A stretch of DNA of 64,000 nucleotides. Source: Amphiura filiformis (Eukaryota > Echinodermata > Ophiuroidea > Amphilepidida > Amphiuridae). The notes beneath the pieces were generated by a model that was given only the letters and a program-made list of their open reading frames with translations, was not told where the DNA came from and did no database searches. The stretch covers positions 47,822,052-47,886,051 of the forward strand of contig NC_092635.1 in NCBI RefSeq assembly GCF_039555335.1, given 5' to 3'. Made by a program: the position numbers and the translations under genes. Positions 1 through 64,000 of this stretch are shown one piece after another (the first letter of the stretch is position 1; each line of letters begins with the position of its first letter).

Positions 1-720
1 TTATAAGCCTGACCAGGATTCCTTTGACGGATACCTCGGTGTGTTCTGCCACACCAACTTACCCTGATGGTGGCAGTATTTCTGTTCGCATAAACCTGCG
101 TTTTTAGAAACCAGTCTTCGCTACTTTATATTTTCCCTAAAAGGAGGGGTGGCGCTGCTCAAAAATTGTGGCAAATCCGCTCGGCCATTCAATAAATAGG
201 GTCAGCCAGCCCCACCCCCCGTTCCTTTTACACTATACTAGTCTAGGCGCTGCCTATGAATATATTTTTACAAATTAGATTAACAAAATATTGGTTGTTG
301 GTTTTGTTACTGTTGTTGTAGTTATTGTTGTAGTTATTGTTGTAGGCCTATATATTGCATAATCAGGGTATAAATAGGCATACTAGGGCTATTATAGCCT
401 ATAGAAGCATTGATTTATTTCACGACAGATATCATCATAATTGAAAATTTAGAAAATCCAAAGGAAAATTGCCGAAAACGGCTGCCCACAATCACCCCCC
501 CCCCCCCATATCAACCCATATGGTCCTATCATGGTCGCCCCTTCCCTATCCCTGCAACATATAGGATGACTCACGAGCCGCGGTTTGTCCGTGTTCTAGT
601 TCAGATTGATACACTATTGTACGCGTGAGTTCATTCTTTTCTGCATGGCTGTTTCCATTATTAACTTCCGCCCCTCTGGAATCAAGCCTTGAAAATCAAT
701 TGCATTTAACCTTAAACAAT
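1..720. other. Non-coding, partly repeat-derived
   Basis: There is no supported gene. A TTG-rich microsatellite-like patch lies at about 294-345 (GTTATTGTTGTA units). About 440-560 resembles the interior of the CAGTGGCGTAGC-type hAT MITE at 17525-17692 (shared GAAAATTGCCGAAAAACGGC-like stretch and a poly-C run) and looks like a decayed copy without clear ends. Confidence 0.4.
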
Positions 721-1218
721 TTCATAATATTCCCATCACATCCTTGATCTTCGAGTTTTTATTGAACACCAATGATAAATGATAATCTCAACCGTACATC
801 CTTGATCTTCATCGTTTTATATGATACGATTCACTTTCAGTAATTTCATAATATTCCCATCACATCCTTGATCTTCGAGTTTTTATTGAACATCAATGAT
901 AAATAAATGATATTCTCATCTGCCATATCCTCGATGTTCATCTTTTCATATTTCAATCACATCCTTAATCTTCGAATTTTTTAAACATCAGAACATCAAT
1001 GATTAACAAATGATAATCTCATCCATCACCACCTTAATCTTCATCTTTTTATATGATACAATTCACTTTCAATAATTTCATAATATTCCCATCACATCCT
1101 TGATCTTCGAGTTATATGATAATCTCAACCGTACATCCTTGATCTTCATCGTTTTATATGATACAATTCACTTTCAGTAATTTCATAATATTCCCATGAC
1201 ATTCTTGATTTTCGAGTT
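720..1218 (+). repeat. Degenerate tandem repeat, unit about 120 bp
   Basis: The phrase TTTCATAATATTCCCATCAC followed by ATCCTTGATCTTCGAG recurs at about 720, 843, 1077 and (diverged) 1181. The phrases ATCCTTGATCTTCATCG and ATATGATAC-ATTCACTTTCA alternate with it. Spacing is about 115-125 bp with indels. No coding potential is conserved across units. Confidence 0.8.
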
Positions 1219-1220
1219 TT

Positions 1221-1352
1221 TGCCTTGCCTTGCTGGCTACGTCAGCCCATGTCGGCAGCCCTCCTCATGAACTATCCTAGCCCAGGTTGTGCCAATGTAA
1301 GATGTGATGTCGTCCCGCCATCTGCGTTTTTGTCTTCCCCTCCTCCTTCTGC
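1221..1352 (-). pseudogene. Non-LTR retrotransposon RT, C-terminal fragment
   Basis: Minus-strand translation gives RRRRGRQKRRWRDDITSYIG then TTWARIVHEEG, ending at a stop. This is the typical C-terminal tail of an endonuclease/reverse-transcriptase polyprotein (R-G-R-x-K-x-x-W-x-D-D motif). Only about 40 codons remain. It may belong to the same lineage as the RT fragment at 6605-6958, whose preserved part would lie just upstream in a full-length element. Confidence 0.65.
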
Positions 1353-1359
1353 CTGTTCT

Positions 1360-1708
1360 TGGTTGACACTCTGAAAGTAAGTACCATTGGTAGCTTTTCT
1401 TTTCATGCGTCAATAGATAAGCGGATTAAAACTTGGTCGATCGAAGTCGTTGTGGTTCCTTCTCATCTCTTTCTTCCATGCATATATATAGCGACATGGA
1501 CATAAAGGAAAAGGAAATAAGCAAGACAATAGAAGACATAAGTGGTTCCTGGGAACTATCAATTGGGGCAGGAAGTGGAATGTCATGAATGGAGATGAGA
1601 GGGATAAGGAAATGAATGAAGACAATGGGCTGAATAGAAAAATGAAAATGTGTGGTAAAAATAAAGACTACAAAAACATAATACATGATGATGGAAGTAA
1701 AAGGGAAA
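1360..1708. other. Non-coding stretch between RT fragment and composite repeat
   Basis: Purine-rich sequence on the plus strand with short unconvincing ORFs on both strands. I recognise no gene or repeat in it. It ends at the left boundary of the composite repeat (CAAGAGCACC at 1709). Confidence 0.3.
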
Positions 1709-1869
1709 CAAGAGCACCAAGGGTGCTGTAGCTCAATTGTTATTTGAAATTTGACGTAAATATAATGTTCAGATATATGTATAACCGTTGAATATATCAA
1801 ATTGGGTTTTTTTAATATACTGGTATTTAATTGTGTTTATAACATTTCTTTATTTATTTATGTCAAGAA

Positions 1870-2050
1870 TATTGCTAGATGGTTTTATAAAAACGAGTTA
1901 ACTCTCAACATTAACAATAAAACTAAATAATATAGTATTTGGTGCATCTCACATTCTTACCAAGTTCAACAATATGACATGCTTGATCATACAAATGAAT
2001 TCAAGTATCTTGGTGTTACATTAGATCCACTTCTCATGGTGGGGATGTGA
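1870..2050 (+). pseudogene. Non-LTR RT fragment (FKYLGVTLDP motif) in composite repeat A
   Basis: The plus-strand reading gives NELTLNINNKTK, stop, then SHSYQVQQYDMLDHTNEFK followed by YLGVTLDP. This matches the RT palm/thumb region of Jockey/CR1/L2-type non-LTR elements, where KT(K/R)-x-x-x-F and YLGVxLD are landmarks. It has a stop codon and frameshifts. The same fragment is in copy B (29450-29640, minus). It is a relic, not a gene. Confidence 0.65.
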
Positions 2051-2139
2051 AACAAAATTTTAATTTTACGTGGCACAATGTACATGTATATAAAGGTCAT
2101 TTATGTGCAACAGGGCCCTCCACCTTTGTTCCATAACCA

Positions 2140-2517
2140 TTAAAGGCTTAATGTACGATTTCCGTCAAATTTTAATTTTGTTATTCTTTATTCAAAATGT
2201 TGAAATAATATTAGTAATAACTGCGGGGAGGGTTGCTGTCCGTTTTAAGTTGATATAACGAGGTAAAGTGAAAGAAACCCCACTAGTTATTTTGACCATT
2301 TAACATGCAATTCTATGGGAGGACATATTATCATAATTTTTAAAATTATGATAATATGTCAAACTTTGCTCTGTTGACCTACAAAGACAACAAATTTGGC
2401 CGATTCCATTTAGGTGCAAGTTGGGACATGTGTAAACATTACAAATATGCCAAAAAAAAACAGGTTTGAAAAAAATTAACCAATTTCATATTAAAAGATC
2501 GTATATTAAGGCTTTAA
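2140..2517 (-). mobile_element. TTAA MITE family 1, copy A
   Basis: Ends are TTAAAGGCTTAATGTACGAT and GATCGTATATTAAGGCTTTAA, each including TTAA. The family recurs at 9680-10051 and 56277-56642, in the opposite orientation. The centre is a long palindrome around 2322-2358 (ATTATCATAATTTT and AAAATTATGATAAT). TTAA duplication is typical of piggyBac-type transposases. No transposase is encoded. Confidence 0.85.
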
Positions 2518-2879
2518 GGTATAGGAATTTTTTTTTTTTTTTTTTCCCCCGAATGAAATGTATTTAATTATGTTTGTACTCACTAAGGTAGCATTGTGTG
2601 TGAATTTTACAGCCTAACTAAGTGCTATTCTTTTTTATGGTCATTTTAGTGACTAAAATGGCCCAAAATGAGGGTTTTTCAATATTGCTGTCCATTTCTA
2701 ATCATCACCCCCATAGACTTTACATGTAAAATAAAAATGCCCATAAAAATTGAATAGCACTTAGTTCAATTGTAAAATTCTCACAAAATGCTTTTGAGTG
2801 ATTACAAAAATAATTAAATACTTTTAATTCAGGGGCTAATTGTATTTCTTGTGCAATGACATAATTATAGGTCCTTTAA
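2514..2879. mobile_element. TTAA MITE, second family, abutting the first
   Basis: Begins TTAAGGTATAGGAATT and ends AATTATAGGTCCTTTAA, imperfect inverted ends. The arms form a long imperfect hairpin: the phrase AATAGCACTTAGTTCAATTG near 2750 mirrors the CTAACTAAGTGCTATTC near 2615. It shares its left TTAA with the preceding MITE. Non-coding. Confidence 0.7.
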
Positions 2880-2919
2880 CAATAAAACGTATTTGGTGGT
2901 TCTCGGCTGTCGCGATTAC

Positions 2920-3985
2920 CTGGCTGATGGTGACTGTACTCACCAAGTTTTATGCCCATAAGACAGTTTTTACTAATTTGACCCCAGATGACCCCTTGTG
3001 ACCTCGAAATGACCATCCAAAATTTGGCTCTAAATGTTGACTGTACCCAGCACGTTTCATGCCCATATGACAGTTTATAGTAATTTGACCTTCGATGACC
3101 CCAAAATGACCTTCCAAAAATTTGACTCTAAAAGGTGACTGTACCCACCAAGTTTCATGCGCATACGACATTTTTTACTAATTTGACCTCAGATGACCCC
3201 TGGGTGACCCCGGATGACCCCAAAATGACCTTCCAAAAATTTGACTATAAAAGTTGACTGTACCCACCAAGTTTCATGCTCATACAATAGTTTTTACTAA
3301 TTTGACCTCAGATGACCCCTGGATGACCTCAGGTGATCTGTTCTGTCTGAGGTCCAGATGCACCCACCCACCAAGTTTGAGAACGTGCAACCCCTAGTCT
3401 CCGAGAAAATAGGCGGAAAACAGTTTTTACCAATTTGACCTCAGATGACCCCTGGGTGACCTTGACCCACTAATCAATACAAACGTGTTCTGTCTTAGGT
3501 CAAGATGCACCTACCCACCAAGTTTCATGCCCATATGACAGTTTTTACTAATTTGACCCCTAGATGACCTCTGGTGACCTTGACCCACTAACCAATACAA
3601 ACTTGTTCTGTCCTGGGTCAAGACGCACCCACCAAATCAAGTTTGAGGAACGTCGACCCCCAGTCTCCGAGAAAAACAGTTTTTACTAATTTGACCCCTG
3701 TATGACCTTACTAATTTGACCCCTAGATGACCTCTGGTGACCTTGACCCACTAACCAATACAAACTTGTTCTGTCCTGGGTCAAGACGCACCCACCCGTC
3801 AAGTTTGAGGAACGTGCGACCCCCAGTCTCCGAGAAAAACAGTTTTTACTAATTTGACCCCTGTATGACCTTGGGTGACCTTGACCCACTAACCAATACA
3901 AACTCGTTCTTCCTCATACCAAGCTGCACCCACCCACCAAGTTTGAGGAACGTGTGACCCCCAGTCTCCGAGAAAAGAGGCGGAC
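2920..3985 (-). repeat. GACC-rich degenerate tandem array
   Basis: Units of about 100-160 bp contain CAGTTTTTACTAATTTGACC, then (A)TGACCCC-rich blocks, then CCACCAAGTTT(C/G)A. Later units add TTGACCCACTAACCAATACA and CCCCCAGTCTCCGAGAAAA. The array ends at 3985 with a CGGACAGACAAACAGATACA tail, like the 3' tails of some RTE-type LINEs. Read on the minus strand, ORFs span several units only because stops are rare; they are not genes. Confidence 0.75.
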
Positions 3986-4059
3986 AGACAAACAGATACA
4001 CAAACACACAAACAAACAGATTCTGGTGAATTATAGTAAGATTCTGGTGAATTATAGTA

Positions 4060-5099
4060 AGATAAATGTAGGCTTCAAGACATCCAAATTGCACCTGCAT
4101 TGCTGAAAAGCCACCCATTTTTTTCTTAACCTTCTGTTTCTGTGGGACAGGAAATTGTTGTTAGTCTCAGGGAAAATCTTCAAAAGTTACCCAATCATAG
4201 GCTACCAAACCATGAGCTTGGCAACCCTGATTACTTTGTCTTTGTCAAGCACTTGAACAAACACTCTACTGTTGACATTAGGTTTTAGTGGTTTATGCAT
4301 ATTTAATAGCCTTGATCAAGTCTTTCTCCTTACTTTTTCTCTGTTCATGCTCTTATGAGGAAGTATACCTGGGCATGGTGTGTATTTTGCTCAAACACTA
4401 CCCCTGTAGTGCACAGTATGCCTGGGGTAAAGTATGATAAGAAAATCCACAATCTAGTAATTCAAATGTCAAATAGATTTTCACAAAGTTATGATGGTAA
4501 ATAAATATCTTGAAAGAATAGATAACTTCAAAACTTTGGAAAGTAATAGAAATTTTTGGAAGATGTGGCAAAGCTTCCATGAATTATACATTCACTAACT
4601 ATGGACGCCAAAGAACTTGAAACAAGTCTAATATTTAAGAGCTTTAGAATTTTACAATCTCACATAAAAAATAATTACTATGTAAAACCATGGTAAAACT
4701 ATCCTCACAAATATCTGAGAGGTCTCTGCAAAAATACACATGCTCCAAATCTAAACCTCCATAAAACACAGTAACATCATTGGCAAAGCTAAAATGTAAA
4801 CATGTAACAGATGACTTATATTGCTTAAAACACCAAGGTTAAACCTGGTTTAGCATGTAAGTAATCTAGGAATGAGATTATTCTTGTGAAACTGCACAAT
4901 ATTTTGTGACAAATTGCTCGAAAAAGCATACTTCCTGTCCATTTTTCCCCAGCAAAATAAGTAACTTTCATGAACTAACTTACAAAGATCGCCACCTCAA
5001 ATTACCAGCTCCATTACTCAAACGATGTAGCAAGAGAAAGTAAAAAACCATTGCAAATCTGTACGATGACAATAGGTCAATTTGCCTTGCAAATTGAGC
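4060..5099 (-). repeat. 5' block of composite repeat A
   Basis: This block is the reverse-complement match of 27923-28645 plus extra sequence. Landmarks are GCTACATCGTTTGAGTAATG near the end and GTGCAATTTGGATGTCTTGA near its inner edge (minus reading). No ORF is conserved between the two copies, so it is probably non-coding. Confidence 0.7.
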
Positions 5100-5229
5100 T
5101 AATAAAAACTAAAATAATAACGAGGATGGGAAATATAAATAACAAAATAGGAAGAAAAAAAATGGGGGGGGGGGGGTGGTTGGAATATTATGATAATGAA
5201 AACCAAGTTAATCGTTTCCCTCTTGGATG

Positions 5230-6605
5230 TTGAGACCATGTGGCTGGATGGTGCGTGGCGCTTCATCCAGAATTTCTCCCTGCTGGCACGGACGGTGTCA
5301 GGACGGTTACCTAAAGACTCAATCCCTGAAGGATCATGTCGGAGATAGAGTGGTTGGGGAGGTTAAAGTGATCACCAACAGGGGTGTCAAGCTTCTTGGT
5401 GTTGACTGTGGACCGGTGTCCATAAAACCGCTTCTTAAGTGCATTCTTGGTTTCTCCCACATACTGCATACCACAAACTCTGCAAGAAATGAGATACACT
5501 ACATTAGATGTGGTGCAGGTGATGTTGCCCCTGATCCTGTGGGAGGAATTGTTGGAATTACTGGTGACAGAATCCCTTCTTGGATATGGTCCTTGCAAAC
5601 AACACACCTGGAATCACATGTGACAGTACCCTGTTGTGTGGAAGGAATAGTATCAGAAAGAGGGGGGACTTCAGCTCTCACAAGACGATCTCTAAGATTG
5701 CGGGGACGTCTGTAGGCCAGGATGGGGTTATCGGGAACCGCTCGTTGTAGCCGATCTGAGGTTTGAAGTATATGGTGATTGTCATTAGTGATGCTGCGGA
5801 GAGGAGGGAGGTTAGGATGAAAAGTGACCACTTTAAGAGGGACTCTGGTATTGGTGTCTTGGCTTCTGGGCTTCTGCTTCAGTACATCTGACCTGGGAAG
5901 AGATTTGACCTTGTTGATGGCCTGCTGCACTTTGTGTGCGCTGTGTCCCCTAGTTGTAAGGTTCCTCTTGAGGTCCCTAGCATGCTGTGAAAAGTCAGAA
6001 TCATTAGTACAAATGTGGCGGAGGCGGAGAGCTTGGCTGTATGCTATACCACTTTTACAATGTTGGGGATGGCAACTGGAAGAGTGTAGATACTGGTGAC
6101 TGTCTGTGGGCTTGGTGTAGAGATCTGTGACAAGGGAGTCATTTTCCTTTCTGATGGTGACATCCAAGAAGTTGACCTGGTGATGAGAAAGTTCAGATGT
6201 GAATTTAATAGTTCTGTGGAAGGAATTGACATGGTCAAGGAAAGTGTGAAGGCTGTCTTCTTCTCTGGTCCAGATGAAAAACACATCGTCAATGTACCTC
6301 CACCAAATCCATGGACGACAAGGGCAGCATCAACATCTGCTCTTCAAGCCTAGACATGAAGAGGCAGGCGAACGACGGTGCCATGCGGGTCCCCATCGAT
6401 GTCCCAAATACCTGTAAATAGTGTTCTCCCATGAAGGGGAAATTGTTCTTAGTTAGTACATGATTCATGAGAGTCTTCAGATCATCAATGGGGGGACTGG
6501 TGTGGTCACTTCTAGACAGCGCTTCACAGGTAGCTGCAATTCCTTCACTGAATGGGATATTAGTATACAGGGATGACACATCACAAGTGCCAATGTCATT
6601 TGATC
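5230..6605 (-). pseudogene. Penelope-like retroelement: RT plus GIY-YIG, frameshifted and 5' truncated
   Basis: Penelope-like elements encode a telomerase-related RT and a C-terminal GIY-YIG endonuclease. On the minus strand: CDVSSLYTNIPFSEGI (about 6540-6590), GTSMGTRMAPSFACLFM (about 6350-6400), then after a frameshift the catalytic YIDD box (6285-6296) followed by VFFIWTREED. A 261-residue frame follows with IKFT, NFLDVTI and DLYTKPTD-x-HQYL, all family landmarks. After another frameshift near 5530-5560 comes the endonuclease: NVVYLISC-x-x-CGMQYVGET with FYGHRS (about 5400-5500). A further frameshift precedes the terminus near 5240-5310 (REKFWMK). Catalytic motifs survive but the frame is broken at least three times, and the N-terminal RT part is missing at a junction near 6600. 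Dead copy. Confidence 0.88.
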
Positions 6606-6958
6606 TTGCTAGATGTCCTGCCCATCTCCATTTTGCCTCTTTTATTTTCTCCAGAATGTCCTTGACTTTGGTTTTATTTCTTATATGCGAGTTCCTAATT
6701 TTGTCCCGTATTGTGATATTCAACATTCTTCTTTCCGTTGCATGCTGTGCTGTTATCAGTTTTTGTTCTAGGTATTTAGTTGTTGTCCACATTTCGTAAC
6801 CGTATGTCATTGTTGGCAGCACACACTGATCGAAGACCCTCTTCCTTAATATCATTGATTGTTTTCTATCACACAGAATGTCTTTATATCTGCCAAAGCA
6901 GCTCCAGCCAGCTTTAATTCCGATTAGTACTTCCTCTCTCGTGTTGTCTTCCAAGATA
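6600..6958 (-). pseudogene. Non-LTR retrotransposon RT C-terminal fragment (fused to Penelope fragment)
   Basis: Minus translation gives REEVLIGIKAGWSCFGRYKD, then LRKRVFDQCVLPTMTYGYEM, WTTTKYLEQKL and TKVKDILEKIKEAKWRWAGH-LARS. This is the well-known C-terminal RT region of endonuclease-RT elements of the RTE/CR1-like group. It is open across the whole fragment. It then reads without a stop into the Penelope-like RT (DIGTCDVSSLYTN), giving a 221-codon chimeric frame starting at 6954. The junction lies at about 6592-6606. Confidence 0.8.
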
Positions 6959-6959
6959 T

Positions 6960-7320
6960 CATGTCATATCATATCATGTTTGAAGTTGATCGGTGATTGT
7001 GTTTAAGATGGAGAGTGGATTAATGGAAATGAAGGCAAAATATGCAAATGAGCTCATTAATATTCATAAATATGCAAATAATGTGACACAAAACTATACA
7101 GCACATATGCTGCCATACCCTATCCCCGTACCAAGTTTGAAGTTGATCGGACACTGCGTTGGAGCTTGATCTTCTTGATCTTGATGTGGTTGAGCTACAG
7201 AGTGGATTAATTAATTTGCTTCCGCCCGGACAGTCAAACAAAGAAACAAACAACCAGGCAGGCAACCATTTGGATGATAACATAAGCCCCACATATATGT
7301 GGGGGCCAAAAATAAACAAA
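6960..7320 (+). repeat. LINE-type 3' tail sequences
   Basis: TTTGAAGTTGATCGG occurs at about 6979 and again at about 7135. The second is followed by CTTGATCTTCTTGATCTTGA, a CAAACAAAGAAACAAACAA stretch, and a hairpin GCCCCACATATATGTGGGGGC (7286-7306). This layout resembles the 3' UTR ends of RTE-like elements in marine invertebrates, so it may be the tail of the LINE whose RT fragment precedes it. Confidence 0.45.
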
Positions 7321-7689
7321 CAAAAGTGCAAAACGTGACTGATATATTAAAAAGAGATGATGATTCAGTACGCTTCGGGCTATACTAATTGGCCGATCAA
7401 ATGCTAAATGTATGAATTATCTTTTGTATCATAAAAACCCACCATAATTACTATCTTCAGAAGAAAAAAATATTCAAAAAGAGTTTCTTAACAGCTTCTG
7501 CTGAAGGTATTAATCATTTTCATAGTATACCTTAAATGCTACATTAAGGAGATAGCAACAGAAAAAAAACATTGCCTAACACACGTTCTAGCTGGGCGCG
7601 CTCAGTCAAAATAGTCAACAGGCTGAATGCAAAGCTATAAATACAGATTCAGCTGTCTGCCAAATTCATAACGATGTGTAAATTAGCAC
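7321..7689. other. Non-coding stretch
   Basis: No gene is recognised. The stretch CAGCTGTCTGCCAAATTCAT near 7650 is the reverse complement of sequence at about 35214-35242 in TIMM23 intron 4, so part of this is an older dispersed repeat. Confidence 0.35.
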
Positions 7690-7845
7690 CAGTGGCCTAG
7701 CTGGGGGCAAGGGGGGCAGCTGCCCACTGCCCCTCTGTCAGAAGTCTTGCCCCCCCTCTGGGATGCTGGCCACCTGATTTTTAAGATTTTTAGGCCTTTT
7801 TAAACTTGTCTTGCCAGCCCCCCCCTAGTGCTGGCTACGCCACTG
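7690..7845. mobile_element. hAT-type MITE (CAGTGGCGTAGC family), copy 1
   Basis: Inverted ends CAGTGGCCTAGCTGGGGGC and GTGCTGGCTACGCCACTG enclose 156 bp rich in C/G runs. The flanks attagcac (7682-7689) and ggtagcac (7846-7853) match at 6 of 8 positions, consistent with an aged 8-bp hAT target duplication. Other copies are at 17525-17692 and about 46889-47161. Confidence 0.75.
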
Positions 7846-7979
7846 GGTAGCACTGCATAAATCCCCATTGACTTTGGTGGTGGCTATTAAGATTGGCCAC
7901 TCAATTTAAGCGGTCTCCAGCTTACAAGGCAGCAGTCATAAAAATGCATGACTAAACACTGTCAGGAGTCAGAACTCTA

Positions 7980-8424
7980 TTAAAGCCATATTATAACATT
8001 TGCTGAGGAGAACGCCCTCAAAATATTTTTAAATTCTGTTTTTTTACACGATTGTAATGTATTTTAGTCAATAAAGATACTCTGCAAAAATCAAGACTTT
8101 AGGTGCTGTAGTTTTGTCAAAATCCGAGATTTTGAATAAAACGATGGAACCGGCGTTTTATTATTACGATGGAAATGTTGGTCGAACACGTATGCACAGT
8201 ACGTACACGGTGTGCGGGATACACATACACACACAGAGGATCCTACCGTATTACAACCACGGGAGTAACATGCATGGGCGCTAGTAGTAAATTCCTATTT
8301 TCTATGCTTTACCTCACTTGTTCGGCTCAAAATTAAAAGGGGACATATCTGACAGTGAAAGCTAACATTTTATGGAAAATAAATACTAATCTATTTTTAC
8401 AGAAATGTTATAATATGGCTTTAA
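7980..8424. mobile_element. TTAA MITE family 3
   Basis: Ends TTAAAGCCATATTATAACAT and ATGTTATAATATGGCTTTAA are perfect inverted repeats over 20 bp and begin and end with TTAA. Length 445 bp with no ORF. The first bases (TTAAAGCCAT) are the same as in MITE family 1, so the two are related at their tips. A partial relative lies at about 46780-46860. Confidence 0.85.
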
Positions 8425-8475
8425 GGTCAATAAATTTCTTGACAGAAATAAGCTACTGGCATCAAGGCATAGAAT

Positions 8476-8657
8476 AGGCTATTCCAGCTGAAATCCTCAC
8501 ACCTTCTATGGAACTGAAGACACGACCTTACCTCCCACACAGGGAGTATAGATTTCAAATAGTCACACATTCAGGTAAACCTATTTCAAATTGACATTCC
8601 CTGTATGGGAGATTAAGGTCAGGTCTTCCATAAGGGGTGTATGGATTCAAGCCACAA
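8476..8657. repeat. CACACAGGGAGT inverted-repeat MITE, copy 1
   Basis: Begins GGCTATTCCAGCTGAAATCC and ends GGGGTGTATGGATTCAAGCC. The centre has CTCCCACACAGGGAGTATAG and its mirror CATTCCCTGTATGGGAG. This family, reading GGCTATTCC...TGGAATAGCC, recurs at 35795-36093, 40037-40232, 41030-41155, 42510-42655 and 42910-43190. Confidence 0.75.
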
Positions 8658-8725
8658 TCTAGTGACCCTGAAAGTCAGTGTTGAAATTTAGACTTGATCA
8701 AGTCTTTTTAACATTCTTTATAGGA

Positions 8726-9018
8726 TTAACCCTAACCCTACCCGTGGTTTTTGTTTTTTCGGAAGGGAAAGAAGGAACGAAAAAGGAGAGAAGATGAAGA
8801 AGAAAGTCACTTGGCACCCCTGGGATTCGAACCTCGGATCCCTCGCATGCCACGCAGAAGATCCCCAGCATGTAGCTACACAGGTGACGTTGGCCTGGCC
8901 AACGATTCCCTGGGTATATATGACTTGGTCTGATTGCGTCATCAAGTCCCGTGGAATCCATGCACGCAGAGTGGTTTTAATAGTGAGCTTTAGTGAGTCC
9001 TAGTTGGGTTAGGGTTAA
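8726..9018 (-). mobile_element. tRNA-promoter-bearing SINE-like unit with telomere-like inverted ends, copy 1
   Basis: On the minus strand a tRNA-like head includes a B box (GGTTCGAATCCC, 8822-8833) preceded by CATGCGAGGGATCCGA and an A-box-like region (GTGTAGCTACATGCTGG, about 8865-8885). The unit is bounded by TTAACCCTAACCC (8726) and GGGTTAGGGTTAA (9006-9018). A second copy is at 18508-18799. SINEs normally lack inverted ends, so this may be a tRNA head captured by a DNA transposon. The ORFs here are shadows. Confidence 0.7.
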
Positions 9019-9679
9019 GTTAATATAGTACTTTGTAAATAAAAAAAGTCCAAAAATATTTTATGAAATGTAAAAATGTAAAAAGGTACATTTGTATGTA
9101 TAGCACATCATTGCATTCAGTCCCGACTATGGATAATTATGTAAGAAAAGAGGCCGTATTAAAAGTTGCACCTGAGTCCATAGCAGTCAGGTTTTCTTTA
9201 ACAAACATATGAATAGACCCCAGGCCGACTGTATTGTTTGAGAGTCGACTCCTATGGACTCAGATGTAACTTTTAACACTGTTTAAAATGGTCTCTTTTT
9301 TTTACTTAATGAACCATTGTGACTGAACGCAATGACGTGTGACGCTATAATTTGGTTCATATGTGTACAACAAATAAGGCTACCCATATATTTTTAAATG
9401 TTTGCATTTCACCAAATGTTTGCATTTCACCAAATATTTTTCGATTTACATTAAAAAGTATTTAGGGGGGAAGTTGTGGACCCTATATTGAGAGAAAAAA
9501 AGTCTTACAAACAAGATCAAGGTTAAATATTGTTTATTATTATAAAAAAATGTAATAATGAAGATATAAATATACATTTTCAAAAAGGAAATGATGAAAG
9601 TAATCAACTAGCATAACAGATTCATGTAAAGATAAGCAGTTTTTGAGAAAATCACAAAATTTGATTTCAATTTACTGCC
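9019..9679. other. Inverted-repeat-containing non-coding stretch
   Basis: An imperfect inverted repeat pairs GTTGCACCTGAGTCCATAG (about 9166) with CTATGGACTCAGATGTAACTT (about 9250). Flanks also pair: GCATTCAGTCCCGACTATGG near 9112 with GACTGAACGCAATGACG near 9320. This suggests a decayed MITE at about 9100-9350. The rest is AT-rich without recognisable content. Confidence 0.4.
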
Positions 9680-10051
9680 TTAAAGCCATAATGTACGATC
9701 TTATAATATGAAATTGGTTAATTTTTTCAAACCTGATTTTTTTGCATATTTGTAATGTTTACACATGTCCCAACTTGCACCTAAATGGAATCGGCCAAAT
9801 TTGTTGTCCTTGTAGGTCAACAGAGTAAAGTTCGACATATTATTATAATTTAAAAATTATGATATGTCCTCCCATAGAACTGCATGTTAAATGGCCAAAA
9901 TAACCAATGGGGTTTCTTTCACTGTACCATGTTATTTCAACTTAAAATGGACAGCAACCCTTCCCAGTAATTATTACTAATATTATTTCAACATTTTGAA
10001 TAAAGAATAACAAAATAAAAATTTGACGGAAATCGTACATTAAGGCTTTAA
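9680..10051 (+). mobile_element. TTAA MITE family 1, copy B
   Basis: Ends TTAAAGCCATAATGTACGAT and ATCGTACATTAAGGCTTTAA. It matches 2140-2517 in reverse orientation along its full length, including GCACCTAAATGGAATCGGCC and a degraded central palindrome. Length 372 bp. Confidence 0.85.
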
Positions 10052-10310
10052 GGAAGGCATACAGACTATATAATTTGGTTCACCTCAAGTTCAGTAGTGA
10101 GTGACGTACATTAATTTTTTTTTAAGTCGAGAATATCTAGGCATTAACAGCTGAAATGTAGGAGATAACGCTGACAAAACTTCAGCCAGGCACAAGTGTC
10201 CTGGTGAACGAAGGGGGTCGCCATAGATAGCTGGTCGGGGCAAGTTTTACAGGACAGTCAAGTGTAGCCAACAATCAGGCTTATTACCCTAATCGGAACC
10301 GACTAATGAG
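10052..10310. other. Non-coding stretch
   Basis: No gene or clear repeat. ATAATTTGGTTCACCTCAAG here and GAGGTGAACCAAATTATAG at about 10579 are inverted, so 10070-10598 may be one larger inverted-repeat element containing the SINE-like unit. Confidence 0.35.
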
Positions 10311-10598
10311 GTCTTTTATCATGGGTCATCTACCCCGCCTTTACCAGATGAGCCACGGGAGAGCGGATAAGATTTTTTTGGTCCTGCGGGGAATTGAACC
10401 TGGGACCTCTAGCACCAAAGGCAAAGACCTTAACCAGTGTGTCACACTACTCCCTTTCACTCGCCGCAGTATCAAATCACACTTGTTAAACATGAGTATA
10501 CACACACGCGTACGGGGGCGGTTTGTTAGCACGCTTGCAGTGCAACCGCGAAAAAAGCATTGACGTCACTACCGACATTGAGGTGAACCAAATTATAG
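10071..10598. mobile_element. Inverted-repeat element enclosing a tRNA-like unit
   Basis: Left end TATAATTTGGTTCACCTCAA (about 10069) and right end TTGAGGTGAACCAAATTATA (about 10577-10596) are perfect inverted repeats over 20 bp, about 500 bp apart. Between them is a tRNA-derived segment. This again pairs a tRNA-like promoter with inverted ends, as in the 8726-9018 unit. Confidence 0.6.
10320..10470 (-). repeat. tRNA-derived SINE-like segment
   Basis: Minus strand: CACACTGGTTAAGGTCTTTG, a CTTTGGTGCTAGAGGTCCC arm and a B box GGTTCAATTCC (10390-10400), followed by an A-rich tract. The second piece (GTGGCTCATCTGGTAAAGGC, about 10330-10355) looks like another tRNA 5' half. It could be a dimeric tRNA head. 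Not a functional tRNA: no acceptor stem is evident. Confidence 0.55.
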
Positions 10599-10599
10599 T

Positions 10600-11260
10600 A
10601 ACTTGTGAGGGTACTATATACTTGGTCTTAATCTGATCATACATGAAAGCATGCAACTCCATGGATCATCAATGGCTGCATTGCATTTATGACAGTTGTT
10701 GACCATATCATATTAACCATAACAGCATAGACCCTACCTCCATGATCAGTAATTCTGTAGCATATTTGAGTTTGATCGGTTGCAGCTAAGGTGACTGGGA
10801 AAAAAAACACCAACAGGTTTTACGGGTGGATGGACTTTTCAAGCACAATCGGTCTGTCTTTTTTTCTGGAAGCTATAATGACCCTAAAATATCACGGAAT
10901 GACTGGAAGCTTGAAAAATCTGACAATATTTTGAAAATGTGAATTTTTTTTCCAGAAATTTTCAGTCAAAATCATTAAATTTCAGCCCCCAAAATAGCTG
11001 ATTTTACTTGATTTTTGTCACCTAGAAAAGTGGTGCTATAGGTACAATATGGGATCCATTATAGACTAGCCATTTATACACAGTGAAAAACATCCAAGAT
11101 GCCATAAATTGTAAGCACATAATGTAATTTGACCATTGAATAATGAGAGGCTGTGAGACATAAGCAATGGTAAGCTATCTATATATATGCCTATATCATG
11201 TGGTTAATTTATAGAAGTAGTAGAGTCTTTTCTGTTTTAAAATGACTTAACAAAAATATA
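10600..11260. other. Non-coding stretch downstream of NAF1
   Basis: AT-rich, without supported ORFs or recognisable repeats except short homopolymers. It would lie beyond the NAF1 3' end unless its 3' UTR is long. I see no clear AATAAA on the minus strand near the stop codon. Confidence 0.3.
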
Positions 11261-11261
11261 A

Positions 11262-11574
11262 GGCCATCTTAATTTAATAGTTTGTCTCAAAGCCCCCGTG
11301 CGCATTAGTAAAATCGTCCGCATTTTGCGTGTTGTTCCTATTGGATTTTCCCAAAATTCACCATACAAAAATCTTCAGACGTAAAAAATAGCGTATAGTC
11401 GTAAATCTCAGTGAAATTCTTCATCTTGAACACAGTGAATCTATATGCATATTCTCGACATATTCCTGTCAAAAAGTTTGTCAAAGTTTGATAAAACAAT
11501 TAAAGTACAAAAAACCCCTTCGATTTTCAACTTCCGAAGAGCTTTGAGACAAACTATTGAATAAAGATGGCCTA
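11262..11574. mobile_element. MITE with GGCCATCTT ends, just downstream of NAF1 stop
   Basis: Left end AGGCCATCTTAATTTAATAG then TTTGTCTCAAAGC, right end GCTTTGAGACAAACTATTG then AATAAAGATGGCCT. The ends are inverted over about 33 bp with few mismatches. Length about 313 bp. It lies about 140 bp past the NAF1 stop and may be in its 3' UTR. Confidence 0.75.
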
Positions 11575-11711
11575 CGTTGAAACAGAAAAAAATAAAACTT
11601 TTCTGTGACTTTAGCCCTCAACCTTGCACCAAGGCCAGGCGAAATTATGCAGCAGTAAGTACCTTAATTTGTTGTCATTATTGTGACAGTTCAGTCATGG
11701 TGGCTCTGATT

Positions 11712-14700
11712 TTACCAACCAAATGGTGGCTTCACATCCCCCTCAGATGGAGGTGGAGGCGGTGGTGGAAAGGGAGGAAACCCTGGTGGTGGTCCTCTCA
11801 TGTGGGGAGGCATATTCTGACCTGGAGGTCCTTGTGGCACTGGGGGTCCAAAGTTCATATTTGGTGGTGGGGGTGGTGGAGGAGGTGGTGGTCGAAACAT
11901 GCCACCGCAGTTTCCAAACATACCACCTGATGAGTCTTGCATCGGATTCATTGGTCTTGGACCGAAATCCCCATTTGAAAATGGTGGACCTTGTGGGTGT
12001 GGAGGTGGTCCAAATGCTGGTTCCTGCTTGAAGTGGCCTGGTGAACCAAAAGGTGGTTCCTCCTTCCATTGTGCCGGTCCATGGTTGCCACTCGCTGGTG
12101 GAGGGCCTTGGTTTCCAAATCCTAAATTAGGAAAGGGTCTTAATGGTGGGCCGTCTCCCATATATCCAGGTGGTCTGGGTGGAAATATATGTCCTTGGGG
12201 TGGTGGAGGGGGTGGGTGAGGAGGGGGAGGAGGATGTTGGTGTCCTGGTGGTGGCGTTCTTGGTGGGAATTGATAGCCCATTTGACCAAATGGTGGCAGC
12301 GGCATAGGTTGATGTCCTTGGTTGTTGTGAAATGCATTGTCACCAAATTGTCCATTGTTACCATCAAATGGTGGTCTTCCTTGACTTTGAATGTCATTGT
12401 GTGGTGGGCCATTCCTGGACCATTGGCGTCGATGACCTACAGACAAAAAAATCAAGTATTTATTACCATATTTATTATCTTTTTATTCATTGTAACTTTG
12501 AATTATAGCAAATAACATGTTTCTATAATAGCTCTTCACTGGCCAATATATTGTGATATAAATGAAGCAGAACATGAAGCAAAAACTTTCCATCTATGGT
12601 AGACAGCATGAATGCCTTCAACTGATGCTATCTGCAGTAGACAGCATACATGCCTTAATCCAATGCTATCTAAGGTAGATAGCATGCATCTTAACCCAAT
12701 AATCTTATCACAATCGACAGCATTATTTGAGGCCATCATCTGATTCTATCTACAGTATAGGTAACACCAATCTATTCACCTGGGCCTGGCCTGGTAAAAT
12801 TACGACAGTCGTATGTCATACATGAATAGAGTATTAATCTCATTTTAATCACATGATACGTAAATGCATATGACATATGACCGTCGTACGAGTCACACAA
12901 ACCAGGCCCCGATGTTTTCTACAGTAGCATCATCTGATGCTATCTACACTCCCACACCAGAGTTCAGAGGAGATATCTTACACTTCCCACAATGCATTTC
13001 TTCCATTTCATTTTTCAGCACTGATTTGCTACCTAGTGCAATATGGGTCGATAGTGTCATAAAGTACATCAATGAACAGACCACATCCAGATCTTGCAAA
13101 ATACCGGTAGATTTATTTCTTGACTATTGAGCCATGTTCAGCCAATCTAATCTCAACATGAAAACAAACGGAACATGTGCAAAGTAATTCGCCAGCGAAG
13201 TGTTATGTGTAATCCGATTATCACCATGTCAACTGGATCACGCTTTTGAGTTCTGCACCACGATCAAAATGTTCGCAACACAAAGTCTATGGCATGTACT
13301 CCCAATTCCAAAAGGTGCGTGATCCAGTTACTAGGGAGTTATGTAACCACTTCGCTGGCGAATAGGAGTGTCATTTGATCTAATGAGGTGATGCATCATG
13401 TTGCAAAGAATTCTGGGAAGGGCAAGGTATATTCTCTGACCAAAGTTATCCCTAGAATACTTACCTCTTTGTTGATGATGGCCCCTATCACTTTCGCTTT
13501 CACCTCTGGATTCTTGATTGCCTCTGTCATTTAAAAGCAAAGAATAAATACATTTATTAATCCCAGGAAAAAATAAAGACAGCGACATAAACTTTCTACA
13601 GAATAATCAAGAGAGCAAAAATGTGTCCACCATGCTGGAATCAAGAACAGGCTGCTTTGAAAAGTGATTTATAACTATGGATAACAGAATTATGTGATCT
13701 GCGTTGATTGTTCAAAGTTTTAAAATTTGGACATCAGGAAAGTACTGAATAAGGTGGACCAAAAGATACTATTTTTGTTAAATATTGAATTTTTTTAAAA
13801 AGATAATAAATCCTTTTTTCTTTAATGGATTTCTCTGAACTAATATCAATTGTAGGACTCGTGATTTAATAATGTGCCAGTTATATTGGCATGCTAGGTT
13901 AACATACAAGTCAAAATCTGTCAACTGCTGTGCAAGCAACCAACATGTCCCAAACCATGCAAATAATATAATTTCATATTGTTCAGTTTCATTTAATTAC
14001 CGGAGAGCCATATTATTAACAAGCTTAAGTTTTAATCAGCACTGGCAATTTTGTCTGGCAACTGGTTTTGTTATTAACTTGATCACAAAAAAACTAAATG
14101 AAACACTTGCACCAGCCCATTGCATCAAGGATTCTCGAGTACTAATATACTATAGGATAAGCCACTCGTTTGCGCAAATGAAGTCAGTCATTCAGCCTAT
14201 GCGCGATAATGCATGTGATGGCATAGTACCCCTGTATGTGTATGAGTGTATAACCTGTGGAAGAGATGATGCAATGTTTACGTCATCGTTTCCAAAAAAA
14301 TTAAATGGCGAAAAACGGCGAACATTTGGTCGAATCTTTCTATTACTATCATATCGTGAAAAACCAAATAGCTGAGGAGTTAGCTCAATATGCTAGGAAA
14401 ATATTCTGTTCAAGGACCCTATGACGAGACTGGCTAAATAAGCTGTATTTTTGCTGGAAGGGGTCCGAAAAATTGGCAGTCGATGGGCGCCATCTTGGAC
14501 AAATTTAGGGTACCAAACTACCCAAAACTGTCAATCAACATTCCGATGGTACCAAACTCCCTAGCAACCGTCAATCAAACTGCCAAGTGACTTCAATTTT
14601 TGTACAGGGATTGAATACGAGTGTCACGGCCCTGATTGCATCCTGTTCTTCTTGGCTTTTGAAAACATTGACAAAATTATCATGCTACTTGTGGCAATAA

Positions 14701-17700
14701 CTGTAGAACATTCAATTATTTCCATGATGGCTTACCGTCTTTGTGGTTTCTTCCGTCTCCGTCCCTCCTTACCCTCCTGTTTCTTATGTTTAGCTTCTTT
14801 TTCTTGCTCATCATCGCTGTATTCTAGACATTCTGGTGGCGGTTCTTCATCATTTTTCCACGATGCATCGGAACCTCTTTCACTGATACATAAAGACAAG
14901 AAAGACACAAGCAATGATGTTAGGACATTGAACTTCTTAAAAAGAAATATGTGACATGATAATCAAGGGCAATGAGTCGGATGTCACTAATATTGTTTTT
15001 GAGATATTAGCAAAAACAGTGTTTAAATTCTTTTGTTTCATATTGTTTTCAGAAATTGATAAATTGCTCATAACTCGGTAACCAGATGTCCAACTTTGAT
15101 GGGGTTTGCATCAAAATGTAGCATTCGTAAACTGCCAGAAAATGATGTAAAAAACTTCTGATTGACAATTGCTAACATGCGACTCAATATTCATTCCCCT
15201 TGATCATGTCACATATGAGCATTTTGAAATGAGTGACCTAGTTGTCTCAAAAGTGATGTTTGGTATACATGGGGAGTGAATCGGTAAGCTTAAAATGGTT
15301 ACACGATCCCCCACTTCGGCAGCAAATCTTGTCATACAAAGATCCTTTTATGATCGATTCAGACAAACAAAATGGATGTACAGTTTATCAACAGTAATAA
15401 GTTTTACATTTCTCCCAAAAACTTTTATTTTGTTTTGTTAAACCAACATTAAATGCAGATTCCATTACAATAATCAGAATTATCACATTTGTTTTTCAAA
15501 GTCACTCCATTCTCTGAACTCCCTCTTTTTATCATAATTTATGCACTGGCGCAAATGTGGTAATTTAGCAGTCACATAGAGAATGTAATATACACTGAAT
15601 TGAGTATCTTTTTAGTGCAACTTTTGACTCTGCATCTTTTTTCATTCAAGGAGTCAGCTACATATTTTAAGGGGTACTACACCTCGATAAATTTGTGTCT
15701 ATTTTTGCATTTTTCTCAAAAACTAATAACACACTGGTAACAAAAGTTATGTGTATTATAGGGGCAAGGAATCCAATTACTACACTGGAGTAGTGTAGTA
15801 ATTGGATTCCTTGCCCCAATAATATACATAACTTTTGTTACCAGTGTGTTATTATTTTTGAGAAAAATGCAAAAATAGTCACAAATTTACCACAGGTGTA
15901 GTACCCCTTAAGCTATCTAGAAAAATGAGGTCAACATTTGCAGAAATAAAATGGGTTTTTTTTTTGCTATTTCAGTTTTGAACTTGAATGCATAGATTTT
16001 GAGTTTTTGTCTCATAATGAAGGGGGATAATTACTTTTTTTGATGTGTTTAGTATGTGATATTGATGTGATATAGATGTTCACCCCACCAATGGCAGGAA
16101 AGTACCAATTACAGGAATTGTCTATAGAAGTAGTAGTAACATTCAGGAATGGGTAGACGTTCCCATTTGTTGAGTTTAAACAAACAAGATATTCTGCACA
16201 CACAGATATCAAACTTACTGCCTAAGTTTTTCTGTGAATACGTAAGCTGTGATGTCCTTGATGTTTGGGGCAAAGAATACTGGCATCTTGAGGGTAATGT
16301 TTTGTGTTGTGATGTCTGCAGCACTGTTGAAGACAACGGAATACAGAGGCGACACCACAGGACCAAACACATCGTACACCTATGAGAGAAGATGAGCAAG
16401 TTACAAGAATGTTAATACTCTACATGCTAGCCATAGGCGTCAACATAAAGTTTTGAAATATTTTCTCAAAATATCAAGAGCTAACTTAAGAACCACTGAA
16501 CCAATACTAGGCTTGTTTGTACTCATTTTTATGGATGTTTCATCCTGATTCCAAATATGGTCATGAAAATTTACAATTCTGAAATTTTTGAATTTTTTTA
16601 AAACTTGCCGTCTGCAGTCGACACACGCAAGGATTAGAGAGATTTAAGAAATGTCAAAAACAATATGAATGTGCGTATGGTGTGTGCGTCGGTAAAAATT
16701 ATGGATGCTTCATTAATGTTTCCTAGTATGTGCAAAAAACATTCATAAAAATTCTTTGAATCATGTGTACAATCAGCTACTGCAAACATCTGCACACACT
16801 GGGGATGAGAGTAGGAGGACTAGAGGTGGTGGATGCAGAGGCTGGATTACTGATGAAATCTTCTGAACAGAAGATGAAACGTCTAAAACATGAGCAAATC
16901 TGAACTTGTGCAACGTAATCTGATATTTAATATATACATGTATGTGAGAGCGAGTCTCATATTTTGATGTTTTATAATCATGGTAGGTAACTTAATTGGC
17001 ACTATTTGGGGGGGGGGGTCTTCTGGTCATTCAAAAGCGTCTCCTGGTTCAGCAGCAAATTAAGGGACCAGACGACATTTAAAATAATTTAAGTCTCCTG
17101 GTCCACAATCCACATGCTGTTATTTCAAGACCTGGATACCAGGCACTTTTTACGAACTATTTTGCTTTTTTTCAATTTGCAATTTTGAGATTTTGTACAT
17201 ACATGTAGACCTATCCATAAAATAAACATATTCGCACGTTTTTATTTTCATGATAGCTGTGTTGAGCGCGAAAAGCACAAAAATTACAGCTCCACAAAAA
17301 TTTCCACCTTCACAGCAGTCTATGTCAGGTTTGCAATACTTACCGCTCCTATGGCTTCTCTATTTCCTTTGAAAAGAACACTGTCCATGTTCAGAGCTGG
17401 TATCTTTTGATGTGACTGAATCACAACTGTTCACAAAAATATAAACACATAAAATAACGTAATGTAATGTTATGACGACCTCATGAAACCTTCAGCCTGC
17501 GCACCATACAACATGAATAATAACCAATGGCGTAGTCTCCCCCCCCCCCCCAATCGATCTGAAATTTTAGAAAATCCCATAGGAAAATTGCCGAAAAACG
17601 GCTTGTGCCCCCACCCACAATCAGACCCGGTGCCCCCAATCATGGTTGGTTGCTGCCACCCCCCCAATATGATGACCGAAGCTATGCCACTGATAATAAC

Positions 17701-20700
17701 CACCAGGGCTGTGTTGACCCATAATGAGCCTGGGGAACACCATGGGATAACTACATTTAATCAGTCAAAGTAGCATAACACACACAGGATGTAGGATAAT
17801 CAATCCTTTGCTTTTTATATCTGCATTTGGAACTTGTCCAGTTGCAAAGTGTACAGTTTTCCTATATTGTACAATTTTTGTGATTAAGGCTTAGAACCAG
17901 GTGAAAACATGGTGCAAACTATTCTTTATTTGAATTGGTATCAAAAATTGGACAATTGGAGATAATGTTTATGAAAATCACAAGTGTTCTTTTGGTTTTT
18001 ACCCCTGTAGAGGCCACAATGTGACCGCTGACCTTTTTGCTCACAACTCGAGAACCATACATGTACATCTCATCTCAGGTAAGTCAAACCATTCTTTTTC
18101 TGAATCGTTATGAGGCCTAACAAAAATAATGTTTTGTTTTCTGTAACATGCTGGGAAAAAAAGAGTCAGTAGGTAGAAAAAAAAATATATTTGTGGAAAA
18201 TTCTTTTCCGTTCTAAAACAAAATATTGTATTTGAGGTTCTTGACATCATTCTTCATATGATTATTATATTTTTAAACCAATGACACTTACCAAGTTGTC
18301 CAATGATGCTGTTGACGTAACCCAATTCAGTCAGTACGACATCTTCAGGGAGAATCAGCTCACGATACACTACAGTAGGCAGCTGGAAATAGTCAATAGT
18401 AGGCCAGACATTATCAATAATTAGATATTGTGAACCAACAATCATGACCATGTTAATGTTTTGTGAACCAAAATACATTTCTATTTAAGCACATCATCTT
18501 AATTTGTGGGGAATAACTCTAACTGAACACAAGGTTTTTTCTATTGGAAGCGAAAGAAGAAACGAAAAAGGAGAGAAGATGAAGAAAGAAGTCAGTTGGT
18601 ACCCCGGGGATTCGAACCATGGATCCCTCGCATGCCACGCAGAAGATCACCGACCTGTAGCCACGGAGGTTATGCTGCCCCAGGCAGCGATTCCCTGGGT
18701 ATTTATGACTTAGGCTGATTGCATCATCAAGTCACGTGGGATGCATGCACGAGCAGTGGTTTTAATAGTGAGATTTAGTGAGACCTGGTTCAGTTAGGGT
18801 TAAGTGGTCAAGGACACACCTTCCCCTGGTGGGGTCCAGGGGTAGCATCAGTGGGGGGTCCAGAGGGAGTTCTCTTTTCATGAACTTTCTCCAAAGAGTG
18901 ACAAAAGCAAGTGAATTAATCAAATTATGTAGATCTTTCTTTCCAATTAGCCATACGGACTGCCCATCACTTCCTCTTCCGGAGTCTAATATGGACATGC
19001 GGATACCCAATTTAGAAACTACTATATGTTCATATCCCATTTGAAGCCTGAAAGCACCAGTATCTTTCAATTTGCCCAGGCTGGTTCCAAACAGAACTCA
19101 CTCTCTTACTGGTTGGGCTGTGCCTAATACATTTCAACCTACATTGTAGATGTATTTGAATAAATTTTTTTGAGAAGCAGAAAATCTTTTTGATATCATG
19201 ACAGTATCTGCAGCTGGAAAGGGAGGGTTCACCACTGCCTGTCCCAAGTCGGGGAAGTTGCCGTATAGGGCGATTGCACAAAAGGTCATTAGTTCAAATC
19301 GTCCTCCAAAAGATATGCAAATGCATGGAGTACAGAAGAATCAATACCACCTTTCACAGGTGATTGGTATTGTACTCCATGGATTTGCATGTCTTCTGGT
19401 AGCCCGAGGTACTCACACCTCCGTCGCTATGAATTCCACTGGCCTTCTCCATGTCGCCTTACTGTGATGAAGGAACAACGTAGGGCCATGATGTGTCGGG
19501 CTAGTCTTCTGGAGGATGATTTGAACTAATGAAATTCTGTGCAACTGCCCTAGTAGACTGAGCGAACTGACAACTTTCTGTTTTTAAACACATAAAACTA
19601 TTAACAGCCCAACATAATGTCCACCATACTTGCAAAATATGAAGTTGAAGCGAATGTAGCGAATCAGGTGCGATCCATTTATTTTAAGATACAAAATCCA
19701 AAATTATTTGTAAAATTCCTTTGACCCTACCTGCTCTGGCATAGCTGTAGCCTCTTTTCTGTCCTTCTGTGGCCCTTTCTTCCCATCTGATTTGCCCCTG
19801 TAAGAAATGAAATTCAAACATTGTATCATATCAAATATGTATTTTTTTTTCCACTAATGTACCACAAATACATGTTGTATACACTGTAGTTGGTGAATTC
19901 CAGCCTCACAGGACCATCATTCACCATTGACAATATAATTTGTGATTGAGTACAGTGATATATTTATCTTTCATTTGGCCTTTTTTTAAGCCACAATCAT
20001 TATTTTGGCTCATTACAGCATTAAAATTTAACCATTTTCGCTCGCATATGTCGGGTTAAGTCATTTTGGTAGTGCGTCAGCTGGAACGTTTTGCAACTTT
20101 GTATGGTACACCGCTTATAACTACCTATACGGTACATGTAAAAGACACTAAAACAGTGCCCAAGCACCAGTACATCAATGTTCACTAAAAGTTAGACATA
20201 AAATATATGGACACTTGGACAGATTACTTTCCTGCAGGACAGGTTACTTTTAGGAGCAGCTTGTCCGATGGACTAGATGCTTTTTTTGGCCGATTTTTAC
20301 ACACCGTGGAGTATGCACAGATTGTAAAATGGGCAAGAGGACTACAGAGCAGTCTCATACATGTATATGTACCGACTGTTGTCAAGCTTTGTCAGGGTTC
20401 ACTGAATTGCATAAAATGGCTGAAAACTAATAAAATGTAAATTTTGATAAATTACATGTTTAATTTTTATTATTTTCTTTAAATTTTACCTTTGCTGAGT
20501 TTGCTCTTCAGCTTCAGACTCCTCTCCACTTGATGAAGACAAACTTGAACTGTCACTCGATGAGCTCTCCGAGTCTGAGGAATCGCTGCTGGAGTCGGAC
20601 GTTTCACTAGTGCTCTTCACGTCTATAACTTGGGATGCCTCTTTCTTCACTTCTTTTATGAACTCCACATCCTTTTTCTTTTCAGTTTTCGAGTCAGTGT

Positions 20701-21172
20701 CCATTGATTCATCCTCATTTGTATCATCCTGCGATTGGTACTCGGCTACGAGTTTGACCGAGGGCGTATTACCTGCCCTTACATGTAAGCAGTCTTTACT
20801 ATTTGATCCATCCTGATCTATTGGTTCTGTTTTTATTACAGTTGCAGTACAAGTCGCATGTTCACTACTAACAGTTTGTTTGGTGTTAATCGCCAAAGTT
20901 GCTGATCCATTCGGATTTGATTCAATAATGCTTACCCTATTGTCCACATCATCTGTCCCTGATGAATCTATTATTATTGGGGTTTCTGTTCCTTCACTGG
21001 ATGATTTATTTGACTTATTTAGCTCGTCAAGATTTCCATCCAATGTGTAATTCAAAAACAGTTCTTTCTTCACTACCAGAGATTCAGCATCATTACAAAT
21101 TGAATCTGTGATAAATTGATTTGCAGGGCCGTTTATTGTCGCTTCTGGTTTCACTGTGTCCGAGGAACTCAT
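11712..21172 (-). CDS. NAF1: NAF1, H/ACA ribonucleoprotein assembly factor (8 coding exons)
   Basis: Naf1 binds the Cbf5/dyskerin subunit during nuclear assembly of H/ACA snoRNPs, scaRNPs and telomerase RNP, and is later replaced by Gar1. Coding exons on the minus strand are 21172-20490, 19797-19731, 18382-18292, 17426-17344, 16379-16219, 14882-14736, 13523-13465 and 12436-11712. Every junction is AG/GT and the phases join to 2016 nt (671 aa plus TAA). Residues about 185-225 are a Ser/Asp/Glu-rich acidic stretch. Residues about 251-361 are the Gar1/Naf1 beta-barrel core (LPTVVYRELILPEDV, QKIPALNMDSVLFK, REAIGAVYDVFGPVVSPLY). A diagnostic Naf1 motif follows at about 365-378 (GSDASWKNDEEPPPE), then a basic RRRKKPQRR stretch. 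Residues 431-671 are a Pro/Gly/Phe-rich tail with polyproline runs. The fifth exon's donor lacks the usual AGG before GT. The ATG at 21172 is the first good in-frame start after an acceptor at about 21207; an upstream coding exon is possible. Introns hold many MITEs. Identity is near certain; the exact N terminus is not. Confidence 0.95.
12590..12765. repeat. Tandem hairpin repeat ATGCTATCT/AGATAGCAT in NAF1 intron 7
   Basis: Two adjacent stem-loops, 12625-12647 and 12663-12685, read ATGCTATCT, a 5-nt loop, then AG(A)(C/T)AGCAT; the second is a perfect 9-bp stem. Spacing is 38 bp with a shared CATGCCTTAATCCA linker. Degenerate versions lie at about 12590, 12743 and 12937. Transcribed as intron RNA they would fold. 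Confidence 0.65.
12787..12908. repeat. Short MITE with GGCCTGGT ends in NAF1 intron 7
   Basis: The left side reads GGCCTGGTAAAATTACGACA then GTCGTATGTCATA, and the right side TATGACATATGACCGTCGTAC then ACCAGGCC. These are imperfect inverted repeats of about 35 bp. It interrupts the ATGCTATCT repeat region. Confidence 0.55.
13187..13363. mobile_element. Short MITE with perfect 16-bp ends in NAF1 intron 7
   Basis: ATTCGCCAGCGAAGTG at 13187-13202 and CACTTCGCTGGCGAAT near 13348-13363 are exact inverted repeats. Inner arms TGGATCACGC and GCGTGATCCA also pair. TA is present at both borders, which would fit a TA-target element such as Tc1/mariner. 177 bp, non-coding. Confidence 0.75.
13590..14735. 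other. NAF1 intron 6, no recognised gene
   Basis: AT-rich intron sequence. One plus-strand frame (13872-14375) stays open for 167 codons but has no recognisable domain, no homology I can name, and lies antisense in an intron. I treat it as chance. GTACCAAACT-type repeats occur at about 14510 and 14550. Confidence 0.4.
14950..15660. other. NAF1 intron 5, part without recognised features
   Basis: Intron DNA with no supported ORF. It is followed by the palindromic TTAA MITE at 15667. Confidence 0.3.
15667..15911. mobile_element. TTAA MITE family 2 (hairpin), copy 1
   Basis: Begins TTAAGGGGTACTACACCTCG and ends GTAGTACCCCTTAA. The two arms of about 118 bp are inverted copies of each other with few mismatches, meeting at about 15787 (CACTGG/AGTAGTGTAG). 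A transcript would be a near-perfect hairpin. TTAA borders indicate piggyBac-type insertion. Other copies: 23564-23933, about 27606-29832 (interrupted), 29005-29365, and one end at 33790. Confidence 0.9.
16430..17150. other. NAF1 intron 4, no recognised gene
   Basis: Intron DNA. It contains a G run at 17009-17017 and a GTGCGTATGGTGTGTGCGTC stretch. No repeat family could be assigned. Confidence 0.3.
17150..17310. repeat. Second copy of the CTGTAAAAGTGG-type MITE, reverse orientation, in NAF1 intron
   Basis: The sequence TAGACCTATCCATAAAATAA and the following GCGCGAAAAGCAC-type stretch are the reverse complement of the copy at 38327-38507. The terminal inverted repeats are decayed here. It lies about 35 bp downstream (minus sense) of the 17344-17426 NAF1 exon. 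Confidence 0.5.
17525..17692. mobile_element. hAT-type MITE with exact 8-bp duplication (CAGTGGCGTAGC family), copy 2
   Basis: Ends CAATGGCGTAG and CTATGCCACTG. The flanking 8-mers ATAATAAC (17517-17524 and 17693-17700) are identical, the hallmark of hAT insertion. The interior has long C runs and CCGAAAAACGGC. It lies in NAF1 intron 3. Confidence 0.85.
18508..18799 (-). mobile_element. tRNA-promoter-bearing SINE-like unit, copy 2
   Basis: Matches 8726-9018 along its length: GAAAAAGGAGAGAAGATGAA, ATCCCTCGCATGCCACGCAG, GATTCCCTGGGTAT and TGGTTTTAATAGTGAG are shared. The minus-strand B box is at 18608-18618, and TGGCTACAGGTCGG (about 18650-18665) is a good A box. The borders TAACTCTAACTGAAC and GTTCAGTTAGGGTTAA are imperfect inverted repeats. 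Located in NAF1 intron 2. Confidence 0.75.
19266..19555. mobile_element. MITE with AGGGC(G/A)(A/G)TTGCACA ends in NAF1 intron 2
   Basis: Left arm TAGGGCGATTGCACAAAAGG then TCATTAGTTCAAATC and CCTCCA. Right arm TGGAGGATGATTTGAACTAA then TGAAATTCTGTGCAACTGCCCTA. An inner pair (GCATGGAGTACA and TGTACTCCATGG) forms a second hairpin at about 19322-19385. No ORF conserved. Confidence 0.7.
19560..20480. other. NAF1 introns around exon 2, no further features
   Basis: Apart from the exon at 19731-19797 this interval holds AT-rich intron sequence. I see no RNA gene or clear repeat in it. Confidence 0.3.
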
Positions 21173-21207
21173 AGTGATAGCGTTTACTGATTTTCGTTTC
21201 TTATACT

Positions 21208-22990
21208 CTGTAAATAAAGCCAATAAAGAAATACAAATTTTAACAAGATGAGTTAACAAATTTAACAAGATGATTAAGAATAATAAATAATTAATTAAAC
21301 TTAATTAATCCCCAAACAGTAACACCTCGATAGTAACAGAATGTCACGATGCTTCAATGTCATCAACTTGTGTTTAGTGGAACTAAACCAATTTTGGTAA
21401 GAGAGTATGATGCACAGGGTTGACATTTTTAAGGGGGCCAGGGGTCCATGACCCCTTATTCTGTGATCGGACCCCTTCAAATTACAATTAGGGATGTCCA
21501 CTGTCAACACATTTGCTGCTACAACAGTTTCCCTCTCACTGTGTGTGTGCACTCACCCATGTATTGTCTGTGGTCGGGTGTCTTATGGTGGGACCCCAAA
21601 ATACCTGGTGACGTTACATTTTTCTCTCCTCTTTCTGATTTAACTTGTTGTCACAGGGCTATTCTTGGTCCAATTGCATCAAGTTTGGGCTCATTATACA
21701 GCCTGATTATTCTAATTTTCAAATATGTTTCTCAATTTGGAATACCAATTTGTTTAATTAGTGAAAAATACCAAAATGTTAACGAAGATAAACCTGGTGG
21801 ATAAGCGGTGGAGGATAAGCGGTGGAGGAGTATGTGCATTCTCTATGGGAGACATGGCATCTTTTTTAATTTTGAATTATATCATTGCCAAATAGTGTGC
21901 TATACTTGCAAATCATACCTCAAATGAAAGCTTGATCATTCATTATTCTTATTCAGCTATTAATTTGATCTAATTGTGTTTACAAGTATTTACTGAGAGC
22001 CGCAAGTCACAAGAACCTCAATTTTTCCTATTCACTTACACACAAATGTCAAGATTTTCAGTCACAACATGCGTTTTGGCTTTCAATTGTTGTATCTTGA
22101 GAATTATACACCCTAGGATAGGAAATGTATACATTTTTGGAAAGCTTCTTACCCCAGGAATCCAAATATGCAGTTCAAATAAATGTAGAATACACTCTAA
22201 AGAAAATATTTAAAAAATGTAATCAACATTTTGTGCGTGAAGTTACGTATATTTTCACACCCTGTATCACCACTTTTGGTCATTCATAACATAGCAAAAG
22301 TATACATTTTATTCAAGCTCATAGTGTTGCCTGCCACAAAATTAGATAACATTTGATGTATTCCATATCAGTAGTAAATGCAATAAATTATGAATTTACT
22401 AGTAAAATAATTTTTTTTTCATGATATCACCCTATATATTTTCTTACGCACCCTGTATACCAACTTCATTTTTGCATAGTTGGATTCCTTGGAACATAAG
22501 CTTTCCAAAAATGTATAGTTTTGTTGGTGTGAGATGTATAGTTTTAAACATGTAACAATTTTAGTGAAAAGGAGGACAAATTATCAAAATCAGTGCTTGT
22601 AACGCAAATGTGCCCCACCATATGACACATGACCCTATGCAAATACAGCTCCATGCACTAAGTTCCATACATGTACATTGTAGCTGATAAATGGGGCACA
22701 GTTACATGTTTGGTCCAATTTAGGCCTAAAACAGGGTGTTTCAAGAAATGCCGTATTCCACCAGAAAACATTAACCAAACTCTTTCCTGATTGGTCAGTT
22801 AATAGAGAAGACTTTCCTTTATCAAGAGATCAACTTTTCTTTAAGAAAAAATCAATTAGACGAGAACTACAACAGGTTGAAGTGACAGTATTCTGTGCAT
22901 CAGGTGTTGAAACGCAATTATCTCCGAATTAGGATTGATTCAGGAAAGCAAATTTGTACAATTTAACTTTTTTGAAGACAATATATATAT
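21208..22990. other. Intergenic or NAF1 first-intron DNA
   Basis: No supported gene. Short CACCCTGTAT motifs at about 22258 and 22447 resemble tips of mariner-type elements, but no partner ends were found. A GGATAAGCGGTGGA phrase is duplicated in tandem at about 21799-21826. Confidence 0.35.
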
Positions 22991-23245
22991 GTGACCATCC
23001 ACCACGAAATGGTAGTAAAGTCGGCCCTAGATCATTTTCTGTTTATTGCAGAATTTAAAAGATTGCACTTTCAGCTTTAAGATGACACCTCAACCAGCTT
23101 CATCCGACATCTGGAAGTGAAGTTATGGTTCATCAAAGGTCAAATTCCATATATATTTGACATAGAAATCCATATACTGTTTTTGATTGTATCTCAAAAT
23201 GGAAAATGCCGACTTTACGACCAGTTTGTGGTGGATGGGCACATA
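22991..23245. mobile_element. MITE with TGTGACCATCCACCAC ends
   Basis: Left end GTGACCATCCACCACGAAAT then AGTAAAGTCGGC, right end GCCGACTTTACGACC then GTTTGTGGTGGATGGGCACA. These are inverted over about 35 bp with a few mismatches. About 255 bp, non-coding, in the NAF1-TIMM23 interval. Confidence 0.75.
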
Positions 23246-23427
23246 TGTGCAGATGTTAAGAAATTGAATGTTTAAGCCTACCAAAAAACCCATAACAAAT
23301 TATGCACTTCTGACCACCATTTCAGATGCTACACATCATGGCTTCCATTTTGTAGCAATGCACGCCATCATTTTTCAGCTGTGATGGCTACCTGTACCAG
23401 TAATTGATCAATCCATTCTCAAAATAT

Positions 23428-23546
23428 GACTAAGTGTCTGGTGGAAAAAAAGTGTCTGACATGACATATGTCGACTTTTATGTGTTTTGAAGCATTAATA
23501 AAATGAAATGAGACATGTCTGTTGTGAACTTTTTTCCAAATGACAT
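23428..23546 (+). repeat. Direct repeat, left copy, flanking a MITE
   Basis: AAGTGTCTGGTGGAAAAA through CATGTCTGTTGTGAACTTTT is repeated at 23949-24053 in the same orientation with a few indels. The TTAA MITE family 2 copy (23564-23933) lies between them. Confidence 0.8.
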
Positions 23547-23563
23547 TGTACAAAATGTGTATG

Positions 23564-23933
23564 TTAAGGGGGGTACTACACCCCTCGATAAATTTGTGTC
23601 TATTTTTGAATTTTTCTCAAAAACTAATAACACACTGGTAACAAAATTTATGAAAATTATAGGGGCAAAGAATCCAATTACTACACTGGAATTTCTCAAC
23701 CCAAGACAAGCGGTTCGTTATTTATGATCAGAAATAAGGTACCACTAGGATGTACCTCATATCCTATCATATATACTAAACCACTTGTCTTGAGTCACTG
23801 AAATTTCAGTGTAGTACCATTGGATTCCTTGCCCCAACAATATGCATAATTTTTGTTACCAGTGTGTTATTATTTTTTGAGAAAAATGTAACAATAATCG
23901 CAAATTTACCACAGGGGTGTAGTACCCCCTTAA
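23564..23933. mobile_element. TTAA MITE family 2, copy 2
   Basis: Begins TTAAGGGGGGTACTACACCC and ends GTGTAGTACCCCCTTAA. Arms match copy 1, but a roughly 120-bp centre (TTTCAGTG/CACTGAAA mirrored around AGGTACC) is present that copy 1 lacks. Copy 1 may be an internal deletion derivative. Confidence 0.88.
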
Positions 23934-23948
23934 GGCTGCCGAATCTCT

Positions 23949-24053
23949 CAAGTGTCTGGTGGAAAAAGTGTCTGACAGATGTTGATTTTTATGTGTTTTT
24001 AAGCATTTTAAGTCAAATGAAACATGTCTGTTGTGAACTTTTTTCAAATGTTT
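23949..24053 (+). repeat. Direct repeat, right copy, flanking a MITE
   Basis: Second copy of the 23428-23546 unit: AAGTGTCTGGTGGAAAAAGT, then TTTTATGTGTTTTTAAGCAT, then CATGTCTGTTGTGAACTTTT. It is slightly shorter and more diverged from any possible ORF. Confidence 0.8.
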
Positions 24054-24059
24054 TTGTGC

Positions 24060-25600
24060 TGAAATTTTACTCCTCTGTGGAGATAATTTCCATCTAGGAT
24101 CATGCTTAAGGTTCCACCAAACAAACCATGTGTTTTGAGGTCTTATATTTTTTTGTTGTATAATGTTAACAAAATCACTTGAATTTTCAGGATGATTTTA
24201 TTTCATGTTGTAGGCCTATAAGCAAATATAATGTTCCAGATAACTCTAGTTACGGTAAAATACTTTTAGAAAAAGTTGCACTTTCTGTTATTTATTATTC
24301 CTTTTTGGACTTTAATTTTTTAACATGACTGTGACACTTGAAAGGCCATAATGCCCATATCTCTGGAATGGGCAAGGTGAGCTGTAGGCGAGTTAATCAC
24401 ATTTGTAATTTGAATTATTATTACACCAAATATGTAGGAGAGTGATAAAAAGCTCTCCTTAGCTTGCTGTGCGCGCCACGGCCATGCCGTCAATAAAAGT
24501 CCCAATTCACGCTCCCGTATTTGCGCGCTAGTCATACATTATGTAGGTATGCTAGGTGAATTCAAATTTGCCATCAAACTGCATCATTTTACATATCAAA
24601 TTAAAGCCCTTGAGTAAAGAAAGCCAAAACTGAAAACATTTTGTCATTTTTTCCGTAACAAAGTTACATCTTGTCAAAGATTAACTTTCATCAAAAAAGA
24701 TTCTGCTAGCAAAATTGGAAAATTCCCCAAAAGCGGCATTTAGGGTGTTTCTAGATCTTAGTCTCATGGCGATAGCAGCTTTTTTCCTCTAAAATTCCAT
24801 GTGCGACTTGATTATCACCATAAAAAATCATATATTTGGGTCAAGTGAAGTATAGAAAACATATTTATGTAGGTTTCCTTCACCGTCCTGTTCTCGAAAA
24901 AAATTCTAATTTCTATGTAAATATGCATTGTGTTTGGGCCCCGGTCACGGTGAATTTCGCTGACTAGCAAATGTGTTAACGAAGGTTTGCCTGGGATACC
25001 TACATTATGCAATGCACACCTAGCCTAGGCATTGCGCCCAACAGCGTGCACGTCATTCTATACCAATACATAGTACGTGTTACGAATACGAGTCTTATTT
25101 TTTCCGCCTAAGCTGAACAACCTTTTTTTTTAAACAACTGGACTGATATAAATCTTTTCCAACATGTCCAACTCCAAGGACAAGGTTCCTTCGACAGCTT
25201 AACCATCGCGTATATGTGCGCGACGTCAAGCGTGTGCATGGGTCATTGTGCAAAATAATACGAGCTGGACGGCTAGCAGTACGCTTAATTTGTAAAAGGA
25301 AATCTGAATATTACTTTACTGTAAAGTGTAAACATAAATAATGGTAAACAAACATGACAAATGAAAAAAAAAACATGAAAACTTTGATCATCATGATCAT
25401 AATTATGTATAAAATATGACATAGATATTTGACACCAGTAGTCACTCACTAGTTTAGACCAACACTAAATTCGCCACGTACATGTAGTTACCAATTTTAC
25501 GCAATGATGAAGAACGCTGAACAACAAAACATGAGATGAAAACACCAGTCGAGTCAACATGTGTTTTGCCCATGTGTTTTCGTAGGTTTTTAATGTTGCC
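24060..25600. other. NAF1-TIMM23 intergenic DNA
   Basis: AT-rich sequence without recognised coding or repeat content. Mixed CpG content rises at about 24470-24530 and 25000-25270 (GCGCGCCACGGCC, CGCGACGTCAAGCG), the only CpG-richer patches in the interval. Confidence 0.3.
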
Positions 25601-25610
25601 TCACCTTGCG

Positions 25611-25680
25611 GCATAAGTCAACATCAAGACGCATAAACTTCGATACTTAAACGAACCTTTGAGCTAGGATGAGGCTAAAT
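25611..25680 (-). other. Candidate 5' exon of NAF1 (speculative)
   Basis: NAF1's first recognised coding exon begins just after a splice acceptor (CAG/AG near 21206-21208), so a further 5' exon must exist. On the minus strand there is a good donor-like CAAG/GTGAGG at about 25611-25617. Upstream of it an ATG opens a short frame reading MRLDVDLCRK. If joined at the second AG of the acceptor (21206), it continues in frame through YKKRKSVNAIT to the ATG used at 21172. This would put the NAF1 start about 370 bp from the TIMM23 start, a typical bidirectional-promoter arrangement. This is inference from splice signals only. Confidence 0.2.
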
Positions 25681-25689
25681 TTGTAGCTA

Positions 25690-26012
25690 ATATTTTATTA
25701 GATTTTACTATTAATTGTGTTTTATTTATCAAAATACATTTTGAAGAATCAAAAATAATCTTGTCTAATTTGATATATTTTTTTTATAGTCTAAATGTCA
25801 AAATCTAAATAAATATAATATTTTTAATTTTCAATAAAAGTAGTTTTACAGAGGGAGGCGAAGTTTTGACCTCGAAATCCACTATTTGACCTCTTTACGC
25901 AATGTGCGAAGAAATTGCTGCAGTTCATGCATTACGTGAGATTGTTTAGTACACATTTGTAGTCAAAACAGTGGCTTAACAAGCACAATTTAAGAACAAC
26001 AATCAAGCAGAT
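25690..26012. promoter_or_regulatory. Probable TIMM23 5' flank / shared promoter region
   Basis: This is the sequence directly upstream of the TIMM23 ATG. I see no convincing TATA box at a core-promoter distance and no large MITE insertion, unlike the DNA on either side. The lack of insertions next to a housekeeping start codon and the divergent NAF1 gene suggest a promoter, possibly bidirectional. The exact transcription start cannot be placed from sequence alone. Confidence 0.3.
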
Positions 26013-29000
26013 ATGATGGATCAACAAAATTATGGGGCTTCAGGGTTATTTGGTTCGTATGGGGGCAGTGATCCGAGTTTAAACATACCCGGTAAGTATG
26101 CCGATACGACTACTAAAAATATTAAGGGTATACCGTCATGACCGTACTCTGTACATGAGTAAGTAAGCTTACAAAATTTGGGGAGAGGGATGCCCTTATC
26201 ATGCTTTAATATAGATTTGTTAAATTTACTATTAATTTCTGTGTAAAATTGCAGTTGCAAATACTTTGACTGACCTTTGTCAACACATAAAAATGAGGAG
26301 GCCCCTAGGCCTAAATCTATAAAAAAAATTGTTATCCAGGACAATCCTAAAACTTTAATAAAAAAGTTAAAGGCTATAAAGTACTTTGTAAATTGTAGTA
26401 GGCCTTCTTCTGCTTCTGGTGGTTACTGCATAATCTCCTCAATCGTGGAATGTATAATGCAGGCGCGACTGAGCAGACGACGATTAGTTTTTGAAATATG
26501 CCCCGGCCTTGATGACGTCCCCAATATTTACAGCCTGAAGTTTTGTCTTGAAAGTTCCTAAAGATGGTGGTGCCTCCCGAACATCGGGAGATAATCTATT
26601 CCATTCAGCAAATGGGAATAGCGAATATTTGTAACAGTCTTTAACTTGCGCAGGTATATTGACAAATGCAGTGGAAGCTTGTTTTCTTGTGGTGACCCCT
26701 TGAACTTTGGATTGGTAATGACTGGTGTTTATGGCAACTAACTTGTTGACAGACTTGTACAGAAGTGAAGGCCTGTTAATATCGACTGTCGTATGTGTCG
26801 TATTATCGTCAAGACTCGATATGACCCTAAATCCGACGTAAAAATAAATTGTCCTTTTTCAACACTTTACGACACATATCAAAATGAGAAAAAAACGAAA
26901 TTTCCATGCTATTTTGTCTGAATAAGCCTACCGTATGATCATGTTTTCATCTTGTCTAAAATTACCTCCTGAAGTTGACCCGAACCCGGAAGTAGAACGA
27001 ACCAGGAAGTATGTTTACACTGGAAGTCGGCAATCGTAGCTCATGTCGGCATGATTTTAAGCTTATCTATCAACTTTTTTCAGCATTTTAAATCTCATTA
27101 CGAGTTTCGACATGTGTCGATTGTTGTATTTTTTCCCCCGACGAAGTGTTGAATTAGAAATCGTGTGTCGATAACAGGCCTACTTTGTAGCTTGAAGAAG
27201 GTGTTTGCAATGAATTGACTACAATTAACATTGTCTTTTCATCACAACATATTAAAAAACAAAGTAAGGAAACAAATAAAAATAACAAAAATATTTGAAA
27301 ATCAGTAAAAATCAAATCGTTGATGGCGATACATACCATTTTGTTATTTATTTTAATTGGCCTAAATTTCATTTTGTACTCATTAAAATATACTAAACAG
27401 CAGCAAGCTCTTAATATATTCCCACAGTACAACTTCAGTCGATGTCCAAATTGATGTCGACATCAGGGAAATTTGGTGCATGTTTTGTCAGCAGTTCTGT
27501 GTGTTGAAGAATTTCGACGAAAAATAACTGAACATTAAATTTACGGGCATTCGGGCAAAGTTTGCATACCGTACCCTCTTTTTCAAGGCTTGCTTTTCAA
27601 AATTCAAATTTTGTGACTAATTTTGCATTTTTCTCAAAAAATAACTACAACATGCATTGTACTCAATGTAGGCCTACTGGTAACAAAAGTTATGTATAAG
27701 GGCAAGGAATCTTAAAAAATTACTTCACTGGAATTTCAGTGATTCAAGACCAGACTTGGTTCATTATAGAAATGAGGTACATTCTAGCTGTACCTCTTTT
27801 CTTATCGTAAATAACGTACCGCTTGTCTTGAGTCACTGAAATTCCAATGTAGTAACTGGATTCCTTCCCCCTATAATTGGGCCTACTACATAACTTACAT
27901 TATTGTTACCAGTGTGTTATTAGCTCAATTTGCAAAGCAAATTGAGACTATAGGCATGATCCGAATTTCTCTATATGTTTTTTTCTTTCTCTTGCTACAT
28001 CGTTTGAGTAATGGAGCTGGTAATTTGTGGTGGCGATCTTTGCAAGTTTGTTCATGAAAGTTACTTATTTTGCTGGGAAAAAATGGATAGGAAGTGTGCT
28101 TTTTCAAGCAATTTGTCACGAAAAATTGTGCAGTTTCACAAGAATAATCTCATTCCTAGATTTCTTACATGCTACACCAGGTTTAACCTAGGTGTTTTAA
28201 GCAATATAACTATAAGTCATTTGTTACATGTTTACATTTTAGCTTTGCCAATGATGTTACTGTGTTTTATGGAGGTTTAGATTTGGAGCATGTGTACTTT
28301 TGCAGAGACCTCAGATATTTGTGAGGATAGTTTTACATAGTAGTTATTTTCTATGTGAGATTGTAAAATTCTAAAGCTCTAAATATGCATAAACCACTAA
28401 AACCTACTGTCAACAGTGGAGTGTTTGCTTATTGAATTAGTTTAAGTGCTTGACAAGGACAAAGTAATCAGGGTTGCCATACTCATGGTTTGGTAGCCCA
28501 AATGGGTAACTTTTAAAGATTTTCCCTGAGACTTTCAACAATTTCCTTTCCAACAGAAACAGATGGTTAAGAAAAAAATTGGGTGGCTTTTCAGCAATGC
28601 AGGTGCAATTTGGATGTCTTGAAGGCCTACATTTATTTAACTAATTAACAGACACAGATAAATTTGGGGTAAACTTAGTAATTGGAATCCTTGAGCGTTC
28701 ACATGGTAGATTTCCACCAAAGGTTTTGTCAGAGAACCGCTTTGCTCAAGCAAAAATTCCTCTGTGTGGACATGCCTTGACAAGTATTTATTACTGCTAA
28801 TATTCCTGTCAGTTTAGGCCTATACCTGAAGATATTTGGTGCCCATTCATTTATTCATTATTCATTAACAATTTATATGCAGAATAACCTCAGCACCTTG
28901 CCTCCCTCCTGAGCAGGGGCATTGGGAGCTAGGGGGAAAGTTGCATCCCCAACACAGAAATTTTCAGTGATGAAAATGGGGATGGGGATTGGAGTAAAGT

Positions 29001-32000
29001 GTCATTAAGGGGGTACTACACCCCTGCCCAATTTTGTGCCTATTTTTGCATTTTTCTCAAAAATTATACCGCATTGGGGACAAGTAAGATATGTATATTA
29101 TAGGGGCAAGGACTACATCTAATGCACTGAAAATTCAGCAAATCAAGGCAGGTAGTTACTGATTTATTGATCAAATATTGGTTTTCCCTCATTTTTGACT
29201 GTAACTCCACAACTGTTGTCTGTGCTGAAATAAAATTTCCAGTACAGTAGTTGTAGTCCTTGCCCCTATAATATACATATATCTTACTTGTCACCAATGC
29301 TCTATAATTTTTGAGAAAATGCAAAAATAGGAACAAAATTGGGCAGGGGTGTAGTACCCCCTTAATGGTTATGGAACAAAGGTGGAGGGCCCTGTTGCAC
29401 ATAAATTACCTTTATATACATGTACATTATGCCACGTAAAGTTAAAATTTTGTCCCACCATGAGAAGTGGATCTAATGTAACACCAAGATACTTGAATTC
29501 ATTTGTATGATCAAGCATGTCATATTGTTGAACTTGGTAAGAATGTGAGATGCACCAAATACTATATTATTTAGTTTTATTGTTAATGTTGAGAGTTAAC
29601 TCGTTTTTATTAAACCAACTAGCAATATTCTTGACATAAATAAATAAATAAATAAATAAATGTTATAAACACAATTAAATACTGGTGTATTAAAAAAAAC
29701 CCAATTTGATATTCAACGGTTATACATATCTGAACATTATATGAGAATGTCAAATTTCAAATAACAATTGAGCTACAGCACCCTTGGTGCTCTTGTTATT
29801 TTTTGAGAAAAATGCAAAAATAGTCACAAATGGTGTCACACTTAAACTGATTTCATCAAGATTTGACATTAACACTGTATGTACTCTTGCTTTATTTTCA
29901 GTTACAAAAGGAGGTGGTGGTTCCATTTCGCCATTTCTAAATGTGGATCCCAATTATTTGAATCTTGTAAGTATTTCACTCTGTGCGCATAGCGCAATAA
30001 TGCAACACGGCACAACTACACAAGCCAATGGCAGCCATCTTGGAAGGGCAAGGAAGTGAATTGCAAACTGCTCATGAGGAATTATTCATTTGAAATGTAA
30101 TTGTAGTATGTTTTCCCGTAACCCACATAGCCCAGATGGCTGCCATTGTCCAACATGCAACTCGTATTGTATTGTGACTTGGGCTGGTAATGTGATTTTG
30201 TGCTACTCACAATACCCGCTATTAAAATCATGCCTTCATTAATTACTATATGCTTTCATGTAGCAGGGGTGGAATTTCGGCAGGAGTCCGAGAGTCGACT
30301 CGCGCAGAGACTCCCGTAAAGTCCTATTGCGAGAGTCCATGTGGACTCGCGCTGGAAATGATCGGCTCAGCGAACTTACGTTTAAGTTCAACACGCCTTA
30401 AAACTCAAAGCCTGCAAAATATAAAGGAAAAGTCGCCAAAGATGCAATGACATATATGGAAGTGAAAGTACGATGACACATATATTAAAAACTTAACTTT
30501 GTTAGTTTATTTGTTAGTTTGAATGCATTATACGTAGGCCTACATATAATACCTTTTGGACTCCCGCAAGATTGTACAACGAGAATCCATTTACGGGAAT
30601 CCATGGACTCTCGCAAAACTCTCTTGCGAGAATCCACTTGGACTCCTGTGGCACTTTACGAAATTCCACCCCTGATGTAGGTGTATTTTGCCATAAAATA
30701 TATGTGCAATTACATGTACTTGTAGTGTAAGAAATAAGCAACAAACAAAATAGCGTTATAACGTTTACAAATTATGCCCTAAACTTTATGGTCTTGTGAA
30801 TATTGACAACTTGCAGTGATGCTACAAGTTAGGTCGTAGGGAATGTACTGTGAACTATCAAGCAGTAGAGAGTTTTTGGTAACATGCATGCAGACCTCGC
30901 TCCCCCCCCCCTCCCCCAGTATATGGAACAATTTCTTTCTCTTTAACAACATACATTCATTTCACAATAAACAACATACATGCATAAACTTGTGTCTTTT
31001 GTTTGATATTGATAGGGTGGTCCTCAGTTCATTGTCCCCACTGGACAGGCCAGGACAAGAGGAAGGTTTGAATTGGCTTTTTCACAGATTGGAGGCTCAG
31101 TCATGGCAGGTAAGAAGGTTGTCTATCAAGGGCTTAGGCAGCCAGCAGTGTAGGGAGTGTTTTACACACCCAAGTTTGTAAATACACACCCAGTTTTTGC
31201 CCACATGGCGTATACTTTGTACACAAATCTTAAATTTACACACCCAGGTTTTTGAATTTACACACCCAAACCTTCAAATCCTGCCTAAGACCCTGTTGTC
31301 TATTGACAACATTTTAAGTTACCGGTATCGTACATGGCCATATGTCATGAAGTGGGGTTCCTTTTCTTTTGTAAGTAAATTTCGAGGCTTGCTCATCATT
31401 TTACATTTACAAAATTTAGACCTTATATATTTAAAGTAAACATTTTCTAAAATGAAAAATGGTCAATCTTTCTACAGATGGTGACTTAATTTCTGTGGGG
31501 GCAAGTCTTTAAAGCGTCGTTGGGCAGGAAAAACCTCCTATGTGATTGTGGCCCCTGAACATGTTTAAAACAAAACTGCCAACAGGTTACATGAGAGGTT
31601 TTGCTATAAACATATTCTGGGGCCAATGATGCATCAGAGGTTTTCCTGCAAATCCAAATAATACATGAAAAAGTTGGTAAAGATGGGTGACCAGATTGAC
31701 AGTCTCATCCTCCCACTTTTTCCTATCAAAATGGAGATTTTGGCATCGGAAGAAAGCTCATATTTTTCTCATAATCCCGGCCTAGAATATATTCCGTTGG
31801 ATGTTATGAACAAAAAAGTGATAACCTCATCCCAAATTGTGGTATACCACACATGCCGTTCTATGGGCTGTTGTGAAACATGTTTTTAGTTCTAAATCCA
31901 AAACGTTTAGTGCAATTGACCTCAAAACTATATGGAATTTGATTATTTTTGTACATGCCTCAATGTGAGGTACAAAACATAATACAAAAAATCTGACCAC

Positions 32001-35000
32001 CTACCTTTAAAAAGTAGCAACTCCCCAAAAATATGTAACATCATAACCATAGAACCTTGGTGCATTGTTGAGGCAATGGCCCACCTAAAAATGTATGTTA
32101 TACTTGGACAGGAGCAGAGCATTAACCCCCTGGACACTACTGGTCATCTAACAGCATTTCTGATTGGTTGATAACTTGAAATGCTCTTTTCAATTGCCAA
32201 TTATGACTAGGCTTTAAACTATTTATGGTCAAACTTGCATTTGCAGATGATCTTATGAATACCCTCCTTGTTTGGTTCAAAATTGGACACAATATTCATT
32301 TTGGCCAATCGGCAGGTACTCCCTATTCCAGAAAAATACAGAACTAATTTTTGGGATTAAAAAATATTATCCTGTTTTGCCAAATGAAACATAGCTAAAT
32401 CCTAATCCTTTAGTTAGTCCTAACTGGCAATAAAAGTTACATTTTAATATTTGGCCAATTTTTGGGATTAAGGACCAAAAACATGTGTTTTTGGTATGCT
32501 GTGACAATCAAGCCCAAAGACTTGTACCAAGACTAATTTTAGTTTAATGCATTCTAATTTTTGGAAAAGACATGTTTCATTCTTATAACCAACCATTTAA
32601 TTGAAGTGACACAAAAAAGTGAAAATTAGAGCAAAATGTTGGCATATATTCAAGATTTTGAATGCTTAGACTTGTTCCAAGTCTTTGAATTTTGTGACTT
32701 GATTGTCAGAAAACATGCCGAAAATGCCTGTTTTTGGCTCTTTTTTCGAGAAATTTGTAAAATAGTGAACTTTTTCTTTTATCTCCAGTTAGGACTAAAT
32801 GAATGATTAGGATTGAGCTTTGTTTCAATAATACCGGGTGTCCCAAAATAAGGTTACATGTAGATTTTTGAAAATAATCTAAGTTAATGTTAACAAATAT
32901 AAATATCCTTTTCATGACATAATCTATGTACCGTCTACTAGTACCCATGTGAATGTCAAGTTCACAACATACGTACTTAATCCGCATTCCACGCATTCCT
33001 GAGCAAGCTCTTTACGTGATATAATGCAACACGAGGTTCATTATACCACCGTCACAACCACCGTGCATGGCGGGGCACTTGAGTAGGCCAAGCCGTAGCA
33101 TGGCAGATGCAGTATTTTATTTTGATAAATAAAGAATAAAACTTGTTCAGTTTTATTTTAAGAGTTCGGTCAGAAATGTAAAAACAAACAACATTTCAAG
33201 TCAATCAAATCAAAACAAAGCCTAAATGCAAAAGATTGTTATTCATTTCACTATGTTGATGAAGAGAGATACAGCGTGCAGAACTGCTTTCACCAAAAAT
33301 AATTGAAAAACGTGTTCTTCTCTAGTGACCCCCTTCCTTTATTTGTTACCATCAAGATTCAAGAAGCTCTAAAACTGATTTATTTTCAGTGTACAATATT
33401 TTATTTTTCGATATGTTTCTTTTGTTCAATAAGTTCAACAATTAAAAATTAGAGAAACATAAATGGTAATACAGAAAAAAACTCTGAAAACAAAGGTGTG
33501 CGTGTGTTCAACTTTCGCTGTGCGATATTTTGATGGTTAGCCACTCTTGACACCCCTGTCATCTTGCGCGCATAAGTTAATTTACTTTTAAGATACGGAA
33601 TTGAAACTTAGCTAATAGTTACAAGAAGGATCAATAAATAATATCTGAAAAAATGACATTGTTTTGTTGTACCATCACAAAATGCGGTTCATTTTCTACA
33701 TGTAACCTTTTTATGGGACACCTTGTATTTGTTTAATCCCAAAAAATTAGTGCTGTATTTTTCTGAAATGGGGAGTAGTTCTCATGGGGTTAAGGGGGTA
33801 CTACACCCATTGATTTTTTTTGCATTTTTTTGCATTTTGTGAAGAAATTACAAAAAAAAAATTGGACAAAGTGGTATGCAAAATGAAGGGGTAAATTTTT
33901 TCGTTTTATTGGTGGTATCGGTGTCAATGTGGCTTACATGCTTTTGAAAATAGAAGCCAAAGGAGGTACATCACTGATGATTTAAATTCACTTCATTTTG
34001 GAAAGCTTACTATCAACGGATTTCGTTAAAATTTTGGATATGTGTTGCTAACACATTAGGGAAATAATGTTGATATGTAAAATGGGAATAAGTTGTCCCT
34101 GATTTCTTTTATGACTTCATGAACTTGGTGCTCCACAACTATCAAAAAACGAACCGGTTAAAATGCTTCTATTTTCAATGTCGAGCTATATTTTGTATTT
34201 TGAACTTGCAACACTATGTCACTGAAACTTAATTAAGCCATAGGTAACAGGTTACCACAACCACACTACAGCAATGTTGAAAAAGATTGTATTTTTGTCA
34301 CCTATACCACCATATTAGGTAGTTTTCCGTAAGCTTCATTTTTGTGATTTTGGTAACTATTTTATATTTATTTGCCCAATCCAACTCAACTAGGCAATCT
34401 AAATTGTACTCACCATTTACATCCCAAGGTATTTTAGTATATCCACCTCACACATTTCCATTATATATCCAGTAACAGACAAAATATCAAAATTGATGCC
34501 TCATTATGACATGTATGATATCACAGACTATCACATGTATTCAAAATTGATGCCTGAATTTGACCTGAACCAATTGACCTATAACCTGACCTTTGATGAC
34601 CTTATAGCCTTTTTTAAGCTCTTTTCCTAACAACATATTATAGAAGATACATACATGGTGTAGTATTAAATTGTCTATGTGGAAGAGATTATTTAGGCCT
34701 ATTTAATTTATTCAGTGTTATAATCAGTGAGTATATTTCTATAGATAGTATAACAAAGGATTTAATGTATTCTATTCATGTATTCTACTTGGACATGTTC
34801 AATAGAATAAATTATGGTTTGTTATGAAACACACATCTCAGTTACCAGGATACAGTAAACAAAAAAACATATAGGGCTAAAATGATTTTTTTAAATGGTT
34901 TAAAACCACTTTGTATGTAGAGATATTTTATAAGTTCAGGACATGAGATGATGAACATATTTATATACTTTATAAATTTGCAACAAAAAAAAGAAGATGG

Positions 35001-38000
35001 GTACTGATGAAAATCAGGGTATTAAATCGCCTTAATGCACACACAATTGATGTTGTATTTACAGGTGCAGTATATGGCGCATTAAATGGAGCAAGAGTAT
35101 CTGTCAGAGAAAACCTACAAGTAGAAAGTAAACATCTAGCTGGCAAAGTGAAATTTTCACAGTAAGTTTTGTTGAAATAAGCAAATTCATGTCCTTTGTC
35201 ATTCTTAATAATTATCGTTATGAATTTGGCAGACAGCTGAATGCATACCGTATTTCGTCAAATAAACGCCCCCGGGGGGCGTTACATTTTCCCAGGGGGG
35301 GGGGCGTTTATTCAAGGTCAATTTTAGAACGATAATTCCCGTTAAAATCATTAGGTAAACTAAAACACACTCTAAAATTACGAACTAGAAACACTGACTT
35401 CTGGCTCACTTCCGGGTTTCTGATCCAGATTTTCGCCAATTATTGATGCTATTACATGTATGGACCATGTGCGCAACTTGGTAAGCTTACTACACAAGAT
35501 AGCATGGAAATATCGGCATTTTTGAAAGATCTTGGTTGAAAAAAGTGGTGGGGAGTTTATTTGAGGCGGCGACTATTTGACTAAATACGGTATTCGGCTG
35601 TCCGAGGCAGGAGTAGCAAGCGTCTTGTAAAATTGAACCATCCTTCAGTAATAGTGTCAATTGTGCATTGTACTGTTATGTAATCAAAATAATTTCAATC
35701 TTTGTACTTTGCAGAGCACTTACACAAGTCACTAAACAAGGAGCAACATCAGCAAATGCAGTAGGAGTTGTAGGTAAGCAAAAAGAATGTGCTATTCCAA
35801 TTGAAAGCCATACACCACCTATGGAAGACATGACCTTAATCTCCCACACAGGGAGTGTGAATTTCACATGAGATTATCTGAATGGGTGACTCCATTTAAG
35901 ATCTACAACCCCTGTGGGGGAGATGTCTTCAAGTCTTCCATAGGGGGTGTATGGATTTCAAAAGGAATAGCTCATTTTGGAGCAGACGACACTGAATGGG
36001 TGGCTCCATTTGAAATTCACACTCCCTGTGGGGGAGATGTCTTCATGTCTTCCATAGGGGGTCTATGGATTTCAAAAGAAATAGCCAATATCCTCAACAA
36101 ATTGGTTGTGTGTAGGAAAATGGACTATTTTGCATCGGAATTTTGCATGCATTCTACATGCCTTTATGGTGGTTGAGGTTAAAAAGTGAGGTTTGAGTTT
36201 GAAGCTTTGAGAATGCCTTCGCTTTCAGCAGTTAAATAACATGGATTACAGTTAGTCATACCATCTCAAATATTCTAAATTGCCCTGTTCTTGAGTTACA
36301 AGCAAGAAGGTCAAAGAGTTGGTCAGTTATTTTGACCACACAAGGGTTAGAAACTAAAAGTGCTCCAATTATGGAATAACAAGTCAAATAAAGAATAGTT
36401 CTCACCATCTATGTTTCATTACCTAGGAAACATCGCAAACTAGATCATGGTCACTAGAGCCTGTGGCACTGACGTGGTCTAGAGGAGTGGTGCCCCCAAT
36501 CCGTCACAATCCGTCAGTACCGTCTCAACAAGACAGTAAAATTCTCTGATCTACATGTATAGTCAAATTTACTTCAATGTGGCTCACTTTAGCATTACAA
36601 TAGCAAATTTTCAGTAAGTACCGTAATTCTAGGGTTGGCCAGCAGAAAGTGTTAAAATCTCTGGGCTGTCGGTACATTTCCAATTTTGTGCCCCTCCCCC
36701 AGTCTAGAAAAGCTGGGGGTTGACCATTATTGTCAAATATTGGGAGTAACAAAGCATTATAGACAGTACAAATTATTCCTTATTCATGACTTTATTTTAT
36801 ATACAATTTCACAAACAATTTGAGAGCATTTTCGTTAAAATCGGAGCGCTTTAAGTTTCTGACCACTGAGTGACCAAATTAACTAACCACCCCTCCCCTA
36901 ATTTGACGTTTTGCTTATACCTCAAAAATGATATGCCGCAGGTGTGTTATGTATGCGATCCACCAGTTTAAAGCCTGCGCCCCTCCGCAAAACTTCCAGT
37001 ATTGGTATGGTATTCCGCCGACACTGCTTAAAAAAGTAAATTTTAGTGAAAGATGAGTGATATGACACATTCTGTTTGATTGTGTGTCTTTTTTCCATTG
37101 TTCATGTATTGAAATCAAATCCAAGTTGCCCATTTTGTTATGATTGTTTTTCTTTTTTTTTTTTTTTACAGTATTAATGTACAATGTATTCGGTTTTACA
37201 CTGTCAAAAATACGAGGAGAGGATGATGAAATGAACACAATAGGAGCAGCTACTATCACAGGAATTCTATATAAATCATCCAGTAAGTTGATATGTCACC
37301 CGAAATGCTATGAATGGATGAGTAGACTTGGATCCGGGTTCCTCCACCAGAATTCAGTTTTTACTAAAATTCCTTCCCACAATAGACCTGATCAAACCAA
37401 TTCGATTCGATATCAGAAGGACATCTCCTTGTCAAGCCTTGAAATAAGGATTTCGGAACCAGGAGCAATTGTACTATAATTTAACAATAAATTGCTCCTG
37501 GTCTATGTCTTTGTGTGTAATTTTCCAACAGAAGCAGGAGCATTTTGCCAATCACCAGGCGCAAATTTGCTCTTTTGCGCCCCTTATTTCAAGGCCTGCT
37601 CCTTGTATTCAGAATGCATGATGTGCTCTCATGTCCCACAAAAATACTGTGTAACGTTGTTATCCGCCCCCTTAAAATGACACCTCATTTGCTAAAATTG
37701 ATCAAGGCATTCATATTTTATAAGTGAAAAAGCTTCCCAAATTCTTGTTGTTTTCTGTATTATTTTCTGTCTATTTTAATCTATATCTTAAAAAACACTT
37801 TGCCGCAAAGTCTCCCCTTTTGACATGCTGCATAACATTAATCTTAAAATGTTCTTTGACAATAAAGAACATTTTGATATTGAACTAACATTAATTTATT
37901 TCCCATTTCTAAGTTTAAAATTGTATAAATATTCTTGATAAGGTAACCTTTATAAAGGCAAATTATTTAAAAGTGGATTTGTTCTTGTATCTGTTTGATT

Positions 38001-38112
38001 TGCAGAAGGCATCAAACCTATGGCAGCGGGTGGTGCTGTAGGACTAGCAGTTTCTACATTGTGGTGCTTATATAACAACAAAGACAAAACATGGGATTCA
38101 AATGCGTTATGA
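26013..38112 (+). CDS. TIMM23: TIMM23, mitochondrial import inner membrane translocase subunit Tim23 (7 coding exons)
   Basis: Tim23 is the channel-associated core of the inner-membrane translocase that imports presequence proteins into or across the inner membrane. Coding exons are 26013-26091, 29902-29966, 31016-31109, 35065-35161, 35715-35773, 37172-37282 and 38006-38112. All introns are GT-AG and phases sum to 612 nt (203 aa plus TGA), close to the roughly 209 aa of vertebrate Tim23. The N terminus is a Gly/Ser-rich intermembrane-space segment. SPFLNVDPNYL (about 36-46) and FIVPTGQARTRGRFELAF (about 53-70) are family signatures. The Tim17/22/23 domain follows with four hydrophobic segments, starting near residues 66-90 (GG-x-GA-rich), 113-140, 150-168 and 172-195. 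The C terminus ends LYNNKDKTWDSNAL. Start choice: two adjacent ATGs at 26013 and 26016; the first is used here. It is divergent to NAF1. Introns of 0.5-4 kb carry SINE/MITE insertions but no exon is interrupted, so the gene looks functional. Confidence 0.96.
27606..27922. mobile_element. TTAA MITE family 2, copy 3, left part (split by composite repeat B)
   Basis: Reads TTTTGCATTTTTCTCAAAAA through TTACCAGTGTGTTATTA, matching copy 2 including the AGGTAC centre, but its left TTAA end is lost. At 27923 it is interrupted by composite repeat B. The remainder (ATTTTTTGAGAAAAATGCAA) resumes at about 29796-29832. Confidence 0.8.
29005..29365. mobile_element. TTAA MITE family 2, copy 4
   Basis: TTAAGGGGGTACTACACCCC to GGGGTGTAGTACCCCCTTAA, exact inverted tips with TTAA borders. 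The arms contain GGGGCAAGGACTACA and its mirror TGTAGTCCTTGCCCC. It is the youngest-looking copy at the tips, nested inside composite repeat B. Confidence 0.9.
29450..29640 (-). pseudogene. Non-LTR RT fragment in composite repeat B
   Basis: Reverse-complement twin of 1870-2050. Minus reading contains the coding trace of NELTLN, KT, and FKYLGVTLDP. A (TAAA)n microsatellite (29637-29662) adjoins it. Non-functional. Confidence 0.6.
30264..30674. mobile_element. MITE with CAGGGGTGGAATTTC ends in TIMM23 intron 2
   Basis: CAGGGGTGGAATTTCGGCAG then GAGTCC on the left and GGACTCCTG...GAAATTCCACCCCTG on the right are inverted. ATGTAG adjoins both ends (30258-30263 and 30675-30680), an apparent 6-bp duplication. 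The CAGGGGTGG tip is hAT-like, for which 8 bp would be expected. The interior repeats GGACTC(G/C)CG-type words. 411 bp. Confidence 0.75.
31110..32125. other. TIMM23 intron 3, proximal part
   Basis: Intron DNA. TTTACACACCCA(A/G) phrases recur four or more times at about 31160-31275. No gene seen. Confidence 0.35.
32126..33793. mobile_element. Nested inverted-repeat elements (TTAACCCC family) in TIMM23 intron 3
   Basis: Left end TTAACCCCCTGGACACTACT, right end AGTAGTTCTCATGGGGTTAA (33774-33793). Inner arms CCTATTCCAGAAAAATACAG (about 32329) and CTGTATTTTTCTGAAATGGG (about 33752) also pair. A related short element is at 59468-59687. Between the arms sits a separate element (32832-33727). Confidence 0.6.
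32832..33727. mobile_element. Mariner-like element relic with GGGTGTCCCA ends
   Basis: Ends TACCGGGTGTCCCAAAATAA then GGTTACATGTAGA, and TCTACATGTAACC then TTATGGGACACCTTGTA. The ends are inverted over about 33 bp with TA borders, as in Tc1/mariner. The 896-bp interior has no intact transposase; only scattered stop-filled frames are seen. Confidence 0.75.
33790..35060. other. TIMM23 intron 3, distal part
   Basis: Begins with one end of MITE family 2 (TTAAGGGGGTACTACACCC) sharing its TTAA with the preceding element; the opposite end is not found. The rest is AT-rich intron with TGACCT-rich words at about 34555-34610. Confidence 0.4.
35246..35592. mobile_element. MITE with TACCGTATTT ends in TIMM23 intron 4
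   Basis: TACCGTATTTCGTCAAATAA then ACGCC on the left and GGCG then ACTATTTGACTAAATACGGTA on the right, inverted with mismatches. It contains G/C runs near 35272-35305. It is inserted into an older repeat shared with about 7645-7672. Confidence 0.75.
35795..36093. repeat. CACACAGGGAGT inverted-repeat MITE, copies 2 and 3 in TIMM23 intron 5
   Basis: Starts GCTATTCCAATTGAAAGCCA 20 bp after the exon 5 donor. The second arm (TCTTCCATAGGGGGTGTATG then GGAATAGC) is followed by a further half-unit (CACTCCCTGTGGGGGAGATG then CAAAAGAAATAGCC). Confidence 0.75.
37433..37598. mobile_element. hAT-type MITE with exact 8-bp duplication in TIMM23 intron 6
   Basis: CAAGCCTTGAAATAAGG and CCTTATTTCAAGGCCTG are inverted over 17 bp with one mismatch. 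CTCCTTGT is duplicated at 37425-37432 and 37599-37606. Inside is a second stem (AGGAGCAATT and AATTGCTCCT). It interrupts a fragment of the large foldback MITE (compare 49370-49432). Confidence 0.88.
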
Positions 38113-38660
38113 TGAAACACCAAAGAACAGACTATATGAGAAAAAAACTTTTTATTGGCAGAGATCATTGAATTCTCACAAAACTATATTGTGGACTGCA
38201 AAATGAACACAAAACCAAGTGTGTATATTATATTTGAATAGGCAGTTGTGTCTAGATTGAGAGATGTATTATATCAGAGTGAAGAAAGACAGATTGGACA
38301 AAGAACCTTTCCAGTATACTGTAAAAGTGGAATTTTTGGCGGAACATTAATTTTCACGCTCAACACAGCTACCGTGAAAATAAAAATGCGCAAAATATGT
38401 TTATTTTATGGATAGGTCTATGTAGAAAACTTCAAAATCGCAAGTAGTTCAAAATTGGCAAAGCGCGGAAAATTATATGCACAAAAAAACACCACTTTTA
38501 CAGTACGGTATTTCAAGTTGCAGAAACTTGAATGTTTTATTGACATAAAATTTGATCAATTGAGCCCATATGTATTGGTCGAGCTATGAGTTTTAAAATA
38601 TTGGATGAAACGAAGTTGAGTCCAATACTTACTAACTCATAGCGAGATCAATAAATATTG
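38113..38660 (+). other. TIMM23 3' flank / probable 3' UTR
   Basis: This is sequence after the TIMM23 stop codon. The first good poly(A) signal is AATAAA at 38651-38656, which would give a 3' UTR of roughly 550 nt. The interval includes an inverted-repeat unit (38328-38506) whose ends read CTGTAAAAGTGG and CCACTTTTACAGTA. That unit would then be transcribed as a hairpin. Confidence 0.4.
38327..38507. repeat. MITE with ends TACTGTAAAAGTGG (copy in TIMM23 3' flank)
   Basis: Inverted ends TACTGTAAAAGTGG and CCACTTTTACAGTA enclose about 180 bp. A related copy in the opposite orientation lies near 17150-17310 in a NAF1 intron. The two share the stretch around GCTCAACACAGCTACCGTGAAAA (written here in the 38-kb orientation) and ATTTTATGGATAGGTCTA. 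Such short non-autonomous DNA transposons are common in marine invertebrate genomes; the superfamily is not clear. Confidence 0.6.
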
Positions 38661-39099
38661 TGAGTAAAGCATCCAATTTTATCATTATTATGTTTTGGAT
38701 CCAATATTTTCACACACTTGGACTCATCAAAACATAATAATGGTTAATATTCAATGTGGAGTTCCAGTGCCGTATATTCATATCCAGTGTGCATTTCAGT
38801 AATTCAAAAAACATACTGTAATAATATATCCATCTTACCTCGGATATGGTGTAGACCTTTCCTGCATAGTGTACAAACATTACTACAGAGTTCAACTCAA
38901 TGTTATAAATCAAAATTGTGATATTCAAGCAATTTAGCAATGCCATTTTGACCACATTTGGCACTAAGTAAAGTATTCTCATGAACCATGGTTGGTTTAC
39001 CAACTCAGACCCCACCCAAATGTTGCTGTACTCTCTCAAGAGGTTTTTGATGCATCGATGACTGCTACACAATTCATTGGCTATTTTATTCATTCACAC

Positions 39100-40030
39100 A
39101 CAAAAAATACTCGGTGAATTGTTCAATTAGAGTCATATCATGCTCGCTAAGAGTTCCTGAATCTTAATCCTTACAGCCCAACAAAATAATGCATGTTTCT
39201 TTGTTTGTATAGTAGATATCAATACACAGCACAGAACCTCTACATCTAACAACAAACGACACAGTTATGTCAAACTTTCAGTTACTGTAACTATGTCCAG
39301 TATGGTGTACTGTACACTTTGATCACTGGTGTTTACAATAAGGAATACAAAGTATGAAGAAGATATGGGCAATGCTGCCCAGGGCTAGCCTCCCGGGCCA
39401 GGGCTGTAGTACCATAACTATTTCTGATACACATGATTCAAGCTAGTTCCCGATACCTCGGGGAAATAGCTTGCTCTATTTCCCCTCTAACCATGTAGTA
39501 TTTGTATACTGCCGGCTAGGGGTGAAGAAGTGTCAGTGTGCAAATGAATAGATGATTTTGCTGTGATTCACACAATTAAAGAGTACAAATGTAACTAATA
39601 TGTACTTCCAAACCTATTTGAATATTCATATTGGCAGTTTGCTAATCTCTGTATCACACGCTGTTATGTAAATATGAGAAACTATTTTGAGTGTAATGTT
39701 ATGGAGAAATTGTTGTATGGATGTTTTGTGAACACAATCTTAGATGAAGAATGAATAATGCTGATTATTATGTGATGATATATGAATGTGTCCTAATATT
39801 GCCCCAAAAATATTTTTTGATGCCCCCTCCAGTTTTACGGCAAAACAATTTATCCTTTTTGCTGCAATTTTGTACAAAATTGGTTGATTTTGCCCTCCTT
39901 GAAGGCTTGAAATTCATGTTTCATGTTGGCCTCCCTGGAATGCCTTTCTTTGGGAAGTGGGTAGGAGAAATGACACTACCATGACTACCATACCATCGCC
40001 TATGGCCCCCTATATCACATATACAAATGG
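39100..40030. other. Intergenic DNA downstream of TIMM23
   Basis: AT-rich, no supported ORF or repeat family. A stretch about 39410-39480 has palindromic GGGAAATAGC words. No gene recognised. Confidence 0.3.
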
Positions 40031-40036
40031 GAATTA

Positions 40037-40232
40037 ATGGGCTATTCTAGTTGAAACCATACACCCCCTATGGAAGACATGACCTTAATCTTCCACGCAT
40101 GGAGTGTGAATTTCACATTGAGTCGCCCATTCAGGTATACCCCATAGTGAAATTCGCACTCCCTGTGTGGAGAATTTAAGGTCATGTCTTCCATGCATGG
40201 GGGTGTATGGATTTCAACTGAAATATTCCAAT
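40037..40232. repeat. CACACAGGGAGT inverted-repeat MITE, copy 4
   Basis: The best-preserved copy: GGGCTATTCTAGTTGAAACC to GGATTTCAACTGAAATATTCC. Both arms carry GGAAGACATGACCTTAA(T) or its mirror and the (A/T)GGAGTGTGAATTTCA core. Confidence 0.8.
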
Positions 40233-41029
40233 GTGCATGTGACACAAATCTGATCCAATCAGGCTAAAGTCGGCAATAATGAAACTGAGATATAGGCAAA
40301 AAGTGAGGAGAGAAAAAACATCGGAAAATGGACAAATAAAAGGTTCATAACTTTGCAATCAAGTATTCAAGAGACCTAGGGATTCAACATCAGTAAGTGC
40401 TGGTACTGAGCAAGTTAGTAGTAACTCATTTTTCAATATTTCTGACTTTGGCCTGAGTGTATCAGATCAGGTCACATATGGTATTAATCTTTATCTGAAG
40501 AACTATTATGTTTTTTAAAGTTTTTAATTTTCAAAATATTTGGCTGGAGTGAAAGTGAATTTGATTTTGAAATCCTGTGGAGACTTGTGTTTGTAATCAG
40601 CTGTGTGCGGTTTGAGTGGTAGAGTCCAAGAAGAATAATAGAATATATTTTTATTGATTTATGATAATCAAGGTATTGTTTTAACCATATAGGAATCAAT
40701 TGTTGACACACCTAAAGTACATCCTAATATTTGTGCTTGAGTGACAAATATAAATTATTTAAACCGAGGAGAAGAGACCAGTCTCCACCATGTTAGTGTG
40801 TCGCCTGTAAAGGGCAAAATAGTGTACCTGCGGACATTAGCGCCAGCCAATCTGGCTTGAAATGTGGGGGGGGGGACATTCAGCCTGAATTGTCAAGAAG
40901 TTGCTCATTTTGCTCAAGGTGGGGGACATGTCCCGCTGTATTGGGGTATTTTAGCCCAATTTCATGCTGTTTTACAGGATTTTCTACTACTTCCTGGATA
41001 TTTCACAAGCTTTAAATCGCACACCTGTC

Positions 41030-41155
41030 CCACACAGGGAGTATGTATTTCAAATTGGGTTACCTGAATCTGTGACTCCATTTGAAATCTACACCCCCTG
41101 TGTGGGAGATTAAGGTCATATCTTCCATAGGTGTTTCAACTGGAATTACCCAATT
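41030..41155. repeat. CACACAGGGAGT inverted-repeat MITE, copy 5 (partial)
   Basis: Contains CCCACACAGGGAGTATGTAT and its mirror CCCCCTGTGTGGGAGATTAA, ending GTTTCAACTGGAATTACCC. The left tip is replaced. Confidence 0.65.
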
Positions 41156-41208
41156 CATTGTAGACTAACAGGCCCATAGCTTTATAATGCTCAAGCTTAA
41201 GGGCTCGC

Positions 41209-41745
41209 GTTTTGTGGGACCTGAGAGCATATTATCGAATTGCATTTTAAAAACGAGGAATGTCCTGGTATCAAATAATTTTTGGAAATTTGCGATATAA
41301 TACATGTTTTATGGCAAATGATTAAAAATTGATATTTTTGAAAGTCCTCAAAGTAAATTTGATAAATCTAATGATATGTGTATGTAGCTTGGATAAAAAG
41401 CCATCCATCATATGAAAATTGTGGCCTTTTGTATTGAAGATATAGATTTTTTTTTTCCAAAACACACAAAAAAAATCAGGTCTTTGGGGGAAAATGTATA
41501 TCTTCAATATGAAAGGTCAAAATTTTCAATTGATGGTTGGCTTTTCATCCTATCTACATATACATATCATTAGGTTTATAAAGTTTACTCCGAGGATGAT
41601 TAAATATCGAAAATAAAAAAATTATCTAATTGTAATAATTTGCCATAATATTTGTATTATATCGCAAATTAAAAAAAATCAAGAATATTTGATATCAGAA
41701 GGACATTCCTCGTATTCGAAAGTTGTCATTTTGGGGGCTAAAATG
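41209..41745. mobile_element. Large foldback MITE, copy 1
   Basis: The two halves mirror each other around about 41465: GAATTGCATTTT, AGGAATGTCC, TATCAAATAAT and TTTGATAAATCTAATGATAT on the left are matched in inverted order on the right (GATATCAGAAGGACATTCCT). Over 500 bp with most of its length in the stem. A second copy is at 48851-49431. Confidence 0.75.
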
Positions 41746-42509
41746 GACAAATATGAGGTTGATATGGTCAGAAACCCACATACAGGTGTCAACATTGGGG
41801 GGATATTGTATGAACCATCCCCTCTGGCAAATATATCCTCCTCCTCCCCCGATCTGCACCTATGGTAAGTGAATAAATACTGTGCAAACGTTGCTATCAG
41901 ATTCTTTCAAGGTGCACATAACATTTGATTTCAGCGTTTAAAATACCACATCTGTACACTATATTGTTCACCATTCATCAGTTCAATTTGCTAGGTTAAC
42001 CACTGTGTTTCGCATAATCGCTTTGGTTTGAACCCAAATCGGGTAAAATCATACATTTGTATGCAAGCATAATGTTTAATTCATTTAGATGTAAAACCAG
42101 GTGTTGGGCCATAACCATAGGATACAGATTATCAACACGTACATCTTTCCATGGAGTTAATCTAGTTTCCAATTTCTTGAACTCAACATTTTTTTTTTAA
42201 AAAGGCAGATGTTATGATCCGATATTGTTAACTGCATACATTAACAAAACTTCAGTTATGAAGGTAAAGTCATGAGTCAATGACCGGACTTTGTGTGTTT
42301 TGAATTGTACTTTCTAAAATAAAACATGAAGATTTCAGATCACTGATTATATGCATCAAATTTGATATATATCTGCATACTTTTACTAGCTCTAGGCTAA
42401 ATGGATTTTTTCCTGCACCACACCACAAAAGCACAGATCTTTGATTTTCATCTATTTCTGAGTTCCAGTCCAAAACTGCATGTCATCATCAAAATGAATT
42501 CATGGGGCT

Positions 42510-42655
42510 GTTCAATTTAAAATCCATACACCCCCTGTGGAAGACATTACCTTAATCTCCCACACAGGGGGTGTAGATTTCAAATGGAATCACCCATTCC
42601 GGTAACCCCATTTGAAATTCATACTCCCTGTGTGAAAGATTAAGATCATGTAAAA
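42510..42655. repeat. CACACAGGGAGT inverted-repeat MITE, copy 6
   Basis: GGGCTGTTCAATTTAAAATC then CCCACACAGGGGGTGTAGAT and the mirror CATACTCCCTGTGTGAAAGA. The right tip is lost. Confidence 0.65.
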
Positions 42656-42909
42656 TGTCTCATTTTGTCTGTTATACACCACGTTCGGCTTAACCACCAG
42701 CAGATCATGTTAGCTAATCGATGACACCACTAACAAAGGTGTGAAAATCTGAATTTTGATGATTTTTACAATCATCCGGGTGAGCAAATCACTGAATGGG
42801 CCTTTAAACCATAAAGTTGATGTGATAAATGCATCTTTTATCACACTTTAAGTTGATATGATATGCATTTATTGAACTTGGGATATTGTGATAGAGTTTT
42901 CCTTGTGTA

Positions 42910-43190
42910 TGGGCTATTCCATTTAAAATCCACTCTCCCCTAGTAGATATTTCCTAAATCTTCCACAGGGGTAGTGTGAATTTCAAATGGAAGGAATACA
43001 TGAGGCAGCTCTATTTGAATTTCATATCTCCTCTGAGAAAGATTCAACCTGAATCTTCCACTGAGGGAGGGCGAGTTTCAAATGGAGCTGCATAATGTGC
43101 TCCTTCCATTTGAAATACATACTCTCCTTGTGGCAGATATTTCCAAAATCTTCCACAGGGGGAGAGTGGATTTTAAATGGAATAGCCCTA
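42910..43190. repeat. CACACAGGGAGT-related MITEs, copies 7 and 8
   Basis: GGGCTATTCCATTTAAAATC at the left and GGATTTTAAATGGAATAGCCC at the right are exact inverted tips. Inside are two further inverted half-units around TTCAAATGGA(A/G). The whole is a compound palindrome. Confidence 0.7.
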
Positions 43191-43239
43191 TAAACGTGTT
43201 TGCTGTGCCAAAATTTTGCAAGGTCTCTTTCCGGGGGGG

Positions 43240-43690
43240 GGGGGGCTCACTAGAAATGGGTGACGGGGATGTGCGGCCACATTTACCACCATTTTTCATC
43301 TCTCACCCAATGACCCCCTTTTTTGTGTTACTGAACTACCTCTCATCAAATAACCCCTTTTTTTGTTTTCCTGTCATCAAAAGATCCCTTTTTTTTTAAT
43401 ATTCTGGGAAATTTTCTGATAATCTCTCACTGAATGACCCTGTTTTTTCATTATTTTTCTTCAAATTTTGCAAAAAAATATAAAATTTTGTATCAACTTT
43501 TATATTTTGACCCAAAATTTTCCCAGTCTCACTGAATGATCCCCTTTTTTGGTAAGATTTTCTCCAGTCTCACGGAAAGACCCCTTTTTTTGGCCATTCT
43601 GAAAGACCACGGTGTCTACAAAACATGTAGGCTTTCACCGAAAGACCCCTAGTTTTGAACTGCTGTCCGCACACCCAGCCACTTCCAAAG
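43240..43690 (+). repeat. Degenerate tandem repeat TCACTGAATGACCCCTTTTTTTG
   Basis: The motif (T/C)CTCAC-x-(G/A)AATGACCCC followed by a T run recurs about eight times with spacing of roughly 25-70 bp. It is flanked by G runs at 43225-43235 and C runs near 43700. Confidence 0.65.
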
Positions 43691-44519
43691 TCGAGTGCCC
43701 CCCCCCCGGTCTCTTTCAGGTCATCTGAGATCAAATAAATAAAGATTGCTGGCTATTCTTGATTTTTTTAAATGACACTTACAAATGAAAATGTTTTATG
43801 TGAAATGTTTTTATCATAAAAATCAGCAATCGTAGTACGAGACTAGCCTTGTGCATTTAATATAATACATACATTCATTGTGAGTGATCCCTATACTTAA
43901 ATAATTCAGAATAATCTTATCTACTTATTTACTTTTTATGAAGAAAAAAATACATAATTGAATAATACTGCATAAATTGTTGTACATATTATTTTTAATA
44001 CTACAAAAATGATTACCGTACATCAAGTTCCACAGTGGACGCAACCCAAATGGGGATCGCCAGCACTTTTTGTGGACCTGGGGAAAAACTCCACAAAGTA
44101 AATAAAAACAACTCTCTGCCCAAGCACTGAACTTGTTTGACCTTTTCGCATCTTCATATCAACCCAGGGGTGGGGGTTCTTCAAAATATTTTGTATGTGG
44201 ATGTGCCACACAGACTTTTGGATGCTGACTTTCTCTATAGCTACTTTTTGCTGCTTTTGCGACCCATCAGTATACCAATTTTTCACAAAAAACACCCAAA
44301 TTTGCCCTAATTGTGCACTTTCAAGTGTATTTTGCACAAATACACCCAACTGACCGCATTGTTCTCCACTAAAAACCCAAAATCACTGAAAAGGTACCCC
44401 AAAACAATGGCACACCCAGCCCGAACACCTTCAACCAGGAAGAACCCATCTCCCCCACAGGTCATATTGATGTGAAGCCGGTTTTCTGTTAGTCTAACAA
44501 ACACAAAACATTGGGTTAT

Positions 44520-44775
44520 CCTATAAAAACGTTTTAATAACATTCAAAAAACATTTTTGAAAACTTGATGCAAAACATTCTTAACAGAATGTTATTAAAA
44601 TGTTATTTATGTGTTGAAAAAATATTTTATAAAAATGTTTTCCCAAAATATTTTACAATAACGTTTTTTTAAAACGTTTTCATGACCTTTATATAACCCG
44701 ACATTTAAATGTTATTAGAACGTTTTGAATAATAAACGTTTTAAGAACATTTTTGTATTTGCTAGGCAAGGCATG
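44520..44775. repeat. AACGTTTT/AAAACGTT periodic repeat
   Basis: Words such as AAACGTTTTAATAACATT, AATGTTATTAAAATGTTAT and AAACGTTTT occur in both orientations every 15-30 bp, so the segment is full of overlapping short inverted repeats. Confidence 0.6.
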
Positions 44776-45019
44776 CTACTGGCTTAGACCTAAGATGTTC
44801 GGTTTACACGCACAGTTTAAATAAGTATCAACATTTGTTTATAATATAATTATGTTCTGGGTCGCGCCATTTTTCCCATGAAAGTTGGGTCACGAGAACC
44901 CCTGACATAAACCCTTAACATCATTATTTTGATAAAAATGGAACTTTTTTATCATGTTTATTTCAACATCACAATTATTTGGACTTCTCTTCTCACGTAA
45001 CGGTGCGACGGTACGTACA

Positions 45020-45075
45020 CACAAAAAACTACGGGGTCAAAATTTGACCCCGAAAGGGTCATTTTTGACCCCGCT
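45020..45075. repeat. GGGGTCAAAATTTGACCCC palindrome
   Basis: A perfect 19-nt stem pair at about 45034-45052 is followed by another GGGTCATTTTTGACCCC at about 45055-45072. Two adjacent hairpins. Confidence 0.6.
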
Positions 45076-45273
45076 TTCCAAGTTAACTAGGGACCCTTCA
45101 CAAATACTTGTTAAGGGGGCCTGATGCAAAAAGGGTAATCTTTGAATACACACCTTTCAGGAAATCAATTTAGATTCAATCCAATGGCTTCTTTTCATAA
45201 CTGATTAAAAAGGGCTCGTCAATATGAATTTTACTTCATTGCACTACATTATAATAAAACGGGCCAAATGACA

Positions 45274-45625
45274 ACATGGCACCACAATTTACCGCACTGG
45301 AGCGCACGTTTCTTTCGACGAAGTATCATGAAACTAAGAGAAGTTCAGCGTCTTTTTCGTCTCCAATTTCCTATAGCTAACCGGGTTTCATGTAAGGGAG
45401 CAGTATATATGAATGTGAAAAAGCTAAATGTGCATGGGACACTAAGGAACAGACAGCCGGAAGCTTCAGGCAGACCACGAACTGCTAGATCACAAGTGAA
45501 CATTGCTAGAGTTAGACATGCGACAGCAAGACCAAAGATCAGCTCAATCCTTTACCCTACATTCCCCAATCAAGCTTCTGCCGGATCGTTCGTAAAGACT
45601 TGAATTGGTATCCCTACAAACTATA
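45274..45625 (+). pseudogene. Tc1/mariner-type transposase N-terminal relic
   Basis: One frame gives MAPQFTALERTFLSTKYHET (helix-turn-helix start); after a frameshift a second gives REVQRLFRLQFP and SGRPRTARSQVNIARVR; a third gives QSSFCRIVRKDLNWYPYKL. These three pieces are in the family's order (HTH, GRPR hinge, second HTH), so this is one coding region broken by at least two frameshifts. The catalytic DDE/DDD half is not present. GRPR and the NWYPYK phrase make the assignment good. Confidence 0.75.
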
Positions 45626-45929
45626 GTACCGTCATGGACTTTGCTGAATATTAATTAAAAGCAAAAGTTGTCTTTTCAACAATAAATCCTGTTAGCACTT
45701 TGCTGATTCGTCGAAATTAAAATGAATGAAAATCAATCAGCCGTGTGCAGCTACAAAAATGAGTGGTTGTTTTCAAATGAGTATAACTTTAGTTTGCTGT
45801 ATGCAATTGCAACAATACTTTTTTAATTTAAACGTGTAGAATTTGGTCTTTCCAGCGGTATTTTTATTTTTAGCAGATTCCTTGAAGATCTCGAGTTACA
45901 GCCACTCAAACATGAGTTTACTTCATTTT

Positions 45930-46145
45930 GACTCAGCCTGTATATATGACAAAACTTATGCATTTACCTCAAATGTTAGTTGATTTTACTAAAAACAATA
46001 TAAAACTAAAACACTAAAAATGGATTTTGAAAACGAGTTGTTCTAATGCTTCAATGTTATACAAACGAAAGAATATGATGAATATTTTATAAAGCATGAT
46101 GCACAGAACAGGATATTACTCCTGTACAGGGTGGTCCAAAAACAA
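45930..46145. other. Possible mariner terminal motifs
   Basis: CAGCCTGTATATATG at about 45934 and TACAGGGTGGTCCAAAAAC at about 46127 resemble tips of mariner-like elements. The partner ends were not identified, so boundaries for the 45274-45625 relic remain open. Confidence 0.35.
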
Positions 46146-46888
46146 CTACCCAATTTCAAAAGTAAATTTCTCAACTTTGTAAAGTCTGTTTCAAATAATT
46201 ATTGCTATACATATTCTGAAAGAGCATCTTTCTAAGACTATTTGGCCTAGGGAAGAAAATGACTAAAATAGAATTTAAATTGCAAATGTGGCGCCAGTTT
46301 TAAATCAAAGGGTCAAAATTAAGTTTGTCCACACGTAACTCTCTGGAATGTGTCATCAGTGGTGCAATGGGTCGAACTTCGAGGGAATCAAAATTGATTC
46401 TCATAAACTCATCTTGACATGCGTGATTGCTCCACAGGAACGCTCTCAATTTGTCTTGAATTTCTACTTTTTGCATGATTGTAATGCCCAACGGTGTACT
46501 AAAATACCACGTGCAAGACTAATCCTGGAGTGCTCTAATTACAGTAAAATTTAAGGTTTTATATTAAATCCGGAAATCTCTGGTTTCATTCCGAGTTCAA
46601 CGATCGAGTGATGGCTAAAAACATCGCGTACGTGTGTATCATTGAATCATTGAATCAATGGCGTATAAACTTTGCGCATATCGGTATTCGTCTTACGTCT
46701 TGACGTACCGTATAAACTGTGTGCATTTCGCTATTCGTCTTACGTCTTGTTTAACGACACAGCTGCGTACGTCATTTGTTTTGGCTCGAAATTATTAAAG
46801 GGACAATGTGATCAGTGAAAACTAACATTTTTAAATTTAGAAATAGGAATATATTCTTTATGCAAACCACACTTAATTTATTCCCAGT

Positions 46889-47161
46889 GGCGTAGCTAAA
46901 GGACAGGGGGTGGGACGTGCCCTGAGCGCCACATTAGGGGGGGCGCCGAAATGATGATATGGGTAAAATAAGGGTCTACAAAAAAATAGCCGTTATTGCA
47001 CGTTGCGCGGGCGTTGTCTTATGGTGTAACCACTCCCACTTTACCACTTTTGAGATTCTTGAGCGCTCTGGGCAAAAAAATTGGGTCAACAATTAATAAA
47101 AAAAAAAAAATTGCATCTTTGCCCTGGGACGCGCCAACACCCCCTAGCTATACGGCACTGC
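46889..47161. mobile_element. CAGTGGCGTAGC-type MITE, copy 3
   Basis: Left CAGTGGCGTAGCTAAAGGAC then AGGGGGTGGGACG; right GGGACGCGCCAACACCCCCT then AGCTATACGGCACTG. These are inverted with mismatches. No clean target duplication remains. Confidence 0.65.
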
Positions 47162-47229
47162 TTTCTGCGTTTGGAATAGGGATGAATTTATCAGTTCTGG
47201 AGAATCATTGCAAGAATCAATTCTCTGTC

Positions 47230-47860
47230 TCGCTTATGTAAATTACCAACAGTAATGCGTTAGGCCTATAGCCTACAACATGCATATATGAATAATTTTC
47301 TTTTATTTTATGGAGTTATCTAAAATTTAAATCTGAAATTTGTGAAATATTGCAATTGTTATTTGATTTTACTGTGAATTTATTGTAGGCCCTAAGTGGA
47401 ATTCACAAAGACCTATTCATCTCGCCTTGATTATCAGATGCACTGTGGGGCTAAAACACTCTTAATATATTGTTGTGACGCAGTAGCCAATTATAACTTT
47501 GACCCTTCGACTTAAACTAACGTCACATTTTTAATTTAAATTCTTTCTCATTCATTTTTTCACCTAATATTCTTAGAAAGGTCGTCTTTTAGAATTATGC
47601 AACAACAATTTGATGCAAACTTTTCAACTTTTATAAATTAGCCTTTGAAATTGGGCCAAGTTGTTGGGACATAAGCACATGGGTCATTCGATTTTTAGAT
47701 GTGATTTTCCCAAAATCAAGAAAAGAAATGTTCGTTTTTCATTTCAAGCAAAATATGCTTCAATGTTTTACCTTCATTCATTATGCAATGCTTGAATGGT
47801 GATTTAAGTACGTGCTGGTACCATCATATTTCTTTAAAGGTCGAACTCGCATTATTTTAC
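47230..47860. other. Non-coding stretch
   Basis: AT-rich, no supported ORF or recognised repeat. Confidence 0.3.
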
Positions 47861-47864
47861 AAGT

Positions 47865-48175
47865 TTAATATTTGACTTAAAAATGACTTAAAATAAAATA
47901 CCCAACGTCACTTCTTGTAGGAGGTTTAGTTTCAACTCTTTATAATATTTGACAAGTAAAATATTTGACTTAAAATGACTGCTACTAAAATACCCAACGT
48001 CCACTTCTTGTATAAAAGGTTTAGTTTCAACTCTGTAAAATATTTGACAAGTAAAATATTTGACTTAAAAATGACTCTTTATAATAATTAACAAGTAAAA
48101 TATTTGACTTAAAAATGACTTAAACTAAATTACTCAACGTCCACTTCGTAGGTTTAGTTTCAACTCGGTACAAAA
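47865..48175 (+). repeat. Tandem repeat AATATTTGACTTAAAAATGACT
   Basis: AAATATTTGACTTAAAAATG(A) recurs at about 47870, 47955, 48052 and 48096. AACGTC(C)ACTTCTTGTA with GGTTTAGTTTCAACTC recurs at about 47905, 47998 and 48140. The unit is about 95 bp with internal deletion variants. Confidence 0.75.
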
Positions 48176-48179
48176 TCGG

Positions 48180-48850
48180 AAGCATCATACCAATGACCGA
48201 TCATCTTGATGATAACAATGTGTTTATTCACAATCTATCTCCTTCACTATCTATTACCGACGGCTTTGAAATCATCCGATACCTCATTAATACGGAAGTG
48301 AATGTATTATATAACTGTGCACAAAATGTATACGGACACTTAAAACAAAAGCAACATCTTGAAGACATTTAATATAAATTACCATATAATCGCTATATGA
48401 ATAATTATTGTTCTGTGTATTTTGATACCTTATGATGCTACTTTATTTCACCAAGTTATAAAGAATTGAATGGAAAAAGAGAGCATTGCTACTCGAGTAA
48501 AAAGTCTTTGTATCAATTTTGTCACTTTTGAAATGCTCTTTTTTATTCAAATTGGTATAACTTGGGAAAATAAAGTTGTATAATGTCGAATGGGGTATAT
48601 TAGACTTTATTTCAACACGGAAAGCCCAATTCAACAAAAGTTGTTCTTCCTTGGGGCCGTGCATAAACAAACATACATGTACAAAATAATAAACAATTAC
48701 AAAAGCTTATTATCTAGACTTACACATATTACAAACTCAAAATTATTAATTGTCAAAAGCCAAAATGATACATCGCCAGCATCAAAATACGTAGAACAAA
48801 ATTCTCCATCTTTTGGTCAATGGTCTAAAATGAGCGTTTATTGCGTTTCG
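48180..48850. other. Non-coding stretch
   Basis: No recognised gene. The plus-strand frame at 48590-48940 ends inside the foldback MITE and shows no domain. Confidence 0.3.
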
Positions 48851-49431
48851 ACAGTATTTTTTGTGGGACATGAGAGCACCTCAGACCTATCGAATTGCAT
48901 TCTGAATACGAAGCATGTCTTTTTGAAAATCACAATATAATACAAATTTTATGACAAATTATTAAAATTTGATATTTTTCAAATTTTGATATATAACAGT
49001 CCTCGAAGTAAATTATATAAATCTAATGATATATTCTTAAAGTGTATGTAGCAGGGAGGAAAAGCCGACGGTCAATTGAAAATTTTGACCTTTCATATTG
49101 AAGATATGGATTTTTCCCCAAAAGACCTAATTTTTTTTTGGTGTTTTGGGAAAAAAATCCATATCTTCAATACGAAAGGTCAAAATTTTCAATCGATCGT
49201 CGGCTTTTCATCCCACTTACATACACTTTAAGTATAAATCATCAGATTTATAAAGTTTACTTCAAGTACTGTTAAATATCAAAAATATCAATTTTAATGA
49301 TTTGCCATAAAATGTGTATTAAATTGCGAATTTCAAAAATCAAAATTATTTGATATCAGAATGACATTCTTCGTATTCAGAATGCAATTCGATATGTCTG
49401 ATGTGCTCTAATGTCCCAAAATAAATACTGT
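48851..49431. mobile_element. Large foldback MITE, copy 2 (581 bp)
   Basis: Ends ACAGTATTTTTTGTGGGACA and GTCCCAAAATAAATACTGT. Both arms of about 280 bp run GAATTGCATTCTGAATACGA, GATTTATAAAGTTTACTTC (or its mirror), AAAGCCGACG(G/A)TC and GACCTTTC(A/G)TATTGAAGATA, meeting at about 49140. It would form a very long imperfect hairpin. No ORF. Confidence 0.85.
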
Positions 49432-49439
49432 CCAAACGT

Positions 49440-50300
49440 TCATACCACAACCCTTAAGATATTGCCTTGGTTCAAATGTTCGGTTACTTTTTGTGCGCAG
49501 TATATTAATATTTTTTCAAAATACATAATCTATTACCACGATTACGTTTTAAACACTTGGAATTAAACGATCACTTGATGATGGAGAAGTGGAAATTGTA
49601 TCCATAAATAAATTATTTAACACGATTCTGCAATACGACGGTCTTGAAATTGATGGTATAAGGGAGCACACCACTATAAGTCAATGCGCCATTTCTATAA
49701 CGTTTAATGAGTTCCAGTAAGATACAAAAACTTTTTGAGGTTTTATTTACATATATTGAAAGTTTAAGTCAAGTTCTCGAGATTGAAACAAGCAAATTGA
49801 GCAAAACATTTGAGAGCTAAGACTGCGCCCTTGACCATGATGTAAGCATCATGTCACAACGGTATTTTCTAATTGCCATAGAGGGCGCTTATTACTTGCA
49901 CATTTTTTGAGACAGACTGTATACCATTTTATATATGCCAGTGACGTCAGTGTGCATTTCATTGGGCGCAGCCGCAAATCGCTATTATCATGATTATATA
50001 GCGTTCGCTGAAAACGCGTTGACATCACCTCCACATCAGGGTGAAAAATAGTATGGTAGAGTTACAGACTACTGACTCATAATCACAAACCGCTTGCAAT
50101 GGATATACAAATCACATAAACCACACATACCATTATTTTGTTTTAACAATTTTGTACTAGTATCTCGATTCTAAAAAAAGGATTACGCTATCCAGTTGTC
50201 CTAATCCGTTAACGGCTCAAGAACTTTCATCATAAAGGATTACTGATTTCAAGAATGTTCAAAAACAACTCGATCTATATCACGTAGTAGTGAATAATAT
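49440..50300. other. Non-coding stretch
   Basis: No gene or repeat recognised up to the foldback element's left target duplication (50302-50307). Confidence 0.3.
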
Positions 50301-50339
50301 GCAATAGTACGGTGTCTGATCTCCGCCAAACTCCCCCTT

Positions 50340-50945
50340 TTATAATTCATATCCCCAAATTTTAGTTTTCCCCTTTTGCGAAATGCTTTCCCCTTTTCAA
50401 ATATTTCCCCCTTTTAACTTTCCCCTTTTCAAATAGTTCCCCCTTTTCAACTTTCCCCCTTTTCAAATAGTTCCCCTTTTTCGACTTTCCCCTTTTCAAA
50501 TAGTTCCCCTTTTCGAATTTCCCCCTTTTCATATAGTTTCCCCTTTTCGAATTTCCCCTTTTCATATAGTTTCCCCTTTTCGACTTTCCCCTTTTCAAAT
50601 AGTTTCCCCTTTTCGACTTTCCCCTTTTCAAATAGTTTCCCCCTTTTCGACTTTCCCCCTTTTCATATAGTTTCCCCCTTTTCGAATCCCCCCTTTTCAA
50701 ATAATTACCCCCTTTTTTAATTTCCCCCTTTTCAAATAGTTTCCCCGTTTTCGAATTACCCCTTTACAAATAATACCCTTTTATTTTCACCCATTTTGTA
50801 AATAGTTCCCCTTTTACAAATAATCCCCTTTAACTTTCCTCCCGCTTTTCACAAATAGGTTCCCATTTTAAATAGTTTCTCCTTTTTTAAAATAATACTC
50901 CCTTTTGTTTTTAATACTCCCTTTTTGTTTGGGTACTCCCGTTTT
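50340..50945 (-). repeat. Minisatellite array in left terminal repeat
   Basis: Plus strand is CCCCTTTTC followed by GAATTTC, AAATAGTT, ATATAGTTT or GACTTT linkers, about every 15-16 bp and about 33-bp for the two-step unit. It degrades inward (50760-50945). Frames running through it encode low-complexity KRG repeats only because the array lacks stops; not genes. Confidence 0.88.
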
Positions 50946-51726
50946 TCCGTGCGTAGGCTTTACCAGTAAGCCTGGACCCTGGAGAGTACCGTGCACTCAC
51001 TAGAGCTCATTCCGCTACATCCATTATTGGAAAGGCGTTCTACATGAATTTGGATACCAACGTAGGTAGATTTATAGCCTGTTGTGCAAGCGCCCGCTAA
51101 ATTCAATGGGTTAGGGATCCGTCAACTTTTATGTACGTTTATAGGGGGGCTGTACAAAGAGCAAATCCGATATGATTGATAAACCAAATGATGTTCAGAA
51201 TGTTAAACAGGTGAAATGGCATGCATAAATATTTATGCTGGTCAAATTCATAGCAATGATGTTTGAAAGTATGTGAAGAACCTGTCTATAAACAGGGATA
51301 TGTCAGAGACAACAAACAACTGGCTGCCATTGTTACAGAAGCCTAGATAGGCCTAATAAGAATTGTTTGTGCTATATATTCAAAAGGTTTTTTTAAAGTT
51401 AGCACCAAAGTTTAAAACAAGCGGTCTTAACAGTGAAATGACAATAAAAGCATACATTTATAAAACGGGCCTGGACAAAATGGGCATTGCATATTTATGA
51501 CAAGTGTGGCTGTGTGATTTTATGCAACTTTATTTTTAAGCCAGTTCCGAGTAATTTTCACTATTCTTTGTTTGTCAACAATCCCGTTAACAATAAAAAT
51601 GTGCTTTCTAATCAAAGGCTCTATGGCATATATTCAATTGACCAGACAAATGAACCAGGGACTTCGGTCAGTGGTGCACGCCTCAAAAATCCAAAAAGAA
51701 TTAGTAGGCCCTATATGGTGTGCTTC

Positions 51727-52340
51727 TGTCACACTACACCGAATAGGTCTTCCGTACAAGAAACGGATGGTATTTTAGTAAATCCGTTGTTGTTCGTCAA
51801 TGATCGTTTATGTTCTTTTTATGTCCTGCTTTCATCCGCCAAATGCGTTTCGTGTTAGGTGATGTTCGTTAAGTCCGTCGGCATGCACAAAACTTGAAAC
51901 GGAGTGTACCGAATACACATGTTCGGTATTTATCCGATGTGTGTTCGTATGGTGCTGAATATTGCCGGAGTTTGTTCGCTCTCCTTTCGTTCATGTTCGT
52001 TCTTTGTTCGTTGCACTCGGCCCGTGTTCGTTGCAAATACGTTCCTGTGAGGCCTTCACCACCGGATAGCATATTTTTGCATTCGGTGATGTACGTTGAC
52101 CCAGACCGTGTTATGTCACACTACACCGGATCGGTCTTCCGTATAAGAAACGGATGGTATTTTAGCAAATCCGTTAGTGTTCGTCAATGTTCGTTTTATG
52201 TTCTTCATATGTCCTGCTATTATCCGCCAAATGCGTTTCGTGTTAGGTGATGTTTGTTTAGTCCGTCGACAATACGTTTCAAGTTTTGTGCATGCACAAA
52301 ACTTGAAACGGAAATGCTCGAATACACATGTTCGGAAGTT
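51727..52340 (+). repeat. Tandem duplication, period about 387 bp, in foldback interior
   Basis: TGTCACACTACACCG begins at 51727 and again at 52114, and the match continues through CCGCCAAATGCGTTTCGTGT and ACACATGTTCGG to TGTGTGTTCGTA. The second unit alone contains a 36-nt perfect palindrome. Words TGTTCGT and CGTTTTATGTTC recur throughout. Confidence 0.8.
52275..52310. repeat. 36-nt perfect palindrome
   Basis: CGTTTCAAGTTTTGTGCA followed directly by its complement TGCACAAAACTTGAAACG. In the first tandem unit only the right half is present (about 51882-51902), so one half was duplicated by inversion or lost. Confidence 0.85.
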
Positions 52341-53469
52341 GTCCGATGTGTGTTCGTACAGTTCTGTATATATACCCTGGGTTTGTTCGTTATTCTTTCG
52401 TTTATATACCGCAGGTGTTTGCAAGGTTTCGCAGGCGCTTGTGCCGGATGTAGGCCTATGGTGAACATGTGCATCAATCATGGGGTGGGGGGATTTTCTG
52501 AAGGGTGTGTGACGCAATATCATATTTCCCCCAGTACTTTAGTGACTGACAAGTAGAAAAAAGGGGGAAAGGAGAAAAAAAAGAAAAGAAAGTGAGAAAA
52601 ATTGAAGAGAGAAAAGAAGAGAAAAAGTTAAATTGCACGTAATTTAGTAGGCCTATGCATGTAAGTAGTATTGAGCATGTTGAGGAGGGGCACTTTCTGA
52701 AGGGTAGAGGACGCAATATCAAATTCCTACCAGTTTTAGTGATTGACAAGAAAGAAAAAGAAGAGAAAACATGGAAAAGGTTAAATTGTATGTTATTGAG
52801 TAGGCCCAGGATAGTATATAGTAAGCCTAAGTATAGGCCTGTGATTATTATAGGCAGTGCTTTAAATGTCGTTCCTTGGCCCAAAAGCCTGTGAAAATTA
52901 CTGCCGGCCTGTCGATATGTAGGGCCCGTGACATTTTGTCACCAAAATCAGTATTTAAGACGGACTTAGGCCTATTACTGACTTTATTTTGAAAAATGGA
53001 CAAGTCTTCCTTTTTGCTTCTGCTATGGACATCCACGTGTTATTTTTAAAACAATTGTTTATATTATACAATAATTGTGAAAACTTTTCAATGGCTTCAA
53101 TTAGGCTTTCGTTTCACCAATTTGTGGCTGTTTCAAACTAAAATAGTACCCAATAATAGTGCTAAAATTGATCCAAAAATGACAAATGGCTTCAATTGGG
53201 CCCTCATTGTCCAAAGGTTTTTCACCTCTATGCCCCATGACGCTGGTTGCCCTGATATATCAGATTTGTAGCCCTTTTGTACTTATTAGCCAATATTTGA
53301 CCATTTTCGTCAAAGTTTTCCCCTTAAAAGTTGTCTTTCCCCACTTTGTTCACCCTCTGAAAAAGTGCTTGCTACGTCACTGCCTCTAAGGGGTCAAAAA
53401 CCCTCTCAAACACCCTCTCCTCCCCCACTTTTCTGATAGTGTGGACGTCCCTGTTGGTGCCACATGCCA

Positions 53470-53815
53470 CGGATTCGCCGGTTATTTGTCGGACGTTGAA
53501 CGATTGAATATAAAACGCCTGCAGGATTATTAGCGGCCACAACGCATAGAGAGACGAACGGGAATCGGATCCCAAAATCCGGACATTTGTCGGACGTTGA
53601 CCCCCAAATCCGGTCATTTGTCGGACGTTGAACGATCGAATATAAGACGCCTGCAGGATTATTAGCGGCCACAACGCATAGAGAAACGAACGGGAATCGG
53701 ACCCCATATCCGGTCATTTGTCGGACGTTGAACGATCGGATATAAGACGCCTGCAGGGTTATTAGCGGCCACAACGCATAGAGAGACGAACGGGAATCGG
53801 ACCCAAAATCCCACC
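53470..53815 (+). repeat. Tandem repeat, unit about 100 bp, in foldback interior
   Basis: TTATTTGTCGGACGTTGAAC or TCATTTGTCGGACGTTGAAC begins at about 53481, 53614 and 53714, with a short partial unit at about 53581. Each unit contains CGCCTGCAGG(A/G)TTATTAGCGG and ACGCATAGAGA(G/A)ACGAACGG. Minus frames stay open through several units, but I see no protein family. Confidence 0.85.
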
Positions 53816-54349
53816 GAATCTTCTGCCGGACTGGTGATTTTTCCACCGAATAAAATATTTTTGTATTCGGTGATGTACGTTAATCCAGTCCGTCGTAGTG
53901 TGACAGACCTATTAGATGAAGAATTAAGTAGCAATTAAGCCTAGTCTTTTTTAAAAGTCGAGACAAGTCCAAAATAATAACGATTAATAAGGCAATCTAA
54001 TTGATTCGAATTCCAATCTCCTGGCCTTTTCCTGGGTCTATATTTAGTTGCATGATATAATTCAGATTTTCTTAAATGTAGATCTATATCCTATAGAATT
54101 AGAATTCATAAATTACATAATTATCATTTTATTCATTTTATTTAGCTCAAGAATTTGTATCAGACAATCACGTGCTTTCAACGTGTAGGCTGGACCTATT
54201 TCAATATCGAAGTACATGTATGCACGATCGAAGCATGAAGGCTGGCACTATAGATGGTCGGTGCCTACTGGTAAAGCCTACGCATCGTCAAACGGGGAAT
54301 AAAAAAGGAGTAAAAATTTAAGAAGGAGAAACTATTTTAATAGGGGATA

Positions 54350-55135
54350 TCTGTTTTAAAATGGTATTATGTAAAAGGTGAAAAGAAAATTCGAAAAGGG
54401 GAAACTATATGAAAAGGGGAAATTCGAAAAGGGGATATGAAAAGGGGAAATTCGAAAAGGGGGAAACTATATGAAAAGGGGAAATTCGAAAAGGGGAAAC
54501 TATATGAAAAGGGGAAATTCGAAAAGGGGAAACTATATGAAAAGGGGAAATTCGAAAAGGGGGAAACTATATGAAAAGGGGAAATTCGAAAAGGGGGGAA
54601 ACTATATGAAAAGGGGGAAATTCGAAAAGGGGGAAACTATATGAAAAGGGGGAAATTCGAAAAGGGGAAACTATATGAAAAGGGGGAAATTCGAAAAGGG
54701 GGGAAACTATGAAAAGGGGGGAAATTCGAAAAGGGGGAAACTATATGAAAGGGGAAATTCGAAAGGGGGAACTATATGAAAAGGGGAAATTCGAAAAGGG
54801 GAAACTATATGAAAAGGGGAAATTCGAAAAGGGGAAACATGAAAAGGGGGAAATTCGAAAAGGGGGAAACTATATGAAAAGGGGAAATTCGAAAAGGGGA
54901 AACTATATGAAAAGGGGAAATTCGAAAAGGGGGAAACATGAAAAGGGGGAAATTCGAAAAGGGGAAACTATATGAAAAGGGGGAAATTCGAAAAGGGGGA
55001 ACTATTTGAAAAAACTATTTGAAAAGGGGGAAAGTCGAAAAGGGGGGACTATTTGAAAAGGGAGAAAGAAACTATTGGAAAAGGGGGAAGGATAGACGGG
55101 AAAATATTTGAAAAAGGGGGAAAGCATTTCGCAAA
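54350..55135 (+). repeat. Minisatellite array in right terminal repeat
   Basis: Plus strand is GAAAAGGGG alternating with AAATTC and AAACTATAT linkers (two-step unit about 33 bp), about 20 copies of the pair at 54390-55000, then divergent units outward. This is the inverted counterpart of 50340-50945 but more homogeneous and longer, suggesting recent expansion. Nearly pure purine on this strand. Confidence 0.9.
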
Positions 55136-55211
55136 AAGGAGGAAAACTGAAAATTTGGGGAGATGAATTATAAAAGGGGGAGTTTGGCGGAGATCAGACA
55201 CCGTACAATAG

Positions 55212-55459
55212 CGTGGCCCACAGTAATCACGATAGTAAATCCAGAAAATGGAAAATGTACATTAGTTACGAAATTGTCACAATACAATGGTTGATTATAA
55301 TGTACAGAATGTTTTGATCTTCTACCGCCATATTGTAACATTTCTACAAGAAATAGAATTATATTTTTACCAACAAAATGTTAGTTTTCACTGTCAGATA
55401 TGTCCTCTTTTAATTTGGGCCCAAACAGATGAGGTAATACAAAGAAAATCGCTATATAA
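55212..55459. other. Spacer between the foldback element and a mariner-derived element
   Basis: About 250 bp of AT-rich sequence. Phrases GGAAAATGTACATTAGTT and AATTGTCACAATACAATGG resemble about 59340-59385 (AAGTGCACATTAGTTGC, ATTGTCACTATACAAT), so it is an older dispersed repeat. Confidence 0.45.
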
Positions 55460-55695
55460 TACAGGGTGTTCCAATAAAAATAGAACCCTTACTGTACGCT
55501 CTTTTTCTCCTACGAGGGGGTATCAAAAAGTTTTAGAAATCGCCCAGAAGTGAAAGAGCTATATCAATGAAATTTTGTCAGTGCAATCACGGGTCCTTAT
55601 GTACACTATGGTGCAAAAATGGTCTCATAAGTATGTTTACTTTTTTTTACAGGAGCTAGATGTCATTACCTGCCTATGTCACCATAACCAGCAAA

Positions 55696-55800
55696 ATGGA
55701 GAAAATTGAGGCATGCAGCATGATTAAGTTCCATTTTAAGGGTTACAGTGCCCAGAAAATCTGTGATAAAATAAAAATTCCTTTTCCAAAAAGCGACAGT
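55696..55800 (+). pseudogene. Transposase N-terminal helix-turn-helix fragment, left arm
   Basis: MEKIEACSMIKFHFKGYSAQ then KICDKIK resembles the first helix-turn-helix of mariner transposases (E/K-IR-x-x-IKF-x-F-x-x-G-x-S/T-x-x-E/K-I). An acceptor-like TTTTTTTTACAG precedes it at about 55640-55651. It ends after about 35 codons at the arm junction. Confidence 0.6.
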
Positions 55801-55857
55801 GACATATCACAATCACCACCGAAGATAACTTTCATTTCATCATCAATTTTCTAGGCA

Positions 55858-55930
55858 CTGCAACCCTTCAAACGCAGGATCTTAATGATGCTGCTTGCCT
55901 CAATTTTCTCAATCTTGCAGTTTATGCGCA
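55858..55930 (-). pseudogene. Transposase N-terminal fragment, right arm (inverted copy)
   Basis: Minus reading KIEKIEASSIIKILRLKGCSA is the inverted twin of 55696-55800, with substitutions that differ, so the two arms have diverged for some time. Confidence 0.6.
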
Positions 55931-56276
55931 GTAACTGGGGCAGCGGGTTATTGGCATCTAGTGCCACATGTAAAAAAGTAAACATACCTATGAGACCATT
56001 TTTGGACCATAATGTACATAAGGACCAGTGATTGCACTGACAAAATTTCATTGATATAGCTCTTTCACTTCTGGGCGATTTCTAAAACTTTTGATACCCC
56101 TCGTATTTCTGATTAATCAAATATATCTTGGTATGTAATGAAACCTTTATTCGTTAACTTTAACATGTTTAATAAACCGAAAGAAATATTTAAATCGGCT
56201 CACAACTTTTGAAGATATGCTCTTTTAAAGAAATGTACCCGTTTTTCACTCTGTCCACGGAGGAGGTTTGGCTACT

Positions 56277-56642
56277 TTAAAGCCATAATGTACGATCTTA
56301 TAATATGAAATTGGTTAATTTTTTTCAAACCTGATTTTTTTGCATATTTGTAATGTTTACACATGTCCAAACTTGCACCTAAATGGAATCGGCCAAATTT
56401 GTTGTCTTTGTAGGTCAACAGAGCAAAGTTCGACATATTATCATAATTTAAAAATTATGATAATATGTCCTCCCATAGAACTGCATGTTAAATGGTCAAA
56501 ATAACTAGAGGGGATTCTTTCACTTTACCTTGTTATTTCAACTTAAAATGGACAGCAACCCCTCTCGGCAGTTATTACTAAAATCATTTCAACATGTTGA
56601 ATAAAAAAAATAACAAAATTTAAATTTGACGGAAATCTTTAA
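56277..56642 (+). mobile_element. TTAA MITE family 1, copy C
   Basis: TTAAAGCCATAATGTACGAT at the left; at the right the terminal CGTACATTAAGGC is deleted, leaving GGAAATCTTTAA. The central palindrome is the best preserved of the three copies (ACATATTATCATAATTT and AAATTATGATAATATGT). It is nested in the mariner-derived element. Confidence 0.85.
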
Positions 56643-56849
56643 AGATTGAAAAGGAGTACACGTACCATGCATGAATATCACGCATTCCTCAATGATAACT
56701 TTATAAAATAACGAACTTTATTTAAGTGCCCTTACATACCAAAATACATTTGATCAATTTTTCAGAAATAGGAGAAAAAGAGGGTGCAATGGGGGATCTG
56801 TTTTTATTGGAACACCCTGTACCAGCGTATATGTAGCCAATGCGAGCCA

Positions 56850-59460
56850 CTCCTTCGGACGTGAGTAGGGTCGGTTCTCTTGATAGGGCCTATGTCACGA
56901 CCGCCCGCACACCATGTACGTGCTGTGTTAAGAACACCGCGTACATGTAATAGTTGGACTAATTTTTGTGTCAGTTCCTGCAGAACTGAAACCTTCTACT
57001 ACAGGTTTGACGATCACGTGACAATTCGAATAATCATATCGAAATATCACGTGATCTGTAAAAATATCAATATCGATATCAATACTACTCGTCAATTCAG
57101 CCCCAAACCAATTCGCCCACATGCCAATTCGAACCCTGTATAATTGATGTACAAAAAAAGTTGGCCAAAATTAACTTTTTCGTGATTTTCTCCATAACCG
57201 TTGTTTTTACACCAAATCTGTATATTTAGATGCCTTGATGTCTTGCATTCGGTCACAAACCAATTCGTTGTACTTTGTGCACTTAACCCTCTATCTTTTA
57301 AACCAAATATCCTCCATATGGCCAAGTCATCATGCAGTTATTGTTAACTACATGTATGCACACAACACAGGGACACTCACAATAGGCAATTGAACCCTAC
57401 TGGTAGCGCTGTATCGTAGCTATTGGGGATGAACTAGTTAGTATCATATATCAAAAAGTATAAAAGCTATGATTTTAGTACTTTCTCTCTGTTTCAATTA
57501 CTTATTCTTTTCCAAATATCTGAATCTTCAATCCGGTACAAGCTTTAATAACGGGGGAACATACATTTTATTAAAAAGAAATCCTACCATCTATCCAAAC
57601 TCGCCGTGTTATTCCAATGCACATTTTACTTCACCGGGCTTCACTTGATCGTATTTTGAAGATTGGCGTCATAAAACCGTCATAGGTACAAATTTAGTAC
57701 TTTCTGTCAATCAATTATGGCTTATTCTCTACGTGTCAATCTTTAAATAATTGGCATAGTCCTTATAATAACGGTACTCCGCCTTGATGAGTAAATGACA
57801 GCAAACAGCTGCAAACCAGTGAAAAATATCCCAAAACTCGGTCAGTGGGGCTCTGTTCGTACATGTCAATAGAGTCATTATCGATTGGATTAGTCGTCCG
57901 TAGCGGACAATTCAGTCGCTCATTGGATCAATATTATCAGGTGGTAATAAATTTGCATTGGACAATAGATTACTATATAATGGTTTAGTACTGCATATAT
58001 CGGTTTAATCTTCAACATGTTCAATAAGCGGGTTTATGGCTGGAAAGGTCACGGTGAATTCGCCGTGGACATTGGTGGACGTAAGTGCACTATGTCGTAC
58101 TTTTACAAAACAAAAAGCAGCTTTTCTAGGCATTGTTGACATGTGCCTTCGCGAAAGAAAGTTTCCTACTATAAAGACCTAACTTTTGAGATGGTTTGTA
58201 TGTTTGAAGGTGCAAAATTAACAATAAGCTTAAAATAAGGCGCCCGGTTTACCGCCGGGTTTAGCAAGTCATCATCAACGACTTTGACAGATGACGTCAG
58301 ACGCAATCGCTGTCTTGATAATATCGACATGGACTAATAATATAGAGCACGTAGTGCGATGGACTGAAACTTGACGCATCGATCTGAGGACAGCTTTCAA
58401 ACATAAGTCTTGATAGTAATACGCTGTTTTACTTAGCCTATATCTGGTGACAGCAGCATTTTTCTTCAGTCACGTGATAATGGTACCGGCGGATAATACA
58501 CGGGGGAAGCCGACGGTGTCCACATCTTTTTTTTTCTTCTTTTTTTTTTTCTTCAGTTTTTGTATTTTATCTGTACTTGGAACTGGTGGGGGAGAGAAAG
58601 CATTAAAATACATTCAGGAAAAAATACAACTCGAACCAAAGATCAAGACTCCATTTCAAAATCGAAATTACAAAAAAAACCAAAAAAAAACCAAAAAACA
58701 AAAAAACCACACCAGACAATGAGCAGGTTCAAAGACCCACAGAAGGAAGATGACGAAACAGAGTCCTGACCCAATCCGAATCCTATTTTGACCTTTACAC
58801 AATAAACCACCAGCCCCCTTCTTCATCACATACAATATTTTTATAAAAACATCCAGTGTTAATTAAACAAAAATCTTTTTGTATTGCGCTGGTATAGGAG
58901 TTGCAAGGGCCTGATACTTTGCTGATATCGAATGATGAAATTCGCCATCTTTCTCCTGTGAAAACATTTGAAGAATAGAAGGCTGACGTTGCGCCAAAAC
59001 ACGTAGGCTTATGTAAGTGTATAATTAGGCCTATTTAATGATAAATGAACTACCACTAAATGTTCTTGTCAGTGCTGCAGTGCAAAAGTCTCTTTAACAT
59101 TACATTCAAATAATAATTAAATAATATTGTAAATTGGAACTGACACCAATTTTTTTTAGGAATATCTTGTTTTATCTTCTATTGGGGTCAAGACTGGTCG
59201 AGTATTTAATATATTGCGCTTTGTATGTTGTTTTCTTGTTTTACAAAATATACTTTTGTGGGAGGAATAACCTAACTATTACTTAGATATAAAATTACGT
59301 ACACCCCATATTATTCACATTTGTGTATCCGGAAAACGGTAAGTGCACATTAGTTGCAGGATTGTCACTATACAATAACAATGCCGGTTATAATATATAC
59401 TGAATTATTTTTCTACCGGATTAAGATTGTTATGCGATATTGCACTTGTCATGATGTTAG
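56850..59460. other. No recognised gene
   Basis: Mixed unique-looking DNA. It contains ATATCAATATCGATATCAAT at about 57063-57084 (near-palindromic), a T/C-rich tract at 58527-58560 and an A-rich AACCAAAAAAA tract at about 58670-58705. No spliced or intronless gene could be supported. Confidence 0.35.
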
Positions 59461-59467
59461 ATTGTTT

Positions 59468-59687
59468 TAACCCCATGAGAACTACCTGCCGATCTATCAT
59501 TGCCTCTGATTGGTCAATTACATGGTATCTTCACTTTAATCACCAATCACTATTCAGAATGGAGCTTTGCAAATAATTCACCCCAATTTTTTTGCGTGGT
59601 GAAATTATTCTAACAAAATTGCTGATTGGGCCGATTGATAATGAAAACTTTTTTTTGGCCAATCGGCTGGTAGTTCTCCGGTTAGTA
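59468..59687. mobile_element. MITE with TTAACCCCATGAGAACTACC ends
   Basis: Left TTAACCCCATGAGAACTACC then TGCCGATC; right GGCCAATCGGCTGGTAGTTC then TCCGGTTA. Inverted with mismatches. Inner TCTGATTGGTCAATT and GATTGGGCC words also pair. Same family as the ends at 32126 and 33793. Confidence 0.7.
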
Positions 59688-59689
59688 AC

Positions 59690-60680
59690 TATTTTCAACT
59701 GTTGCCATTTAGTCATTCACAGCATCCTACGAATGGTAGTGATCTTTGGCAAACATTTATTGATCATTTCATAGCGAGCGTGTAGAAGGATTCAAATATC
59801 ACAGATATACTTTTGTAGGTCCTGTGTTTCTTGAGTTATGTTGTAAAGAGGGATGAAACCACATCAGCTTTGTAAAACGTACATAACTCATTAACAATAA
59901 TAAATCAAACAAGTTTTCAAAGTATATGATTTGTATAAACTTGCTTTGAACTTTTTGTGCAATTAATTATTACCAACATAAAAAATTGTTGCCGAAAGAA
60001 TACAAAACTCAAAATTCTACGATTTTTGTCCTCGCTTCCACCGTTGCCACGGTAACGGCGGCCATATTGGGTTTTAGTACAATTACTTATTCAAGTGAAA
60101 AAAATGAAATTCTATTCTACATACAAACAACTGTCATATTAAACACATTAACTAAGTCAGTACAAAGCTTTTATTTTTGATTTAGTTTTAGATCAAGTTA
60201 AATACGTTTTGGCGGGAAATGGCTAGCTATATGCAAAATGCACTTTTTTCAAATATGGAACTTGATTTCTAAAAAGGTTATTTGAGCAGATAGTTTTCAT
60301 GGTTTTTGAAAAATCATTGAATTACTGATGACAATTACCATTAAAAAATGCATTTAAAATATGACATTAATTGATAAATTAATTAATAAAGTTAATATAT
60401 AGGTGGGATATAGATATATTTATAACCATTGCAGAATCAATCCATTTAAATTACCCCAGTTACTGATGGCAACTTGCAAGACATTATCTGAAATAAATAA
60501 TAACATCACTGCTCTTCTCCATTTGACTCATTAGTCATAGTACCTCTTCAAGCAAGGAGAAAAAAGCGCAGTGATTTATAGTGCGCTACGCACAGGCACA
60601 ACGCCTAGACGTTAATCCACAAGCCTCAGCACACTTTACAGGTTGTCGCTGACCACTACGGCAGATATCAGTCCATAAAC
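59690..60680. other. No recognised gene
   Basis: AT-rich sequence. A plus frame at 59986-60180 has no known domain. The GCCACGGTAACGGCGGCCAT patch at about 60045 is a locally GC-rich inverted motif. Confidence 0.3.
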
Positions 60681-60689
60681 CAGGGACTT

Positions 60690-60925
60690 GCAGCTAAGAA
60701 GCGCACACACTAGACATTCCACAATTGACCTTCGCAGCCAGGATCAGCTCCCCGGTTTTCGTACGGGTTACAACGAGACAATTAACAGTAAGTTCCTTGA
60801 CCAGAGGAATTTCAAGCTAATGAACTCAATTTTTACACGCGAGCGTACTAACCACCGCAAGGGTTTGAACCCGCAACCTCTCGCACCATAGTCGAACGCC
60901 TTATTGATTGAGCTAACTTGACTGT
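60690..60925 (-). mobile_element. tRNA-derived SINE
   Basis: On the minus strand a tRNA-like head reads GTTAGCTCAATCAATAAGGC (A box) then TGCGAGAGGTTGCGGGTTCA (B box at 60861-60872). It is followed by a body with TGTTAATTGTCTCGTTGTAA and GGAGCTGATCCTGGCTGCG. Bodies of this type are familiar from echinoderm SINEs, a memory-based comparison not verified here. It ends near 60690. Confidence 0.75.
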
Positions 60926-61199
60926 AAGCAGTAGACTTCGGTTGTATATATAAATGCGCTTTTATAAATGCGCACGTGACCAGATGGCCAGCGCCATATT
61001 TGCATTACATCACTGTCAATCACTGAAATGGCGACCATTGAAGGAGTGGCTACAGTTGTGACCTTGTTTCGTGGCTAGCACTGGCAAGGAACATTGGCTG
61101 GAGGTTCGATGCTATAAATTTGCATGGATAAATCATGGATATCAAAGGATCATGATTATTGCACAGCACCCCCCCCCCCCATGTACAAACATAACTAAT

Positions 61200-61201
61200 G
61201 T

Positions 61202-61260
<59 letters not shown>

Positions 61261-61262
61261 TG
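61200..61262 (+). repeat. (TTTA)n microsatellite
   Basis: About 15 uninterrupted TTTA units at 61201-61261, inside the 60929-62665 element. Confidence 0.97.
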
Positions 61263-61276
61263 CGACGAAAAACGAA

Positions 61277-61502
61277 AACCCTGTTCTATTTTGAACAAAT
61301 TGGGAAACAAATTTTTCCTGTAAAAATGAATGCCGACCCCAAATTTCGGAAATTTCAGGACAATTTTTTTTTTTTGTATTTTCTCAAATTGAAATTTATT
61401 TACAGATTTTTGTGATTTTTGGGTTATTTAAAATTTTTTTTTAATACCAACCGACCGACCGACCCTACTTGAAAGGTCCGTTCGCCCATAGAACAGGGTT
61501 TC
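61277..61502. repeat. MITE-like unit with AAACCCTGTTCTAT ends
   Basis: AAACCCTGTTCTATTTTG at the left and CATAGAACAGGGTTT at the right are inverted. The right half has CCGACCGACCGACC. It immediately follows the (TTTA)n array. Confidence 0.6.
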
Positions 61503-61509
61503 TCTCTTT

Positions 61510-62600
61510 CTCGCCTTACTTATAATTTCATAAATATTATTTGCCCCCCCCCTTCCCCCAAAACCACCCCTCCCACCTTTTACACTCATAAATTAATTGT
61601 TTTTTTGCTAACTTTCCCCTTCCGTGTAAAGTAAAACTTTATAAGCCGGTTGAATCAAACTGAACAAAATTGACGTATACAATTACAATATACCATGACA
61701 ATAATGTGTATGACGAGATCTAACTTACTAGCTGAATAAACCTCAAACCATGCATCACATACGTGATTGTACGTCATATTGTCATATAACGTATGAGCGT
61801 GATGTATAGTATACGAGTCTTCCTCAACATCTTCCAGCCGGGATGATTAGATCATGTACAGTCATCTACGTGTTTACTGTTTATACTCTAAATTGTACGT
61901 CAAAGGGTGACAAAGGGTGTACAGATTACCGATTTAGCATGGGGGAAAAAAAAAGGTGCTTAAAACACATTTTGAATTTTTTTGAAGTTTTTTGTCCATT
62001 TGCGAGCGAATGAGTAAATTAGAATTGAGGAGGTCGGGCGGGGACATCTGGCCTATTAGTTTGAGAGGGTCATTATACCGAAAAGGGCTAAAGTTATAGT
62101 TTCCTCAATTTACGTTATAATTAGAGTTAAAATTAGGGTCAGAGTTATGTTCATTGGCGGCTCTAGGGGGGATACTTATCTTGACTCCCAAATAAATAAA
62201 TCCATGACCCCTTCCTTCCGAAGAAAATGACAGCCCCTAAGTTCCCTACGTGCAAACATTATCAAATAACATCATCGGCAGCTACCCAGTTCTGACCTTA
62301 ATGCCAGTAAGAATCACATTTCGTCATCAATATGGCCAATTGCCACGCCCATTTAGCACGGAAATAATGAAATATAACTTTTTAAATCAGCTATATCTAG
62401 CTTTTCCGTCATAAATTTTTTTTTCCGTAATGGAAAATCCAAATAAAGAGTTTATGTTTCGGGTCAAATTATTTTGCCCTTTGCAATCAATGCCACTATT
62501 TTGCAAAACCAATTTTCCTTGTAACCTGTCATTTTCGCCTATACTTTTGCGTGTGGAATTTGTGCACATCCGGGTACCTTACATCGTTGAACACGGTATG
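61510..62600. other. Interior of the 1.7-kb element, no gene
   Basis: C-rich run at about 61543-61570, otherwise AT-rich. No transposase-like frame was seen. Confidence 0.35.
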
Positions 62601-62718
62601 GCGACTTGTAGATGTCACGTGCGCATTTATAAATGCGCATTTATATATATACCCGAAGTCCACTGGTAAGAGAACCACGGATGCTCACGGCTTCTCTATT
62701 TTGCCGTTATACATCTGT

Positions 62719-63037
62719 TAAGTTATTTTGTAACAATAAGCCTGCATGTGCTCGTATGTTTGATTAGGTATATAGTTACCAATGATACCTAGATGCAGTT
62801 GCATAAAAAAGAAGCATTTTGAGCAATTAAGTTGGAGAATGGCATTTGTCATGTGATCTTTGACCTACAACATTGGTTCATGAACAAGTGATTGAGATGA
62901 CATCCTGCTGAAACAGATAATATGTATGCTACGTATGGCACGCCCAGCGCGACAAATTCCTTCGAGGTTACACCTCCATGCCGCGTTTAGCGCTACTAAT
63001 ACCTTACGTTTACGTCGCTAAATCACGAGTTAATTCG
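62719..63037 (+). repeat. Direct repeat, left copy (about 320 bp)
   Basis: TAAGTTATTTTGTAACAATA through CACGAGTTAATTCG is repeated at 63676-64000, nearly identical. The only visible differences are single substitutions and a 6-bp insertion (AGTACT) in the second copy. Confidence 0.95.
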
Positions 63038-63675
63038 TACGTATAGAATTTACGTGCAAATAAAATTTTGTAAATCTCATTGGCAATTCATGTGGTTTTT
63101 ACCACTGTATTACTGTACAAATTCAATACACATAATTATATAACAAAATGATTAGAATTAAAGATATTTCGGTACTCTCTTAAATTTTCCGATTGAATAT
63201 ATTCAATCTTTTGCCGTTTGCAGTTTGAATATTCAGTCAAATCATGAAATAATTTGAATTTTATCTTGTTTATCAACCAAAAGGAGTGATCGAGCGATAA
63301 AAATATTCACTCTAAAAACTTAAAATCTCATTCCAACCATATTCACCACATACGATTTGGCAGTATATTAGGAGTAACACATGATTGGATGATGAAATCA
63401 GTCTATAAAAAGAGTCAATCCAAAAAATCCATTTCAATCTATTTTTCAATATTTTTAGATTGATTCCTATCAGCAATCGTTAAAAGATTGAAATATTTCA
63501 ATCGGTGAATTTAAGTACAATTTTGAATACGTATAAGAGTTCGTCAAGTTGCCGCGAACATATTCGCTTTTCAGACGAATGGAAATAGTCAGAAAAATAT
63601 CGTTCGTATAAGTCATTTAAGAAAATATATCGGCAGCAATTAGTGTCAGTAAAATAATTCATCCGAACAATTTTG
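63038..63675. other. Spacer between direct repeats
   Basis: AT-rich, with ATTGAATATATTCAAT and several GATTGA/TCAATC words in both orientations. A minus frame (63498-63809) crosses into the second repeat and has no recognisable domain. Confidence 0.4.
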
Positions 63676-64000
63676 TAAGTTATTTTGTAACAATAAGCCT
63701 GCATGTGCTCGTATATTTGATTAGGTATATAGTTACCAATGATACCTAGATGCAGTTGCATAAAAAAGAAGCATTTTGAGCAATTAAGTTGGAGAATGGC
63801 ATTTGTCATGTGATCTTTGACCTACAACATTGGTTCATGAACAAGTGATTGAGATGACATCCTGCTGAAACAGATAATATGTATGCTACGTATGGCACGC
63901 CCAGCGCGACAAATTCCTTCGAGGTTACACCTCCATGCCGCGTTTAGCGCTACTAGTACTAATACCTTACGTTTACGTCGCTAAATCACGAGTTAATTCG
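63676..64000 (+). repeat. Direct repeat, right copy, reaching the window edge
   Basis: Second copy of 62719-63037. The shared sequence continues to the last base of the window, so its true end is unknown. The period is about 957-963 bp. Confidence 0.95.

Follow-up and report, generated by a model that had tools for sequence, protein, structure and literature searches.

A non-autonomous transposon with foldback-type minisatellite ends in Amphiura filiformis, probably of the IS3EU kind

Boundaries, arms and arrays of the element

A sequence of 4,898 bp at 50308-55205 of the Amphiura filiformis window (the whole stretch of 64,000 nucleotides that was analysed) is enclosed by two exact copies of CAATAG. 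A single copy of it is present in the window. The left and right target-site duplications were located in the sequence at 50302..50307 and 55206..55211 (no strand assigned), and the direct repeat extends over these 6 bp and no further, the neighbouring bases being unlike (ATG-CAATAG on the left and CAATAG-CGT on the right). CAATAG is self-complementary at four of its six bases, so that the arm-to-arm BLAST match overruns each tip by 7 bases, across the duplication, and then ends; this partial self-complementarity weakens the element boundary slightly. Apart from the arm-to-arm match, no BLAST match within the window crosses the boundaries of the element. Its sequence has no BLAST match elsewhere in the window at E 1e-8, the best match of the arms outside the element but within the window is 27 bp long (E 0.13), and for the interior no other place in the window gives a match at E 0.01 or lower.

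The left terminal inverted repeat, of about 0.67 kb (50308..50976, + strand), was delimited by aligning it with the reverse-complemented right arm, and the same arm alignment gave the right terminal inverted repeat, of about 0.94 kb (54262..55205, - strand); the inner limits, 50976 and 54262, were chosen at the last good alignment match. Each arm is composed of three domains, namely an outer tip, a minisatellite array and an inner domain. The outer domain is about 90 bp long and begins TACGGTGTCTGATC, and its two copies differ by 2 substitutions and 3 gaps of 1-2 bases. On the left it occupies 50308..50396 (+), begins TACGG and is identical to the right tip over its first 43 bp in the alignment, so that the termini of the element read TACGG..CCGTA. 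C4T4 blocks like those of the array are present already inside the tip domain. The inner domain is diverged between the arms, yet it closes with an exact inverted match of 18 bp, GCGTAGGCTTTACCAGTA, with its left copy at 50951..50968 (+) and its right copy at 54266..54283 (-); in the window this 18-mer has no occurrence other than those at 50951 (+) and 54266 (-). Read 5' to 3', the strand rich in G and A points toward the tip in both arms.

Between tip and inner domain lies a minisatellite of the GGGGAAAA type, whose unit is about 33 bp long and has two parts; its C4-6T4 blocks are separated by a short spacer (CGACTTT or CGAATTT) that alternates with a long one (CAAATAGTT or CATATAGTTT). Tandem Repeats Finder placed the left array at 50386..50831 (+), where CAAATAGTT/CATATAGTTT and CGACTTT/CGAATTT spacers alternate in a dimer of about 33 bp, and reported period 33 with score 527 for 50386-50772 and period 66 with score 553 for 50386-50831. 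The right array (54387..55012, -), chiefly with CATATAGTTT and CGAATTT spacers, was found by the same program with periods 33/34 and scores 966/973. In the array cores every second block is spaced by 33.4 bp on average on the right (n=29 spacings) and by 33.5 bp on the left (n=18), and the arms contain 29 (left) and 43 (right) C3+T3+ blocks. The right array is fairly homogeneous, with 18 CGAATTT and 13 CATATAGTTT spacers, while the left one is mixed, and the right-array units nearest the tip look like the left type. Because spacer makeup differs by arm in this way, with left-like units next to the right tip, the arms would have expanded separately after the element was formed. Four claims of the initial annotation were confirmed by these results: the exact CAATAG duplications at both positions, the matching tips (inverted identity over 43 bp), the inverted repeats of about 0.67 and 0.94 kb (669 and 944 bp in the arm alignment) and their construction from a minisatellite, which Tandem Repeats Finder detected in both arms.

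Interior of the element and chance expectation of its ends

The middle domain (50977..54261, no strand) was found by an ORF profile scan to have no recognised coding capacity. None of the 25 stop-to-stop ORFs of at least 50 aa that overlap 50976-54262 reaches the Pfam cut-off, and the lack of a mobility gene inside, already noted in the initial annotation, thus held at this cut-off for all 25. Below the threshold the interior gave matches to seven Pfam families, among them no transposase or integrase, and all of these were rejected; the top one is DUF2306, at E 3e-4 and 21.4 bits against a cut-off of 31.6. As the scan covered interior ORFs of 50 aa and more, a much-decayed transposase remnant may be present in shorter frames or in those that the arm repeats create. 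Repeat comparison delimited a repeat-rich block within the middle domain (51726..53906, no strand), which is bounded by inverted CTGTCACACTAC / GTAGTGTGACAG. A unit of about 0.3 kb at 51724-51994 recurs in it at 52111-52405 with 80% identity, the stretch 53478-53811 contains tandem repeats of about 100 bp, and a perfect 36-bp palindrome was found at 52275-52310. The block is possibly a nested element in its own right; inspection by eye showed no target duplication around it.

How often such ends arise by chance was examined with two scans of the window. The pair scan collected, window-wide, exact 20-bp inverted pairs whose members are separated by 60 bp to 20 kb and flanked by the same 6 bp in direct orientation; 15 were found, with a non-palindromic flank only at 50308-55205. 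Flanks of the other 14 are palindromic (13 TTCGAA inside arrays and 1 AAATTT in another inverted repeat) and are a mere continuation of the inverted repeat. The motif scan, for TAYGG..CCRTA ends with an exact 6-bp direct flank at the same distances of 60 bp to 20 kb, returned 4 pairs in the window, with tip matches of 20/20 for the element under study and 11/20, 10/20 and 6/20 for the rest, and hence no second TAYGG..CCRTA element with more than 11/20. In 200 Markov-1 simulations of 64 kb the mean was 1.2 pairs and the top match 14/20, with none of the 200 reaching 16 or more. The 14-mer tip with 3 mismatches allowed showed no enrichment, 2 being found against 2.88 expected, and both finds are exact. 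There is good support for reading the locus as an intact, non-autonomous transposon whose ends are of the foldback type.

Probable assignment to IS3EU and rival readings

The length of the duplication and the tip are what a non-autonomous copy retains, and both point here to IS3EU, a known but little-studied group. Complete IS3EU families in Repbase are described in 2023 as always having TA..TA termini and usually 6-bp duplications, and GingerRoot is said there to make 6-bp duplications and to have mostly TA..TA ends, as far as the available excerpt goes (PMC10045372). For IS3EU families of rust fungi, excerpts of a 2025 study report 6-bp duplications, TIRs longer than 30 bp and termini of the form TAYGG..CCRTA (PMC12730594), and the fungal element Styx, whose transposase suggests a common origin with IS3EU, was searched for with a 36-bp TIR and a 6-bp duplication (PMC10853768). 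The element agrees with IS3EU / GingerRoot in its 6-bp duplication (CAATAG on both sides of the one copy) and in its TA..TA ends, TACGG..CCGTA falling within the published TAYGG..CCRTA, a consensus that comes from one fungal set, so that this comparison is with fungal tips. It differs in that the element is without a transposase and in its long minisatellite inverted repeats, the like of which the excerpts seen do not describe for IS3EU. No IS3EU-type DDD/E transposase was recognised in the 25 interior ORFs of at least 50 aa, as is expected for a non-autonomous copy. The initial annotation had found no group to suit these tips, and this was not supported: TACGG..CCGTA with 6 bp agrees with the published IS3EU features, and IS3EU is named in its place. 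Judging from the nucleotide sequence, the locus is probably a single insertion of a non-autonomous DNA transposon. A DDD/E transposase of the IS3EU/GingerRoot type, with its gene at another locus of the host, would have moved it in trans; this filing is based on one copy, on the length of its duplication and on five bases at each tip.

In the excerpted literature a foldback-type architecture is one in which long inverted repeats, each built of a tip, a tandem-repeat and an inner domain, enclose a variable middle. This was found here in full, and it leads to the thought of a foldback element that belongs to the Mutator lineage or to that of P (Galileo) and whose 6-bp duplication would be atypical. 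Such a lineage is quite unlikely. Tetris of Drosophila virilis, in the excerpts of its description, has the same plan of tip, tandem repeats, inner domain and non-coding middle, and its tandem unit likewise shares tip-domain sequence; its units, however, are of 220 bp, its duplications are of 8-10 bp, and its authors suggest Mutator. Galileo of the P superfamily resembles the element in its long inverted repeats with internal tandem repeats, the repeat number being independent per arm, but the excerpts imply 7-bp duplications and, for subfamily F of D. mojavensis, give a repeat length of about 210 bp. With exactly 6 bp duplicated here, both Mutator-type foldback elements (Tetris) and Galileo were rejected. 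Dada was rejected as well, since Dada-U6 and Dada-U1 are described, in the parts available, as being without terminal inverted repeats, which are long here. Sea urchin TU elements share long inverted repeats and an outer domain of short tandem units but differ in having 15-bp units and 8-bp duplications.

If instead a new DDE superfamily with 6-bp duplications had acquired IS3EU-like tips by convergence, the absence of any recognised transposase from the 25 interior ORFs of at least 50 aa would be in keeping with it; this is unlikely, as TAYGG..CCRTA with 6 bp already matches a named superfamily in the excerpts seen. The 6-bp duplication and inverted repeats would also agree with a deletion derivative of a Polinton/Maverick, a reading that is very improbable. 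Vertebrate Mavericks have AG-type end motifs, (AG)3 or (AGT)2, and most intact ones have eight conserved ORFs, as reported in the portion of the study available (PMC8097293). Here the tips read TACGG, no Maverick-type gene was matched in the 25 interior ORFs of at least 50 aa, and the conserved ORF set is absent, none of the 25 reaching the Pfam cut-off. Polinton / Maverick was rejected on both counts, and the misfit with Polintons that the initial annotation had stated was borne out by the end motifs of the vertebrate elements. Hardly credible, finally, is a host minisatellite that was duplicated in inverted orientation without any transposon: the arms are largely tandem repeat, but the same 6 bp stand in direct orientation on either side, and outside the arrays the tips agree over 43 bp, both of which speak against it.

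Proposed role of the arrays, novelty and neighbouring repeats

On the preferred assignment to IS3EU, a sequence of events can be proposed. An IS3EU-type transposase from another locus would bind the arms, cleave at the TA tips and join them to a target cut with a 6-base stagger. The GGGGAAAA / 33-bp arrays would be, by analogy, putative multiplied subterminal binding sites that raise the affinity for the enzyme; they are proposed as secondary binding sites because the DNA-binding domain of the Galileo transposase binds sites in long-TIR repeats in vitro, according to the excerpted study (PMC3688188). Each arm's array may later have expanded independently, whether through slippage or through unequal exchange. 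At about 33 bp, the paired unit is near three DNA turns and would set alternate blocks on one helix face, which is offered as a suggestion only.

The kind to which the element belongs is known, while the family is probably new; this novelty is provisional because Repbase may contain such an element. No description of an IS3EU foldback was found in the literature searched; the two words co-occur in an oyster satellite study, in the available part of which 'foldback' stands merely in a cited title. Exact searches gave no match for the 20-base tip or a 30-base array stretch in viral contigs, nor for a 34-base array stretch in a collection of genome contigs, and the interior had no match among plasmids. 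These blanks say little about copy number because the collections consist of viruses, prokaryotes and plasmids. The best reading is that the foldback architecture was gained independently of Galileo and Tetris. That this is the first IS3EU foldback lineage, with a retroviral-integrase-like transposase recruited by dozens of GGGGAAAA blocks per end, is a tentative reading, which we consider quite possible without leaning to it. If true, foldback architecture would have arisen convergently in at least three superfamilies of transposases, and satellite DNA would have a seedbed in IS3EU elements. A foldback within IS3EU would demonstrate that the swelling of ends by repeats does not depend on the type of transposase, and it would add a system for testing repeats as extra transposase-binding sites. 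The element furthermore bears on the origin of satellite DNA: in the Pacific oyster at least 2 of 52 satellites are labelled DNA/IS3EU, and in one beetle repeat family half of the unit resembles an IS3EU element, both according to excerpted reports.

Other repeats and a retroelement-like region were observed in the window. A repeat pair of about 80% identity in inverted orientation, 55327-55462 / 8284-8419, starts 116 bp to the right of the element's duplication. About 0.25 kb to the right of the foldback element lies a 53-bp inverted pair, 55460-55512 / 56769-56821, of 87% identity and starting near ACAGGGTGTTCC; the interval that it spans, 55460-56821, resembles a mariner-like element, and we presume that it may be one. 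Among 8 window ORFs scanned, the sole Pfam match is a GIY-YIG domain (E 5.5e-5) in a frame at 5311-6329 (-), which adjoins a frame with a YIDD-like reverse-transcriptase motif recognised by eye, and the region looks like a decayed Penelope-like retroelement. A dispersed family of about 0.37 kb and about 92% identity has at least three copies, at 2140-2521, 9678-10051 and 56273-56637, and a direct repeat of about 0.32 kb, 98% identical, is found at 62719-63037 and 63676-64000, reaching the window end. A tandem array of complex make-up occupies 2927-3984; its units measure about 98-163 bp and contain TGACCCC motifs.
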